A DNA stretch of 64,000 nucleotides from Asticcacaulis solisilvae. Lineage in GTDB: Bacteria > Pseudomonadota > Alphaproteobacteria > Caulobacterales > Caulobacteraceae. Shown one piece after another: positions 1-64,000 of this stretch (position 1 is its first letter; each line of letters starts with the position of its first letter). Under the pieces are notes generated by a model. The model ran no database searches. It had not been told where the DNA came from and saw only the letters and a program-made list of their open reading frames with translations. The translations under genes were made by a program, and so were the position numbers. The DNA lies in assembly GCF_017875235.1 (NCBI RefSeq), contig NZ_JAGGMI010000001.1, forward strand, positions 248,001 through 312,000, in the 5' to 3' direction.

Positions 1-298
1 CTTCGACGATCAGGCCGACGCCGCCCGGGGCGCGGCCTTCGTAGCGGATGTCTTCCATGTTGTCGGCTTCGCCGGACGCGCCCTTCTTGATGGCGCGTTC
101 GATATTGTCTTTCGGCATGGATTCGGCCTTGGCCATGGCGACGGCCAGGCGCAGGCGCGAGTTCATGTTGGGATCGGGCATGCCCATCTTGGCGGCGATG
201 GTGATGTCGCGCGACAGCTTGGAGAACAGCTTGGAGCGGGCAGCGTCGGCGCGGCCCTTCTTATGCATGATGTTCTTGAATTTACTATGGCCAGCCAT
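1..298 (-). CDS. YebC/PmpR-family DNA-binding regulator (3' part cut by window edge)
   Basis: The minus strand starts [20 protein letters not shown], the typical N-terminus of the YebC/PmpR/TACO1 family, and continues with the family's basic helical domain ([16 protein letters not shown], then [11 protein letters not shown]). About 99 residues are present of a family norm near 240-250, because the gene runs off the left edge. YebC proteins bind DNA as transcription regulators, and recent work on the family also links them to translation of proline-rich stretches; which role applies here cannot be read from sequence. It is the last visible gene of a minus-strand series (cyclo-ligase, YmdB-like protein, YebC). 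In many alphaproteobacteria yebC precedes the ruv genes, which would lie outside this window. Confidence 0.93.
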
Positions 299-469
299 AA
301 TCGTCTCACAAGATGTCTCAGCTACGCTGAGCCGCTTGTGTCCCTCGGTATCGAGAAAAAGTCTCTCAGGGCAGCCCTTCGAGAATTTTTCGCTTTTTGG
401 TGAATGCGATGCATCGCGCATCGCGAATGGATCGCGGTTTCTAGCTTGTCAGCCAGAGTTTGTCACGAC

Positions 470-1309
470 TCAAACCGCAGTCAGCGCAGCCACCTGGGGA
501 ATGACTTCTTTCAACCTCCCGCCGACGCGGATGGGTTCGATGCGCAGCGCCAGGCCCGTCTTGTCATCGCTTTCGACATAGACGCCGCAGATCGTCGCGG
601 GCCCCGAAGCCGGACGATAGCGCTCGCGCGAAATCCGTGTCGTAAAGCGGCGCAGCGGCTCTTCCTTGTCCATGCCGATGACGCTGTCATAGTCGGCGCA
701 GGCGCCGGCGTCGGTCTGGTAGGCCGTGCCATTGGGCAGAACTTGCGCATCCGCCGTCGGCACGTGGGTGTGGGTGCCGATGACCAGCGTCGCCCGGCCA
801 TCGCAGAAATGGCCCATGGCCATCTTTTCCGAGGTCGCTTCGCAGTGCATGTCTACGACCACCGCGTCGGCTGCAAGTCCCAGCGGGCAGGCTTCGAGCT
901 CGCGATCGACCGCCGCGAACGGATCGTCCATCGACGCCATGTGGACCAGGCCGAGCACATTCATGACCAGGATGCGCTTGCCCGAGCGCGTCTCGAACAG
1001 GTTCGATCCTCGTCCCGGCGCGTCGGCCAAAGGCGGGTAGTTGACCGGCCGGATCAGGCGCGGTTCGCGCACGATATAGGTCAGCGCTTCCTTCTGGTCC
1101 CATGAATGGTTGCCCAGCGTCAGGCAATCCGCGCCCGCATCGAACAGCTCACGCGCCGAGTTTTCGGAAATGCCAAAGCCGCCCGACGCATTTTCCGCGT
1201 TGACGATGACGAATTCGAGATCGAGCTGGCGGCGCAGGCCAGGAAGATGTTCCGTCAGGGCTTCGCGTCCCGCGCGGCCCACAACGTCACCAAAAAAGGC
1301 AATTCGCAT
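470..1309 (-). CDS. YmdB-type metallophosphoesterase (TIGR00282 family)
   Basis: A 279-residue calcineurin-like phosphoesterase. Metal-ligand motifs are visible in order: FFGDVVGRAG (Asp near residue 8), VNAENASGG (Asn/Glu around 38-40), TLGNHSWDQ (Asn-His near 67), DMHCEATSEK (near 154) and GTHTHVPTAD (His-x-His near 180). The length is normal for the family. The Bacillus YmdB member is a cyclic-nucleotide phosphodiesterase with roles in RNA turnover; the substrate in alphaproteobacteria is not known to me. The gene follows the cyclo-ligase by 26 bases on the same strand, so they are probably cotranscribed, and yebC follows 171 bases further on. Confidence 0.92.
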   Translation of the reverse strand: MRIAFFGDVVGRAGREALTEHLPGLRRQLDLEFVIVNAENASGGFGISENSARELFDAGADCLTLGNHSWDQKEALTYIVREPRLIRPVNYPPLADAPGRGSNLFETRSGKRILVMNVLGLVHMASMDDPFAAVDRELEACPLGLAADAVVVDMHCEATSEKMAMGHFCDGRATLVIGTHTHVPTADAQVLPNGTAYQTDAGACADYDSVIGMDKEEPLRRFTTRISRERYRPASGPATICGVYVESDDKTGLALRIEPIRVGGRLKEVIPQVAALTAV

Positions 1310-1335
1310 AAATCTTCAAATCCTGGGCTGGCGCC

Positions 1336-1929
1336 CTATGCAGATGGTTCTGCCCCAACCAGACCCAGTTCGGTAAACATAACATCGATCGGCTGATCAT
1401 GCACTTCAAACGGTATTTCGGCAAGTTCCTGCCCTGAAAAAGCGATTCCGACGGCGCTGATGGCCTTGCGCATCCTTAAGGATTCCAGCGCACGGTCGTA
1501 ATAGCCACCACCATAACCAAGTCGCCGGCCCGTCCGATCGAAGGCCAGCATGGGCAGGAGCACGATGTCCGGATCGATCTCCTCGGCGCTGTCGACCGGC
1601 TGGCGGATATCGAAGGGGCCAAGAATCAGGCTGTCGCCGATGGCAAACCGGCGGAAGACCATGCGGAAACCTTCTTCACTGGGCACCAGGGCCGGAAGGC
1701 ACATGACGTGGCCGCGCGACTGAAAAGCCTGCATCAGCGGAAAGGGATTGATCTCCGACTGGATCGGATAATAGCCGGCGACGACGGCGCGCACATCGGG
1801 CCATTCGCCGGCATTGAAAGCAGCGGACACCGTTTCGGCCAGCATGTCGCCGGCGAGCGGCTGAGCGGAGGCCATGGCGGCGCGGCGCCGCTTCATCTCG
1901 TTACGCAGGAGAGGTTTAGGATCGTGCAT
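1336..1929 (-). CDS. 5-formyltetrahydrofolate cyclo-ligase
   Basis: This 197-residue protein carries the family's C-terminal signature GRRLGYGGGYYDR (around residues 134-146) and an N-terminal basic helix (LRNEMKRRRAAM) typical of the ATP-binding half. The enzyme converts 5-formyl-THF to 5,10-methenyl-THF with ATP, returning stored folate to the one-carbon pool in the cytoplasm. In proteobacteria this gene usually sits directly downstream of the 6S RNA gene, and here a structured non-coding segment lies just upstream on the same strand. It is followed closely by the YmdB-like gene, so an RNA-enzyme-phosphoesterase transcription unit is likely. Confidence 0.95.
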   Translation of the reverse strand: MHDPKPLLRNEMKRRRAAMASAQPLAGDMLAETVSAAFNAGEWPDVRAVVAGYYPIQSEINPFPLMQAFQSRGHVMCLPALVPSEEGFRMVFRRFAIGDSLILGPFDIRQPVDSAEEIDPDIVLLPMLAFDRTGRRLGYGGGYYDRALESLRMRKAISAVGIAFSGQELAEIPFEVHDQPIDVMFTELGLVGAEPSA

Positions 1930-2004
1930 CGGTGCTTTTTACTTGGCAAAGCAATTTGCGCAAGTCATCTGACGCGCGAAGGGTGAAGCGAATGAGAGTC
2001 CCGG

Positions 2005-2026
2005 TCTTAAAGCCGATGCTTTGAGA
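2005..2026 (+). other. Hairpin in the cyclo-ligase leader region
   Basis: TCTTAAAGC, loop CGAT, GCTTTGAGA forms a 9-bp stem on the plus strand with one G-U pair; the minus-strand version has a C-A mismatch. It lies between the candidate 6S RNA and the cyclo-ligase start. A processing signal or a relic is possible; the function is unknown. Confidence 0.35.
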
Positions 2027-2079
2027 GAAAGGGTGGCGGCGCCACAAAGAACCGTTGCGATGCGTTTAAATCCACTCAG

Positions 2080-2095
2080 ACCTGACTAGTCAGGT
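2080..2095. repeat. 16-bp perfect palindrome ACCTGACTAGTCAGGT
   Basis: A perfect 16-base palindrome lies at the presumed 3' side of the 6S RNA candidate. It could be a protein-binding operator or part of the RNA's terminal structure. No second copy was noticed in the window. Confidence 0.5.
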
Positions 2096-2265
2096 GGGAA
2101 CCATGTGATAGAGACCACGGCCTCAGTCAGGGACAGTCCCCGTTCTAAGAGATTAAGGTCAGAAGGATTAGGTGATCGCTGACGTGAGCCGCAGCAAGAC
2201 CCGCCGGGACTGAACATAAGGCCGCGAAGCCCCGAACTCAAGAGGCAGCACCAGCCAAAGTCGCA
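2090..2265 (-). ncRNA. ssrS: Probable 6S RNA (ends approximate)
   Basis: The 580-base stretch 1930-2510 has no convincing gene. Its centre can fold as a long rod of nested stems on the minus strand: CGCGGCCT (2226-2219) with AGGCCGTG (2123-2116), CAGTCCC (2212-2206) with GGGACTG (2140-2134), GGGTC (2202-2198) with GACCT (2160-2156), and a small apical stem GCTG/CAGC (2195-2192 with 2181-2178). Unpaired segments between stems give the bubbled rod expected of 6S RNA. The position immediately upstream of the cyclo-ligase, same strand, is the conserved proteobacterial location of ssrS. Both strands could fold similarly, so strand comes from synteny, and ends are estimates. A covariance-model search would settle it. 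Confidence 0.5.
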
Positions 2266-2287
2266 AAAGTGTCGCACGGCAAGTGAC

Positions 2288-2316
2288 TTGACTTATCCGG
2301 CGCCGGTCTTCATAGA
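2288..2316 (+). promoter_or_regulatory. Possible promoter facing the cation-exchanger gene
   Basis: TTGACT, a 17-base spacer, then CATAGA resembles a housekeeping sigma-70-type promoter reading rightward. It is about 195 bases before the exchanger start, leaving a long leader in which I see no other gene. This is motif matching only. Confidence 0.25.
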
Positions 2317-2510
2317 CGCGCCACTGTCATTGGGGAGTAGCCGACGCCTCGCGCATTGATCCGCGCGAACGCGCCGCCCGCGTCAACATACTTGGACCCG
2401 CAGGTCCATGGCGCAGGCATAGCAGGCAAGACCTTTGGTCAGGGATACGAACGCCTTGCCGGGCGAGCCGTATTTCTGCGCCATCGGTTTCGATTGCTTG
2501 CCCGGCCCGG

Positions 2511-3506
2511 ATGACCATGCTTATCACCCTCCTCCTGTTCTTCGGCTCAGCGGTCGCCATCTATCTGGCGTGCGAGTATTTCGTGAACGGCATCGAATGG
2601 TGCGGCCAGCATATGAAACTCGGCGCCACCGCCGTTGGCAGCGTGCTGGCGGCGTTTGGCACTGCCCTGCCCGAATCGGCCGTCACCTTCACCGCCGTCG
2701 TCTTCGGTCAGACGCCCGAGCAAAAGGATATCGGCGTCGGCGCCGCCATGGGCGGGCCGTTGGTGCTGGCGACCATAGCCTATGGCATTGTCGGCCTGGT
2801 CTGGTGGCTCAATCGCAACCGCCTGAAGGCGTCGGGCTACATCATCGACGCCGACGGCCGTGCGCTGGCCAAGGACCAGATCGCGTTTCTCGGCCTGTTC
2901 ATCGTCAAGGTGTCGCTGGGCCTCATTGCCTTTGCCTGGAAACCGTGGCTGGGCGTCCTGTTCCTGTCGGCCTACGCTGTCTACGTCTGGCGCGAAATTC
3001 GCAGCGAACATGGCCAGGCCGAAGACGCGGAACTGGAACCGTTGAAGCTGCGGCCTTCCAAGCCCGGCTTCCAATGGGCGGCGCTTCAGGTCGGCCTCGC
3101 CCTGCTGGTCATCGCCGGCGCCTCACACGTCTTCGTCAGTCAACTGGAGGCCATCGGCGCGCTTGCCGGGCTGTCTCCCCACCTTGTCGCCCTGCTGCTC
3201 AGCCCGGTCGCGACCGAACTGCCCGAGGCCATGAACGCCATTATCTGGGTCCGCCAGGGTAAGGCGAAACTGGCCCTGGCCAATATCTCCGGCGCCATGA
3301 TGATCCAGGCCAGCATTCCTTCGGCGTTGGGCCTGTTCTTCACGCCGTGGCGGTTCGACGCAACCCTGCTGGTCTCGGGCCTGGTCACTGGCCTGGCCAT
3401 GGTCGTCATGCTGGTCCTGTTCCGGCGCGGCAGGATGGATGCGCGCGCCCTGACCGCCGTGGGCCTGCTCTACGGCCTGTTCGCCGGCTGGCTGTGCCTT
3501 TCCTGA
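2511..3506 (+). CDS. Sodium/calcium exchanger-family (CaCA) membrane protein
   Basis: A 331-residue, very hydrophobic protein with about ten predicted membrane segments and the two inverted alpha-repeats of the CaCA superfamily: VGSVLAAFGTALPESAVT near residues 42-59 and LLLSPVATELPEAMNAI near 229-245. The acidic residue of each PE motif is the ion ligand in characterised exchangers. It should move Ca2+ or another cation across the inner membrane against Na+ or H+; the ion cannot be assigned. A hydrophilic loop around residues 160-180 separates the halves, as usual. The second Met (2517) is an equally possible start because no strong ribosome site precedes either. It ends two bases before the convergent unknown gene. 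Confidence 0.88.
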   Translation: MTMLITLLLFFGSAVAIYLACEYFVNGIEWCGQHMKLGATAVGSVLAAFGTALPESAVTFTAVVFGQTPEQKDIGVGAAMGGPLVLATIAYGIVGLVWWLNRNRLKASGYIIDADGRALAKDQIAFLGLFIVKVSLGLIAFAWKPWLGVLFLSAYAVYVWREIRSEHGQAEDAELEPLKLRPSKPGFQWAALQVGLALLVIAGASHVFVSQLEAIGALAGLSPHLVALLLSPVATELPEAMNAIIWVRQGKAKLALANISGAMMIQASIPSALGLFFTPWRFDATLLVSGLVTGLAMVVMLVLFRRGRMDARALTAVGLLYGLFAGWLCLS

Positions 3507-3508
3507 GC

Positions 3509-4660
3509 TTAGTCGTCGATGGCCAGGCCTTCGATATTGACGAGGCTGTCCTCGAAATCGACCAGGATGTCGGCATACTCGGGCGGCGTCAGGCGCAGGT
3601 GCCGCATCTTCCCGCCCATGCGGTACGACCAGAACGAGCCGATGTGGCCGAGCACGCCCATGCATTCGCCGAGGCCGAAGAACATCGACGGCCCGTCGAG
3701 CAGGAACTTGCGGAAGGGCGCCGGGTCCGAACCTTCGATCAGCGCCTTGTACGCGCCGTCATAGACGTCCAGCGTCCGGCGGGTATTGAGGATGGCGGTG
3801 ATAATCTGCTTGGACAGGCGCGTCGGCGCGGTTTTTAAGTAATCGCGTGTGCCTTCATCGGCGGGCCCAAGCGGGCGATATTCCGCCAGCCCCTTGACCA
3901 CGCGGCCGATCTCGGCCTGCAGCGCCGTCTGGCGCCACTTGAAATAAAGGAAGCCGCGCCATGAGAACATGCCTTCGGCGAACTCCTCAGGGCTCATGCG
4001 GAAGGTCTGGCGGAGCGGCTCAAGATCGGAATCGAGGTTATTGGCCAGGATCTTCGAGGTGAGCTTGATCGCCGCCACCTCCATGCCTTCGCCGCACGCC
4101 GCCAGGACGAGGCGGCGAATTTCCTCGTTGGTGAAGGTCGCCATCTCCTCGAGATCGCGCGGCGAGATCTTCAGATAGCAGGCCGCCGGCCGGAACTCGT
4201 AGCGCGCCAGGTGCTCGCGGACCAGGAAAGGGTCAAGCGAGGGAATATCGTCGAGATGTCTCAGCAGCTGGACGTCCAGGCTGGCATTCGGATTGTCGAC
4301 GTTGAAGTAGGACTTGGCGAACGAGTCGAAGCCGATCTGATTGACGAAGATCGACCGGCCGCCCAGGCGCAGGTCGTTGGCGTCGAACGGCAGAATGACC
4401 TTGGTGACGGTGCGGCGCGGCTTGGCGAACAGGTCGCGTTCGTTGGCGCGCAGGGTGTGCTTGATCAGCAGGGCGCGATTGAGCGTCGAATTGCGGAAAA
4501 AAGGCTGCGAAGCGTAGCCGTCCTCGCGCGAACATGTCATGGAAATCTGCGCCAGGTTCAGCACGCGGCTGGTCGACGCCGTCTCGCCCAGATTGGCCAG
4601 GTTGCGAATTTCGCCATTGGCGGTGTTTGCGGGCTTGCCATAGGCGGCGCGGGCGTTCAT
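3509..4660 (-). CDS. Conserved-looking protein of unknown function (383 aa)
   Basis: I do not recognise a family. The start MNARAAYG is preferred because GGAG lies 11 bases upstream; an ATG nine codons earlier lacks a usable ribosome site. The protein is soluble, without signal peptide or membrane spans. It has a repeated-looking Cys/Arg N-terminus (ISMTCSREDGYASQPFF) and a mid-region (LKISPRDLEEMATFTNEEI) that suggests helical repeats. The C-terminus is acidic (DILVDFEDSLVNIEGL). Codon usage matches its neighbours, so it is native. It converges on the exchanger with a two-base gap and is divergent from the ferredoxin, with which it may share a promoter region at 4661-4749. Confidence 0.8.
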   Translation of the reverse strand: MNARAAYGKPANTANGEIRNLANLGETASTSRVLNLAQISMTCSREDGYASQPFFRNSTLNRALLIKHTLRANERDLFAKPRRTVTKVILPFDANDLRLGGRSIFVNQIGFDSFAKSYFNVDNPNASLDVQLLRHLDDIPSLDPFLVREHLARYEFRPAACYLKISPRDLEEMATFTNEEIRRLVLAACGEGMEVAAIKLTSKILANNLDSDLEPLRQTFRMSPEEFAEGMFSWRGFLYFKWRQTALQAEIGRVVKGLAEYRPLGPADEGTRDYLKTAPTRLSKQIITAILNTRRTLDVYDGAYKALIEGSDPAPFRKFLLDGPSMFFGLGECMGVLGHIGSFWSYRMGGKMRHLRLTPPEYADILVDFEDSLVNIEGLAIDD

Positions 4661-4749
4661 CAGCAAAGGGACTCCATTTCTGCGCATACCCTAGGCCACA
4701 AGGCTTAAAAGAGCGTGTGCGGAGCACCCGAAACGGGGGAAAATAACCC

Positions 4750-5040
4750 ATGGCCAAAGGCGATTCATGCAAGCAGGAACCCGGTGTGTTCGCGCCGATG
4801 ATCGATCGTGCCGCCTGCGAGGGCAAGGCCGACTGCGTGGTCATCTGCCCCTATGAGGTCTTCGAATTGGGCATCGTCCCGCAGGAGGATCGCTCAGGAC
4901 TTGGGATGCTGGCCAGGGTCAGGGGCTTCGTCCACGGCTGGAAGCAGGCCTATGCCGTCAATGCCGAGGCCTGCCGCGCCTGCGGGCTATGCGTGCAATC
5001 CTGCCCGGAAAAGGCGATAACCCTGGCACGACGCCAATAA
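4750..5040 (+). CDS. Small ferredoxin with two 4Fe-4S-type motifs
   Basis: A 96-residue protein with two iron-sulfur motifs. The C-terminal one is canonical CxxCxxCxxxCP (CRACGLCVQSCP). The N-terminal one reads CEGKADCVVICP, where the first spacing is expanded to C-x5-C and only three Cys plus the CP are visible, so this cluster may be 3Fe-4S or use a different ligand. Between them is a 40-residue insert. It is a cytoplasmic electron carrier; no partner oxidoreductase is adjacent. Its start follows GGGGGAAAATAACCC at good spacing. It stands alone between the unknown 383-aa gene (divergent) and the MFS exporter (convergent). Confidence 0.9.
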   Translation: MAKGDSCKQEPGVFAPMIDRAACEGKADCVVICPYEVFELGIVPQEDRSGLGMLARVRGFVHGWKQAYAVNAEACRACGLCVQSCPEKAITLARRQ

Positions 5041-5154
5041 GATTAGAATCATTCCTTAACTATATGATAGTAAAGGAATTTTATCAATCTCGTTACCGTC
5101 GACGTACGTCTTGAATCCAACTCTGCAGGTTTAAAGCTCAGTCTCTGAAACGAC

Positions 5155-6693
5155 TCACTTTTTTGGGTTCGACTTGCTGAGATCAGCACCTTCCAGCACG
5201 CCGGGCGTGGCGGCCTCGACCTGCTGGGGCACGGTTGGTTCGGAGCCGCGGATGGGCTTTTCTTCCATCGACCAGAGGACCAGAAAACTGGCCGCCAGAC
5301 CCAGGGCGCCGAGGCCGAACAGCGGCCGGAAGATTGCCGCCGCACCATTGACATGCTTCAGTTCGTCCAGCACCTGCGGCGTCAGGCCCGCGGCTGCCCC
5401 TTCACCCAGCAACTGGAAAATCTGCCCGAACAAAACGGCGCCAAAGCCCGCCACAAGGATCGCACCGCCCAGGCCGCGAAAGAAATTCATCATGCCGGTG
5501 GCGGTGCCCATCTGGTGACGCTCGACCACATTCTGAATGGCGGACACCGTAACCGGGAACATAGTGCCGATACCAAGATTGGCGACCATCAGGATGGCGA
5601 TATAGGCCCAAAATGGCAGGCCGCTCGGAAAGGCGACCAGGACGGCATAGACGATCGCGCCTGCCAAAAGGCCAAGCATCGGCGCCAGCTTGTAATGCTG
5701 GCCGTTGCCTTTCGTGATCAGCCGGCCTGAAATCAGCGAACCCGCCACTATCGCCAGACTGAGCGGCGTCAGGGCCAGCCCCGCCTGCGACGCACTCAGA
5801 TCATATATCAGTTGAAGATACAGGGGATTATAGACACCGATCCCCATAAGGACACCCATGGCCAGGGTCGACACGATCGTCGCGCGCAGCACGATGCTGT
5901 TGCCGAGCAAGGATGTCGGAATCAATGGTTGATCGGCCAATCTCAGGCGCAGACCGAAGGCCAGCCAGAACACACCGGATGCCAGATAGAGTCCCCACAA
6001 CGGCACGCCCGCTATCGTCCCGCCGTGCGTGTTCAGAGCGATCAGCAGGGCCACCGCAGCAATCGCCATCAGGCCAGCCCCTATCAAGTCCAGCTTGTGC
6101 GGCCGTTCATAGCGCGGCAGCTTGGCCAGGCCGCGATGGACAATCCACAAAGCGACGAGCCCGACCGGCAGGTTGACCCAGAATATCGACGCCCAACCGA
6201 GATTTTCGGCCATGACACCGCCCAGTACCGGACCGCCCAGGCTGGAGGTCGTAAAGACGGCGGCGAAATAGCCCTGGTACTTGCCGCGCTCACGCAGAGG
6301 CACGATGTCGGCGATGACCGTCTGGACCAGCGACATCAGCCCGCCGCCGCCCAGGCCTTGGATGGCGCGGGCGACAACCAGGAACCACATATTGCTCGCA
6401 AGCCCGCATAGGGCCGAGCCAGCCAGGAAGATGACGATTGCTGTGATGATGGTCGTCCGCCGGCCGATGATGTCGGCCAGCTTGCCATAGAGCGGCGTCA
6501 CCACAGTCGAGCTGAGGAGATAGCTGGTGACGATCCACGGCAGGTGCTCGATATCGCCCAGTTCGCGACCAATGGTCGGCATGGCGGTTGAGACGATCGT
6601 CTGGTCGATGGCGGCCAGCAGCATGACCATCATCAGGCCGATGATGATGCCGCGCATGTCCTTTGGGTCGATGGCCGGCGCCGTTGCGTTCAT
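5155..6693 (-). CDS. MFS multidrug exporter, DHA2 (EmrB/QacA) type
   Basis: A 512-residue transporter with about 14 membrane segments. Visible signatures are AAIDQTIVSTAMPTI in the first segment (the D1-type motif of the 14-TM subfamily), GKLADIIGRRT after segment 2 (motif A) and LGGPVLGGVMAENLGW (motif C of antiporters). It should export drugs or toxic organics by proton antiport at the inner membrane. The start MNATAPAID is chosen because GGAAGG sits 8 bases upstream; a 22-residue longer reading exists but has no ribosome site. No EmrA-type adaptor or regulator gene is adjacent. The C-terminal tail (about 40 residues) is charged and cytoplasmic. Confidence 0.94.
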   Translation of the reverse strand: MNATAPAIDPKDMRGIIIGLMMVMLLAAIDQTIVSTAMPTIGRELGDIEHLPWIVTSYLLSSTVVTPLYGKLADIIGRRTTIITAIVIFLAGSALCGLASNMWFLVVARAIQGLGGGGLMSLVQTVIADIVPLRERGKYQGYFAAVFTTSSLGGPVLGGVMAENLGWASIFWVNLPVGLVALWIVHRGLAKLPRYERPHKLDLIGAGLMAIAAVALLIALNTHGGTIAGVPLWGLYLASGVFWLAFGLRLRLADQPLIPTSLLGNSIVLRATIVSTLAMGVLMGIGVYNPLYLQLIYDLSASQAGLALTPLSLAIVAGSLISGRLITKGNGQHYKLAPMLGLLAGAIVYAVLVAFPSGLPFWAYIAILMVANLGIGTMFPVTVSAIQNVVERHQMGTATGMMNFFRGLGGAILVAGFGAVLFGQIFQLLGEGAAAGLTPQVLDELKHVNGAAAIFRPLFGLGALGLAASFLVLWSMEEKPIRGSEPTVPQQVEAATPGVLEGADLSKSNPKK

Positions 6694-6789
6694 AGGAAAT
6701 CCTTCCGCAAGCGACGGCCTTAGACCAATGCCGGTAAAGATGGCATACCTACGCTTCAAATCCTGAAAGATTTGAGGCGGTAGAGCAGC

Positions 6790-7119
6790 CTACGCGACTC
6801 CTAAAAGCCTTTCCAACCTGGCAGCAGCGTCGGAGATCGCGAACGCCGCCTTGCGCTCCATCTCGTGGACGCCGGCATTGATGCGGGCATTGACCGAGGT
6901 CGCGTCATTGACCTGGCTGCGCAGGTCCTGCATCTCGTCGATCATCAGGAGCGCCGCCATCAGGAACAGGCGGACCTCGCCGATGGAGCCAACATCGGAC
7001 ACGACCATACCAACGTGTTCGTCGAAAACGCGCGCCAGCTCCTGGACACGGCTTTCCTGGCCATCGGCACAGCCGATCGTATAGGGCTTTCCGTTGACCT
7101 TGACCGTAACCTCAGCCAT
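6790..7119 (-). CDS. zapA: Cell-division protein ZapA
   Basis: A 109-residue protein beginning MAEVTVKVNGKPYTIGC, the ZapA beta-hairpin start, followed by the long helix (LMAALLMIDEMQDLRSQV) that makes the coiled-coil dimer. ZapA binds and bundles FtsZ filaments at midcell. The start codon overlaps the stop of the upstream coiled-coil gene (TAATG), so the two are translationally coupled, as in the Caulobacter zauP-zapA pair. In many proteobacteria zapA is followed by the 6S RNA and cyclo-ligase; here four unrelated genes lie between. Confidence 0.93.
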   Translation of the reverse strand: MAEVTVKVNGKPYTIGCADGQESRVQELARVFDEHVGMVVSDVGSIGEVRLFLMAALLMIDEMQDLRSQVNDATSVNARINAGVHEMERKAAFAISDAAARLERLLGVA

Positions 7120-7418
7120 TACGCCGCCTCGTCGCGCAGTAGGATGCGGATATTGGCGGCGGCGGCGCCCAGCGCTTCGAAAGCGTCGTTGGCGGCGGCA
7201 GCCAGTTGCTCCTTCTCGGACCGGACATTGTCCAGTTCCCGAAGGATTTGCTGCACGTCCTCGCTGGTCTGGGCGGGCGGCGGCGCATACTCCGGCAAGG
7301 GCTCGCCATTGTTCAGCGCCTGGACGCGCGCTTCGAGAGCCGCCAAAGCCCGGTCGAGGCGATCCACCGCCATGCTCAACGACCCGCCGAACTGGCCTGT
7401 CGATTGCGGATTTTCCAT
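7119..7418 (-). CDS. zauP: ZauP-like coiled-coil division protein
   Basis: A 99-residue acidic, Ala-rich protein with a heptad-like N-terminal helix (LSMAVDRLDRALAALEARV) and a second helix (EDVQQILRELDNVRSEKEQL), split by a Pro-rich linker (PLPEYAPPPA). This architecture and the one-base-overlap position before zapA match ZauP, the Caulobacter ZapA partner that helps focus the Z-ring. The identification rests on synteny and shape rather than a strong motif. The gene is divergent from tkt with 126 bases between starts. Confidence 0.75.
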   Translation of the reverse strand: MENPQSTGQFGGSLSMAVDRLDRALAALEARVQALNNGEPLPEYAPPPAQTSEDVQQILRELDNVRSEKEQLAAAANDAFEALGAAAANIRILLRDEAA

Positions 7419-7544
7419 TCAACGCTCCCACTCAAGAGACATTTTGCCGGTGACCCGTCATTACCCCCTACCCTAATGTAAACGCTTCGGGTAAAGGCTC
7501 GAACCAAATCAACGAATCCTTAATAGATTAATCGAGACTCACCC

Positions 7545-9533
7545 ATGTCCACAAGCCCCTCTGAAACCACGGCAAAACCGTCCGGCGTCCTGATGGCCGA
7601 CGCCATCCGGGTCCTGTCGATGGAGGCGGTGCACCGCGCCAAATCCGGTCACCAGGGCATGCCGATGGGCATGTCGGATGTGGCGACCGTCCTGTGGACC
7701 AAGTTCCTGCGCTACGACCCGAAGAAACCCGACTGGGCGGACCGCGACCGTTTCGTCCTGTCGGCCGGCCACGGCTCGATGCTGCTCTACTCGCTGCTGC
7801 ACCTGACCGGCTTCAAGTCGGTCAGCATGGAAGACATCAAGAACTTCCGCCAGTGGGGTTCGACCACGCCGGGCCACCCGGAATACGGCCATACGCCGGG
7901 CGTCGAATGCACCACCGGCCCGCTGGGCCAGGGGCTGGCGACCGCCGTCGGCATGGCCATGGCCGAACGCCACCTCAATGCCCGCTTCGGTGACGACCTG
8001 ATCAACCACCGCACCTGGGTCATCGCCGGCGACGGCTGCCTGATGGAAGGCGTCAGCCACGAAGCGATCTCGCTGGCCGGCCGTCTGGCGCTCAAGAACC
8101 TGATCGTCCTGTGGGACGACAACAATGTCACGATCGACGGCTGGGCGACGCTGGCCGAAACTGGCGACCAACTGGCGCGCTTCAAGGCTGCGGGCTGGGC
8201 CGTCAAGTCGGTCGACGGCCACGACCACGCCAAGCTGGCCGCGGTCATGCGCTGGGCGACCAAGCAGGACCGCCCGGTGATGATCGCCTGCCGCACCAAG
8301 GTGTCCAAGGGCGCAGGCTCGCTGGAAGGCGACAAGCACGGCCACGGCTACAACCTGTTCGACGACGAGATCAAGGCCGCCCGCGCGCACATGGACTGGC
8401 TGCACGAGCCCTTCACCCTGCCCGACAATGTCAGGAACGCCTGGCTGTCGGCCGGTCGCAAGGCCAGCCGCGTCCGCAAGCAATGGGAAGACGCCGCCAA
8501 GGCCAATCCGAAGTTCGCGGAACTGAACGCCGTCATGAGCGGCAAGCTGCCGGATAACGCGTTTGAGGCGCTGGACGCCCACATCGCGGCCTCGATCGCG
8601 ACCCCGGTCGCCGACGCCACGCGTTCGTGCTCAGGCAAGGCGCTGGCGACGCTGGTACCGGCGATCTCGACCCTGGTGGGTGGCTCGGCCGACCTGACCG
8701 GCTCGGTCAACACCTTCGTCAAGGGCATGGAAGCGTTCGACACCACCGGCTATACCGGCCGCTACGTCCACTATGGCGTGCGCGAATTCGGCATGGCCGC
8801 GGCGATGAACGGCATGGCGCTGCACGGCGGCGTCATTCCCTACGCCGGCACCTTCTTCGTCTTCTCGGACTACGGCCGCCCGGCTATCCGCCTGGGTGCC
8901 CTGATGGGCGCCAAGGTCGTCCACGTCATGACGCACGACTCGATCGGTGTCGGCGAAGACGGCCCAACCCACCAACCGGTCGAGCAACTGGCCTCGTTCC
9001 GCGCCATGCCCGGCCTGAACCTGTTCCGTCCGGCCGACATGGTCGAAGCCGCCGAAAGCTGGAAGGCGGCCCTGAAGGCCGACGGTCCGTCGATGATCGT
9101 CCTGTCGCGCCAGAAGGTCCCGGCCGTTCGCAGTCAAGGCGGCGACCTGGTCGAAAAGGGCGCCTACGAACTGAGCGCGGCATCAAGCGACGCCAAGGTC
9201 ACCCTGTTCGCCTCGGGCACCGAAGTCTCGATCGCCATCGCCGCCCAGAAACAACTGGAAGCCGAAGGCATCGCGACCCGCGTCGTCTCGACGCCGTCGT
9301 GGAACCTGTTCGACCAGCAGACCAAGTCTTACAAGGCGTCGGTCATTGGCAAGGCCAAGGTGCGCATCGCCATCGAGGCCGCCGGCCCCATGGGCTGGGA
9401 AAAGTTCATCGGCGATACCGGCACCTTCATCGGCATGAAGGGTTTCGGCGCTTCGGCCCCGGCGGACCGTCTGTTCAAGGAATTCGGCATCACCGCCGAC
9501 GCCGTGGTTGCCGCCGCCAAGGCCGCGCTGTAA
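7545..9533 (+). CDS. tkt: Transketolase
   Basis: A 662-residue full-length transketolase. The thiamine-diphosphate motif GDGCLMEGVSHEA...NNVTIDG spans about residues 161-195, and the C-terminal half shows GVREFGMAAAMNGMALHGG and HDSIGVGEDGPTHQPVEQLA. It moves two-carbon units between sugar phosphates in the pentose phosphate pathway, linking it to glycolysis. It is the first of a loose run of central carbon genes on this strand (tkt, gap, pgk, fba), a common alphaproteobacterial order, here interrupted by a pectate lyase and a two-component pair. Confidence 0.98.
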   Translation: MSTSPSETTAKPSGVLMADAIRVLSMEAVHRAKSGHQGMPMGMSDVATVLWTKFLRYDPKKPDWADRDRFVLSAGHGSMLLYSLLHLTGFKSVSMEDIKNFRQWGSTTPGHPEYGHTPGVECTTGPLGQGLATAVGMAMAERHLNARFGDDLINHRTWVIAGDGCLMEGVSHEAISLAGRLALKNLIVLWDDNNVTIDGWATLAETGDQLARFKAAGWAVKSVDGHDHAKLAAVMRWATKQDRPVMIACRTKVSKGAGSLEGDKHGHGYNLFDDEIKAARAHMDWLHEPFTLPDNVRNAWLSAGRKASRVRKQWEDAAKANPKFAELNAVMSGKLPDNAFEALDAHIAASIATPVADATRSCSGKALATLVPAISTLVGGSADLTGSVNTFVKGMEAFDTTGYTGRYVHYGVREFGMAAAMNGMALHGGVIPYAGTFFVFSDYGRPAIRLGALMGAKVVHVMTHDSIGVGEDGPTHQPVEQLASFRAMPGLNLFRPADMVEAAESWKAALKADGPSMIVLSRQKVPAVRSQGGDLVEKGAYELSAASSDAKVTLFASGTEVSIAIAAQKQLEAEGIATRVVSTPSWNLFDQQTKSYKASVIGKAKVRIAIEAAGPMGWEKFIGDTGTFIGMKGFGASAPADRLFKEFGITADAVVAAAKAAL

Positions 9534-9537
9534 TCCT

Positions 9538-9565
9538 GTCTCCATCCAGATCATTGGATGGAGAC
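9538..9565 (+). promoter_or_regulatory. Hairpin that includes the pectate lyase ribosome-binding site
   Basis: GTCTCCATCCA, loop GATCAT, TGGATGGAGAC is a perfect 11-bp stem starting five bases after the tkt stop codon. The 3' arm contains GGATGGAG, the apparent Shine-Dalgarno of the pectate lyase whose ATG is at 9571. No T-run follows, so it is not a classical terminator. Sequestration of the site could reduce lyase translation on a tkt read-through transcript. Confidence 0.55.
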
Positions 9566-9570
9566 ATGTC

Positions 9571-10686
9571 ATGTTCAGATCGTTGCTTTTGAGCTGTGCA
9601 ATGGCCGTCATCCCCATGACGGCCATTTCTGCTGCGCCATCTCTGGCCGGGTTCGATGACGCCGTTCATCACTGGCAGAACCGGCACGGCAGCGACTACG
9701 CGCGCTATGCGTCTGACGACGTGACGGCGATCGCCGACAACATTCTGCTGCTTCAGCACGACAATGGCGGCTGGATCGAAAACCGCGATCCGGCACGCAT
9801 CCTGAGCGCCGACGAAAAGGCCGCCGCGCTGGCGGAAAAGCCGTCGCCTGACTTCTCCTTCGACAATCGCAACATCTATACCCAGGTCGCCTATCTGATG
9901 GCGGCCTATGAACAGACCGGCCGCAAGGACTATCGCGAAAGCGCGCTGAAAGGGCTCGACCTGATCCTGAACCAGCAGATGACGGCTTGTGGCGGCTGGC
10001 CGCACACCGTACCCGCCAAGCAATCCTACCACCCCAAGCTGACCATTGCCGACGAGGTAACCTCGGGCAATCTAAACCTGCTACGGCAGATTAAGGGAAA
10101 CGCCTATCCCTTTAAGTCTGTTGACGAAACACGCCGCAGCCGAAGTTCTGATTCCGTTGCCAGGGGCGAAGCCTGCCTTCTGAAGCTTCAGGTGAGGCAG
10201 CAGGGCCAACTGACAGGATGGGCGGGACAATATGATCCGGTTTCACTTGCCCCATCGGGCGGGCGCAGCTTTGAACTGCCGGCCATCGTGTCGCAGGAAA
10301 CGGTCGAGGTGCTGCGCTATCTGATGACGATTCCCGATCCGTCGCCAGAGGTCATCGCCAGTATCGAGGGTTCGGTCGCCTGGCTCAAGCGATCGCAGAT
10401 CGACGGTGTGCGGCTGGAGACCTTTACCCTGCCCGAGCCCGTCAAGTACGATTACCACACGGCCACAACCGATCGCCGGCTGGTGGCGGATCCGTCCGCG
10501 CCGCCCCTGTGGGCGCGGTTCTATAACCTGAATGACAACTCGGTCGTACTGGCCAATCGCGACGGCAAACGCGTAGCAAGTTACGCCGACATCCATCCGG
10601 AACGCCGTTCGGGTTATTCGTGGTACGGCGAATGGCCCGCCACAACAATCAATGTTGATTATCCGCGTTGGAAAGCTAAGCGTTAG
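9571..10686 (+). CDS. Pectate lyase, polysaccharide lyase family 10
   Basis: A 371-residue secreted enzyme. The signal peptide MFRSLLLSCAMAVIPMTAISA is followed by family-10 features: QHDNGGWIENRD, YTQVAYLMAAYEQTG, DLILNQQMTACGGWPH, and the C-terminal RFYNLNDNSVVLANRDG and SGYSWYGEWP. The family cleaves polygalacturonate by beta-elimination with calcium. The usual central WCAQHD-like segment reads WAGQYDP here, a divergence in a normally conserved strip, and 10060-10250 also has less GC-biased codons. The start is chosen from the signal peptide and GGATGGAG upstream. An intrinsic terminator follows. It suggests growth on plant pectin. Confidence 0.88.
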   Translation: MFRSLLLSCAMAVIPMTAISAAPSLAGFDDAVHHWQNRHGSDYARYASDDVTAIADNILLLQHDNGGWIENRDPARILSADEKAAALAEKPSPDFSFDNRNIYTQVAYLMAAYEQTGRKDYRESALKGLDLILNQQMTACGGWPHTVPAKQSYHPKLTIADEVTSGNLNLLRQIKGNAYPFKSVDETRRSRSSDSVARGEACLLKLQVRQQGQLTGWAGQYDPVSLAPSGGRSFELPAIVSQETVEVLRYLMTIPDPSPEVIASIEGSVAWLKRSQIDGVRLETFTLPEPVKYDYHTATTDRRLVADPSAPPLWARFYNLNDNSVVLANRDGKRVASYADIHPERRSGYSWYGEWPATTINVDYPRWKAKR

Positions 10687-10701
10687 CGGATTGGGCAAAG
10701 A

Positions 10702-10736
10702 AAAAGTCGTGGCAACGGCGGTCGCCACGACTTTCT
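10702..10736 (+). terminator. Terminator after the pectate lyase
   Basis: AAAGTCGTGGC and GCCACGACTTT pair across a short GC loop, followed by CTTCT on the plus strand and a T-rich tract on the minus strand. It sits 15 bases after the lyase stop. Confidence 0.7.
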
Positions 10737-10891
10737 TCTGCAGATTCTGGTGCCGGGAAATACCAGATCACATCAGAAGCTCTTATGTTCTATCGGCTTC
10801 CCGTTAACCACGCCAGTCAGGTTTGCGTGATCGTGCCGGGCCGCTTCAGTCATCAAACGCACCCGTCCGGACGATCCGTCGCGCCTGTGAT

Positions 10892-10925
10892 AAAAAAAGA
10901 CCGGAGCGTGGGGGACGCTCCGGTC
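10892..10925 (-). terminator. Strong terminator for the EF-hand gene
   Basis: Read on the minus strand, GACCGGAGCGT and ACGCTCCGGTC form an 11-bp stem followed by TTTTTTTA, a textbook intrinsic terminator for the leftward EF-hand gene. The rest of the 315-base gap 10687-11001 holds only hairpins and no gene I can support. Confidence 0.85.
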
Positions 10926-10931
10926 AGTCTG

Positions 10932-10963
10932 GCGCGGCAAGAGACTCTCAACTCTTGCCGCGC
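10932..10963. repeat. 12-bp-stem hairpin in the EF-hand 3' UTR
   Basis: GCGCGGCAAGAG and CTCTTGCCGCGC pair perfectly across an 8-base loop. A third small hairpin (GGCTCC / GGAGCC, 10971-10989) is nearer the stop codon. Together with the terminator they make a 3' UTR with three stacked stems, likely an mRNA-stabilising structure. Confidence 0.6.
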
Positions 10964-11001
10964 AAGGTAAGGCTCCGGGAGGTGGAGCCCGTACCCGGAC
11001 A

Positions 11002-11448
11002 CTATTTGCGCAGGCGCCGCTCGAACATGCGGTCTTTCGGCTGCTCGCTGTCGTCGAGCACGCCGTCCTTATTGGCGTCCATCTCGTCGAAATGGGCCTT
11101 CATGGGCCCGGAAAATTCAGCGAAGCTGACCTTGCCGTCCTTGTTGGCATCGAGGTCGCCGCCCTCCATCCGCAGAATACGCATCCGCTTGCCTCCTGGC
11201 GGCGGTGGCGGCAGGTCGCCTTCAGCCAGAGGCGGTTCGTGCGCGGCATGGAAGGCGTCGAATTCAGCCGGCGAAACGGCGCCGTCCTTGTTGGTGTCGA
11301 TATCGGCGAAGGCCGGCGGCGCGATGCGGATCATGACGTCACGCTTTTCAATCTTGGGACTGTCGGCAGCAACAGCGACGGCGGCGATCAGGCCAAATGC
11401 CGCAGCGGCGGTCAGGCCGATAAGATAAGGGGATTTGAGATTCGACAT
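11002..11448 (-). CDS. Exported EF-hand protein
   Basis: A 148-residue protein with an N-terminal signal or anchor (residues about 8-27, ending AVAVAA) and three EF-hand-like loops: DTNKDGAVSPAEF, DANKDGKVSFAEF and DANKDGVLDDSE. The loops keep Asp at positions 1, 3 and 5 and Glu at 12, so calcium binding is expected in the periplasm. A Pro/Gly-rich linker (PPPPPGGKR) separates the first hand from the rest. The role is unknown; such bacterial calmodulin-like proteins often buffer or sense calcium. It is divergent from the response-regulator gene, with 190 bases between starts, so that two-component system may control it. Confidence 0.9.
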   Translation of the reverse strand: MSNLKSPYLIGLTAAAAFGLIAAVAVAADSPKIEKRDVMIRIAPPAFADIDTNKDGAVSPAEFDAFHAAHEPPLAEGDLPPPPPGGKRMRILRMEGGDLDANKDGKVSFAEFSGPMKAHFDEMDANKDGVLDDSEQPKDRMFERRLRK

Positions 11449-11638
11449 GGCAGTTCCCTGTGTCAGTCACCGGGGCATACCCCGGGCTTGTCCAGGTTAG
11501 GCAGGCCACATTGCCACGTGATGTCAAAAAAGGGCGGATTGTGGCGGCAATAAGATGCTATATTGCCCCACCGCAATCAGAAGGCCCAAAGGATCAGAGA
11601 GTTTGCGCTCATCTCAAGTCTTTTCAGGGTCTTCCACC

Positions 11639-12370
11639 ATGTCCATGGCCGCCATGCAGCAGCTCTCCTCTCCCCCCTCTCCCCGCATCCTGATCGTCGA
11701 CGACGATAAGGATATCCGTGACCTGACCGGCGCCTTTCTGGGCAATAACGGCTTTGAGGTGCATACGGCGGCGGGCGGCCGCGACATGGAAAAGATCCTG
11801 GCGCGTGGCGATATCGAACTGATCGTGCTCGACTACATGATGCCGGGCGAAGACGGCCTGTCGATCTGCAAGCGCCTGACGGAAAAGGGCGGGCCGCCGG
11901 TGATCATGCTGAGCGCGCGCGGCGAGGAAATCGACCGCATCGTCGGCCTTGAGCTGGGCGCCGACGACTATATGGCCAAGCCATTCCATCCGCGTGAACT
12001 GCTGGCACGCATCCGCGCCGTGCTGCGCCGCCGCGAAGAACGCCCGCAGTTCGGCGCCAAGTCGCCGGTGACGCAGTTCTTCGGCTGGCAACTCGACAAT
12101 ATCAAGCGCACGCTGACGCGGCCGGACGGCGTCCAGGTCGCCCTGTCCAATACCGAGTTCGAACTGCTGCGGGTGTTCCTGGAACGGCCGGGCCGGGCGC
12201 TGACGCGCGACCAGATTCTCGACGCCATGCACGGGCCGAATTCGGACAGTTTCGACCGGGCGATCGACGTGCAGATCTCGCGTCTGCGCCGCAAGCTGGG
12301 CGACGATCACAATGAGGAAATCATCCGCACCATCCGCGGCATTGGCTATATGTTCAAACCGCTGAGATGA
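11639..12370 (+). CDS. OmpR-family response regulator
   Basis: A 243-residue regulator: receiver domain about 15-130 with acidic pocket ILIVDDD, phospho-acceptor in [13 protein letters not shown] and the conserved Lys in YMAKPF, then an OmpR-type winged helix about 150-240 ([33 protein letters not shown]). The start ATGTCCATGGCC is preferred over a 28-codon longer reading because the receiver fold begins just after it. It pairs with the sensor kinase downstream. The 227-base gap to the kinase is filled mainly by an inverted pair of palindromic repeats, so the two genes were probably once closer. Confidence 0.95.
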
Positions 12371-12398
12371 TTGAAGCACAAGGACGCCCGCATCTTCG

Positions 12399-12590
12399 CC
12401 CTCCCCATTCATGGGGAGGGGGGACCATCTGCGGAGCAGATGGTGGGCGGGGCTTACCGAACATCCGGCTTGCTCCAGCCTTTCAAACAGTAATGCGCTT
12501 GATCAACTCCTTTGTCTGCCTATCCAACCTAAGAGGCCCCGCCCACCATTGGCTCCGCCAATGGTCCCCCCTCCCCGCAAGCAGGGAGGG
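12399..12590. repeat. Inverted pair of GGGGAGGGGGACC-type palindromic repeats
   Basis: Left arm 12399-12453 and right arm about 12535-12590 are inverted copies. Each carries a CCCTCCC/GGGAGGG outer stem and an inner hairpin ACC-stem-GGA-stem-GGT, then GGGCGGGGC. The inner stems differ but stay paired within each arm (ATCTGC/GCAGAT in one, ATTGGC/GCCAAT in the other). The same family recurs at 50426-50630. The right arm ends in GCAGGGAGGG, which serves as ribosome site of the kinase at 12598. Confidence 0.85.
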
Positions 12591-12597
12591 CGAATAG

Positions 12598-14106
12598 GTG
12601 TCTTCGTCTGGTCCCAAATCCCATCACCTCATCTCCCTGCCCATCTTCTGGCAGGTGCTGGGCCTGAGCCTGGCTGTGCTGGTCCTGGCGCTCGGCATCA
12701 ACACCCTGATCGTGCTCAAGGCGCCCGATCCGCCGCCGCCCGGCTATTCCATCCACGAAGTCGCCACGGCCCTGCGCAGTGGTGAAGTCAGGCTGAACAA
12801 CGGCAAGCGCCTCAGGGCCGAAACCACCGCCGTCGCGCCGGCCTATGTCGATACCTCACCCGAACATCGTCGCCTCCGCGCCATCGAAGCTATGCTGGCG
12901 GCGCGCCTGGCCGCCGAACTGAAGGTCCCGGCGGATTCGGTGTGGGTGAAATTCACTCCGCACCACATGGGCGGCCGCTGGGCCCGGCGTATCGATGATG
13001 GGCCGCCGCCCGGAGATGGCGGCGGACCGCATATGGTCATGCGTGAAGAATTCAGGATGCGTATACCTGGCGACGGTGGACCGCCGCCGCTGCCCCAGGG
13101 CGAGCCCGGCCCCCGTTTCCGCGTCTTCTCGACTGGCAACGGCGATGACGTCTTCTATCCCAGCTTCAGCGCCGCCTGGAAGCTCGCCGACGGCCGCTAC
13201 CGCGTCGTCACCCCGCCCAAGGCGTGGATCCAGCCATGGCAGACCCGGCTTCTGCTTGGTTTCGGCCTGACGGCCCTGCTCATCCTGCCGTTGGCGTGGT
13301 GGCTGTCGCGCCGCCTGACCCGGCCCATCATCGCCTTTTCCGAAGCCGCGTCCAAGGTCGGTTTCGAAGCCGGCGCTCCGCCGATCCTGGCCGTCGGCCC
13401 GCGCGAGGTCCGCGCCGCCGCCGACGTGCTCAACGCCATGCAGGCGCGCATCCGCAAGCAGATGGAAAGCCGCACCGCGCTGATGGGCGCCATCGCCCAC
13501 GACCTCAAGACCCCGTTGGCCCGGATGCGGTTGCGCATCGAGGACCTGCCTTCGCCGCTGAAGGACAAGCTGGGCGACGACATCAGCCACATGGACGGCC
13601 TGATCAAGTCGGCCATGAGCTTCACGGCGGCGCACAAGCTCGGCGAATCCCTGCGGCCAGTCGACTTCTCGGCCCTGGTGGAGGCCTTGGCCGAGGACAT
13701 GGCCGCCGTCTGCCCCATGGAGCCGGCGCGTATCGATCCCAACATCATGGTGCGCGGCGATACGGTCGCGCTCAAACGCGTCATCACCAACCTGATCGAG
13801 AACGCCTGCCGCTATGCCGGCGACTGCCGGCTGGAGTTGACGGCGCGCGGCGATCACGTCGAGTTGCGCGTGAGCGATCACGGGCCGGGCCTGCCGCCCG
13901 ACATGCTTGAGGCCGTCTTCGAGCCATTTTTCCGCATGGAAACGTCGCGCAACCGCGATACCGGCGGCGCCGGACTGGGCCTAAGCGTCGCCCGTGCCCT
14001 CGTTGAGGCCCAAGGCGGCACCCTGACGCTGGCCAACCGCTACGAAGGCCGTACAATTTCAGGCCTGGAAGCCAAATTGACCCTGCCCAGGCCGGGCAAG
14101 ATTTGA
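12598..14106 (+). CDS. EnvZ-type sensor histidine kinase
   Basis: A 502-residue kinase with GTG start, preceded by GGGAGGG at 7-base spacing. Membrane segment 1 is about 15-38 and segment 2 about 213-233; between them is a periplasmic domain of about 175 residues rich in Pro and Gly (PPPPGYS, DDGPPPGDGGGP). A HAMP domain follows, then HisKA with phospho-accepting His in AIAHDLKTPLARMRL (about 301), and an ATPase domain with N box NLIENACRYAG, G1 SDHGPGLPP and G2 GGAGLGLSVA. It should phosphorylate the upstream OmpR-type regulator. The stimulus is unknown. An element-derived ribosome site is unusual. Confidence 0.94.
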   Translation: MSSSGPKSHHLISLPIFWQVLGLSLAVLVLALGINTLIVLKAPDPPPPGYSIHEVATALRSGEVRLNNGKRLRAETTAVAPAYVDTSPEHRRLRAIEAMLAARLAAELKVPADSVWVKFTPHHMGGRWARRIDDGPPPGDGGGPHMVMREEFRMRIPGDGGPPPLPQGEPGPRFRVFSTGNGDDVFYPSFSAAWKLADGRYRVVTPPKAWIQPWQTRLLLGFGLTALLILPLAWWLSRRLTRPIIAFSEAASKVGFEAGAPPILAVGPREVRAAADVLNAMQARIRKQMESRTALMGAIAHDLKTPLARMRLRIEDLPSPLKDKLGDDISHMDGLIKSAMSFTAAHKLGESLRPVDFSALVEALAEDMAAVCPMEPARIDPNIMVRGDTVALKRVITNLIENACRYAGDCRLELTARGDHVELRVSDHGPGLPPDMLEAVFEPFFRMETSRNRDTGGAGLGLSVARALVEAQGGTLTLANRYEGRTISGLEAKLTLPRPGKI

Positions 14107-14269
14107 CCTGCATTCCTTGTGATCATTGCACGCAGGACCTATCTAGGCGGTGCAGCTAGCCGTTATCGCTATCATCCTGATATCCGGGACATTTAAGGCT
14201 TGACTTCCCTGCCCTCAGGTTAAAAAACGGCCGCGCATATCGCTTCGTCGCAAGAAAGGAATTCCACCC

Positions 14270-15292
<1,023 letters not shown>

Positions 15293-15315
15293 AAGACCAG
15301 TTTTTAGGAAATTGG

Positions 15316-15351
15316 CCCCGCCGGAGACACTCTGGCGGGGTTTTCTTTTTT
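15316..15351 (+). terminator. Intrinsic terminator after gap
   Basis: CCCCGCC and GGCGGGG form a stem around GGAGACACTCT, followed by TTTTCTTTTTT. Confidence 0.88.
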
Positions 15352-15480
15352 CAGCTGCGACGAAATGCCGGTTTTGCGAAATATGCTTAAGGACTAAAAT
15401 GCACGGTACTGGCGAACGGTAAATTCGCCCCATATGACTGGCAGCCATCTTTGACGGAAGTCGCACATCGGGGGACGACA

Positions 15481-15816
15481 ATGGAAAGACCCGCGGACGT
15501 TTGTTATCCAAAGCCCTTTAGCTATTTGAGATTTATAGGCTGGGCGACCGCCATCGGCGCCGTTCTCATGCCGGCCTTCTATATCAATTTCACCCATACG
15601 ACCGATGGTCAGCTCAAGGCGCTGAACTTGGCTATGCTGGTCGTCATGCCGGTCATCTGGCTGAGTATCTACGGCTCGCTGGCCCAGAACTATCGTCGCT
15701 TCACGCCCGGTTTAACACCCGATACCCGCCATTTCGTGGCCTGGGGCCTGGTCCAGTTGGCGCTTCAGCTGTTCGCTGCGTGGCTGGTCAGCATCGGTCT
15801 CGAAGCGGTGCTGTAA
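15481..15816 (+). CDS. Small inner-membrane protein of unknown function
   Basis: A 111-residue protein starting MERPADVCYPKPFSYL, with GGGGGA 6 bases upstream; a longer in-frame reading lacks a site. Three hydrophobic segments are visible: about 16-37 (FIGWATAIGAVLMPAFYI), 46-66 (LNLAMLVVMPVIWLSIYG) and 85-107 (FVAWGLVQLALQLFAAWLV). I recognise no family. It lies between gap and pgk without overlapping either, and 64 bases separate it from pgk, so cotranscription with pgk is possible. Confidence 0.72.
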   Translation: MERPADVCYPKPFSYLRFIGWATAIGAVLMPAFYINFTHTTDGQLKALNLAMLVVMPVIWLSIYGSLAQNYRRFTPGLTPDTRHFVAWGLVQLALQLFAAWLVSIGLEAVL

Positions 15817-15880
15817 AAGCCTTGATCATATGGGCCGGGCGTCCTAAAGCCTGCATGACACTTCATGCAGGAGCCGGTAC

Positions 15881-17077
15881 ATGCCTTTCAAGACCCTCGA
15901 CGATCTGACCTCGCTGACCGGCAAGACCGCCCTGGTGCGCGTTGACTTCAACGTACCGATGGAAAATGGCCGCATCACCGACGATACCCGTCTGAAGGTC
16001 GCCATCCCGACGATCGAAAAACTGGTGAAGCTTGGCGCGAAGGTGGCGCTTCTGGCCCACTTCGACCGCCCCAAGGGCAAGGTCGTGCCGGAAATGTCGC
16101 TACGTCCCGTTGCCGGCCCGCTGTCGGAATTGCTGGGCGTCACGGTCGGCTTCGCCAAGGACTGCGTCGGCCCGGACGCCGCTGACCTCTTGAAGCTGCT
16201 GCCGGCCGGCAGCGTCGCCCTGCTCGAAAACGTCCGCTTCCATGCGGGCGAGGAAAAGAACGATCCGGAATTCGCCAAGCAACTGGCGGCGCTGGGTGAC
16301 ATCTACGTCAATGATGCCTTTTCGGCGGCCCACCGCGCGCACGCCTCGACCGAAGGCGTCGCGCACTTGCTGCCCGCCTATGCCGGTGAATCGATGAAGC
16401 GTGAACTGCAGGCGCTTGATGCCGCCCTCGGTAACCCGCAGCGTCCGACGCTGGGTATTGTCGGCGGCTCCAAGGTCTCGACCAAGCTCGACCTGCTCAA
16501 GAACCTTGTCGCCAAGCTCAACGCGCTGGCCATCGGCGGCGGGATGGCCAACACCTTCCTGTTCGCTCAGGGCCACGACATTGGCGGTTCCTTGTGCGAA
16601 AAGGACCTCAAGGACACCGCCCTGGAAATCCTGAAGGAGGCGGAGGCCAAGGGCTGCAAGATTCTGCTGCCGTTGGACGTCGTCGTGGCCCAGGAATTCA
16701 AGGCCAATGCCAATAACCGCACGCAAGGTCTCGACGCGCCCCTGTCCGCCGAAGACAAGATCTTCGACGCAGGTCCAAAGACGGTCGAGCAACTGAAATC
16801 GGTCATGGCCGAGTCAAAGACCTTGATCTGGAACGGACCTTTGGGTGTGTTCGAATTGCCACCTTTCGATGCGGCCACTGTGGCCGCGGCGAAATTTGCT
16901 GCATCGCAAACAAAATCCGGTAAACTGGTCGCCGTGGCAGGCGGTGGCGACACCGTGGCCGCGCTGAACCATGCCGGTGTGTCGGAGGACATGACCTTCG
17001 TTTCGACCGCCGGCGGGGCCTTCCTGGAATGGATGGAAGGTAAGGCGTTGCCGGGTGTAGCCGCATTGGAGAAATAG
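15881..17077 (+). CDS. pgk: Phosphoglycerate kinase
   Basis: A 398-residue enzyme with the family signature [13 protein letters not shown] at the N-terminus, the basic substrate motif [11 protein letters not shown], the hinge-region [15 protein letters not shown], and the nucleotide-site glycines [12 protein letters not shown] near the C-terminus. It interconverts 1,3-bisphosphoglycerate plus ADP and 3-phosphoglycerate plus ATP. TGCAGGAGCCGGTAC gives a good ribosome site. No clear terminator follows; the 287-base gap to fba contains only a leader-like AT-richer stretch with no supported gene. Confidence 0.98.
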
Positions 17078-17364
17078 GTCGGTACAGGTCTTGCATGGCG
17101 GTAGACTGAAGCGACAACACTATTTAAAATTTACATTTCGCGGGTGCAAAAAGGTCAAAAGGCCAAGCCTGCAAAAATTCACCGGATCTGACTGGAGGCC
17201 ACATCCAGCAGGTCTACCACAGCCAAAGGCGCCCTGTGGTGAGTCGAAAATGTCTGGTTTCCGAGTACCGGAGCGGAGCGTATTTGATTACGTGAGGACC
17301 GGAACGCAGGAAGACGGGCGTTTGCAGACCACCAAAGCGCGCCGAGAAAAGAGGGAAGATTTAT

Positions 17365-18420
17365 ATGGCTCGTATCAGCTTGCGTCAGCTGTTGGACCAC
17401 GCCGCCGAAAACGGCTACGGCATGCCGGCATTCAATATCAACAACATGGAACAGGGCCTGGCCATCATGGAGGCCGCCCGCAAGGTCCAGTCGCCGGTCA
17501 TCATCCAGGCATCGCGCGGCGCCCGCGCCTATTCCAACGACCTGATGCTCAAGCGCATGATCAACGCGCTGGTCGAGATCTACCCCGAAATTCCGCTGTG
17601 CATGCACCAGGACCACGGCAACTCGGTCGCGACCTGCGCCTCCGCCATCCAGCATGGCTTCACCTCGGTCATGATGGACGGCTCGCTGAAGGCCGACGCC
17701 AAGACCCCCGCCGACTATGACTACAATGTCGATGTCACCGCCAAGGTCGTCGAAATGGCCCATGCTTGCGGCGTGTCGGTCGAGGGCGAACTGGGCGTGC
17801 TCGGCAGCCTGGAAACCGGCATGGGTGAAGCCGAGGACGGCCACGGCGCCGAAGGCGTGCTCGACCATTCGCAACTGCTGACCGATCCGGATCAGGCTGT
17901 CGATTTCGTAGCCAAGACCAATGTCGACGCGCTCGCCATCGCCATGGGCACCAGCCACGGCGCCTACAAGTTCACGCGCAAGCCGGACGGCGAAGTCCTG
18001 GCCATGAACGTCATCACCGAAATCCACAAGCGCCTGCCCAACACCCACCTGGTCATGCATGGCTCATCGTCCGTGCCGCAGGAACTGCAGGACCTGATCA
18101 ACGAGTTCGGCGGCGAAATTCCCCAGACCTGGGGCGTTCCGGTCGAGGAACTGCAAAAGGCCATCAAGATGGGCGTGCGCAAGATTAATATCGACACGGA
18201 CCTGCGCCTGGCCATCACCGCCGGCATCCGCAAGGTGTTCAAGGAACAACCGTCGGTCTTCGACCCGCGCACCTATTTCAAGCCGGCCTACGCCATGATG
18301 CAGAAGGTCTGCGAGGACCGCTTTGAACAGTTCGGCGCCGCCGGCCAGGCCCCCAAGATCAAGCCGGTCGGCCTCACCGCCATGGCCCAATTCTACGCCG
18401 CCGAAAGCGTAAAGGCCTGA
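17365..18420 (+). CDS. fba: Class II fructose-bisphosphate aldolase (Calvin-cycle subtype)
   Basis: A 351-residue aldolase with metal-site motifs [10 protein letters not shown] (about 80-89), [18 protein letters not shown] and HGSSSVP, and the phosphate-binding [12 protein letters not shown]. Length and motifs fit the class IIB, CbbA-like subfamily, which uses zinc to split or form fructose-1,6-bisphosphate. GAGGGAAGATTTAT precedes the ATG. The last of the tkt-gap-pgk-fba run, it has a GCGCGGCG/CGCCGCGC hairpin at 18429-18453 just after its stop but no T-tract, so termination there is uncertain. Confidence 0.97.
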
Positions 18421-18577
18421 TTCATAAAGCGCGGCGGTGCCTGATCGCCGCGCCGCCTCGCCTGTTGCGCGAAAAAAGCGCGCATGGCGCGCAAATCCCT
18501 ATCGAACCTTGATTTGGGGCGTCCTAAGAGGTCGCTGGCCGAACTTTCCGGCCACTATTTCAGACAGGACATACCCA

Positions 18578-18958
18578 ATGAAAACCGCGCTCATTGCCGC
18601 CTGCCTTGCTGGCGCCGCCCTCGCCCTGCCCGCCTTTGCCGATGACGCCCATAAGGGTGACATGGGACACAAGATAGGGATGATGGACACCAACAAGGAT
18701 GGCATGATCAGCCATGACGAACACAAGGCTGCCATGGATAAAAAGTTCGCCGGCGCCGACACCAACAGTGACGGCATGCTGTCGGCAACCGAAATGTCGG
18801 CGAAGAAGCTGGATATGAAGGACTCCAACAACGACGGCTCGGTCAGCCGCGACGAATTTAACGCCGCAGGCGAGGAAAAGTTCACGGCGGCCGACACGAA
18901 CAAGGACAATAGCCTGTCCAAGGACGAGATGATGGCCATGTGGAAGGCACATCATTAA
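18578..18958 (+). CDS. Secreted EF-hand protein, four calcium loops
   Basis: A 126-residue protein with a clear signal peptide (MKTALIAACLAGAALALPAFA) and four EF-hand loops: DTNKDGMISHDE, DTNSDGMLSATE, DSNNDGSVSRDE and DTNKDNSLSKDE. Nearly the whole mature protein is calcium-binding loops and short helices, so it is a small periplasmic calmodulin-like protein. The last loop has Asn in place of the central Gly. The start is set by the signal peptide and AGGA upstream. It is the second such protein in the window (other at 11002-11448); they share the loop type but not overall sequence. Confidence 0.9.
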   Translation: MKTALIAACLAGAALALPAFADDAHKGDMGHKIGMMDTNKDGMISHDEHKAAMDKKFAGADTNSDGMLSATEMSAKKLDMKDSNNDGSVSRDEFNAAGEEKFTAADTNKDNSLSKDEMMAMWKAHH

Positions 18959-18967
18959 TTGATGCAC

Positions 18968-18993
18968 AAAAGCCGGCGTTATCGCCGGCTTTT
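18968..18993. terminator. Bidirectional terminator shared by two convergent genes
   Basis: AAAAGCCGGCG, loop TTAT, CGCCGGCTTTT is near-perfectly symmetrical, with T's on both strands. It closes the EF-hand gene, and the stop codon of the leftward DUF4062-TPR gene (18979-18981) lies in its loop. Confidence 0.8.
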
Positions 18994-20370
18994 GAACTTT
19001 CGAATTGCTTTTATCATTTCTTTAGCGCCGTCATCTTTAGTGTTTTTGAACCGCACTATTGCTTCGCTATACACTTTTATTGCTTCTTTTTGACGACCTA
19101 ATTTTTGTAATGCTAAGCCTTTATTAGCAGCAGCCCGTGCGAACACCTCATCGAAGGATGAGTCAGTCGTGAGTCCAAAGCGCGCGATCATGCTGTCACA
19201 AGCACTTATTGCTTCATCATTTCGATCTAGGTGTCTAAGCGCAACTGCTTTATTAACAAAGCTTTTAGCAACAATACTCTGCAAGTTTGCTTCAGAAGAC
19301 GATCCAAAGTTGGCTATCAAGTCATCAAATACAGAAACGGCCTCATTAGAATTTTTCGCCTGCCCGTACATGCATGCCTTGTTAAAAAGCACTTTACATA
19401 CTTGCTCACGCAACGTGGGGTCACTCGAGGCACCATAGCGCACAATCACTTCATTGTACGCGTTTAATTCTTCTTCCGAACGAGCAAGCCGACCTAACGT
19501 TATACCTTTATTTCCTAACGCTTTGGCTCTCCATATTTGCTCCTCCGGCTCGTTCGAATCGGAGAATCGTTCGACGATTCCTGTAAATGCAGCCATTCCT
19601 TCTGTAAGAGCGCCCGTTTCACACAACGCCCGACCATGAAGATGCTCAGCCTCCGCCCACTCAAGCTTGGTTTTAGCGACGGCAACCGCACGAGACGCAA
19701 AAATTAACGCTGCTTCAGCAGCGTTCCCATCTGGAGGCAAAAGTTTCTTTGCTTCTGACATCCAAAAAGCAAACCCTGGATCAGCCTGAGAAAGCCGAGG
19801 CAAATCAGAAGGCGGTACATCCGCTAGAGCAGAACTATTACCTTTGGCATCATGCATTTCTAGCCATTTTGCCAAATGGCTGTCTAACACATCCGCAAAT
19901 TCTTCGAGCGTTTGGTAGTCACGAAAGAGGTATCGCTTGCTATCAATAATTTTCTGCCGGAACCTTAGAACAGGCGTTAATTGCTCTCCAGGATCGGCAC
20001 ACTTTCCTGGATCAACGGCTTTAAAGAAGAGCGCAATGTTACGAATCTGAGCGGTTTCATAAAGCTGCTCAGCCAGCTCCCACTCTTCTTCGGTACCACA
20101 TTTGTCGCTGTTCCCGGTCTTAGACCCCCATCTGTCATGAAAAACAAAGACCGCGAAATCACACGTCCTCAGATCATCATTAATCAAAGCTTGGGGACGG
20201 CCAACACCTCCAATTGTATCCTCCCAGCCAACTGGGTGAAATAAAACATCACGTGCTAAGCCATGATCGGAGGAGCATTTTTGCAACCGGTCCCGAAACT
20301 TTTTACGTTCAGCTTGCAGCCCTCCTGGCGAGCCAACGAAGATGCGATATTGCGTAATCTGTTTGGGCAT
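18979..20370 (-). CDS. DUF4062-like effector domain fused to TPR repeats
   Basis: A 463-residue protein. Residues about 5-130 resemble DUF4062, a TIR-like fold: YRIFVGSPGGLQAERKKF at the start, then GWEDTIGGVGRPQALI, CDFAVFVFHDRWGSKTG and GTEEEWELAEQ. Residues about 200-455 are tetratricopeptide-like helices (ALGNKGITLGRLARSEEEL, VLFNKACMYGQAKNSNEAV, SFVNKAVALRHLDRNDEAI, AAANKGLALQKLGRQKEAI). DUF4062 occurs as an N-terminal effector or signalling module in STAND/NTPase and TPR proteins, some in antiphage systems, but here there is no NTPase. The gene is markedly AT-rich beside its neighbours (22 of 60 bases are G or C at 19201-19260), which points to recent transfer. Function unknown; a solitary defence or signalling role is inference. 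Confidence 0.8.
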   Translation of the reverse strand: MPKQITQYRIFVGSPGGLQAERKKFRDRLQKCSSDHGLARDVLFHPVGWEDTIGGVGRPQALINDDLRTCDFAVFVFHDRWGSKTGNSDKCGTEEEWELAEQLYETAQIRNIALFFKAVDPGKCADPGEQLTPVLRFRQKIIDSKRYLFRDYQTLEEFADVLDSHLAKWLEMHDAKGNSSALADVPPSDLPRLSQADPGFAFWMSEAKKLLPPDGNAAEAALIFASRAVAVAKTKLEWAEAEHLHGRALCETGALTEGMAAFTGIVERFSDSNEPEEQIWRAKALGNKGITLGRLARSEEELNAYNEVIVRYGASSDPTLREQVCKVLFNKACMYGQAKNSNEAVSVFDDLIANFGSSSEANLQSIVAKSFVNKAVALRHLDRNDEAISACDSMIARFGLTTDSSFDEVFARAAANKGLALQKLGRQKEAIKVYSEAIVRFKNTKDDGAKEMIKAIRKFKSRR

Positions 20371-20462
20371 AACGCCGCTTGCCTCCCGCTACACGACAGG
20401 CGTAACAAAATGCTCGCAAGTTTCAACGATAAATTGCGATGTGGATCAATTAGTAAGCGGCT

Positions 20463-22010
20463 TTATACGAACCCCAAATTGGCCGTGCTGAAGTTGCGCA
20501 GGTTCGGGAATATGGTGTTGAGGTCACTGTTGTCGACCCCGAACCACGCGCCCAGCGTCGCAGCGTACTGATCGACCGAGGTCGTCGGCACGAAGGCGCT
20601 GCCGACCATGTCGGGATTGTCGAAGCCGTTGATATCCATGCCGACCGTCGGGAACTGGCCGTACATGTCCTGCCCCCTGACCGCGCCGCCCATGATCAGG
20701 TGGTGGCCGCCCCAGGCGTGGTCGGTACCGTCGCCATTGGTGTTGAAGGTGCGCGAGAAGTCGGACGCCGTAAAGGTCGTCACATTGGCGCGCATGTCGG
20801 CGCCACCGATATTGGCCAGTATGTCATCGAAATATTTCAGCGCCTGGGCCAGCTTGGCCAGGTTGTTCGGCTGGTCGCGGTTCTGGCTGTCGTGGGTGTC
20901 GAAGCCTCCGGCGCTGACCAGGAAGACCTGGCGCTTCAGGCCGAAGGTCGGGCCGGCTGCAATCATGCGCGCCACGGTCCGCAACTGCATGGCCAGCGCA
21001 TTGGTCTCGGTCGTGTTCCGCGTCGGATTGGTATAGACGGGCGGTGACGGAATGTCGGTCACCACGGTCTGGCTGAACACGCTGTTGACCGTTGCCGCCG
21101 CCCCGACCGAACGGCCGGTGATCGCGGCGTAGTCATTGGCGAAGTCGCTGGACGCGCTCATGTCCATGATGATGTCCTTGAGCGCTGCGGGCGCGGACGT
21201 CGATCCGAACAGGTTGCCGGCCGAGACGCCGTTGACCGCTATGGCCGGCGTCGTCGTGGTGCTGAGCGGATACTGGATGACATTGCGCCCGGACAGAAAG
21301 ACGGCGGTTCCGGTCGCAGTAATCGCGGTGAAGATGGTGTTGACGCCGTTCTGGCTGGCCAGGAGGTCGCCCATCTGCCCACCCCAGCCCAGCCGCGCGC
21401 CCTCGGTCGCGCCTGCCTGCCAGGTCGACTGCTGATCGTTGTGCGAATAGAGGCTGGCCGGCAGGGGAACGCTCCTCGCCTTGTACTGCGCCTTGGTCAC
21501 CGGATTGATCAGGGTGCCGACATTGGCTAGCACCGCCAGCCGCCCGGCATTGAACAGGTCCTGCACCGGCGCCATCGCCGGATGCAGGGCAAAGGTGCGG
21601 GTCAAGGCCGAGGTTCCGGCAGGAACAGCCTGGGCCGTCAGGGGCACGATCGGCAGGACGCCGCCCCAGCCTTCCGGCCGGTCCAGTTGCGACGTCCGGC
21701 CTGTGACGGCGTTGACCTGTCCGACCGGCGTGACCGGCGTCCCGACAGGCATCAGCGCGATCGGGTCCGTGCCCTGGTTGCGGGCGGAGAAATACCGCCC
21801 CCAGGAGTCGCTGTCGGTCGGCAGCACCATATTGTTGGCGTCGTTGCCGCCATACATGAAGACGCAGACCAGCGCCCGGTAGTCATTGGCCGTAGCCGCG
21901 GCGGCGGAACCGGCCGCGGCCATCTGCAGGCCGAAGCCGGCGGCGGTGGTCAGGCCGGCCAAGCCGCCGGACATGCGAAGGAATTCGCGGCGATCGAGAT
22001 GAGCGGTCAT
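20463..22010 (-). CDS. DUF1501 protein with Tat signal
   Basis: A 515-residue protein starting MTAHLDRREFLRMSGGLAG, a twin-arginine export signal (RREFLRM plus hydrophobic stretch to about 38). The mature part begins YRALVCVFMYGGNDANNMV, the typical DUF1501 start, and contains VSAGGFDTHDSQ, DFSRTFNTNGDGTDHAWGG and the metal-ligand-like Asp/His pattern of the alkaline-phosphatase/sulfatase-like fold. The reaction is unknown. It lies seven bases after the DUF1800 stop; the two families almost always occur together, so they likely act as a periplasmic pair. The start is fixed by the Tat signal. Confidence 0.93.
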   Translation of the reverse strand: MTAHLDRREFLRMSGGLAGLTTAAGFGLQMAAAGSAAAATANDYRALVCVFMYGGNDANNMVLPTDSDSWGRYFSARNQGTDPIALMPVGTPVTPVGQVNAVTGRTSQLDRPEGWGGVLPIVPLTAQAVPAGTSALTRTFALHPAMAPVQDLFNAGRLAVLANVGTLINPVTKAQYKARSVPLPASLYSHNDQQSTWQAGATEGARLGWGGQMGDLLASQNGVNTIFTAITATGTAVFLSGRNVIQYPLSTTTTPAIAVNGVSAGNLFGSTSAPAALKDIIMDMSASSDFANDYAAITGRSVGAAATVNSVFSQTVVTDIPSPPVYTNPTRNTTETNALAMQLRTVARMIAAGPTFGLKRQVFLVSAGGFDTHDSQNRDQPNNLAKLAQALKYFDDILANIGGADMRANVTTFTASDFSRTFNTNGDGTDHAWGGHHLIMGGAVRGQDMYGQFPTVGMDINGFDNPDMVGSAFVPTTSVDQYAATLGAWFGVDNSDLNTIFPNLRNFSTANLGFV

Positions 22011-22017
22011 GGATAAA

Positions 22018-23802
22018 TTACCGTTGCGCGATGTATTCGGGCGAAGCCAGGCTGAGAAAGACAGCCAGCTTGACGCGGTTGAGCTTGGCCGTATCGATCT
22101 GCGACTGGCTGGCCGTGCCGCCGGGAATGGTGATCCCGGTGACGGCGGCGCTGATTTTGGATCGCAGGCCGGCCGATTGTGTGCCGGCGTAAAGCACCAG
22201 GTTGAGACGGTCCAGCAGCGCCGGGACGTCCGTGGCCAGGGCGACTTCCTTGCTGTAGGCGGACCGGATATCGTTTCCGCTGCCGATGCCGGAGCCGACG
22301 GCGGCCTGCATGGTGTTGATATAGCCCGCCACCGAGACCTCGTCGGTCGCCTGGAATTCCGGCGCCAGCAGGCCCTTGGTGCCAAGAGCCGAGCGGGTCG
22401 GCACATAGCCCGGACGATAGAAGTTGAACACGGACGGCGAAGTCAGGGGCGATTGCCCCAGCGAGGTCGGCGCCGACGTCGCGCTCAGAAGCCAGTTGCC
22501 GCTCTGCGAGGCCGCTTCGAAGGTGCGCATCCAGTTGGCCAGGCGCACGATCGGCTCCTTAAGCTTGCCATAGGCGGCGTCGCCTGCCGAACGCGCCTCG
22601 CTGTCGAGCAGGATGGCCCGGACGACGGCGGCCATATCGCCGCGCACACCCGAACCGTTGTTGTTGAAGGTGGCGGCGACGCGACCGACATAGGCCGGGC
22701 TGGGGTTCGACGTCACCAGGCGCTGGATCAGCTGCTTTCCGATGAACGGGCCGACATTCGGATGGTTGAACAGGGTATCGAGGGCGGTTTTAACGTCGCC
22801 GACCGTATCGGCCGTGGTGGTGGCGGGAATATTTGTACCGAGGAAGCTCTTGGCCGATATCGAATGGTAGTTGTTATAGGCGATCATTGGCCGGATATGG
22901 CGATCGTCGTCCTTTGAGCCGCCGCTGAAGGTCGAATTGGTCGGCGTCGGATGATACCAGCTCAGTCCGGTAAAGACCTTGGCAAGGCCGTCGATGTCGT
23001 TCTGGCCATAGGTAGGCTGGGCGTTGCCGAACAGGTCGTTCTTCAGTGTTCCATCGTTATTCAGCAGATACAGGCCGATGGTCATCAGCTGCATGATTTC
23101 CCGGGCGTAGTTCTGGTCGGGATTGCGCCCGGTCCGGGTGTCTTCCTTCTGGTTGCCGCGATAGGTCAGGTACAGGCCCATGGCCGGGTGATAGGTTACG
23201 TCCTCCAGCAGGTCGCGGAAGTTGCCGAATGCGTGTTTGCCCAGCATGTCATAATATGAGGCATTGCCGCGCGGATCTTCGGTATCCGAGGCGAACGAAA
23301 TGACAAAGATTTCCGACAGGGCGAACTTGACACGCTGACGCAACTGATCCGGCGCCGATGCGGCGAGGCTCCAGAAGCTTTCGTAGAACTGGCTGGCGCT
23401 GACGTTCGACGAAGGATTGGCGGCGCGGATTTCCGCCAGGCGGCGGTCCATCCAGGCAAGGTGCGGCGTCCCCGCGGACATGGCGACCTGCGCCGCGATC
23501 CAGTCGGAAAAGGTCGTGGTGGTGATGGCGGTAATGTCGGCGTCGGTGGCGCCGAAGCTGGCCTGCATGAGAAAACGGCTGGCCTCGGCCTGGGTCGGCC
23601 TGACGATAACGGGTGGCGGCGTCACGCCACCGCCTCCGCCCCCGCCTCCGGAGGAACCGCCGCCCCCTCCGCCGCCACAGGCGGTCAGCAGGGCCGTGCT
23701 GGACAAAGAAATTGCCGTTGCGACCTCTTTCCGTCGCATCAGCTTGCCGATAGTACGCCCGGCCTTACGCAAAACTGCACTCGTACGCATGATACTCGCC
23801 AT
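22018..23802 (-). CDS. DUF1800 lipoprotein
   Basis: A 594-residue protein. After a basic N-terminus and hydrophobic segment it has a lipobox LLTACGG (cleavage before Cys42 or so), then a glycine-rich, Ser-spaced tether and a Pro-rich stretch before the DUF1800 domain. Domain landmarks are ASRFLMQASFGAT, WMDRRL, LRQRVKFALSEIFVISF, NFRDLLEDVTYHPAMGLYLTY, NYAREIMQLMTIGLY and NHPNVGPFIGKQLIQRLVTSNPSP. It is expected to be membrane-anchored in the periplasm and to work with the DUF1501 protein encoded directly after it. The biochemical function of the pair is not known. Confidence 0.93.
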   Translation of the reverse strand: MASIMRTSAVLRKAGRTIGKLMRRKEVATAISLSSTALLTACGGGGGGGSSGGGGGGGGVTPPPVIVRPTQAEASRFLMQASFGATDADITAITTTTFSDWIAAQVAMSAGTPHLAWMDRRLAEIRAANPSSNVSASQFYESFWSLAASAPDQLRQRVKFALSEIFVISFASDTEDPRGNASYYDMLGKHAFGNFRDLLEDVTYHPAMGLYLTYRGNQKEDTRTGRNPDQNYAREIMQLMTIGLYLLNNDGTLKNDLFGNAQPTYGQNDIDGLAKVFTGLSWYHPTPTNSTFSGGSKDDDRHIRPMIAYNNYHSISAKSFLGTNIPATTTADTVGDVKTALDTLFNHPNVGPFIGKQLIQRLVTSNPSPAYVGRVAATFNNNGSGVRGDMAAVVRAILLDSEARSAGDAAYGKLKEPIVRLANWMRTFEAASQSGNWLLSATSAPTSLGQSPLTSPSVFNFYRPGYVPTRSALGTKGLLAPEFQATDEVSVAGYINTMQAAVGSGIGSGNDIRSAYSKEVALATDVPALLDRLNLVLYAGTQSAGLRSKISAAVTGITIPGGTASQSQIDTAKLNRVKLAVFLSLASPEYIAQR

Positions 23803-23964
23803 AAACGCCCCCGCTTACAGTTTCTTTATATAATCGGTATCACAGGAATATGAATTAACGATTTCGTCAGGTGGCGAATCACGCGCTAACTACGTGTTTG
23901 TTTCGCATCTGCCGCCCCTTTGTGCGGATTGACTCGCCCGGCGCTTTGCTGTTGAAGGCGCGAC

Positions 23965-24501
23965 ATGCTCATCCAGTTCAAACGCCGCTTTTCCATGGCC
24001 CATCGCCTGCGCTTCGACCGCAATTCGAAGTGCATGACGCCGCACGGCCACAATGAGTTCGTGACCGTCGACCTGAAACCCAGGGCGGAGGCACGCGGTG
24101 TCGATTGGGGCGCGTCCAATTACGCCGCCAGCTTCGCCGACATGAAGCGCCACTGGCACGGCTTCGTCGATGATGCGCTCGATCATGCCTTCCAGCTGGG
24201 CCACGACGACCCGATGATCGGCTATTTTCAGATGCATGAGCCGGAACTGCTGCCGCGCCTGCTGATCATCCAGGGCGATCCTACGACCGAAGCCGTCGCC
24301 ACGGCGCTCTACATGAAGCTCAACGCCATACTGGCCGTCCATCTGCCGGCCTTCGAATGCGTGCGTTTCGAGATCGAGGAAACGCCGACCAACAGCGTCA
24401 TCCTGACATCCGGCGACATCGCCGCCTGCCCGATCCGGCTGGGGGAATGGTGCCACCGTCCCGACCTCAGCCTCAATGATCTCGTGCCGGCGGACGCCTG
24501 A
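23965..24501 (+). CDS. 6-carboxytetrahydropterin synthase / PTPS-family enzyme
   Basis: A 178-residue protein of the 6-pyruvoyl-tetrahydropterin synthase fold. Zinc ligands are visible in SMAHRL (His near 13) and CMTPHGHNEF (HGH near 27-29, catalytic Cys near 23); LDHAFQLGHDD gives the Asp-His pair, and RFEIEETPTNSV the substrate-binding Glu. QueD members convert dihydroneopterin triphosphate to 6-carboxy-tetrahydropterin in queuosine synthesis. It is longer than E. coli QueD (about 120 residues), with an insertion after HGHNEF. No queC, queE or queF lies nearby, so assignment to queuosine rather than another pterin route is provisional. Confidence 0.85.
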   Translation: MLIQFKRRFSMAHRLRFDRNSKCMTPHGHNEFVTVDLKPRAEARGVDWGASNYAASFADMKRHWHGFVDDALDHAFQLGHDDPMIGYFQMHEPELLPRLLIIQGDPTTEAVATALYMKLNAILAVHLPAFECVRFEIEETPTNSVILTSGDIAACPIRLGEWCHRPDLSLNDLVPADA

Positions 24502-24609
24502 TATCCAGGTGTGACCGATCCGGCACCCTTTATGCCCGTTATGTAATTGCGGCTATGCAGTATGGCGCGCTCAGGCTAGGCTCAACCATCATCACTGCGT
24601 CCGAGTCCC

Positions 24610-25002
24610 ATGAGCAAGCCCGCGCCCGCCAATCCGCCATTTCTCGCCGATCCGCGTAAGATCGTGTTCCTTAATTATCTGCTGCTGTTCCTGATGGTGC
24701 TGACGTTTGGTTTGACCGGCATTATCGCGCTCCTGATCGCCAGCTTCCGCGAGGACGACGCGCCCGACTGGCTGAAAAGCCACTATGTATTCCAGCGCCG
24801 AACCTTCTGGCTGGGGGTCGCGCCCATTGTCATCTGCTTCGTCGTCGGCCTTGTCCTGCGCGCCCAGGGCATCAGCAACCAGATCCTGTCGCTGGCCCTG
24901 GTCCTGGTCCCGCTCATCTACCTGGCCGGCCGCTGCGTGACCGGCTTCAATCACCTGCTCTACCACCGGCCCCACCCCAACCCGAAAAGCTGGATGGTCT
25001 AA
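24610..25002 (+). CDS. DUF4870-like membrane protein
   Basis: A 130-residue protein with three hydrophobic segments: about 18-43 (VFLNYLLLFLMVLTFGLTGII), 68-85 (FWLGVAPIVICFVVGLVL) and 93-107 (LSLALVLVPLIYLAG). The layout with a polar stretch after the first helix (ASFREDDAPDWLKSHYVFQ) resembles DUF4870 small membrane proteins; function unknown. The stop codon abuts a dispersed palindromic repeat at 25004, which fills the gap to the convergent lipoprotein gene. Confidence 0.8.
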   Translation: MSKPAPANPPFLADPRKIVFLNYLLLFLMVLTFGLTGIIALLIASFREDDAPDWLKSHYVFQRRTFWLGVAPIVICFVVGLVLRAQGISNQILSLALVLVPLIYLAGRCVTGFNHLLYHRPHPNPKSWMV

Positions 25003-25003
25003 G

Positions 25004-25107
25004 CTAGAGCGATATGCCAAAAAGTGTGCAGCGGTTTTTGGCGAATATCGCGACAAAACAAAATCTAGAGCGATATGGCGGTCCGAATTAAACGCATCAT
25101 GCTCTAG
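25004..25107. repeat. CTAGAGC composite palindromic repeat, copy A
   Basis: This 104-base element begins CTAGAGCGATATGCC and ends GCATCATGCTCTAG. The first half is a hairpin (GCGATAT..CCAAAAA with TTTTTGG..ATATCGC), the second an imperfect one whose left arm is CTAGAGCGATATG. Copies B (38363-38468) and C (61582-61686) share the same layout. Copy A exactly fills the gap between two convergent genes, and its final CTAG supplies the TAG stop (25104-25106) of the minus-strand lipoprotein gene. Confidence 0.85.
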
Positions 25108-25709
25108 GGACGCGGCGCCTTGCCGCCTTCCATTTCGAACAGGTTGACCGTGACGCCGTCATTGGTCACGTCGCCGGGCGCCTGGTCCGGCTTGCAGTCG
25201 CCGGTCCGCTTCGACTCGATGATGTAGTTTGTCACGCGGTTCATCTGCGGTATGGCGGCGCCGGTCGTCTGGACGCGCAGCTTCATGGTGTAGGCCGTGG
25301 CGAAATCGCCCGTGAAGGTTCCGGAATAGGCCTCCGCGCCGCCGTCCGGGACCCGGCAGGTCGTCATCACCTTCCAGCTGTCCGCGTCGATACGGCTGAT
25401 CGACTTCGGCCCGCAGCGGTCGCCACCCAGGTCATTGCCGCGCAGGCCCAGACGGGCATCGGTCGCCCCGTCGATGCAGATTTGCAGGGTCTGGACGTCG
25501 TCGCTGCCATCTTCGCGCACTGATGTTTCCCACAGTCCCGGCTGACGCGCCGGCAGGACCTGCATCGGGCGCGGCGCGACGCTGACGGCGGACATCACCC
25601 TGACGGGTTCTGATTTTTTAGGGGGTTCGGGCTTCTTCCCGCATCCGCCAGCCATGGCTGTGACGGCAAGGACGCAACAAAACGCTGACCGGTAAACGGT
25701 CTTGGACAT
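25104..25709 (-). CDS. DUF3617 lipoprotein
   Basis: A 201-residue protein with a lipobox AMAGGC (Cys23) followed by a Lys/Pro-rich tether, then a DUF3617-type domain starting GLWETSVRE (about 58-66). Two Cys pairs are likely (QICIDGAT, GDRCGPKS, TTCRVPDG, TGDCKPD). The family is a periplasmic one of unknown role. Its ribosome site AGGGGAA is well placed. The stop codon TAG is provided by a palindromic repeat, so the present C-terminus (GGKAPRP) may have changed when the element inserted. Confidence 0.85.
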   Translation of the reverse strand: MSKTVYRSAFCCVLAVTAMAGGCGKKPEPPKKSEPVRVMSAVSVAPRPMQVLPARQPGLWETSVREDGSDDVQTLQICIDGATDARLGLRGNDLGGDRCGPKSISRIDADSWKVMTTCRVPDGGAEAYSGTFTGDFATAYTMKLRVQTTGAAIPQMNRVTNYIIESKRTGDCKPDQAPGDVTNDGVTVNLFEMEGGKAPRP

Positions 25710-25829
25710 AGCGGATTCCCCTGAAAGTGGAAGCTAGAGGTAGGGGAATGCTTGAGTCCACTCCAGTCACATTTCCGCGTGAACGACCGCGAACAGGCAG
25801 TCGTCCACAGGGAAATTCAGGGATGGTCC

Positions 25830-26291
25830 TTAGTTCTTTTTCTTGGAAATGACCTGCAGGGTTTGCAGGGTACGCGGCAGTTCGTCGGCCAGACGGCGGC
25901 AGATTTCACGCGCGCCGATCGAGTAGACTTCGCCGCCGTCGGCGATTTCCGTCGCCATCTTGGCCGTGGCGTCGAGCAGCAGTTCGAACTCGCCGATCTG
26001 CTCACGCGCCAGGGCACGCGCCTCTTCCTGCAGGCGCTTGACGCGCTGGGTGCGGGTTTCGCGCGGCGCGGTGGCCACCGAGGTGACGATCTCTTCGCCG
26101 ACGAGCTTGTGCGTCGCCACGGCGGTCGCCGCCATCTGCGCGGGCAGGCTGACCATCTTGTCACCGCTTCCGTTCTTGGCGCCGTTCATGGCTCCGTTGA
26201 CGCCATTCACGCCGTTCGTGCCGTTGATCACGGGCCCCAGAGCGATCTCTTTAGAGACGGGCGGCACCACATTCAGTCTAGTCCTACGCAT
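25830..26291 (-). CDS. Protein of unknown function with an Asn-Gly repeat
   Basis: A 153-residue soluble protein. After a basic start (MRRTRLNVVPP) residues about 23-43 are a run of N-G pairs (NGTNGVNGVNGAMNG and onward), followed by a helical, charged C-terminal half (LVGEEIVTSVATAPRETRTQRVKRLQEEARALAREQIGEF). It ends in KKKN. No family is recognised; the repeat could be a flexible linker. The 412-base region upstream is AT-rich with two inverted repeats and no supported gene, so this gene may be subject to unusual control. Confidence 0.75.
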   Translation of the reverse strand: MRRTRLNVVPPVSKEIALGPVINGTNGVNGVNGAMNGAKNGSGDKMVSLPAQMAATAVATHKLVGEEIVTSVATAPRETRTQRVKRLQEEARALAREQIGEFELLLDATAKMATEIADGGEVYSIGAREICRRLADELPRTLQTLQVISKKKN

Positions 26292-26535
26292 CCATTCACC
26301 CCAGTTGGCTCAGCGCCCGTTCAAAACGCCGCGCAAGTGTTGCCCGATGATTAAGACCAGACTAAAAAGTCACGGTTAATAATCGATTTATTTCGAGACA
26401 CCGCCGGCCTGCCTGGTGCATGGGATGCACAGGCCGGGCCAGTCGCGCTTTCGTGAGGTTAAGGTCGCGCGATTTGATATAAAAATCCAGTATGAATATG
26501 TCCAAATAGGCCGTAATTCGCGCGTTTGGGGTGCG

Positions 26536-26565
26536 GTTGCGTATGGATTGAAACCTGTACGCAAC
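26536..26565. promoter_or_regulatory. Inverted repeat GTTGCGTA-N14-TACGCAAC
   Basis: An 8-bp perfect inverted repeat in the AT-rich gap 26292-26703. A second one, GGTTAA-N8-TTAACC, lies at 26612-26631. Either could be an operator for the leftward gene at 25830-26291; neither has a T-tract. The TTAA half-sites resemble CtrA sites, but the spacing of eight is one base too long. Confidence 0.35.
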
Positions 26566-26703
26566 ACTTTCTTCCAATTTTCCGGAAACTTTTCACCCTT
26601 CGCAACGCCTTGGTTAATCTGGGTGTTAACCAGTGCACACAAATTTGTCGCAAATTCGCGATCAATCAATTCCCAAAATGGGGAAATAAAAACACCGTTC
26701 GTC

Positions 26704-27144
26704 TTACCGCACAATGCCCTGGCGCGCCAGCAAGGCCACATACCCGACAAGACAGGCCAGAATCACCGTGACAATCGCCGGCATTGGCCACATTACCCCC
26801 ATGGCGGCGCGCCCGTCCGACAGGGCATAGGCATGAAAAACGTAAGCGGCCGTGCCCGCCGTGGCGACGCCCAGCAGAAGGCCTGCGAGCTTGCGACGGA
26901 ACAGGAATGCGACGCCCCCCGCCAGCGCTCCCCATACCGAAACCGTCCAGGCCACGGTTACCCATATAGGCAGTGTGTTGAAATAGGCCACCTGCGCCGC
27001 CGTCATGCCGGATGACTCATAATAGGCGTCGCCCTGCACGACGCTCGAAACATAGTCGAACGTCGCCAGCCCGTTCCACAGTACCAGGACGAGGGCCACG
27101 GCCCAGAAATGCCAAGGCGCCCCCGGTTTATTGTCAGCGGTCAT
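26704..27144 (-). CDS. Four-helix inner-membrane protein of unknown function
   Basis: A 146-residue protein with four hydrophobic segments: about 12-31 (HFWAVALVLVLWNGLATF), 60-82 (VTVAWTVSVWGALAGGVAFLF), 87-107 (LAGLLLGVATAGTAAYVFHAY) and 115-139 (MWPMPAIVTVILACLVGYVALL). The start MTADNKPG has AGGGAGG upstream; the longer open reading is not supported. It is divergent from the membrane-bound AraC-type regulator, with 145 bases between starts, so that regulator is a good candidate for its control. No characterised homolog comes to mind. Confidence 0.82.
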   Translation of the reverse strand: MTADNKPGAPWHFWAVALVLVLWNGLATFDYVSSVVQGDAYYESSGMTAAQVAYFNTLPIWVTVAWTVSVWGALAGGVAFLFRRKLAGLLLGVATAGTAAYVFHAYALSDGRAAMGVMWPMPAIVTVILACLVGYVALLARQGIVR

Positions 27145-27289
27145 GATTGCCTCCCTTTGTCGATGACATGATCCACCGGCCAAACAGCACAACATGCGAC
27201 TGGCGTCGTCCTTCCCTGCAGGCGAGAACCCGCCAGGACCTGACAGGCTCGCAAAAAATGCTATGGGTTGAAAAAGCAGAGGAAACAGC

Positions 27290-28438
27290 ATGCAGGAGGC
27301 GGTGATTCTCATCACGATGGCGATGGCCCTGGGTCAGGCCGCGCTCTGCCTTAGCCTGCTCCTGATGCGTTCACGCGGCCCCGCTGACCTGCCGCTCGCG
27401 GCCGTATTCGTCGCCGCGCTTATGATCGCCCTCCCGCAGCCGGTGGCGGAGCTGTTTCCCTCAGCCGCGCCGCTCTTCACCGCCCTCAGCCTGCCAGCGC
27501 ACCTGGGCATGGCACCGGCGCTATGGCTCTATGTCGAGGCGCTGACGGCGGAGACACCGTGGCATCCCCGGCGCCGTCACGCCTGGCACGCCATACCGGC
27601 CGCACTTGGCGTCCTGGCCCTGCTATGCGTCATCGCCCTGCCGGCGGCAGAGCGCGATGCCATGCTGGTGCGCGGTGAAATGGTGCCCTTACCTTTCGCC
27701 CTGTTCACCGCTGTCTTCATATTCGCACTGGTCCTGACCTGGATAGGCCAGACCGTCGCCTATGGCTGGCGCCTTCTCCGCCGCCTCGCCCGTTATCGCC
27801 TGCGGCTGATGGACCTCTTTGCCAATAACGACCAGAGGGAGCTTCGCTGGGTCAGCGTGCTTGTTATGATCATGGCGATCATCTGGGGACTGGCCCTGAT
27901 CCAGGTCATTCTCGACAGCACCATCAACGTCGCGCTGATATCTCCCGCCTGGCTTCACGGTCTGGGCCTGATGGCCTTCTGGGCCTTTGCCGTCTGTGGG
28001 CTGCGGCAAAGCCCCGGCTTCGCGGGCCGCTACCTGCCCGAACCCGAAACTCCGGCGGCGCCCAAAACGCCTCAGCAGAAATATCAGAAATCCGCGCTTG
28101 GCCCCGAACAGGCCCGGCGCGTCGCCAGCCGCATTGAAGCCGCCATGCGCGAGGACCGGCTGTTTCTCGATCCCAACCTGTCCCTGCAGAAGCTGGCGGC
28201 GCATATCGCGGTCGCCCCCAACACCATCTCCCAGACCCTGAACGAGACTCTGGGCGAAAACTTCTTCGCCTATGTCAATCGCTGGCGCGTCGAAGCCGCC
28301 CAGCCCCTGATCCGGACAAGTGATCGGACGGTGCTCGATATCGCGCTCGAGGTCGGCTTCAACTCGAAGTCCGCCTTCTACAAGGCCTTCAAGGCGACGA
28401 CCGGCGTCACGCCCGTCCAGTATAAAGAGAAGTCCTAA
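27290..28438 (+). CDS. Membrane-bound AraC-family regulator
   Basis: A 382-residue protein. The N-terminal 245 residues hold about seven hydrophobic segments (for example [21 protein letters not shown] and [24 protein letters not shown]); residues about 280-380 are an AraC-type double helix-turn-helix ([52 protein letters not shown]). Regulators of this type are thought to sense at the membrane and bind DNA from there. The divergent small membrane-protein gene is a plausible target. The stop TAA (28436-28438) overlaps the uvrB stop by two bases in a convergent arrangement. Confidence 0.9.
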
Positions 28439-30600
28439 TTCGGCTGGGCGCCGTCCAGCATATCCTTGGCGAACTCCAGGTCGAGCAGCTTGAGCCGCTT
28501 GATCTCGTCGCGCAGCCGGGCGGCGGTCTCGAACTCCAGATTGCCGGCGGCCTCGCGCATCTTGGCCTCAAGGTCCTTGAGCGTCGCCTGGAAGTTCGAG
28601 CCCATGAACGGCTTGGCGTCCTTTTCGGCCACGCCCATCGGCACCTGGACGCGGTCGCCCTTTTCGTACGGGCTGTCGAGGATGTCGCTGATGCCGCGCT
28701 TGACCGATTCCGGCGTGATGCCATGTTCGGCATTGTAGGCCTGTTGCTTCTCGCGGCGGCGGTTGGTTTCGGCGATCGCCCGCTCCATAGAGCCGGTCAT
28801 CTTGTCGGCATAGAGGATGACGCGGCCGTCGACGTTCCGCGCCGCCCGGCCGATCGTCTGGATCAGCGAGGTTTCCGAACGCAGGAATCCTTCCTTGTCG
28901 GCGTCGAGGATGGCGACAAAGCCGCATTCCGGAATGTCGAGGCCTTCGCGCAGCAGGTTGATGCCGATTAGCACATCGAAGGCGCCCAGGCGCAGGTCGC
29001 GGATGATCTCGATCCGCTCAAGCGTATCGACATCGGAGTGCATGTAGCGGACGCGGACGCCCTGCTCGTGCATATAGTCGGTCAGGTTCTCGGCCATCTT
29101 CTTGGTCAGCACGGTGACCAGCGAGCGGTAGCCGTGCTTGGCGACCTCTCGAACCTCGGCGATGACGTCATCGACCTGGTTGAAGCCGTCCTTGTGCACC
29201 GGGCGGATCTCGACCGGCGGGTCTATCAGGCCGGTCGGGCGGATGACCTGTTCAGCAAAGACGCCGGAGGTCCGCTCCAGCTCCCAGTTGCCAGGCGTCG
29301 CCGACACATAGATCGACTGGGGCCGCATGGCGTCCCATTCCTCGAACTTCAGCGGGCGGTTGTCGATGCACGACGGCAGGCGGAAACCGTATTCGGCCAG
29401 GACCGACTTGCGCGCATAGTCGCCGCGATACATGCCGCCGATCTGCGATACCGAGACGTGGCTTTCATCGACGAACAGCAGGGCATTGTCGGGCAGGTAT
29501 TCGAAGAAGGTCGGTGGCGGCTCGCCCGGACCGCGCCCGGTCAGGTAGCGCGAATAGTTTTCGATGCCGGCGCACGAACCCGTCGCCTGCATCATTTCGA
29601 TGTCGAAGGTGGTGCGTTGCTCCAGGCGCTGCGCTTCCAGAAGCTTGCCCTCGGCGTGCAACTGCTCCAGGCGCGTCTTCAGTTCGGCCTTGATGCGATC
29701 GACCGCCTGGTTGAGGGTCGGGCGCGGCGTCACATAGTGGCTGGCGGCATAGACCTTCAGATCGCGCAGGTCGACAATCTTCTTGCCGGTCAGCGGGTCG
29801 AATTCGGAGATCGACTCGATCTCGTCGCCGAACATATTGATACGCCAGGCCCGATCCTCGTAGTGCGCCGGGAATATCTCGATGACGTCGCCGCGCCGGC
29901 GGAAGGTGCCGCGTTCGAACGCCTGGTCGTTGCGCTTGTATTGCAGCGCCACCAGGTCGGCGCGCAGCTGCGCCTCGTCGATCGTCTGGCCGACCTTCAG
30001 GTCGAAGGTCATGGCCGTGTAGGTCTCGACCGAACCGATGCCGTAGATACACGAGACCGACGCCACGACGATGACGTCGTCGCGCTCGAGGATCGCCCGC
30101 GTCGCCGAGTGGCGCATGCGGTCGATCTGTTCGTTGATCGACGAGTCCTTCTCTATATATGTGTCGGTGCGCGGGACGTAGGCTTCGGGCTGGTAGTAGT
30201 CGTAGTAGGAGACGAAATACTCGACCGCGTTGTCGGGAAAGAAGGCCTTGAACTCCGAATAGAGCTGCGCCGCCAGTGTCTTGTTGTGCGCCAGGATGAG
30301 GGCCGGCCGCTGGGTCTGCTCGATGATCTTGGCCATGGTGAAGGTCTTGCCCGAGCCCGTGACCCCCAGCAGGACCTGGTCGTGCTCGCGCGCCTCGATC
30401 CCCTGCAGCAGTTCGGCGATGGCGGTCGGCTGGTCGCCCGCCGGCTCATAGGGCGCGGCCAGCCGGAACTTGCGGCCGCCTTCGGACTTGTCGGGGCGCA
30501 CGGGCCGGTGCGGCACCCAGGTCGCTGCCATGGGAGTAAAGTCGGCGATGAAAGCGCCGGAATTGTCGGAGAAGCCGGAAGGCGGTGCGGAACGGGGCAT
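28435..30600 (-). CDS. uvrB: Excinuclease ABC subunit B
   Basis: A 721-residue UvrB with Walker [14 protein letters not shown], the DNA-clamping beta-hairpin [15 protein letters not shown], the helicase motif [17 protein letters not shown], and a C-terminal UVR motif ([24 protein letters not shown]). It verifies DNA damage handed over by UvrA and recruits UvrC in nucleotide excision repair. The N-terminal extension [17 protein letters not shown] is unique and weakly supported: no strong ribosome site is visible, and other Met codons lie 4 codons upstream or 23 downstream (MAATWVPHR). The promoter region at 30601-31237 is shared with the divergent wall hydrolase and contains CtrA boxes. Confidence 0.96.
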
Positions 30601-30846
30601 GAACGGCAACATAAGGACGGAGCAAAAAATTGAAAGAGGCAAGCGCATGCCTGTGGAAATCAAAAAAATTTGAGCCCCACCCTGCCCTTGCGGCAGCTTA
30701 ACCATTACCCTGCCACCCGGCCACGCCAAAACTTGTCAGCGCCGTCGCCGGTCTTTCCGGATTTTTCACCACGATTCAGTCGCTTAAAATCGTAACCCGA
30801 TCGGCTTCGGTTTCCGTTCTGGTAAAAATGCGGTCGAAATGCTTCC

Positions 30847-30861
30847 TTAACGGTTTCTTAA
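30847..30861. promoter_or_regulatory. CtrA box TTAA-N7-TTAA
   Basis: TTAACGGTTTCTTAA is an exact match to the CtrA recognition pattern of Caulobacterales. It lies in the 637-base AT-rich gap between uvrB and the SleB-like gene, which otherwise has no supported gene. A half-site TTAACCAT also occurs at 30698-30705. Confidence 0.65.
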
Positions 30862-31042
30862 ATTGAGTTTTAACTGAAGAGCGAAATGACTATAGTGTTT
30901 TCGGAAATAATAACGTTGAGAAAGTCCGTATAGATTAAATATCAAATACTGGCGAAAACATGTCAATATATGTGCGAATGACTGTCACAAACGCTCTGCA
31001 TGTGCTTGCATAAAGAGCCGATAAAATACCAAACAACTATAG

Positions 31043-31057
31043 CTAACATCTTGTTAA
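31043..31057. promoter_or_regulatory. CtrA box CTAA-N7-TTAA followed by CCAT
   Basis: CTAACATCTTGTTAA, continuing as CCAT, matches the CtrA pattern with one change, and includes the full half-site TTAACCAT (31054-31061). It is about 180 bases before the wall-hydrolase start, closer to that gene than the first box. Confidence 0.55.
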
Positions 31058-31237
31058 CCATAACTGAACACATTTTCGCCACAATTGGCCCGTAAGAGCC
31101 GGACTTGCCGGGCCCAGAGAGACGAGGTTTGCCACCCTTGTCCTGTCCGGCTACCCGATCTGGAGAAATGACGGATTCATTCTCCGGATGCCTTTCCGGG
31201 GGGCCTCTTTTGCCCTCGTCACACAGGATAGACAGCG

Positions 31238-32410
31238 TTGAGCTCGATAACCATGGCGCGCTACCGGATGCGCGCCCTTATGGCAGCATCTTCCATAGGC
31301 CTGCTGGTTGGCGCGTCCGCGGGCGCGGCCTATCTCGGCGGCCGCCTTGCGCGTCAGGCCGACGCCAGCAGCAATGCCGCCCGCGTCTTGCAAATGACCG
31401 AACTGAACGGCGACGTTTCGCCGTCTTCGGCCCTGGGCATCGCGCCTTTGAATCAAACCGCGCTTGGCATCGCCACGCGCTTCGCCCCATACGGCGGCAT
31501 GTCCGGCGGTGCCGCGGAAGCTTCGGCGACCGCGCCGACCCTGGCCGCCATGCGCGTGTCCGAAGACATCCGTTCGCAGAAGGGCCTGGTGGTCCGCGCC
31601 AGCGAAACCGTTCCGGCCTCGCCGCTTGCCGCGCTCAAGACGACCCCGCTGGTCGCCTCGGTGCGTCCCGCCGCCGCCATGGTCTTCAAGAAGGCCAGCC
31701 AGAACGATTCGGACTGCCTGGCCCAGGCCGTTTACTACGAAGCGCGCGGCGAAGGCATCGACGGCATGCGCGCCGTCGCCCAGGTCATTCTCAACCGCGT
31801 CCGCCATCCGGCCTTCCCGAAGTCGATCTGCGGTGTCGTCTACCAGGGCGCCAACCGCCGCATCTCGTGCCAGTTCAGCTTTACCTGCAACGGCATGATG
31901 GGCCGTCCGGTGGAAGCCTATAACTGGCGCCGCTCGCGCGAAGTCGCCGCCGCCGCGCTGGAAGGCTACGTCATGAAGTCGGTCGGCACCGCCACCCACT
32001 TCCACGCCACCTATGTCGCGCCGGGCTGGTCCAACACCATGGTCCGCGTCGGCACGGTCGGCAGCCATGTCTTCTACCAGTTCCGCGGCCGTGGCTCGCG
32101 CATCGACAACAGCCTCGAGTCCGTTCAGACCTCAGAGTCTCCGGCGGTGCTGGTCCAGGCCAGCACGACCGAAACGGTCAAGCCGAGCGACGCCTTGAAC
32201 GCGGCGCAGGTAACGGCTGCTCCGGCGGCGACACCCGCAACGACCGCGCCGACAGGCGAAGCCCGCGCCCAGCTGGTCTCGGCGGTCAACAAGGCGGACG
32301 CCGCCCAGAGTCAAGCCAAGGCCATCCCGGTCAAGACTGTCATCACCGGCAAGTCCGCCCAGGAAATCGTCGCGGAAGTAGCGCTGCGCCCCGAAGGTGG
32401 CACGCAGTAA
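31238..32410 (+). CDS. SleB-like cell-wall hydrolase
   Basis: A 390-residue protein with an N-terminal membrane anchor or signal (ALMAASSIGLLVGASAGAAYLGG). The Hydrolase_2 (SleB) domain spans about 150-290: DCLAQAVYYEARGEGIDGMRAVAQVILNRV, with the Glu of YEARGE the expected catalytic residue, then ICGVVYQG, CQFSFTCNG and ATHFHATYVAPGW. It should cleave peptidoglycan in the periplasm. A Thr/Ala-rich tail follows. The TTG at 31238 has AGGA 8 bases ahead; the ATG at 31253 is an alternative start. CtrA boxes upstream suggest cell-cycle timed expression. A terminator follows at 32434. Confidence 0.88.
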   Translation: MSSITMARYRMRALMAASSIGLLVGASAGAAYLGGRLARQADASSNAARVLQMTELNGDVSPSSALGIAPLNQTALGIATRFAPYGGMSGGAAEASATAPTLAAMRVSEDIRSQKGLVVRASETVPASPLAALKTTPLVASVRPAAAMVFKKASQNDSDCLAQAVYYEARGEGIDGMRAVAQVILNRVRHPAFPKSICGVVYQGANRRISCQFSFTCNGMMGRPVEAYNWRRSREVAAAALEGYVMKSVGTATHFHATYVAPGWSNTMVRVGTVGSHVFYQFRGRGSRIDNSLESVQTSESPAVLVQASTTETVKPSDALNAAQVTAAPAATPATTAPTGEARAQLVSAVNKADAAQSQAKAIPVKTVITGKSAQEIVAEVALRPEGGTQ

Positions 32411-32433
32411 GATCACACCGACCGATTCGTATC

Positions 32434-32463
32434 AAAGCCCGGCCATCGCGCCGGGCTTTTTAT
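32434..32463 (+). terminator. Terminator after the SleB-like gene
   Basis: AAAGCCCGGC and GCCGGGCTTT pair around a short loop, then TTTATTT. Confidence 0.85.
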
Positions 32464-32633
32464 TTCATTCCAGGCAATGGGACACCGATGTCGGTCTTTG
32501 TCCCGATTTGCGACAAAATCGATAACGTTAGGATTTCAACAACCTTAATCTGACAGTTTGGCCCAAACGCACGCCATTCCCGCGTCCGCATAACAGATTG
32601 ACAACCCATATCTACGTTAAGTCAGGGGCCAAA

Positions 32634-34358
32634 ATGACGAAACAGAGTGCCACAAAGCCGGCTGTTGGACTGAATATCTCCAACTGGCCGTTCACCATCA
32701 AGTTCATGGCGCCCGCAGCCGTGGCGACCGCCGTTATGGCGATCCTGACCGGCGGCGCCATCTATGTCATGAACGGCCAAGGCCAGACCATCGACCGCAT
32801 CAACAATGTCGCCATGCCGGAAATCGTAAAGATCGCCGACATCAAGGCCGACATCAAGGAAGCCAACGGCGACCTGTACAACGCCCTGCTGACCAAGGCG
32901 ACCAATCCGGGCGCCAATGCCTCGGCTGACGTCGCCAAGGTTACCGAGGATCTCGGCAAGATTTCGGACCGCGTCAAGCAAAGCGCCGACACGGCAACGG
33001 ATGCGACGCAAAAGAAGCAACTGAACGATCTGAACAAGGAAGTGAAGACATATAAGGAAGCCGTCGAATTCGCCGGCTCCGTCATGGACGTCGATTTCGC
33101 TTCGGTCGGTCCGATGATGTCGCAGTTCGACGACGGCTACGCCAAGATGTCGGACCTGTCGGACAAGATCATCGAAGGCAGCAAGACCTCCGCCGCCAAG
33201 GCGGCCGCCGACGCCAAGGCTGCACAGGCAACCGGCATCACCTTCCTCACCATCTTCGCCGTCATCATGGCGTGCTTGTCGGGCGGCATCGCCTTCCTGT
33301 TCTCGCGCATGACCGTCAACGGCATCAACCGCATCGCCAAGACGACCGAGGAACTGGCCAACGGCAACCTCAATGTCGACATCCAGGCCCTGGCCCGCAA
33401 GGACGAACTGAAGTCGGTCGTCGACAGCCTCAACGTGTTCAAGTCGAATGCCGAGGAAAAGGAACGCCTGATGGCGATCGAGGCGGCCACCGCCAAGACC
33501 CGCGAAGAGCGCGCCCGTCAAATGTCCGAACTGGCCGAACGCTTCCGCCACGAAGCCCAGGATATGCTGGACGCCCTGTCCAATGCGGCCTCGGACCTCG
33601 ACGCCAACGGCCGCACCCTGCTGACCATTGCCGGCGAGAATGAGCGCCGTTCGCAATCGGCCGTGTCGTCGATCCGCAACTCGGCCGACAACGTCCAGAA
33701 CGTCGCCTCGGCCACGACCGAACTGTCGGCCTCGATCGGCGTCATCGGCGACCAGGCCGTCCGCTCGGTGGAAATCGCCGCCGAAGCCGTGTCGGAAGCC
33801 GACCGTACCAACGAGTCCATGGCTGAACTGAGCCGCGCCGCCGACCAGATCGGTGAGGTCGTCGACCTCATCAACGCCATCGCCCAGCAGACCAACCTGC
33901 TGGCCCTGAACGCCACGATCGAATCCGCCCGCGCTGGTGAAGCCGGCAAGGGCTTCGCGGTCGTCGCCTCGGAAGTCAAGTCGCTGGCCCAGCAGACCGC
34001 CAAGGCCACCGATGAAATCCGCGATCGCATCAAGGACATCCAGGCGGCCGCGCAGAATGGCGTCAACGCCATTCGCGGCATCGGCGAGACCATCAAGCAC
34101 ATGAACGAAATCGCTTCGTCCATCGCCGACTCGGTCCATCAACAGGGCGACGCCACCAACGAAATCGCGCGCAACGTCAACGAAGCGTCGGACGGCACCT
34201 CGATGGCCTCGTCTTCGGTCGCCCAGCTGTCGGCTTCGGCGGCGGACACCGAAAAGGCTTCGACCGAAATGCTCGGCGCCGCAAACCAGCTGACCAAGCG
34301 CACGGAAGCCATGAGCGAGAACATCCGCCGCTTCCTGGCGGAACTGACCGCGGCTTAA
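32634..34358 (+). CDS. Methyl-accepting chemotaxis protein
   Basis: A 574-residue transducer. Segment 1 is about 27-50 ([21 protein letters not shown]), segment 2 about 197-220 ([23 protein letters not shown]), with a 150-residue helical periplasmic sensor between them. A HAMP domain follows, then a long coiled coil and the signalling hairpin [29 protein letters not shown] (about 420-450). It relays attractant or repellent binding to CheA. ATGACGAAACAG is preceded by AGGGG at 6 bases, better than the upstream TTG. No che genes are adjacent. Confidence 0.95.
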
Positions 34359-34413
34359 AAACGCCGGTCCAGCCGACCTCGCAAGGCCCTGCAGGCCGGC
34401 CCGGACTGACAAC

Positions 34414-34617
34414 AAGGAGACGCTGGCAACAGCGTCTCCTCAGGCTACTGACAAACCCCCTATCTTTTTTGAGAAGGGCCAATTGCCACAATTTGATTCC
34501 GATATGTTCACCGCTTGATTCCGAGACGTTCCGTGAATCAGGTGGCAATATACCGCATGAAAATTGTCCACAGACTTTGTCAGCAGCCTGAGGAGACGCT
34601 GGCAACAGCGTCTCCTT
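34414..34617. mobile_element. MITE-like element with ~42-bp terminal inverted repeats
   Basis: The left end (34414-34455) and the reverse complement of the right end (34576-34617) match almost throughout: AGGAGACGCTG, a 4-base centre, CAGCGTCTCCT, then CAGGCT-CTGACAAA. The centre differs (GGCAAC versus GTTGCC). Each end is itself a hairpin, and the right one is followed by seven T's. About 120 bases between the ends encode nothing I can support. This looks like a non-autonomous transposon or the two ends of a lost insertion sequence. No target duplication is evident. Confidence 0.65.
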
Positions 34618-34766
34618 TTTTTGTTGCAAAAATTTTGCTGCAACCGCGAAATGATTCACGTCGTATTAAACCTGAAGTCGTAAGAAGCGCTTCGTGACTG
34701 ACACCGATGTCACCGCTACCGCCGTAGCGCTCCCGTAGAATCGCGTACTGAGAAAGACTCTGCAAA

Positions 34767-35150
34767 ATGCGTAACCTGTCCCGCAATGTCCTCCTGGCCG
34801 CCACGGCCGCCCTCGCCTTCTCCTTCACCGCCGCAAGCGCCTTCGCCGAGTGCGACGAAGGTCAGGAAACCCAGATCGGCAAGGCCATCGCTTCGGCCGC
34901 CGCCGCCAAGATCACTCCGGTCCTGAACGGAACCGGCAAGCAGATGCTGTCGCTGGAAACCTGCGATGCCGCCGGCGCCAAGGTCAGCGCTGAATTCAAG
35001 TACAACATCATTGGCGCCGATGGCCTTTACTGGGCCGAAGGCAAGGCCAAGCTGGCCGGCGGCGCCGTCGCCGAGCTGACCCTGACCAAGCTGAGCCCGA
35101 ACCTGGCCTCGGCTTCGGCTTCGAAGGGCGTTAAGCTGGCCGCCAACTAA
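34767..35150 (+). CDS. Secreted small protein, tandem paralog 1
   Basis: A 127-residue protein with a strong signal peptide (MRNLSRNVLLAATAALAFSF, cleavage after ASAFA). The mature part has two Cys (AECDEGQE and LETCDAAG) about 38 apart, likely a disulfide, and the motifs GTGKQML, FKYNIIGADGLYWAE and LSPNLASA...KGVKLAAN. The gene at 35506 encodes a paralog with the same order of motifs. I know no family; it is probably a periplasmic or secreted beta-rich domain. It follows the MITE-like element and has its own terminator at 35174. Confidence 0.83.
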   Translation: MRNLSRNVLLAATAALAFSFTAASAFAECDEGQETQIGKAIASAAAAKITPVLNGTGKQMLSLETCDAAGAKVSAEFKYNIIGADGLYWAEGKAKLAGGAVAELTLTKLSPNLASASASKGVKLAAN

Positions 35151-35173
35151 GCCTGTGTCGCAGCGCAAAATAA

Positions 35174-35206
35174 GCGGAGGCCATATAAACTGGCCTCCGC
35201 TTTTTT
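35174..35206 (+). terminator. Terminator after secreted paralog 1
   Basis: GCGGAGGCCA and TGGCCTCCGC make a 10-bp stem, then TTTTTT. The remaining 300 bases before paralog 2 hold only AT-richer promoter-like sequence. Confidence 0.9.
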
Positions 35207-35505
35207 GTGTCCGCGTTTGGCGCGATGGTCGCCGCGTTCAATAATCTTATTGTGTGAGCCGATTACGTTTTCAGGCAACGACATGAAACGGGTAAAAAGC
35301 TAGTCGTGCGGTAAAATGGGCCGAAAAATTTTTTGGTCAGATGCCGGCGCGGTATTCACCATTAATTATTTGGTCCTTGAGGACAAGGCCCTGCTTTCGG
35401 CCGCGTTAATCAAGCTTGCCCAGGGGTTTACAGGCCAGTTTACTGAAACTTATCCTATTTCGTTTAGTCTGGCCCTACCCTGAAGAACATCAAGGAGTTA
35501 CCCAG

Positions 35506-35883
35506 ATGATCAAAAACCTTATTATCGCTGGCGGTATTGCCGCCATGGCCCTCACCGCCGGCAGCGCCTTCGCCGGCGAATGCAGCGAAGACCAGGAAGC
35601 CACCGCCGGTATGCTGGCCGCTGGTGTCGGCAAGGCCGCCGTCTCCAAGGTCATCGCCGTCACCGGCAAGCAGATGGTCAACATCTCGAGCTGCGACTTC
35701 CGCGCCGGCAGCTACATCGTTGACTTCAAGTACAATTTTCTGGCGGCTGACGGCCTGTACTGGGTCGAACTGAACGCCAAGTTTGACGGCACGGGCGGCA
35801 ACGCCACGACCAAGGTCAACAAGGCCAGCCCGAACATGGCCGCGGCGGAAGCCAAGGCCGGCGTCAAGCTGGCTTCGAACTAA
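35506..35883 (+). CDS. Secreted small protein, tandem paralog 2
   Basis: A 125-residue protein with signal peptide MIKNLIIAGGIAAMALTAGS, cleaved after SAFA, and AAGGAGTTACCCAG as ribosome site. It matches paralog 1 at the mature start (GECSEDQE versus AECDEGQE), GKQM, the second Cys (SSCDF), FKYNFLAADGLYWVE, KASPNMAAAEA and the C-terminus GVKLASN. The separate promoters and terminators imply independent expression. Function unknown. The shared Cys pair suggests a single disulfide in the mature domain. Confidence 0.85.
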   Translation: MIKNLIIAGGIAAMALTAGSAFAGECSEDQEATAGMLAAGVGKAAVSKVIAVTGKQMVNISSCDFRAGSYIVDFKYNFLAADGLYWVELNAKFDGTGGNATTKVNKASPNMAAAEAKAGVKLASN

Positions 35884-35948
35884 GCTTGACCCGACAGAGC
35901 AACGGAGCTTCCCGCTCCGCCTGGTGAATTCAGGGATGCTGACATGAT

Positions 35949-35984
35949 AAGGCCCTCCGCATGCGGAGGGCCTTATTTATTTAC
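35949..35984. terminator. Perfect palindromic terminator
   Basis: AAGGCCCTCCGC followed directly by GCGGAGGGCCTT around AT, then TATTTATTT. It ends paralog 2 and may also serve the small leftward gene whose stop is at 36000. Confidence 0.85.
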
Positions 35985-35999
35985 CGGTTCAGCGCCGCC

Positions 36000-36143
36000 T
36001 TACTTGCGTTCGAACGGCCGGAAGTCCTGCGGACGGCTGATATTGCGCGGCGATTTGTCCGAACCCGATCGTGGACTGCCAAACAGGCCGCCAAACAGGG
36101 CAAACGAAGTCATTGCATGTTGTTTCTTGTCTTGGTCTTGCAT
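36000..36143 (-). CDS. Possible 47-residue protein
   Basis: A short reading frame starting MQDQDKKQHAMTSFALFGGL and ending RPFERK, with AGGAGA nine bases before the ATG. It is basic, with a short central hydrophobic stretch. A good ribosome site and a terminator beyond its stop make it plausible, but there is no homology evidence. The region 36230-36360 upstream is strongly AT-rich, which would suit a promoter. Confidence 0.42.
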   Translation of the reverse strand: MQDQDKKQHAMTSFALFGGLFGSPRSGSDKSPRNISRPQDFRPFERK

Positions 36144-36473
36144 GGTTTTGCGTCTCCTTTTCCTAATGCACACGGACCAGAAGACGCGTCGCAAACTCCC
36201 AGGGGCTTTCACCCTCACAGCCGTCGTCGCGTCGAAGTTGAGTGTGCCACAATTGAACAGGATTGCAATCATTAATCCGAATACGGATCAATTAATTTTC
36301 TACATTGTCATTATATAATTGATATTATTGAATATAATTTTTCCGCAAATTCAATTTCATGCGATTCTTAGCCAAGAAGGCTTTTAACGGACATGTTCAC
36401 GCTAAACTAACCCTATGGGCCTATGCTGCCCACGAACCCAGAAGGGGTTTGCGTCAGGAGTTCTCCGCGTCCT

Positions 36474-37013
36474 ATGTCCAAATCGGTCATTGTCCTGGGC
36501 AGCGCCGTTGTGTCCGCCATTGCCGCCTGCTTTGGCATGCTGTCTCTCAGCGACGGCTTCCGTAGTCCGCAGACCCATGCCACATCCGTCGTCGTGGCCT
36601 CCCCCGTCGCGTCGGAAACCCGTTCGGAAGCCGATACGGCCAATCCGCATACCACCGCGATACCCAAGGCGGCGGACGGTCATTTCTGGGCCAATGCGGT
36701 CGTCAATTCCAAGGCGGTGCGCCTGCTGGTCGATACCGGCGCCACCGTCGTCGTCCTGACACCTGCCGATGCCCAGCGCCTGGGCTTCGACCTCAAGACC
36801 CTTCCCTTCGATCACACGGTGTCCACCGCCAATGGCGAAACCACGGCCGCCCTGGTCAACCTGGCCAAGGTCGGAGTAGGCCAGAGCGAAGTGCGCAATG
36901 TCGATGCGCTGATCGTCAAGGACGGGCTGGAAACCTCGCTGCTGGGCATGAGCTATCTCGGCCGTTTGAGCCGGTTCGAGGCGACACCGTCGAGCCTGAT
37001 CCTGCATCCGTAG
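36474..37013 (+). CDS. Retropepsin-like aspartic protease (TIGR02281 type)
   Basis: A 179-residue protein with an N-terminal membrane anchor (SVIVLGSAVVSAIAACFGML) and a single retropepsin-like domain from about residue 70: HFWANAVVNSKAVRLLVDTGATVVVL carries the catalytic DTGA, followed by TANGETTAALV and LLGMSYLGRL. Such proteins are membrane-tethered and probably act as dimers facing the periplasm; their substrates are generally unknown. The start MSKSVIVLG is chosen because an AGGAG lies 13 bases before it, somewhat far. It converges with dusA. Confidence 0.85.
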   Translation: MSKSVIVLGSAVVSAIAACFGMLSLSDGFRSPQTHATSVVVASPVASETRSEADTANPHTTAIPKAADGHFWANAVVNSKAVRLLVDTGATVVVLTPADAQRLGFDLKTLPFDHTVSTANGETTAALVNLAKVGVGQSEVRNVDALIVKDGLETSLLGMSYLGRLSRFEATPSSLILHP

Positions 37014-37041
37014 CGCTTCTGTCCAGCAGACGCTTTTTTTT

Positions 37042-37105
37042 ACCACGAACCACACGAACAGACACAAACGTTTTTATGTCCGTGCCTATTCGTGTGGTTC
37101 GTGGT
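37042..37105. repeat. Inverted repeat ACCACGAACCACACGAA ... TTCGTGTGGTTCGTGGT
   Basis: Seventeen-base perfect inverted arms flank a 30-base loop, between the convergent protease and dusA genes. Similar TTCGTG-rich palindromes are common intergenic repeats in bacteria. It may end transcription from both sides. Confidence 0.8.
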
Positions 37106-37111
37106 TATCCC

Positions 37112-38134
37112 TTAAGCCTTCTCCGCCTCATACGCCTCACGCCGCAGACGGCCCGCCTCAATCGCATCGCGCACGGCATCGATGGCGCGGTCCAGCACCT
37201 CGAGCCCTGCCCCCGGCGCGATCGCATCGACGGTCATGATACGCCGGAAGGCGCGAGCACCGGGTAAACCATGCATAACCCCCAGCATGTGCCGCGCCAT
37301 GTGCGGCAAAGGCGTTCCGGCTTCAAGCTGCGCCTGCATGTACGGCCGGTAAGCCTCCAACGCCGCGAAAGGGCCGACATCATCGCCTTCGCCAAAGAAG
37401 CGCCGATCGACCTGCCCCAGCAGCGCCGGCTCATGATAGGCCGCCCGCCCCAGCATCACGCCGTCAACGTGCTGAAGATGCGCTTCGGCCTCATCCAGCG
37501 TGCCGATCCCGCCATTGATGCTGATGATCAGGTCCGGGTGGCTGCGTTTCAGTTCGTAGACCAGTTCGTAGTCGAGCGGCGGCACGTCGCGGTTTTCCTT
37601 GGGCGACAACCCTTTCAGCCACGCCTTGCGCGCATGAACGATAAAGGTGCCGACACCGGCGGTTTTACAGGCCTCGACCAGGGCGAACAGGCTGTCACGC
37701 GGCTCCTGGTCGTCGACGCCGATGCGGCACTTGACCGTGACCGGCAGGCGCGTCGCTTCGCGCATCGCCCGCATGCTGTCGGCGACCAATTGCGGCTCAC
37801 GCATCAGGCAGGCGCCGAACGATCCCGACTGCACGCGATCGGACGGACAGCCGCAGTTGAGATTGACCTCGTCATAGCCCCAGTCTTCGGCGATCCTGGC
37901 GCATTGCGCCAGCTCAAGGGGCTCGGAACCGCCCAGTTGCAGGGCCACCGGGTGTTCGACATCGGAGAAACCCAGCAATCGCTCGCGGTCGCCGTGAATG
38001 ACAGCCTTGGATGTTACCATCTCGGTATAGAGCAAGGCGCGCCGCGTCAGGACACGATGGAACGCCCGGCAATGCCGGTCAGTCCAGTCCATCATGGGCG
38101 CCACACTGAATCTATACGACTGATTTTCGGCCAT
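37112..38134 (-). CDS. dusA: tRNA-dihydrouridine synthase A
   Basis: A 340-residue flavoenzyme with the Dus start FSVAPMMDWTDRHCR, the catalytic-Cys motif VNLNCGCPSDRVQSGSFGACLM, VTVKCRIGVDD, FIVHARKAWLKGLSPKENR and SINGGIGTLDEA. The DusA subfamily reduces U20/U20a in the tRNA D-loop with NADPH. A terminator-like inverted repeat lies beyond its stop, and 359 bases upstream to the next gene hold a dispersed repeat but no supported gene. Confidence 0.96.
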   Translation of the reverse strand: MAENQSYRFSVAPMMDWTDRHCRAFHRVLTRRALLYTEMVTSKAVIHGDRERLLGFSDVEHPVALQLGGSEPLELAQCARIAEDWGYDEVNLNCGCPSDRVQSGSFGACLMREPQLVADSMRAMREATRLPVTVKCRIGVDDQEPRDSLFALVEACKTAGVGTFIVHARKAWLKGLSPKENRDVPPLDYELVYELKRSHPDLIISINGGIGTLDEAEAHLQHVDGVMLGRAAYHEPALLGQVDRRFFGEGDDVGPFAALEAYRPYMQAQLEAGTPLPHMARHMLGVMHGLPGARAFRRIMTVDAIAPGAGLEVLDRAIDAVRDAIEAGRLRREAYEAEKA

Positions 38135-38362
38135 TTTTAAGCAAACTCAACGAACTAAAGCGAAAACCGACACACCTGGAAAGACGCAAAGACGGCCTTT
38201 CGGCGCACGGATCGACCTTCATATCGAGGATATGACGGGGGTTGGCAAGCTTTCGGGGAATCAAAGGCGTTCAACCTGGACCGGCCTGCCGCCCCGTCGC
38301 CGACAGGCAACCCGTTCCAGACCGGTTCACTTCAAGAGCGGGCGAACAGGGGAGGTCCGGCC

Positions 38363-38468
38363 CTAGAGCGATATGCCAAAAAGTGTGCAGCGGTTTTTGG
38401 CTAAATATCGCGATAAAACAAAAACCTAGAGCATGATAGCGGTTCGATTTAAACGCATCATGCTCTAG
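38363..38468. repeat. CTAGAGC composite palindromic repeat, copy B
   Basis: Closest to a canonical copy: hairpin 1 starts CTAGAGCGATATGCC, and hairpin 2 pairs CTAGAGCATGAT with ATCATGCTCTAG perfectly. It ends 25 bases before the stop of the leftward chemotaxis gene, so could act as its terminator. See copies A and C. Confidence 0.85.
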
Positions 38469-38493
38469 CGGAACAAATCGCCCGTCTTCTCCG

Positions 38494-39975
38494 TTAAGCG
38501 ACGAGTTTTTCCACGCTTGTCTTCACAGTCGCCGACGAAGAGGTCACGACTGCAAAGGCTTCCGTGATGCGCACGAGGCTTTCCTCAATCTCGTGAACCG
38601 CCGATACGGCCGATTGCATATTGCCCGAGATCTCGCCCGTGACGGCCTCCTGTTGCGCGATGGCGCTGGCGACATTGCCGACATTGGCAAGGACGTCGGT
38701 CATGGAGGTCGAAATGAATTCCAGCGCGGTGGCGACTTCAGCGCTCACGGCCTGGATCTTGTTGATCTCCTCGCCGATAGTCTTGGTCGAGGCCGCCGCC
38801 TGGTTGGCGAGATTCTTGACCTCCGAGGCCACGACGGCGAAACCCTTGCCGGCCTCACCCGCCCGGGCGGATTCGATCGTCGCGTTCAGCGCCAGCAGAT
38901 TGATCTGCGAGGCGATGCCCTGGATGAAGGCCACGACATTGTTCATGGCGCCGGCGGATTCGGAAAGGTTGGCGGCGAAGCTGTTGGCGGTTTCCGTATG
39001 CTTGAAGACACCTTCGACGCTGGATTTGGCCGCCAGCATGTTGGAGCCGATGTCGCGCACACTGGCGCTCAGTTCCTCGGCGGCGGCGGCGACGGCACTG
39101 ACGATCGAACTGGTCTCGGTCGAAGCGCTGGACGCACCCGACGCCATGTGGTTGGCCTCGTCCATCTGCGACAGGACGCCATTGAGCTGGCCGTCGATAT
39201 CGCGGCTGATGCCGTCATTGTACAGGCGGCGATTGACCTTTTCAGTCACATCCGTAGCAAACTTGACTACCTTGATGACCGCGCCCGTGTCGTCGAAAAT
39301 CGGGTTGTAGGAGGCCTGGATGTAAACCGGGCGGCCGCCCTTGGCTATGCGCCGGTATTCCGCCGCGCGGAATTCGCCCCGGCCGAGCGCTTCCCAGAAC
39401 AGGCGGTACTCGGCGGACCGCGTGTACTCGTCATCGCAGAACAGGCTGTGGTGGCGGCCCTGGATTTCGTCGAGCCGGTATCCCATCGTCTCCAGGAAGT
39501 TGTCGTTGGCCGTCAGGATGTGCCCATCCGTCGAAAATTCGATCACGGCCTGGGCGCGGCCGATGGCCATGACCTTGCCGGCGTGGTCAAGACTCAGCGC
39601 CTTCTCTTCGGTGACGTCCGATGCCAGCTTTACGATACGGACGACCTTGCCCTTGCTGTCGACCACGGGGTTATAAGAGGCCTGGAGCCAGACAATTCGG
39701 CCGCCCTTGCCGATGCGCTTGAATTCGCCGGTACGGAACTTGCCGGCGGCCATGTCTTTCCAGAAGTCGCGATAAGCCTGCGTCGCCGCGTATTCCGGAG
39801 TGCAGAATATGCTGTGGTGTTGCCCGGTGATCTCACGCTCGGCATAGCCGACCGCGTCAAGGAAGTTGCTGTTGGCGCGGACGATCCGGCCTTCGGGAGT
39901 GAATTCGATAATCGCCTGGGACGACTCGAGCGCTTCCACGAAGCGATCGGATGCCGTAGATCTGGAAAAAAACAT
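38494..39975 (-). CDS. Soluble PAS-PAS chemotaxis transducer
   Basis: A 493-residue cytoplasmic transducer with no membrane segment. Two PAS domains are tandem copies (residues about 10-125 and 135-245); each has a F/H-rich core ([40 protein letters not shown]) and the loop [14 protein letters not shown] / [15 protein letters not shown]. The signalling region contains [24 protein letters not shown]. The pair resembles BdlA/Aer-type redox or oxygen transducers. [11 protein letters not shown] is preferred as start with GGGAG 11 bases ahead. A heme or flavin ligand cannot be assigned from sequence. Confidence 0.93.
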
Positions 39976-40258
39976 GATACGCCACACTCCCGGTTGTTGG
40001 ATTCCAGCTTTGACAACGCAATTGCCCGGCACTGCAATCGTTAGCAAAACGACCTGTGCCGCCAGCCTTACCCATCTGTGCGTTTATGCACGTAATCAAT
40101 AAAAATGCTTAATTGCTAAATATTCGTAATTCGGGTTGCGACTTTGAAAAAATAAGCGAGTCGCAAAGGCCCACATTCAGAAATCCAATTGGAACCCCGC
40201 AGCCTGTAAGCGATTCAAGTGCTTACAAGCCATAAGATGTCGGCGAATTCCGCCAATG

Positions 40259-41929
40259 TTAGACGGTGACCAGGCCCAGGGCGCCGTTCGTCTCTACGAC
40301 ATCGAAGCGCTGAACGGCGTTACTGGAAAAGTCCCGCGACGTGATGGTGCTGACGCCCATCCACTCGCCCGTCGCGCCTTCGGCGGTCAGGCGCAGACGC
40401 AGGAAGCCATTATGGCCATCATCAGCGGCGACAATCTCCGGGTTCTGCTTCGCCATGGTCGCCGCCAACTGCAGGTCAGGCAGCCAGCTGTCGAGATAGC
40501 GCGTCGGACTGGTGACCGAGGTCACGCCGAATTCGACGGCCGTCCGCTTGCCGGCTGCGTCGTTCAGTTCGTTGGCCCACGCCGTATGGCTGTCGCCGGA
40601 GACGACGATTGTGCGCGCACCCGCCGCCTTGATCAGGTCGTAGAGACGCTCGCGTTCGGCGGGATAGCCGTCCCAGGCGTCGAGATTGAGCGGCAGGGCG
40701 ATGTCCTTGGTAAACAGGCCAGCCATGACGCCGACCCTGGTACGCAAGCCTTCCGGCAGGGCCGCCAGCAGGGCGGCAACTCGGTCCTGGCCCATCAATC
40801 CGATCAGGTCGGGGCCCGGCGCACGCGCCATGATCATCTGGCTGCCCAAAATCTGCCAGCGCACGCCGGCGGCCGTCGAGGCCTTCAGCGTATCGCCCAG
40901 CCACTGGCTCTGCGTCGCGCCCAGGAGTTCGCGCTTGGGATCGTTCAGCCTGGCGCGGAAGCCGGCATAGTCGGGCTTGCCGTCGATTATCCGGATATCT
41001 TCGAACTCGAGCTGCTTGGTGCGCGCCAGCAGACGTGTCTCCATCATGACCAGTTCGGCGACCTGGCCGAAGCGGAAGCTGCGGTAGATGGTTTCAGCCA
41101 GTTGGCCCGGGCCTGCATCGCGGATCGGCATCCACTCGCGATAGGCCCTGAGCGCCGCCGCCTTGCGCGCCCACCAATCGCCTTCGCCGGCATTGTGGTT
41201 CTGGGCGCCGTCGGTCCACGGATTGTTGGTGATTTCGTGGTCATCGAAGACGCAGATCCACGGTGCACGGGCGTGGGCCGCCTGGAGATCCGGATCGGCC
41301 TTGTATTGCGCATGACGCGTGCGGTAGTCGCTGAGGCTGACGATCTCATAGACCGGCTGCGGCGCCCGTCCAAGCGTCCGGCCATTGCCCATGCCGTAGT
41401 CGTCGGGAGCGGCGCCGTATTCGTAGATATAGTCGCCGAGGTGCACGACGGCGTCGAGGCGGTCCATGTCGGCAATGGCACCGTAGGCGTTGAAATAGCC
41501 GTTGGGATAGAGGGAGCACGAAGCGACAGCCAGCACGACGTCGGTCGCCTGTTCCGGCAGGGTGCGCGTCCGGCCTGTCGGCGAAGTCACGCCCTTGCAG
41601 GTAAAACGGTAGACATAGTCGGTGCCGGGCTTGAGGCCGGCAGCGTCGATTTTCACCGTGTAGTCGCGTTCAGCGTCCGTAGTGAAGCGGCCCTGCGCCA
41701 CCGGCCTGGCGAAGCTGTCGTCGGTGGCGACCTGCCACATGACTTCGGTTGCCTTGGTAAGGCCGCTGACCCGTGTCCACAGGATGACGCGGTCGACCAG
41801 CGGATCACCCGAAGCCACCCCGTGATCGAAACGAATACCGGTGCTGGGCGCCGGCTTCGAGCCGCCGAATGCGGGAATAGCTGAGGTACTGCCCAGGGCA
41901 AACAGGGCGTGGCGGCGGCTGATAGGCAT
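40259..41929 (-). CDS. phoD: PhoD-family alkaline phosphatase
   Basis: A 556-residue exported phosphatase. SRRHALFALGSTSAIPAFGG is a Tat signal; the mature part has FDHGVASGDPLVDRVILWTRV, the metal motif HLGDYIYEYG, FDDHEITNN, and VSGDSHTAWANEL. PhoD enzymes release phosphate from mono- and diesters using Ca and Fe in the periplasm or outside. It is the third gene of a leftward locus (TonB receptor, glpQ, phoD) dedicated to organophosphate use. The gap from glpQ is 78 bases. The 283-base region beyond its stop is AT-rich and shows nothing definite. Confidence 0.94.
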   Translation of the reverse strand: MPISRRHALFALGSTSAIPAFGGSKPAPSTGIRFDHGVASGDPLVDRVILWTRVSGLTKATEVMWQVATDDSFARPVAQGRFTTDAERDYTVKIDAAGLKPGTDYVYRFTCKGVTSPTGRTRTLPEQATDVVLAVASCSLYPNGYFNAYGAIADMDRLDAVVHLGDYIYEYGAAPDDYGMGNGRTLGRAPQPVYEIVSLSDYRTRHAQYKADPDLQAAHARAPWICVFDDHEITNNPWTDGAQNHNAGEGDWWARKAAALRAYREWMPIRDAGPGQLAETIYRSFRFGQVAELVMMETRLLARTKQLEFEDIRIIDGKPDYAGFRARLNDPKRELLGATQSQWLGDTLKASTAAGVRWQILGSQMIMARAPGPDLIGLMGQDRVAALLAALPEGLRTRVGVMAGLFTKDIALPLNLDAWDGYPAERERLYDLIKAAGARTIVVSGDSHTAWANELNDAAGKRTAVEFGVTSVTSPTRYLDSWLPDLQLAATMAKQNPEIVAADDGHNGFLRLRLTAEGATGEWMGVSTITSRDFSSNAVQRFDVVETNGALGLVTV

Positions 41930-42007
41930 GGGCGGTCTCCCTTTTGGGGATAGCTGATGTCCTGGTTGCGCTTAATCCGCTTTGATGACAGGGATTTGAC
42001 GAAGAAA

Positions 42008-43090
42008 TTAAGAGACTGCGAAACGATTGCGCGCCGCGACCGCCGTGTCGGTAAAGTCACTGAACACGCCATCGACGCCCATGCCGAACAGGTCGAGATA
42101 CTCCCGCGCCGTATCGCCCTTATAGTAGGCGTCCAGGCGATCGTTGCGCAGGGTCCAGGTGATAACCTTCAGGCCGGCGGCATGGGCGTTGGCGACGATC
42201 TCAGGCCGGCGGACCATATCCGTGCCCACGGGCGCCATCAGCCAGCGCTTCCACGACGCGACATAGTCGGCGTAAGTCCCGACCTCCTTAAGGCCCTCGG
42301 GCGTCAGCAGGTCGGCATAGGTACCGGCGCGCCCCGAAGCGGCCCAGTCAAACGGGCGGTCGTCCGGCGCCTTCAGGACGACATTGCCGATGGCGTCGAT
42401 ATCGCTGCCGCTGACCAGCTGCAGCAGGCGCACCGGCGTCGCTTTACGCAGGGCTTTCAGATTACCCTGTTCGAACGACTGGATAATGACTGGTGAGGAA
42501 GCCTTGTTCCAGCCGGCGCGGTCGAGCATCGCGACCAGCTTTTCCTCGATGCCCAGGCCGTTCATGCGGTGCAGAGTCGGTAACTTGATCTCCGGCGCGA
42601 TGCCGATGACGCGGCCGGTATCGCGCGCCCGCGCCTGGGCCAGGTCGATGACCTCCGCAAGCGTGAGGATCTCATACTTGCCGTCCTCGGCGTGGCTGCG
42701 ATCGGCGAAGACTTGCGTGGCGCGCAGCGTCTTGATTTCGGCCAGGGTGAAATCACTGACGAAGAAGTCCGTGATTTCGATCGCGCCCAGCTTCAGCGTG
42801 CGTTTGCGATCGGCGAATTCGGGGTGCTTCAGGATGTCGGTCGAATCGGTCAGGACCGGATCGTGGCGGACAACCAGCACGCCGTCCCTGGTCGACACCA
42901 CGTCGGGCTCGATATAGTCCGCGCCCATCTTGATCGCCATTTCATAGGCCGGAAGCGTATGTTCGGGCAGATAGCCCGACGCGCCGCGGTGCGCGATGAC
43001 CAGTGGCTTTTGCCGTTCGGCGGCGGTGGCATGTCCTGCAGAAAGGGTCAAGGCAGCGGCTCCGGTCGTCAGCAACTGGCGGCGGTTCAT
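42008..43090 (-). CDS. glpQ: Periplasmic glycerophosphodiester phosphodiesterase
   Basis: A 360-residue enzyme with an RR-containing export signal (MNRRQLLTTGAAALTLSAGHA) and the GDPD catalytic features IAHRGASGYLPEHTLPAY (His, Arg, Glu), YIEPDVVSTRDGVLVVRHDP and IAPEIK. It splits deacylated phospholipids into glycerol-3-phosphate and an alcohol. It lies between the TonB receptor and phoD on the same strand. GGAG precedes the ATG by 7 bases. A terminator-like hairpin at 43104-43141 separates it from the receptor gene, so its expression may be lowered relative to the receptor. Confidence 0.95.
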   Translation of the reverse strand: MNRRQLLTTGAAALTLSAGHATAAERQKPLVIAHRGASGYLPEHTLPAYEMAIKMGADYIEPDVVSTRDGVLVVRHDPVLTDSTDILKHPEFADRKRTLKLGAIEITDFFVSDFTLAEIKTLRATQVFADRSHAEDGKYEILTLAEVIDLAQARARDTGRVIGIAPEIKLPTLHRMNGLGIEEKLVAMLDRAGWNKASSPVIIQSFEQGNLKALRKATPVRLLQLVSGSDIDAIGNVVLKAPDDRPFDWAASGRAGTYADLLTPEGLKEVGTYADYVASWKRWLMAPVGTDMVRRPEIVANAHAAGLKVITWTLRNDRLDAYYKGDTAREYLDLFGMGVDGVFSDFTDTAVAARNRFAVS

Positions 43091-43103
43091 GATGGCGCTC
43101 CGG

Positions 43104-43141
43104 AAGAAAAAGCGCCAGCCTGCGACATTCCGCAGGCTGGC
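43104..43141 (-). terminator. Hairpin with T-run between the TonB receptor and glpQ
   Basis: On the minus strand GCCAGCCTGCG and CGCAGGCTGGC pair around GAATGT, followed by GCTTTTTCTT. It is a plausible intrinsic terminator or attenuator inside the locus. Confidence 0.75.
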
Positions 43142-43200
43142 TTTCAGTTTACTGGGTTAGTGGAAATCTGTGACGCTTTTTTCGTCAACCTTAGCCAACC

Positions 43201-45567
43201 CTAGAAGGTCTTGCGCAGCGAGACGAACATCTGGCGCGGCGCGCCGGTCAGGATGGTCTGGCTGGTGCCGCCGGCGTCACTGTTGACGAAGCCGTTCGAA
43301 CCGATGGTCGAGATGTACTGTTCGTCCGTCAGGTTGGTGACGTTGAACTGGACCGTCAGGCCCAGGTCGACGAAGCGGTAGCCGACCGACAGGTCAGCGA
43401 TCGTGCTGCCTTCGACCAGGCCGCCGACGTTTTCATAGGTGTAATAGCGCTCACCCGTGAAGTTGGCCGACAGGGCGCCGAACACCTTGCCGTTGTCGTA
43501 GCTGAGTTCGCTCTTCAGCATGTTCTTCGGCGTGTTGACGACGGTCTTGTCTTTGGTGCGGGCCTTGATCGTGCCGTCGGCCGCGACGACGTCGTTGCGA
43601 TACTTGGAGTCGTTGTAGCTATAGGCGCTGTAGATCTTCCATTCCGGCGTGATGCGGAAGGTGCCGGCCAGCTCGATGCCGGTCGTCTTGACGCCGCCGA
43701 CGTTCGACAGCACCGGCGCGTTACCGATGATGCCGGCGCCCTGGGCGACCGCCAGGATGCGGTTGTCGAAGTCGACCGAGTACAGGGCGGCGACGCCCTG
43801 GAAGCGGTTGTTGCGGACGCGTAAGCCGCCTTCCAGCGTCTTGGAGGTTTCCGGCTTCAGGTTGTCACGGACGAAGTCGATGTTCGCCTGCGACTGCGAG
43901 CTGAACGGGCCCGAGGTGGCGGCCGAGACGTAGGCGTTCATGTTCTCGCTGTAAGAACCGAACAGCTCGTAGCCATTGCCGAGTTCATAGACGGCGCCGA
44001 TCTGCGGCAGGAAGCTGTCTTCCGACTTCAGTTCGGCCGCAATATTGCCGCCGACCTTTTGCTTGACGGTGTTCTCGACGCTCAGCGCCTTGAAGCCGTA
44101 ATTGACCTTCAGCGCTTCGCTGATCGTCCAGGTGTCCTGGACATAGGCTTGCGTAGTCTTGGTCGTGAAGGCGTATTCCCACTGGGTGCGGATCGGGTTT
44201 TCCTGGAAGCCCAGGCTGTCGCGCTTCGGCGCCGTCAGGTTTTCGGCGTAGAAGCGGCGGGCCTGGTTGAAGTCATTGTCTTCAACCCACAGTCCAGCCG
44301 ACACCTGGTGAGCCCCCAGGTCGAAATTGATACCGCCGATGAAGCCGGTACGGTCGATGTCGTATTCCGTCGTGCGGATCGACAGCGGGGCATTGTCCTG
44401 GGTGGCGCCGGCGACGCCCCAGTTCGGCGACACTGTGTACGGCGTGACCCACAGGCCCTGGCCTTCGTTCTGGTGGTTATAGACGGTGCCCGAGACCGAC
44501 ACCATGTCCGACAGCGGCGTCTTGAAGCTCAGGGCCATCAGGGTGTCGTCGCGCACGCCGCCGCCATAGTAATAGGCGTCGTCAGGGTTTTCGACGCCGT
44601 AGGTGGCATACGGGTTCGTGCCCGTGCCACGCCAGTAGCCCGAGGCCGGGTCCAGCGTACCGGTCGGATTCAGTGTCGCGTGGTAATAGTTGGCCGGGTT
44701 GTTCAGCACCGAAGCGACGCCGATGGCCTTGGCGTAATCGGGCTGGAAGTTGTCCCAGTCATAGCCCAGGCGGTCGATCATGGCGAAGGACAGGTCCTGA
44801 TAGTCCTGTTCGCGGCGTTCCGAATGGTTGACGAAGGCGGTCAGGTCGCCCTCACCCACGGGCAGCACCCACTTGGTGTCGGCCTGGAACTGCTTTTGCT
44901 CGCCGCCACCCTTCCACTTGTCGGTCTTCTGGTCGGCAACCGACACAAAGCCGCGCAGGCCGTTCAGGCTGTCGATCGCGCCGGTTTCAAAGCGGCCATA
45001 GGCGCGGTGCATGCTGTCCGAACCCATGGTGACGGCCAGTTCGCCGCCCATGATTTCCGACGGGTTGCGCGAAACGAACTTAAGCGTGCCGCCCAGGTTC
45101 GAAGAGGTCGCCGAATCGAGCGAGCCGGCGCCCTGCGCCATGTCGATACGGGCGATGTCTTCGTTGATGATGGCGCGCGAAACGTGCAGACCGTTGTAGT
45201 TGCCGTAGGACATGTCGCCCAGGGTCACGCCGTCCAGCGTGAAGCCCATCTGGTTCTGGTTGAAGCCGCGCACCGAGATGCGGGTCGACCATTCATAGGC
45301 GCCGAACGGGTCGGCCGACTGGAAGGTGACGCCCGGCAGCTTGTCCATGACCTTGAGCGGCGACGTGCCCGGCGCGACTTCGATCAGGTCGCTGGCGCGG
45401 ACGGTCTGGGTCTGCCGGCTCTGGCCGTGGCCCAGGATGATGATTTCCGAAGCTTCCGCAGCGGCGGGCGCGGCTTCGGTGGCGGCGACTGTGGCGTCCT
45501 GAGCGGAGGCCGCGCCCGCATTGAGGAGGGCAAGCGCGGCAACGCTGGAAAGCAGTGCGAATTTCAT
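43201..45567 (-). CDS. TonB-dependent outer-membrane receptor
   Basis: A 788-residue receptor with signal peptide (about 1-22, ending NAGAASA), a plug domain about 45-170 (RASDLIEVAPGTSPLKVMDKLPG; ISVRGFNQNQMGFTLDGVTLG) and a long beta-barrel ending in aromatic FVSLRKTF, as usual. It should import a ligand too large for porins using TonB energy. The ligand is unknown, but the neighbouring glpQ and phoD make a phosphorylated organic compound likely (inference). GGGGATACC is the ribosome site. It is divergent from ku with 256 bases between. Confidence 0.95.
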   Translation of the reverse strand: MKFALLSSVAALALLNAGAASAQDATVAATEAAPAAAEASEIIILGHGQSRQTQTVRASDLIEVAPGTSPLKVMDKLPGVTFQSADPFGAYEWSTRISVRGFNQNQMGFTLDGVTLGDMSYGNYNGLHVSRAIINEDIARIDMAQGAGSLDSATSSNLGGTLKFVSRNPSEIMGGELAVTMGSDSMHRAYGRFETGAIDSLNGLRGFVSVADQKTDKWKGGGEQKQFQADTKWVLPVGEGDLTAFVNHSERREQDYQDLSFAMIDRLGYDWDNFQPDYAKAIGVASVLNNPANYYHATLNPTGTLDPASGYWRGTGTNPYATYGVENPDDAYYYGGGVRDDTLMALSFKTPLSDMVSVSGTVYNHQNEGQGLWVTPYTVSPNWGVAGATQDNAPLSIRTTEYDIDRTGFIGGINFDLGAHQVSAGLWVEDNDFNQARRFYAENLTAPKRDSLGFQENPIRTQWEYAFTTKTTQAYVQDTWTISEALKVNYGFKALSVENTVKQKVGGNIAAELKSEDSFLPQIGAVYELGNGYELFGSYSENMNAYVSAATSGPFSSQSQANIDFVRDNLKPETSKTLEGGLRVRNNRFQGVAALYSVDFDNRILAVAQGAGIIGNAPVLSNVGGVKTTGIELAGTFRITPEWKIYSAYSYNDSKYRNDVVAADGTIKARTKDKTVVNTPKNMLKSELSYDNGKVFGALSANFTGERYYTYENVGGLVEGSTIADLSVGYRFVDLGLTVQFNVTNLTDEQYISTIGSNGFVNSDAGGTSQTILTGAPRQMFVSLRKTF

Positions 45568-45644
45568 GAAGGTATCCCCAGGGATCGGAGTGATCCATGG
45601 GACAAGCCAGCTAGCCGCACTTCATGACAAACGGCGCAACCTTT

Positions 45645-45663
45645 CCTGACGAAGCCGTGTCAG
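45645..45663 (-). promoter_or_regulatory. Weak Pho-box-like site upstream of the TonB receptor
   Basis: On the minus strand CTGACAC-GGCT-TCGTCAG loosely resembles two PhoB half-sites (CTGTCAY) with four bases between; the first half has one mismatch, the second several. It lies about 80-95 bases before the receptor start, a sensible place for an activator. The match is weak. Confidence 0.25.
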
Positions 45664-45823
45664 TTTCCGAAAGGATTAATGACGTGACTTTTGGGAAACA
45701 GGCATCCGGACACCCTCATCCGGCTGGCTAACCCCTTCTTTACCTCGGGCTGACTGTCCGGCGTCGATTCTTTAGCGCCGGCCGCGCAATTTGATCGGCG
45801 TCCCACCGGAGGAGTCCCTGACC

Positions 45824-46723
45824 ATGGCTACGCGCCCCTACTGGACCGGCAATCTGCGCATGTCGCTGGTGTCCCTGAATGTCAGCATCTATTCGGCGAT
45901 CAACCGCGCGCGCAGCCTGCCGCTGCATGAAATCGACCGCGACTCGGGCGAGCGCGTCCACCACATGAATGTCACCGAGGACGGCGATGAAGTCGACCGC
46001 GAGGATATCATCAAGGGTTATGAGGTCGAAAAAGGCCAATACGTCCTGATCGAGCCCGACGAGATCAAGGACCTCAAGATTCCGTCCAGCAAGACGCTCG
46101 ACATCAAGCAGTTCGTCGGCATCGACGAGGTCGATGACGTCTATTTCGACAATCCCTACTTTGTCGCGCCTTCGAAAAGCGGCGACGAGCAGACCTTTTC
46201 CCTGATCCGCGATGCGCTGCGCTCGACAAAAAAAATGGCGATCGGGCAGTTGGCGATCGCCGGCCGCGAACGGCTGTGCGCCATCAAGGCTTTTGGCTCG
46301 GGCATGGTGCTGATGACCCTGCGCTATGAGGACGAAGTCCGCGACGAGGATCCGTATTTCGAGGATATCCGCACGGCGAAACATGATTCCGAGGAACTGG
46401 ACCTGGCGCGCGAACTGATCACGCGCAAGACGGCCAAGTTCGATCCCGGCCAGTTCCACGACCATTATCGCGAAGCCTTGAAGGAACTGATCGAAGCCAA
46501 GATCGAAAACCGCGAACCGGTCGCCCTGGAAGAGGATATTCCGACGCCAAAGGTCGTCAACCTGATGGATGCCCTGCGCAAGAGCCTGGCCGAGGAAGAG
46601 CCCGCGCCACGAAAGGCGCCAGCCAAATCGAGCGAACGCAAACCGCGTAAAGCGGCGCCAAAAACCGCAATCAAGAAACCCGCAGCCAGGAAGAAGGCTG
46701 CGTCGCGCAAGAAAGCGAGCTAA
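45824..46723 (+). CDS. ku: Ku protein, non-homologous end joining
   Basis: A 299-residue Ku homolog starting MATRPYWTGNLRMSLVSLNVS, with the Ku core (RVHHMNVTEDGDEVDREDIIKGYEV in sense; FVGIDEVDDVYFDNPYFVAP) through about residue 250. The C-terminal 40 residues are a Lys/Arg/Ala/Pro-rich tail that probably binds DNA, as in other bacterial Ku. Dimers load on double-strand ends and recruit LigD. GGAGGAG precedes the ATG. LigD follows three bases after its stop, so they are coexpressed. Confidence 0.96.
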   Translation: MATRPYWTGNLRMSLVSLNVSIYSAINRARSLPLHEIDRDSGERVHHMNVTEDGDEVDREDIIKGYEVEKGQYVLIEPDEIKDLKIPSSKTLDIKQFVGIDEVDDVYFDNPYFVAPSKSGDEQTFSLIRDALRSTKKMAIGQLAIAGRERLCAIKAFGSGMVLMTLRYEDEVRDEDPYFEDIRTAKHDSEELDLARELITRKTAKFDPGQFHDHYREALKELIEAKIENREPVALEEDIPTPKVVNLMDALRKSLAEEEPAPRKAPAKSSERKPRKAAPKTAIKKPAARKKAASRKKAS

Positions 46724-46726
46724 GTC

Positions 46727-49330
46727 ATGGCGGATCAGGCTGGACTGGCGAAATACAACGCCAAGCGCGATTTTTCGAAAACGGCCGAGCCCGAAGGCAA
46801 GGTCGCAAAGAAGGGCGGCCATCGCTACCTGATCCAGAAACACGCGGCCACGCGCCTGCACTACGATTTCCGACTGGAACTCGACGGCGTGCTGAAATCG
46901 TGGGCGGTGACGCGCGGCCCCAGTTTCAATCCGGCTGACAAAAGACTGGCGGTCCAGACTGAAGACCATCCGGTCGACTACGGCGATTTCGAAGGCACAA
47001 TTCCCAAGGGCGAATATGGCGGCGGCACCGTCATGCTGTGGGACCAAGGCACCTGGGAGCCCGTCGGCGATCCGCACGAAGGCCTGGAAAAGGGCGATCT
47101 GAAGTTCCGCCTGCACGGTGAGCGCCTGACCGGCGAATGGGTGCTGGCGCGGATGCGCAGCCGGCCCGAGGACCGCGGCCGGTCGAACTGGCTGCTGATC
47201 AAGCACCGCGACGACATATCGAACGAAGATGACGCCGAGGCCTGGCTGGAGACCCAAGGCACGAGCATCGTCAGCGGCCGGTCGATGGAGGAGATCGCCG
47301 AGGGCGATAATGAGTGGCACTCCAACCGCGCTGAAAAGAAGACCAAGCCCAAGCCTGCCGGCTCAAAAAAAAAGCCCGCATCGCCAGACCCAAGTAGGGT
47401 TGGCCCGATTAGATCGGGGCACCTGACCTTTATCGAGCCGGAACTGGCGACCCTGGCCGATGCCATGCCGTCCGGTGGCAACTGGGTGCATGAGCTGAAG
47501 TTCGACGGTTATCGCGTCCAGGTGCTGATCGACGCGGACGGCGTCAGGCTGCTGACGCGCAAGGGGCTCGACTGGTCGCACCGCTTCCCGCCCCTGCCCC
47601 GCCTGTTCGACCGGCTGGACGTGTCGTCGGCTATTATCGATGGCGAAATCGTCGCCGCCAATCCCGACGGCAGCCACAGCTTCAAGACCCTGCAGGCGGT
47701 GCTGGGCGAAGAAAAGTCGGATGCGCCATTGCAGTATTACGCCTTCGACCTGTTGCATCTCAATGGCGAAGACCTGACGGGCCTGCCGCTAATTGAGCGC
47801 AAATCCCGCCTCCAGGCCCTGCTGCAAAGCCAGGACTTCGATGGCCGCATCATCTACAGCGAGCACTTCAGCGATCGCGACGAGGCCTTCCTTGACCAGG
47901 TGTGCGGGATCGGCATGGAGGGGCTGATTTCGAAGCGCGCCGACGCTCCCTATTCGCGCGGGCGCGGCAAGTCATGGCTCAAGACCAAGTGCCACAAGCG
48001 CCAGGAATTCGTCATCGGCGGCTTTACCGAACCAACCCACGCCCATCGCGGCATCGGCGCCCTCCTGCTGGGCTATTACGAGCAGGGCGAATTCATCTAT
48101 GCCGGCAAGTGCGGTACCGGCTTTAATCTCGACGACTCGATGGACCTGCGCCGGCGGCTCGACAAGCTGGCCCTCGAACGATCAAAAACCGGCGCGTTCA
48201 AAGCCGTACCGCCCGAGGTCCGCCGCGAGGCACGCTACGTCACGCCGAAGCTGGTCTGCGAAATCGAATTCACCGAATGGACGCCGGATGGCCGCCTGCG
48301 CCACCCGTCTTTCCAGGGCCTGCGCGAAGACAAGCCCCCTGCGGAAATCGGCCGTGACAAACCCATCCACACTGAAACCGTTGAAAAACAACCTGTCGGG
48401 AAGCGCATCGTGACCACGAAAAAATCCAAGGGCGCCGACGTCGGCGGCATCACCATTACCCATCCGGACCGGATCGTCTATCCGGCGGACAATGTCACCA
48501 AGCAGGACGTGGCGGAGTACTATCACGCCGTCGCCAACCATATCCTGCCGCACATCGTCAACCGGCCGATCTCGATGATCCGTTGCCCGGAAGGCATCGG
48601 TGAACAGTGCTTCTTCCAGCGCCATTTAAGCCAGGGCCGGGTGCCGCACGTCCACGACACCGGCATAGAGGTCAACGGCCGCAACGAAGAATACGTCATG
48701 ATCGACGATATTCACGGCCTGATCAGCCTGGCGCAGTGGGGCGTGATGGAAATTCACCCGTGGGGCTGCAAGGCCTATGAGCCCGACCTGCCTGACCGCA
48801 TGATCTTCGACCTTGACCCCGATCCGGAAGCGACCTGGAAGGACGTCACCGATGGCGCCGCCGAAGTCCGCGCGCGCATGAAGGAGTTCGGGCTGAAGAG
48901 TTTCCTGAAGACCACCGGCGGCAAGGGGCTGCACGTGGTCGTGCCGATCAAGCCGAAGTTCCATTGGGACGCCATCAAGGCCTTTACCCGCGCCGTCGCC
49001 CAGTCGATGGCGCACGATAACCCGAAGCGCTACATCGCCACTGCGTCCAAAACGGCGCGCAAGGGCAAGGTGTTTGTCGATTACTTGCGCAACGACCATA
49101 CAGCGACCGCGGTCGCGGCCTATTCGCTGCGCGCGCGGCCCGGCGCGCCGGTGGCCATGCCGGTCGAATGGGACGATCTTGGCGCCAGCCTGAAGCCGTC
49201 CGAGTTCAATATCCGCACGGCGGTCGATGTCCTGGGCAAACGCAAACACGATCCGTGGGAAGAGATATTCAAACTCCGCCAGGCCTTGCCGGCCAAGGTC
49301 CTCGAAGCGCTGAAAATTCCCGCGGAATAG
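46727..49330 (+). CDS. ligD: ATP-dependent DNA ligase LigD
   Basis: An 867-residue three-domain enzyme. The phosphoesterase domain is first, about 10-170 (LIQKHAATRLHYDFRLELDG; FEGTIPKGEYGGG). The ligase domain is about 225-530, with the nucleotidyl-transfer Lys in HELKFDGYRVQ and motifs DGEIVAANPDG, YYAFDLLHL and EGLISKRAD. The primase-polymerase domain is about 560-860 (ISMIRCPEGIG; MIFDLDPDPEATW; TTGGKGLHVVVPI). It trims, fills and seals ends brought by Ku. The PE-LIG-POL order is the common proteobacterial one. Confidence 0.96.
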   Translation: MADQAGLAKYNAKRDFSKTAEPEGKVAKKGGHRYLIQKHAATRLHYDFRLELDGVLKSWAVTRGPSFNPADKRLAVQTEDHPVDYGDFEGTIPKGEYGGGTVMLWDQGTWEPVGDPHEGLEKGDLKFRLHGERLTGEWVLARMRSRPEDRGRSNWLLIKHRDDISNEDDAEAWLETQGTSIVSGRSMEEIAEGDNEWHSNRAEKKTKPKPAGSKKKPASPDPSRVGPIRSGHLTFIEPELATLADAMPSGGNWVHELKFDGYRVQVLIDADGVRLLTRKGLDWSHRFPPLPRLFDRLDVSSAIIDGEIVAANPDGSHSFKTLQAVLGEEKSDAPLQYYAFDLLHLNGEDLTGLPLIERKSRLQALLQSQDFDGRIIYSEHFSDRDEAFLDQVCGIGMEGLISKRADAPYSRGRGKSWLKTKCHKRQEFVIGGFTEPTHAHRGIGALLLGYYEQGEFIYAGKCGTGFNLDDSMDLRRRLDKLALERSKTGAFKAVPPEVRREARYVTPKLVCEIEFTEWTPDGRLRHPSFQGLREDKPPAEIGRDKPIHTETVEKQPVGKRIVTTKKSKGADVGGITITHPDRIVYPADNVTKQDVAEYYHAVANHILPHIVNRPISMIRCPEGIGEQCFFQRHLSQGRVPHVHDTGIEVNGRNEEYVMIDDIHGLISLAQWGVMEIHPWGCKAYEPDLPDRMIFDLDPDPEATWKDVTDGAAEVRARMKEFGLKSFLKTTGGKGLHVVVPIKPKFHWDAIKAFTRAVAQSMAHDNPKRYIATASKTARKGKVFVDYLRNDHTATAVAAYSLRARPGAPVAMPVEWDDLGASLKPSEFNIRTAVDVLGKRKHDPWEEIFKLRQALPAKVLEALKIPAE

Positions 49331-49338
49331 ACATCAAA

Positions 49339-49368
49339 TCCTTTCTCCCCGCCTGCGGGGAGAAAGGA
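49339..49368. terminator. Hairpin after ligD
   Basis: TCCTTTCTCCCCG, loop CCTG, CGGGGAGAAAGGA: a 13-bp perfect stem. No T-tract follows, so it may instead be a reduced copy of the CTCCCC/GGGGAG palindrome family. Confidence 0.55.
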
Positions 49369-49439
49369 AGTATCGAAATTTGATCTGCGGTCCGGCATTA
49401 ACCGTCACCTGGCTACGGGGCGCATATCAGGACAGTTTC

Positions 49440-50417
49440 ATGACCCCGCTCGACTATCGCCAGCAGGCGGAATCCACCGCCGAAGACCACCGCCGCATCC
49501 AGGACGACCTCGAACAGCGCGAAAGCGGCAAGCCCAAAAGCGAAGGCGGCGCCCTGCAGGCCGGGGCCCGCAAATATCCCGAGCCGCCCCTGACGGGCCA
49601 GCACCTTGAAAAGCCCGGCATCGAAGCCGACCTGGCCATCAAACCCATGTACGACGCGCCCTATTACAAGGGTTCGGACAAGCTGCTGGACAAGGTGGCG
49701 CTGATCACTGGCGGCGATTCCGGCATCGGCCGCGCCGTGGCGGTGCTGTATGCCCGCGAAGGTGCGGACATCGCCATCGTTTACCTGAGCGAACATCAGG
49801 ACGCTGAAGACACCAGGGCCGCCGTTGAGGCTGAGGGCCGCCGCTGCCTGCTCATTTCGGGCGATGTGTCGGACCGCGCCTTTGCCTATGCGGCAGTGCA
49901 GAAGACCGTCGACGAACTGGGCAAGCTCGATATCCTGGTGAATAACGCTGCCTTCCAACTGCATGTCCAGACCTTCGAGGACCTGACCGCCGAACACTTC
50001 GACAAGACGCTTAAGACCAACCTCTATGGCTATTTCAACATGGCCCAGGCGGCGGCGAAGCATATTCCGTATGGCGGTTCGATCATAAATACCGGCTCGG
50101 TCACCGGCATCCAGGGGTCAAAAGAGCTGCTCGACTATTCGATGACCAAAGGCGGCATCCACGCCTTTACTCGCTCATTGTCGGGGCATCTGCTGCCGAA
50201 GGGCATCCGCGTGAACTGTGTAGCGCCAGGACCGGTATGGACGCCTTTGAACCCCGCCGACAAGGAGGCGCCGCAGGTCGCACACTTCGGCGAGAAGGTG
50301 CCGATGAAGCGCCCGGCCCAGCCGGAGGAAATCGCCCCGGCCTATGTGTTTCTGGCCTCGCCGCAGACGGGAAGCTACATTACTGGCGAGATACTGCCGA
50401 TCATTGGCGGGTATTAA
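49440..50417 (+). CDS. Short-chain dehydrogenase (YghA/stress-protein-39 type)
   Basis: A 325-residue SDR. It has a 45-residue hydrophilic N-terminal extension (QQAESTAEDHRRIQDDLEQ, rich in Glu/Arg/Gln), then the NAD(P) site ALITGGDSGIGRAVAVLYAREGAD, NNAAFQL, and catalytic Ser/Tyr-Lys in INTGSVTG and YSMTKGG. The C-terminus ends PIIGGY. Related proteins are general-stress oxidoreductases with unknown natural substrates. AGGA lies 8 bases before the ATG. It follows ligD by about 110 bases and is likely separate. An inverted pair of repeats follows its stop. Confidence 0.93.
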   Translation: MTPLDYRQQAESTAEDHRRIQDDLEQRESGKPKSEGGALQAGARKYPEPPLTGQHLEKPGIEADLAIKPMYDAPYYKGSDKLLDKVALITGGDSGIGRAVAVLYAREGADIAIVYLSEHQDAEDTRAAVEAEGRRCLLISGDVSDRAFAYAAVQKTVDELGKLDILVNNAAFQLHVQTFEDLTAEHFDKTLKTNLYGYFNMAQAAAKHIPYGGSIINTGSVTGIQGSKELLDYSMTKGGIHAFTRSLSGHLLPKGIRVNCVAPGPVWTPLNPADKEAPQVAHFGEKVPMKRPAQPEEIAPAYVFLASPQTGSYITGEILPIIGGY

Positions 50418-50425
50418 GCAAGAAA

Positions 50426-50627
50426 GAGGCCCCACCACCACGCCCCTCCGGGGCGCGGTCCCCCTCCCCAAATCTATTGGATTTGGGGAGGCAGGAGAGA
50501 GACACGCCACAGCTCAGCATTAAGGAAAAGGAGATTGCCGAAACTTCTGCCTCCCCAAATCCAATAGATTTGGGGAGGGGGACCGCACGAGTGAGCGAAG
50601 CGAATGAGATGTGGTGGTGGGGGCCTC

Positions 50628-50630
<3 letters not shown>
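50426..50630. repeat. Second inverted pair of GGGGAGGGGGACC-type repeats
   Basis: Left copy about 50426-50491 and right copy about 50549-50630, inverted. Each carries CTCCCCAAATC/GATTTGGGGAG-type outer stems, GGTCCCCCTCCCC, and a GAGGCCCC end. Inner hairpins differ (CGCCCC/GGGGCG in one, a longer GCACGAGTGAGCGAAGC in the other). The right copy's GGGGCCTCTTA gives the TAA stop (50628-50630) of the kinase gene. Same family as 12399-12590. Confidence 0.85.
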
Positions 50631-52706
<2,076 letters not shown>

Positions 52707-52732
52707 AAAATTATTCTGTTCCAATGGGCGAC

Positions 52733-52810
52733 CTAGTGTCGTGATTTCGAAGTTCGTACGATTTTGATATCGCCCTCCGAAACGAACTTCGAAATCGAGA
52801 ACGACACTAG
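52733..52810. repeat. Long hairpin repeat CTAGTGTCGT...ACGACACTAG
   Basis: Arms CTAGTGTCGT / ACGACACTAG and GATTTCGAAGTTCGT / ACGAACTTCGAAATC pair across a loop with TTTTGATATCGCCCTC. It fills the gap upstream of the 692-aa kinase start. Confidence 0.85.
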
Positions 52811-52818
52811 AATTTATG

Positions 52819-52891
52819 AGTGTCCTTTTGATTCTGAAATTCGCCTGAGGCCGATATCAAATGCGCGCGAATTTCAGAATCAGGACACTAG
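52819..52891. repeat. Second long hairpin repeat, inverted relative to the first
   Basis: Arms AGTGTCC / GGACACT and TTGATTCTGAAATTCGC / GCGAATTTCAGAATCA pair. Its loop, read on the other strand, is ATTTGATATCGGCCTC, nearly that of the hairpin at 52733-52810. Stem sequences differ but remain complementary. The terminal CTAG supplies the TAG stop (52888-52890) of the giant kinase. Confidence 0.85.
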
Positions 52892-55800
52892 CGATGCAGC
52901 CAGGCGCGCAGGACCTTGATCATCTGCTCGGAATCCACGGGCTTGGACAGATAATCCCATGCCCCCGCCTCGATGCACTTCTCACGGTCGCCCTTCATGG
53001 CTTTGGCGGTCACGGCGACGATGGGAAGGTTCTTGAGGCGCGACACCTTGCGGATTTCCTGAATGGTTTCCATGCCATCCATTTCGGGCATCATGATGTC
53101 CATCAGCACGATATCAACGTCCGGATCCTCCATCAGGATGTTGATGGCGTCGCGGCCGTTGTCGGCCGACAGGATGTCCATCTCGTGCTCTTCCAGCACG
53201 CTGGTCAGAGCGAAGATGTTGCGGGCGTCGTCATCGACAATCAGTACCTTCTTGCCGACCAGCAGCTTGTTCGACTCGTGCAGGTCGCTGAGCGTCGCCT
53301 GCGCCTCGCCGGGCAGGCTGTCGACACGGCGGTGCAGGTGCAGGGTCAGCACATCGAGCAGGCGGTCGGTCGACTGTACGGTCGATACCGGATAGAGCGC
53401 CGACAGCCGCTTGAGCGCGCTTTCGTCCACACCTGGATCGCCGAACAGGATGACCGGCATGCGGCCGGTAATCGTATCCGCCGCCTCGCCCTGCTCCAGC
53501 AGGTCGGTGACGACCTCGGGGGCTGCCCCCGACAACAGGATACTGTCCACCGGGCTCTTGCGCATGCGCTTCAGGGCCGCCGCGCCATTGGCGACCGGCA
53601 GGACCTCGATGCCGTCCATCTTCAGCGGCTGGACGATCTGGTCGCGGCGCGTAGCGTCGGGTTCGACGACGATGACGCTGCGCGACCGCCGGTTGATATA
53701 GCCCTTCAGCGACTGCATCAGCTGATCAACCAGTTCGTGGTTCTGGATCGGCTTGGCGACGAAGGTCAGCGCCCCGGACGTCAGGGCCCGGTCGCGCGAT
53801 TCGTCCGTCGAGATGATGCAGATGGGGATGTGGCGGGTGGCCATGTCGGCCTTGAGCCGTTCCATGACGCGCCAGCCCTGCATGTCCGGCAGGTGGATAT
53901 CGAGCAGGATGCAATCGGGCGAATGATCGTGCGTCATGGCCAGCGCCGAGGCGCCCAGCGACGTCACCAGCCCCTTGAAGCCGCGCGCGCGCGCCGCATC
54001 GAGCAGGAAGCGGGCAAAGCCCAGGTCGTTCTCGACGATCAGCATGACGGAATCGCCCGGCTGGATGAAGGCCCGGTCGTCGCCGACCTCGTTCACCGCC
54101 GCCGGCTCGTCGGCCGTGATGGCGGCCAGATCCGTCTCCGGCATCGGCATCTTGGCCACCGCCGGCACATCCAGGCGCATCATGGCCTCGGACAGGCCCT
54201 TGCGCGGCCGCTGGGCATAGACCGCCGGCAGGTAGAGCACAAAGGTCGAGCCACGGCCCGGCACCGATTGCAGCTTGATTTCGCCGCCCAGGAGACGCGC
54301 CAGTTCGCGCGAGATGGCGAGACCGAGGCCCGTGCCGCCATACTTGCGCGAGGTCGAGCCGTCGGCCTGCTGGAAGGCTTCGAAGATGATCATCTGCTTG
54401 TCGGCGGCAATGCCGATGCCGGTGTCGGTGACCGAGAAGGCCAGGACTTCCGGCGCGCGGTTCAGATCCTCGTTGTCGTAGGACCAGCCGTTGATGACCG
54501 GCTCGACCGACAGGGTGACCTTGCCGTGATGGGTGAACTTGAACGCGTTGGACAGCAGGTTCTTGATGATCTGCTGCAGACGCTTGGCGTCGGTATGGAT
54601 CGACTTCGGCAGGCGCTGGTCGAACCCGACCTGGAAGTCGATATTCTTGCTTTCCGCCATGTGGTTGAAGGTACGCTTGACGTAGCCATTGAGGTCGTCG
54701 AGGCGCAGTTCGCCCGATTCCACCACCACGGTACCCGACTCGATCTTCGACAGGTCGAGGATGTCGTTGATGAGCATCAGAAGATCAGTGCCGGACGCAT
54801 GGATGGTCTTGGCCGAATCCGTCTGCTTGGGCGTCAGGTTGCCCTCGGGGTTCTTGGTCAATTGGTCCGACAGGATGAGCAGCGAGTTCAGCGGCGTGCG
54901 CAGTTCGTGCGACATGTTGGCCAGGAATTCCGACTTGTACTTCGACGTCAAAGCCAGCTGCTTGGCCTTGTCTTCCAGTTCCTGGCGCGCCTGTTCGACT
55001 TCGGAGTTCTTGCGTTCGACCTCGTGGTTCTGCTGGGCCAGAAGGCGGGCTTTTTCCTGAAGCGCCTCGTTGGTCTGCTGCAGTTCTTCCTGGCGGGTCT
55101 GGAGCTGTTGCGCCAGGGACTGCGACTGGGTCAGCAGGTCTTCGGTCCGCATGTTGGCGTCGATGGTGTTCAGAACGATACCAATGGATTCGGTCAACTG
55201 ATCGAGCAGCGCCTGGTGCGACGGGTTGAAGCCTTCGAACGAGGCCAGTTCGAGCACACCCTTGGCCTCACCTTCGAAGATCAGCGGCAGGACCATGACG
55301 GCGCGCGCCGGCGCCGACCCTAACCCCGACGAGATCTCGACCATGTAGTCGCCCGGCAGGTCGTTGAGCAGGAACTTGCGCTTTTCGACGGCGCATTGCC
55401 CCAGCACGCCCTCACCCAGCTCGATCTGCTTGCCGAGGTCATTGGTGCCCTTGGAGGCAAAGCTGGCCAGCAGGGTCAGCTTGGAATTTTGGCCACGCTT
55501 GTCCATGACGTAGAATTCGGCCTGCTGGGCGCCGACCACCGGACAGAGTTCCGACAGCACCATGCGCCCGACGTTCGTCAGGTCGCGCTGGCCCTGAAGC
55601 ATGCGCGAGAATTTGGCGAGGTTGGTCTTCAGCCAGTCCTGTTCGGTATTCTTCTGCGTCGTGTCGCGCAGGTTCCTGATCATCTCGTTGATATTGTCCT
55701 TCAGGACGGCGACTTCGCCCTGGGCATCGACGGTGATCGAGCGCGTCAGGTCGCCCTTGGTCACGGCCGTGGCCACGTCGGCGATGGCGCGCACCTGGGT

Positions 55801-58623
55801 CGTCAGGTTGGCCGCCAGCTGGTTCACGTTCTCGGTCAGGCCCTTCCACGTGCCCGACGCACCCGGCACCTTGGCCTGGCCGCCCAACTGGCCTTCGACG
55901 CCGACTTCGCGCGCCACGGTCGTCACCTGGTCGGCGAAGGTGGCGAGGGTATCAATCATCGAGTTGATGGTGTCGGCCAGTTCGGCGATTTCGCCCTTGG
56001 CTTCCACGGTCAGCTTCCGCTTCAGTTCGCCGTTGGCGACCGAGGTCACGACCTTGGCGATGCCACGCACCTGGCTGGTCAGGTTGTCGGCCATCATGTT
56101 CACCGAGTCGGTCAGGTCCTTCCACGTCCCCGACACGCCCTCGACCTTGGCCTGGCCACCCAGCTTGCCTTCGGTACCCACTTCGCGCGCCACCCGCGTC
56201 ACTTCCGACGCGAATGAACGAAGTTGGTCCACCATGGTGTTGACGGTGTTCTTCAGTTCGAGGATCTCGCCCTTCACGTCTACGGTGATCTTTTTGGACA
56301 GGTCACCCGCGGCCACGGCCTTGGTGACGTCGGCGATGTTACGCACCTGACCCGTCAGGTTACCGGCCATCGAGTTCACCGAGTCGGTCAGGTCCTTCCA
56401 TGTACCGGCGACACCCTGCACGTCGGCCTGGCCGCCCAGCTTGCCTTCGGTGCCGACTTCGCGCGCCACCCGCGTCACTTCCGACGCAAACGACGACAGC
56501 TGATCGACCATGGTGTTGATGGTGTCTTTCAGCTCAAGAATTTCGCCCTTCACGTCGACGGTAATCTTGCGCTTCAGCTCGCCATTGGCGATGGCGGTCG
56601 TCACGTCGGCGATATTCCGCACCTGGGCCGTCAGGTTCGACGCCATCGAGTTCACCGAGTCGGTCAGGTCCTTCCAGGTGCCGCTAACGCCTTCCACCTT
56701 GGCCTGGCCGCCCAGCTTGCCTTCGGTACCCACTTCCCGCGCCACCCGCGTCACTTCCGACGCGAAGGCGTTCAGCTGGTCCACCATGGCGTTGATGGTG
56801 TCTTTCAGTTCAAGGATTTCGCCCTTCACGTCCACAGTGATTTTCTTGGACAGGTCACCCGCGGCCACGGCCTTGGTCACGTCGGCGATGTTACGTACCT
56901 GGCCAGTGAGGTTGCCGGCCATCATGTTCACCGAGTCAGTCAGGTCCTTCCACGTGCCGGCGACGCCCTTCACCTCGGCCTGACCGCCCAGCTTGCCTTC
57001 GGTACCCACTTCCCGCGCCACCCGCGTCACTTCCGACGCAAACGACGACAGCTGGTCCACCATGGTGTTGACGGTGTTTTTCAGTTCGAGAATTTCGCCC
57101 TTCACGTCCACGGTGATCTTCTTGGACAAGTCACCTGCCGCCACGGCCTTGGTAACGTCAGCGATGTTACGCACCTGCCCCGTCAGGTTACCGGCCATCG
57201 AGTTCACCGAGTCGGTCAGGTCCTTCCACGTACCGGCGACGCCCTTCACCTCGGCCTGGCCGCCCAGCTTGCCTTCGGTACCCACTTCCCGCGCCACCCG
57301 CGTAACTTCGGCGGCGAACGAGTTGAGCTGGTCCACCATGGCGTTGACCGTGTCCTTCAGCTCAAGGATTTCGCCCTTGACGTCCACGGTAATCTTTTTC
57401 GACAGGTCGCCATTGGCCACCGCGGTCGTCACGTCGGCGATGTTCCGCACCTGGCCCGTCAGGTTACCGGCCATCATGTTCACCGAGTCGGTCAGGTCCT
57501 TCCACGTTCCGGCCACGCCGCGCACCTCGGCCTGGCCACCCAGCTTGCCTTCGGTACCCACTTCGCGCGCCACCCGCGTCACTTCGGCGGCGAACGAGTT
57601 GAGCTGGTCCACCATGGCGTTGACCGTGTCCTTCAGCTCAAGGATTTCGCCTTTAACGTCGACGGTAATCTTGCGCGACAGGTCGCCGTTTGCCACGGCC
57701 GTCGTCACCTGGGCGATGTTCCGCACCTGTGAGGTCAGGTTACCGGCCATCGAGTTAACGGAATCCGTCAAATCCTTCCACGTCCCGGACACGCCTTCCA
57801 CCTTGGCCTGGCCGCCCAGCTTGCCTTCGGTGCCGACTTCGCGCGCCACCCGCGTCACTTCCGAGGCGAACGACCGGAGCTGGTCCACCATGGTGTTGAT
57901 GGTGTTCTTCAGCTCGAGGATTTCGCCCTTAACATCGACGGTGATCTTTTTCGACAGGTCGCCATTGGCCACGGCGGTCGTCACTTCGGCGATGTTCCGC
58001 ACCTGGCTGGTCAGGTTACCGGCCATCGAGTTCACCGAGTCGGTCAGGTCCTTCCACGTCCCCGACACGCCTTCCACCTTGGCCTGGCCACCCAGCTTGC
58101 CTTCGGTACCCACTTCCCGCGCCACCCGCGTCACTTCGGCGGCGAACGAACCCAGCTGATCCACCATGGTGTTGATCGTCTTGGCGGTACGCAGGAATTC
58201 ACCCTGCAGCGGCCGGTCGTCGATCTTCAGCGCCATGGTCTTCGACAGGTCGCCCTGGGCCACCGCGCCGATGACGCGCGCGGTTTCGGTCGTTGGATGC
58301 ACCAGGTCGTCGATCAGGTCGTTCACCGACTCAACCGAGTCCTGCCAGAAGCCGGACACATGGCCAAGATTGAGCCGCTGGCTGAGCCGGCCTTCCTTAC
58401 CAACGGACTTGGACAGACGCCCCAGTTCCGACGCCATGCGCTCGTTCATCTCGACGACTTCGTTGAAGGCGTCGGCGACCTTGCCGGCGATACCGGTCCA
58501 GTCGGCCGGCAGGCGGACATCGGACTGGCCCTTGCGCAGGGCGTTCAAAGCGTGGAGGAGTGCGTTGAGTTCGCCTCCTGCACTGACGGGCTCATCAGCA
58601 ACCTCGAAGGCGGCATCCAACAT
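52888..58623 (-). CDS. Giant poly-HAMP hybrid histidine kinase (Nik1/Os1-like layout)
   Basis: About 1911 residues, no membrane segments. From about residue 148 to 974 are nine repeats of exactly 92 residues ([18 protein letters not shown], then [19 protein letters not shown], then [13 protein letters not shown]), HAMP-type, after one degenerate N-terminal copy. Next: a GAF domain (about 1020-1165), a Gln/Glu-rich coiled coil, HisKA ([15 protein letters not shown], about 1239), an ATPase domain, a receiver ([14 protein letters not shown]), a receiver-like region lacking the phospho-Asp ([11 protein letters not shown]) and a final receiver ([13 protein letters not shown]). Fungal group III osmosensors share the 92-residue HAMP repeats. 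The ATG at 58623 ([12 protein letters not shown]) is used; a TTG at 58716 would add 31 residues, and neither has a strong ribosome site. Confidence 0.93.
55695..58180 (-). repeat. Nine tandem 276-bp repeats inside the poly-HAMP kinase gene
   Basis: The plus-strand landmark GGCCTGG..CCCAGC recurs at 55873, 56149, 56425, 56701, 56977, 57253, 57529, 57805 and 58081, each exactly 276 bases apart, with no insertion or deletion. Units differ by scattered substitutions, and the 55873 copy is the most diverged. This is coding, so reading frame and unit length are kept. Confidence 0.95.
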
Positions 58624-58781
58624 GTGTTTTGCTCTGAAAAAACTCTGGCCCCGGCTCACCCCGCCGTACCCTTCAGGAATGTGCCCGACCCGATAAAAGG
58701 GCGATGAGGTTTTCAAAGAGAAAAATAAGGAACCCGTAAGGGGGCTAACCAGCGGTTAAATGCCACGACCGTATTTAAAGA

Positions 58782-58813
58782 AGCCCGGCGCAAGGGCCGG
58801 GCTCCTTTTCTTG
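58782..58813 (-). terminator. Terminator after the symporter gene
   Basis: On the minus strand AGCCCGGC and GCCGGGCT pair around CCTTGC, followed by TCTTTAAAT. It separates the symporter from the giant kinase. Confidence 0.75.
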
Positions 58814-58838
58814 CTTTACGCGCTTGCCAGTAAAGCGA

Positions 58839-60443
58839 TTACCAGAACCAGGCGTATAGCCCGACCAGGATGGCGATGACGCCGACCGCCAGCACGTTGA
58901 AGGTCGGCGAAGTCTTGAAGTTCACGCCGTCCAGCGTCAGGGTCGAGACCTCGCGCTTGTTGGGCAGGACCAGCGATACCAGTACGCACAACACGGTCGA
59001 GGCGACGAAGACCCAGCCGACCCGGTTCATGAACGGATATTCGGGATCGAAATAGGACCACATGGCTGACATGATGACGCCGCCGATGATGGTGGCGAAG
59101 GCGCCCGCGGTCGAACAGCGCTTCCAGAACATGCCCAGCGCGAAGATCACCACGATGCCCGGGGTGAAATAGCCGGTGAAGTTCTGGATGTACTGGAAGG
59201 CCTGGTCCCACTTGCCCAGCAGCGGCTCGGCCGTGAAGATGGCGATGATGACCGACACCAGCGCCGCGACCTGACCGATCGTGACCAGTTGGGTATCCGG
59301 AATGTCGCGCTTGAGTGGCGCCACGATGTCCAGGGTGAAGATGGTGGCGATCGAGTTGATCTTGGACGCCGTCGAGGCGATGACCGCGAAGGTCAGGGCG
59401 ACGAAGACCAGCCCCAGCAGGCCGGATGGCAAGAGCGTCATCATGCTGGGATAGGCCTGGTCCGGACGGGCCAGGTCGGGCGCCAGCACCAGGGCGGCCA
59501 GGCCAGGCACGACGACGATCAGCGGCATCAGGAGCTTGAGATAGGCGGCAAAGGCAATACCCTTCTGCGCTTCGGGCAGGTCCTTGGCGGCCAGGGCGCG
59601 CTGGATGATGTACTGGTTGAAGCCCCAGTACGAGATGTTCATGATCCACATGCCGCCCAGGATGACCGCCAGACCCGGCAGTTCCTTATAGTGCGGCGAC
59701 GCCTCATCCAGGATCATCTTGAAGTGGTCCGGGAACTCGGTGTGCAGCCGGTTGAAACCGGCGACAAAGCCCGCCAGGTCCTGCGTTCCGCCAATCTTGG
59801 TCAGGGTCAGGCCGGTGATGATCAGGCCACCCAGCACCAGCAGGGTCACCTGGACGATATCGGTCATGGCCACGGCCTTGAGGCCGCCGGTCAGTTGATA
59901 CAGCAGGGCAAAGACGCCTAAGCCGGCCAGCACCCAGAAGGGATCGAGGCCCGTCACGGTCACTACCGCCGTCGCCCCCAGCCACAGGATCGAGGTCAGG
60001 TTGACGAAGACGTAGAGGATCAGCCAGAAGACCGCCATCAGGTACTTCACGCTGGGTCCAAAGCGCTGCTCGAGGAAGCCCGGCATGGTCATGACGCCAT
60101 TGCGCAGGAAGACCGGCAGGAAGTACTTGCCGACGATGATCAGCGTGATCGCCGCCATCCATTCATACGACGCGATGGCCAGGCCGATCTTGTAGCCCGA
60201 TCCCGACATGCCGACGATCTGTTCGGCCGAGATGTTGGCGGCGATCAGCGAGGCGCCAATGGCCCACCACGGCAGCTGGTTGTTAGCCAGGAAGTAGCCC
60301 TTGGACGACTTCTCCTCGCCGGCTTTGCGGCGCGAGACGACCTGAGCCAGAATGAAGATGGCGACGGCATAGAAGAGCACGATCCAGATGTCGATGCTGG
60401 AGAGAAAGCTGTGCGCCGGCAGTAAGTGTTTTAAATCAGGCAT
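58839..60443 (-). CDS. Sodium/solute symporter (SSS family, vSGLT-like)
   Basis: A 534-residue transporter with about 14 membrane segments. Landmarks are IGASLIAANISAEQIVGMSGSGYKIG (segment 1-2 region of sugar SSS members), GGLKAVAMTDIVQVTLLVLGG, WIMNISYWGFNQYIIQRALAAKD and ASTASKINSIATIFTLDI (sodium site). It should couple Na+ entry to uptake of a sugar or related solute. MPDLKHLLP is taken as start. It clusters with a kelch protein and a GH3 glycosidase, all leftward, which supports sugar import; the specific sugar is not known. Confidence 0.93.
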   Translation of the reverse strand: MPDLKHLLPAHSFLSSIDIWIVLFYAVAIFILAQVVSRRKAGEEKSSKGYFLANNQLPWWAIGASLIAANISAEQIVGMSGSGYKIGLAIASYEWMAAITLIIVGKYFLPVFLRNGVMTMPGFLEQRFGPSVKYLMAVFWLILYVFVNLTSILWLGATAVVTVTGLDPFWVLAGLGVFALLYQLTGGLKAVAMTDIVQVTLLVLGGLIITGLTLTKIGGTQDLAGFVAGFNRLHTEFPDHFKMILDEASPHYKELPGLAVILGGMWIMNISYWGFNQYIIQRALAAKDLPEAQKGIAFAAYLKLLMPLIVVVPGLAALVLAPDLARPDQAYPSMMTLLPSGLLGLVFVALTFAVIASTASKINSIATIFTLDIVAPLKRDIPDTQLVTIGQVAALVSVIIAIFTAEPLLGKWDQAFQYIQNFTGYFTPGIVVIFALGMFWKRCSTAGAFATIIGGVIMSAMWSYFDPEYPFMNRVGWVFVASTVLCVLVSLVLPNKREVSTLTLDGVNFKTSPTFNVLAVGVIAILVGLYAWFW

Positions 60444-60555
60444 GTTCCCGTTCCCCCGGCCTCTTTTAGCGGGCCGATATATCATACAATTAGCATGACT
60501 TAATCACAGGCTAGCAGCAGAATCAATCCTGCGATAGCGGAGTTATGCGGCCGGC

Positions 60556-61566
60556 TTATCTGTTCAAAGCCCAGTGGTCGGCGAGCTCGGGCCCGCCGCC
60601 ACGGTTGCCGCTGCCGGCGATGACGTGGATATTGCCTTTGATATCAACAGCCTGGAAGCCATGCCGTCCGACCGGCAGGGGTGGCAAGGCGGTCCACGCG
60701 CCGGTCTTTGGATCGAAAGCCTCGACCTCGGCGTGGCCCGCGACCTGACGGCCGCTTTCGCCACCCATGACGACGATCTTCCCGCCGCGGACAACGGCCG
60801 AAGACCCGGCGCGGGGCGTCGGCAAGGGCGCGGCCGCCGTCGTCCAACTGTTGGAGGCGATATCGTAGACGTCCATCTCAGTAATGGTCAGTTCCATCGG
60901 CTTGCCGGCGTCGAAGGCGCTGCGGCGGCCACCTGCGGCGTAGATCTTCCCGTCCAGCACTGCGGCATGGAAATGGTCGCGCGGTCGCGGCGCATCGGCC
61001 AGGGCCTTCCACTCACCCGTCGCCGGATTGAAGCTGTCGGTCCACGCCACGAAGCCGGAATTGTGCCCGCGGGCATTACCGCCGATCAGGTAAAACAGCC
61101 CGTTATGCACCACCAGTCCGGCGCCGCCACGACGACGATCGGCAGGAATTTCGGCGCCTTCGCTCCACTGGTTGACTTGAGGGTCATAGACCTGGACGCG
61201 CGGGACAATCTGCTCTTCGGGGAACGGGCCCTTAAGGGCGCCGATAATGTAGATCTTGCCTTCATGGGCCACGGCCTGCATGTGATTCATCTCGAAGGGC
61301 GGCTGCGCGCCCTTCGTCCACTTGCCGGTCTTGCTGTCATAGATGTCGAGCGGACGCTCGCCCCGGCCGCCAATGATATAGATACGGCCATCAAGTGCCG
61401 CGGCGGCGCTTTCATGGCGCGCGGCCGGCGCGCCCTCGCCTGCGACCTGCGTCCAGTTGGGCGCTTCGCTGAACGAAGGTGCGGCGGCTCCGGCGAGCAG
61501 GGCGGCGGCCAGAAGCCCGAGCCCCAGGGTCCGGCGGGTAAGAATTTGGGGGAAGGACCTGGTCAT
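60556..61566 (-). CDS. Exported kelch-repeat beta-propeller protein
   Basis: A 336-residue protein with a signal peptide containing paired Arg (LTRRTLGLGLLAAALLAGAA), followed by six kelch units (for example ALDGRIYIIGGRGERPLDIYD; VHNGLFYLIGGNARG; VLDGKIYAAGGRRS; VRGGKIVVMGGESG; DIKGNIHVIAGSG). The fold is a periplasmic propeller. Relatives include sialate mutarotases (NanM), and other kelch proteins simply bind glycans. It precedes the symporter gene by 110 bases and follows the GH3 gene, so a role in the same sugar pathway is inferred. Confidence 0.88.
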   Translation of the reverse strand: MTRSFPQILTRRTLGLGLLAAALLAGAAAPSFSEAPNWTQVAGEGAPAARHESAAAALDGRIYIIGGRGERPLDIYDSKTGKWTKGAQPPFEMNHMQAVAHEGKIYIIGALKGPFPEEQIVPRVQVYDPQVNQWSEGAEIPADRRRGGAGLVVHNGLFYLIGGNARGHNSGFVAWTDSFNPATGEWKALADAPRPRDHFHAAVLDGKIYAAGGRRSAFDAGKPMELTITEMDVYDIASNSWTTAAAPLPTPRAGSSAVVRGGKIVVMGGESGRQVAGHAEVEAFDPKTGAWTALPPLPVGRHGFQAVDIKGNIHVIAGSGNRGGGPELADHWALNR

Positions 61567-61581
61567 GGCTGAGCTCCGGGG

Positions 61582-61686
61582 CTAGAGCGATATGGCGAAA
61601 AGTGTAAGCGGTTTTCGCCTTAAATATCGCGACAAAACAAAAACTTAGATCGGTATGATGTTTCCATTTAAAATCATACCGATCGA
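61582..61686. repeat. CTAGAGC composite palindromic repeat, copy C (diverged)
   Basis: It starts CTAGAGCGATATGGC like copies A and B. Its second hairpin has a different stem, ATCGGTATGAT with ATCATACCGAT, so both arms changed together. The final CTAG is lost. It lies just upstream of the kelch gene start, inside the 250-base gap to the GH3 gene. Confidence 0.8.
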
Positions 61687-61757
61687 GTTCGTCGCCGGCA
61701 TGATGCACAGAGTGTAATGGATTACAATTTATATATGACCTTTGCAGAACAAAGCAA

Positions 61758-61798
61758 AATCCCCGCCAGGACGCGTGGCCCGGACGGGGATTTTTATA
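61758..61798 (-). terminator. Terminator after the GH3 gene
   Basis: On the minus strand ATCCCCG and CGGGGAT pair with a long GC-rich centre, followed by TTTTG. It ends the glycosidase transcript. Confidence 0.6.
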
Positions 61799-61816
61799 GC
61801 TGAGTCTGACTTCAGA

Positions 61817-64000
61817 TTACCGCGCCGGGCAGGTCGCGTCGCCCTCGTCCGACTCCAGCTTGATGCTGGAATAGCTGATCGACAGCGGCTTTTCCGAACC
61901 GATGGCGAACGGGATCGACACGGCGTTCATGTCCTGGCCCGCGGCGACGAAGCAGTCGAGCGTGATCTTCAGCGTTTTCCATTCGCCGACCGGAGCGGTC
62001 AACGCCTTGGAGATATCGACCGTCTGCAGGACGTTCAGGCTGTGGCCCATGGCCATGATGACCGGCCCCTGGACCGGCGCATCTAGACGGTAGCGAATGC
62101 CGACCGTCATCTTGCCCGTCGTCTGGCGCGTCAGGTTGACCGGCTCGCCGACAATGGCGGCCAGGCCTCTACCCTTGAAGACCAGCGAACGGCCGGCTTC
62201 CTGCTGGTTGTTGGCATCGACAGCCGACTGCGTGACCATACCGCCGGGGCTGGAGAAGGTCGCGAGATCCCCGTCGGCCACGCCGTTCATGTCCGCCAGT
62301 TGCAGCTTCCACGGCGCCTTGACGCGGCCGGCGGCAAAATAGGTATCGACATTGACCACGGCTTCGTTGCCGAGGCCCGAGTCTTCAGACAGTGGCGCGA
62401 CATCGCCCTTGTCCTTATAGGTCAGGCCGTAGCCATAGGCGAACTGTGGGTCATAGCCGGGCGTGCCAACATTGAGCGGACCCTGGTTGGCCTTCTTGGG
62501 CCACGAGAAGGTCAGCTTGCCCTTGAAGTCGTTGCGTGGCTGCTTGTTGGTGTCGCCGACCAGAACGTCGGCCACGCCGCCGCCTTCGGAGCCCGGCAGG
62601 AATGCGGCGACAAAGGCGTCGGACGCATTGATGTAGGGGTTGGTCCACATCGGGCGGCCCGACAGGAAGACCGTCACCACCTTGATGCCCTCGGCCTTCA
62701 GCTTCTTGATCATGTCAAGTTCGCTGCTGTCGCCGGTCTTGTAGCCCAGATTGGCGCGGTCGCCCTGGAATTCGGCGTAAGGGTCTTCGCCGATGACGAC
62801 GATGGCCACATCCGGCTTTTCCTTGTAGACGCCGCCGACGCTCAGCGAGGCCGTGCCGCCGGCTGCCTTCACGGCATCGGCGATACCGCCATAGATCGAC
62901 TGGCCGTTCGGGAAGTCGGCATTCGAATTGCCGGTGCCCTGCCAGGTGATCGTCCAGCCGCCGGACTGCTTGCCGATATTGTCGGCGCCGTCACCCGTGA
63001 CCAGAATACGGGCGTTGGCCTTCAGCGGCAGGACCCCGCCCTGGTTCTTGATCAGGACCAGCGATTCACGCACGGCCTGACGGGCCACGGCGCGGCTGTC
63101 GGCCGAACCCAGTTGGTCCCACTTGCCGGCCAGCGGACGGTCCTTCGGGGCTTCCAGCTCGAACAGCCCCCCCTTGATCTTGGCGCGCAGGATACGGCGC
63201 ACGGCGTCGTCGAGACGCGCCATCGGAATGGTGCCGTCCTTCACCTGGGCCAGGGTGTTCTTGTACAGGCCCTTCCAGCTGTCGGGCGCCATGAACATGT
63301 CGACGCCGGCATTCATGGCGATCGGGCAGCTTTCGTTGGTGCAGCCCGGCACCTGGCCCTGCGCGTTCCAGTCGGTGACGGCGAAACCGTCAAAGCCCAT
63401 GCGCTGCTTGAGGGCGCCGGTGATGATGTGCTTGGAGCCGGTCAGCTTCTGGCCGTTCCACGACGAGAAGGAGACCATGACCGACAGGGCGCCGGCCTTG
63501 ATGGCGGGCGGATAGCCGGCATTGTGGATGTTGACCAGCTCGGCTTCGCTGATGATCGCGTCGCCCTGGTCCTTGCCGTCCTTGGTGCCGCCATCGCCAA
63601 GATAGTGCTTGGCGGTCGACATGATGCGGCCCGGCTTGATGCCGTTGCGGCCGCCGTCATCGCCTTGCAGGCCCTCGACCATGCGGCCGGAATAGGCGGC
63701 GACATCGGCCGGGTTTTCGGAATAGCCTTCATAGGCGCGGCCCCAGCGCTTGTCGCGCGGCACGGCCACGGTCGGGGCGAAGGTCCAGTCGACACCGGCC
63801 AGCGACATTTCCTTGGCGGTAACTTCGCCGATCTTTTCGATCAGGTCCGGATTGTGGGCGGCGCCCAGGCCGACATTGTGCGGGAAGACGATGGCGCCGA
63901 CCATGTTGGCGTGGCCGTGGACGGCGTCGATGCCGAACAAAAGCGGAATGCGCACCTTGGTCTTGCGCGCGTCATTGGCGCGCCAGTAGTCGTCGGCCAG
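61817..64000 (-). CDS. Family 3 glycoside hydrolase (5' end beyond the window)
   Basis: At least 727 residues, open to the right edge. The GH3 catalytic barrel shows PLLFGIDAVHGHANM, FAPTVAVPRDKRWGRAYEGYSENP, and the nucleophile region FDGFAVTDWNAQG; the second domain has LGSADSRAVARQAVRESLVLIKN and GSEGGGVADVLVGDTNKQPRNDFKGKLTFSWPK. A C-terminal beta-sandwich of about 180 residues follows (to SDEGDATCPAR), as in ExoP-type exo-beta-glucosidases. It hydrolyses beta-linked glucosides or xylosides, probably in the periplasm or outer membrane. The GTG at 63955 is internal; the true start and signal are outside this window. Confidence 0.92.
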   Translation of the reverse strand: MADDYWRANDARKTKVRIPLLFGIDAVHGHANMVGAIVFPHNVGLGAAHNPDLIEKIGEVTAKEMSLAGVDWTFAPTVAVPRDKRWGRAYEGYSENPADVAAYSGRMVEGLQGDDGGRNGIKPGRIMSTAKHYLGDGGTKDGKDQGDAIISEAELVNIHNAGYPPAIKAGALSVMVSFSSWNGQKLTGSKHIITGALKQRMGFDGFAVTDWNAQGQVPGCTNESCPIAMNAGVDMFMAPDSWKGLYKNTLAQVKDGTIPMARLDDAVRRILRAKIKGGLFELEAPKDRPLAGKWDQLGSADSRAVARQAVRESLVLIKNQGGVLPLKANARILVTGDGADNIGKQSGGWTITWQGTGNSNADFPNGQSIYGGIADAVKAAGGTASLSVGGVYKEKPDVAIVVIGEDPYAEFQGDRANLGYKTGDSSELDMIKKLKAEGIKVVTVFLSGRPMWTNPYINASDAFVAAFLPGSEGGGVADVLVGDTNKQPRNDFKGKLTFSWPKKANQGPLNVGTPGYDPQFAYGYGLTYKDKGDVAPLSEDSGLGNEAVVNVDTYFAAGRVKAPWKLQLADMNGVADGDLATFSSPGGMVTQSAVDANNQQEAGRSLVFKGRGLAAIVGEPVNLTRQTTGKMTVGIRYRLDAPVQGPVIMAMGHSLNVLQTVDISKALTAPVGEWKTLKITLDCFVAAGQDMNAVSIPFAIGSEKPLSISYSSIKLESDEGDATCPAR

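Follow-up and report, generated by a model that had tools for sequence, protein, structure and literature searches.

The gene located at 52888..58623 on the minus strand of the window (the whole 64,000-nucleotide stretch of DNA analyzed here) specifies a hybrid histidine kinase that is soluble and carries a long array of HAMP repeats. With good confidence, we assign it to the cytosolic, bacterial group III-like poly-HAMP hybrid histidine kinases and consider its repeat array to be a signal-transmitting rod of HAMP pairs. The sequence-only reading of this stretch was a good and correct observation, made on a real protein of known kind, and its most interesting part is comparative and not local. 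Across phyla, the unit is fixed in length while the number of units is labile, a pattern for which we found no earlier description in the literature searched.

Gene and Domain Organization

The open reading frame spans 52888-58716 on the minus strand and would give 1942 aa if read from a TTG codon. Residues are numbered here from this TTG at 58716, the ATG at 58623 being residue 32 on that scale. This ATG, leading to a protein of 1911 aa, is probably the start in place of the TTG, because, judged by eye, the likeness to the nearest relative sets in at residue 32 (vs. residue 3 for the BLAST alignment to the nearest relative, gaps included). Two long open reading frames run antisense to the kinase gene on the plus strand (52861-55323, 820 aa, and 56224-57732, 502 aa) and are probably a by-product of G+C-rich codon use.

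The order found in the protein is poly-HAMP, GAF, HisKA, ATPase, receiver, receiver without Asp, receiver, and all domain types named by the sequence-only reading (HAMP-type units, HisKA, ATPase and receivers) were found by Pfam. The highest 19-residue Kyte-Doolittle mean is 1.33, in agreement with the earlier statement that no membrane span is present. All features of the gene given below lie on the minus strand. An N-terminal HAMP-like segment precedes the repeats (58426..58572, residues 49-97); it is covered by the structures 9trk/9trj and forms a helix-loop-helix in the structure model (block pLDDT 90-94). Behind the array, a GAF domain (55171..55587, residues 1044-1182; Pfam GAF_2, E 3.7e-16) is connected to HisKA (54733..54936, residues 1261-1328; Pfam) by a linker (54937..55170, residues 1183-1260) which gave weak ATG17_like and GrpE matches with no passing stretch and is probably a coiled coil. 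The phosphorylated histidine is likely His 1270, within the sequence SHELRTP, and HATPase_c was placed by Pfam at 54223..54591 (residues 1376-1498).

The three-receiver region was modelled as three receiver folds with a mean pLDDT of 88. Receiver 1 (53692..54048, residues 1557-1675) shows the receiver fold in the model, and its Asp 1606 is invariant across 27 aligned sequences; Pfam gave two Response_reg stretches, the second of which we assume to be identical with receiver 1. Model and alignment describe receiver 2 (53338..53682, residues 1679-1793) as a receiver-like fold without the phospho-acceptor Asp, and receiver 3 (52894..53250, residues 1823-1941), with Asp 1873, was recognized by Pfam, alignment and model. 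The Asp lost from the middle receiver is retained in several Verrucomicrobia and in one cyanobacterial relative.

The Repeat Array

The array contains nine 92-residue HAMP-pair units without indel (55651..58134, residues 195-1022). The landmark VT(R/T)VAREVG is found at nine places, all eight intervals between them being exactly 92 residues, and Tandem Repeats Finder reported a repeat at 55747-58176 with a period of 276, 8.8 copies, 82% matches, 0% indels and a score of 2786 (default reporting threshold of 50). The proposed nine-unit periodicity of 276 bp, or 92 residues, without indel was thereby confirmed. The repeats had been called exact, which is true of their spacing and not of the units themselves, as these share 57-97% identity in protein and 66-91% in DNA. 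A profile built from the nine units recognized a tenth one upstream, a divergent first unit of 97 residues (58135..58425, residues 98-194), with 56.6 bits vs. 147.5-175.9 bits for the other nine. The count of nine is right for the 92-residue set; the gene has ten units in total, and all unit counts given here include the divergent first unit. Distinct unit types are present, as announced by the sequence-only reading: AKVEGVSG in units 1, 2, 6, and 8, AEVRGVAG in unit 3, AEVKGVAG in units 4 and 5, ADVQGVAG in unit 7 and AKVPGASG in unit 9, together with TTAVANGDL in units 1-3 and TKAVAAGDL in units 4, 5, and 7. A strict alternation of classes does not hold.

Pfam placed HAMP in nine stretches (321 bits) and HAMP_2 in ten stretches (308 bits) of the N-terminal half. 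By analogy with the myxobacterial kinases AskA and AskB, the repeats could instead be DNA-binding elements, as counterparts of the SpoIIID-like and HTH_6 matches in those proteins. A partial SpoIIID-like match over the HAMP region is common to AskA, AskB, Amb07, and the window gene, and HTH_6 to AskA, AskB, and the window gene; moreover, in the portions of the source available, AskB bound DNA in vitro and AskA did so in a pull-down (PMC7643160). For the whole window protein, SpoIIID (49.8 bits) and HTH_6 (32.7 bits) are over the Pfam cut-offs. However, no single stretch passes for SpoIIID or HTH_6, on which ground both were rejected as real domains, the two HAMP families score far higher on the same array, and both sequence and fold comparison point to HAMP proteins as the best relatives of solved structure. 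A DNA-binding nature of the repeats is thus unlikely, and a rod of HAMP pairs is preferred. The single-chain model of the repeats has a pLDDT below 50 for nearly all residues from model residue 150 on, and the rod reading does not rest on it.

Distribution of Relatives

Among 60 genomes from the family, 32 gave a protein match of E 1e-50 or below, which in 19 genomes was confined to the kinase part, and the array was present in 13, the window's own included. Nine genomes span the array (L017-L025, one with an in-frame TAG), three arrays are cut by contig ends or by an N run (L026-L028), and L038 has a short form with two units. At the same threshold, no array was obtained from any of the four other genomes of the window's genus. 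In L024, a single in-frame TAG splits the kinase gene, and in Rhizobium beringeri TP37 (L131) the gene is found as two open reading frames of 446 and 1263 aa without annotation; both are likely broken copies.

The nearest named relative is from Asticcacaulis. The window gene is 88% identical to the Asticcacaulis copy in the kinase region, vs. 54-58% to the seven family copies compared (a set that omits L021, L024, L025, and L027). In the tree of the GAF-kinase region, seven family copies group apart in a clade of their own. Judged from these sequences, the window gene would be either a different paralogue from the other family copies or the product of a transfer.

In the genome collection, at least 537 of 590 candidate stretches encode relatives. 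The best 80 of these 537, selected by similarity to the last unit and the GAF region, come from Alpha-, Beta- and Gammaproteobacteria, Planctomycetota, Verrucomicrobiota, Myxococcota, Cyanobacteria, and others. Plasmids gave 189 matching records (153 covering at least 80% of the query; 114 of the matching records from Rhizobium), of which 12 were examined as sequences.

Unit Length and Copy Number

The spacing between 92-type units was 92 in 638 of 639 cases (108 open reading frames at 101 loci, which are not independent, some belonging to near-identical strains and all having been selected by similarity). The exception is a spacing of 112 in L107; open reading frames containing N were excluded from this count, among them L083 with one spacing of 82. 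The first spacing was 97 in 71 of 72 cases and 98 in the remaining one.

Complete arrays were obtained for 53 loci; the family search contributed 8 of them, counting the window's, and the genome collection 45, L027 having been removed from an initial 54 since its first unit is cut at a contig end. They contained 10 units (15 arrays), 12 (12), 7 (8), 8 (5), 9 (5), 5 (4), 14 (2), 13 (1), and 3 (1), and L108, with an array truncated at the start, still shows at least 15. The counting of repeats in homologues suggested by the sequence-only reading showed a number that is not fixed across relatives, ranging from 3 to at least 15. Its view that such copy numbers are rare in bacteria was not upheld: 30 of the 53 complete arrays, from several phyla, have 10 units or more, relatives are abundant in the genome collection, and bacterial cases are in print, as far as the available text of the sources goes (PMC7643160; PMC9739842).

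On the tree of the GAF-kinase region of the 53 proteins, which includes a Sorangium cellulosum relative with 8 units (L077), at least 26 changes in copy number are needed (minimum possible 8; shuffled labels average 33.2). As 26 is below the shuffled mean, copy number is also clustered on the tree. In five tabulated pairs, the first unit and the last two units correspond and the interior varies in number (in these tables, the first unit of L072 is one residue out of register and shows no match). In L053, from Albitalea, DNA identity is 98% for the unit pair 4/7, 100% for 5/8, and 96% for 6/9 and, by this resemblance, units 4-9 are a recent three-unit block duplication. Taken at the level of sequence, these data support changes in copy number by whole units between species. 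Also, 12 and 7 units were observed several times in neighboring tree branches within Burkholderiales, a gap of five units (L055, L063, L064, L066, L068, L070, L072, L087, L099, L103). In the 12-unit forms L055, L057, L064, L068, and L070, units 4 and 9 (88-96% identical in nucleotides) rank within the top five pairs by similarity, and recombination between them could remove five units.

Stability of the Array in Close Relatives

These changes raise the question of a contingency locus, in which copy number would often vary within species through recombination of units and thereby tune signalling. Related species do differ in copy number (Variovorax 12 and 7; Albitalea 14 vs. Rhizobacter 12), the changes on the tree are numerous, and some relatives carry near-identical units, such as units 5 and 8 of L053. 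However, the closest unit pair in the window gene is only 91% identical in nucleotides. Furthermore, in the nearest relative, Asticcacaulis sp. AC460, all ten units recur, each with its best match at its own position, with many synonymous differences: over 828 codons, 11 amino-acid vs. 208 synonymous changes were counted, and identity at four-fold sites is 0.71 in the array and 0.70 in the kinase domain. Position-matched units together with this synonymous divergence indicate that the duplications predate the split from AC460. The window's own clade has ten units throughout (L017, L047, L048, L076), and when the window gene is compared with L048 and L076, positional correspondence is lost for some of the inner units. 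Finally, six Rhizobium plasmids (four from R. leguminosarum, one from R. ruizarguesonis, of the R. leguminosarum group, and one from R. bangladeshense; the split gene of R. beringeri L131 was left out) all have twelve units, 99-100% identical by position. Frequent variation within species is consequently quite improbable. The recombination of whole units proposed by the sequence-only reading fits the differences between species and not a recent variation of the window gene, whose nearest relative keeps the same units in the same order.

Two other processes were considered and rejected. Comparison of the window gene with AC460 gave no sign of recent homogenization of units, and ongoing homogenization was discarded on the unit pairs (at most 91% in nucleotides) and on the unit-for-unit match to this relative. 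Gene decay was discarded on the ratio of amino-acid to synonymous changes given above. That the repeat number is an artefact of assembly, by collapse or expansion, is very improbable: the assembly is in 34 contigs and relative L028 has an N run inside its array, but no two units are closer than 9% divergence in DNA, and all ten recur in unchanged order in an independent genome.

Gene Neighborhood

Immediately downstream of the gene, a REC-(GAF)-HisKA-HATPase-REC hybrid kinase of 698 residues (50628..52724, minus strand; Pfam, GAF under the cut-off) is likely the partner of the poly-HAMP kinase. Of 73 genome loci with sufficient downstream sequence, 55 have a relative of this hybrid kinase beside the poly-HAMP gene, though in three of these the match is limited to the first receiver; in 7 further loci the downstream sequence is too short. 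This test may undercount (it missed an annotated response regulator beside the L128 kinase) or count other hybrid kinases. Upstream in the window, a symporter, a kelch and a GH3 gene give no clear functional hint. Four HPt matches were detected in the genome, three of them above cut-off. Elsewhere in the genome, a hybrid kinase (G000:C17:13428-15617) is 42% identical to residues 1205-1942, and a frame on the same contig (C17:24010-26085) matches both HAMP and HPt.

On the six Rhizobium plasmids, the poly-HAMP/hybrid-kinase pair is followed by treZ, with an intervening ParE/ParD pair in four of them. The kinase and its response-regulator partner lie near this gene of trehalose synthesis in L132-L136 and L138, and glgB is upstream in L132. 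The proximity of treZ in Rhizobium plasmids is a possible hint at an osmotic or desiccation role.

Comparison with Known Systems

The window kinase is encoded in a 5.0 Mb prokaryote genome and hence is not a protein of the fungal HOG pathway. It has a GAF domain and further receivers, which fungal group III kinases are not known to have. The likeness to these kinases noted by the sequence-only reading is well founded as regards layout. According to the available parts of the sources, the repeat of the Candida kinase CaNik1p is also a 92-residue HAMP pair (PMC3848655), and Nik1, Bos1, and TcsC share with the window gene N-terminal HAMP pairs, HisKA, ATPase, a receiver and the absence of a membrane span (PMC3848655, PMC3418262, PMC11253588). 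Fungal group III kinases are described there with five to six repeats (PMC3848655, PMC3418262) vs. ten in the window gene, and their output is the HOG pathway; this comparison is one of layout.

Bacterial soluble poly-HAMP kinases of this kind are already described, in the text available to us, as AskA, AskB, Amb07, and OsaA. The first three are group III-like kinases of myxobacteria with extended poly-HAMP regions, and they share with the window gene many HAMP domains, a histidine kinase, receivers and no transmembrane region (PMC7643160). A role in ambruticin sensing and DNA binding are reported for them in the same excerpts, the likeness to the window gene being one of description (PMC7643160). 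OsaA of Streptomyces coelicolor (SCO5748), likened to the window gene by description as well, is a hybrid kinase of 1829 aa with more than 10 HAMP domains and no transmembrane helix; the passages at hand describe a single REC and a link to osmoadaptation with OsaB (PMC9739842).

As for structures, PDB entries 9trk and 9trj ('histidine kinase, Gcn4p') show the N-terminal poly-HAMP segment of a close relative; they align with residues 49-328 and 49-237, respectively, and thus with the start of the array only. The poly-HAMP of Aer2 (3lnr) is also a concatenated soluble HAMP fold, with 15% identity over the aligned part, but has three HAMPs and belongs to a chemoreceptor. No Foldseek match reached E 0.001, and 9trk and 9trj were absent among the 50 of its 83 rows listed. 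A titles-level literature search, with most subscription journals outside its scope, returned nothing on point about copy-number evolution of poly-HAMP kinases or about transfer of such kinases between bacteria and fungi.

Proposed Mechanism and Significance

We hypothesize that the array acts as a long, dimeric, signal-transmitting rod in which 92 residues correspond to two HAMP bundles. With two bundles per unit, gain or loss of whole units would alter the length of the rod and leave its helical phase and the signal's sign as they were, so that signal polarity would be preserved. An input, perhaps stress or osmotic, could act on the N-terminal region, somewhere on the rod, or on GAF, and would shift the kinase/phosphatase balance at His 1270. 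Phosphate would then pass from His 1270 to Asp 1606 and Asp 1873 of the receivers, and its next acceptor would probably be the neighboring hybrid kinase or an HPt protein from another locus. More tentatively, and as a possibility that we rather doubt, these rods may be digital: unit length would be frozen at 92 by helical phase and an even HAMP number, and rod length would vary by duplication or deletion of blocks of HAMP pairs. Copy number would then set gain or threshold without inversion, the first and the last two units serving as fixed input and output adaptors.

The gene joins a widespread, little studied class of soluble sensor kinases, with a repeat unit of the length and type found in the fungal kinases that are linked with the phenylpyrrole and dicarboximide fungicides. 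The near-constant spacing of 92 over arrays of such different unit numbers provides a handle on how a signal passes through stacked HAMP domains, and natural proteins with similar ends but different rod lengths are open to comparison. The modular pattern of evolution is informative in itself, with a unit fixed in length and a number of units labile between species.
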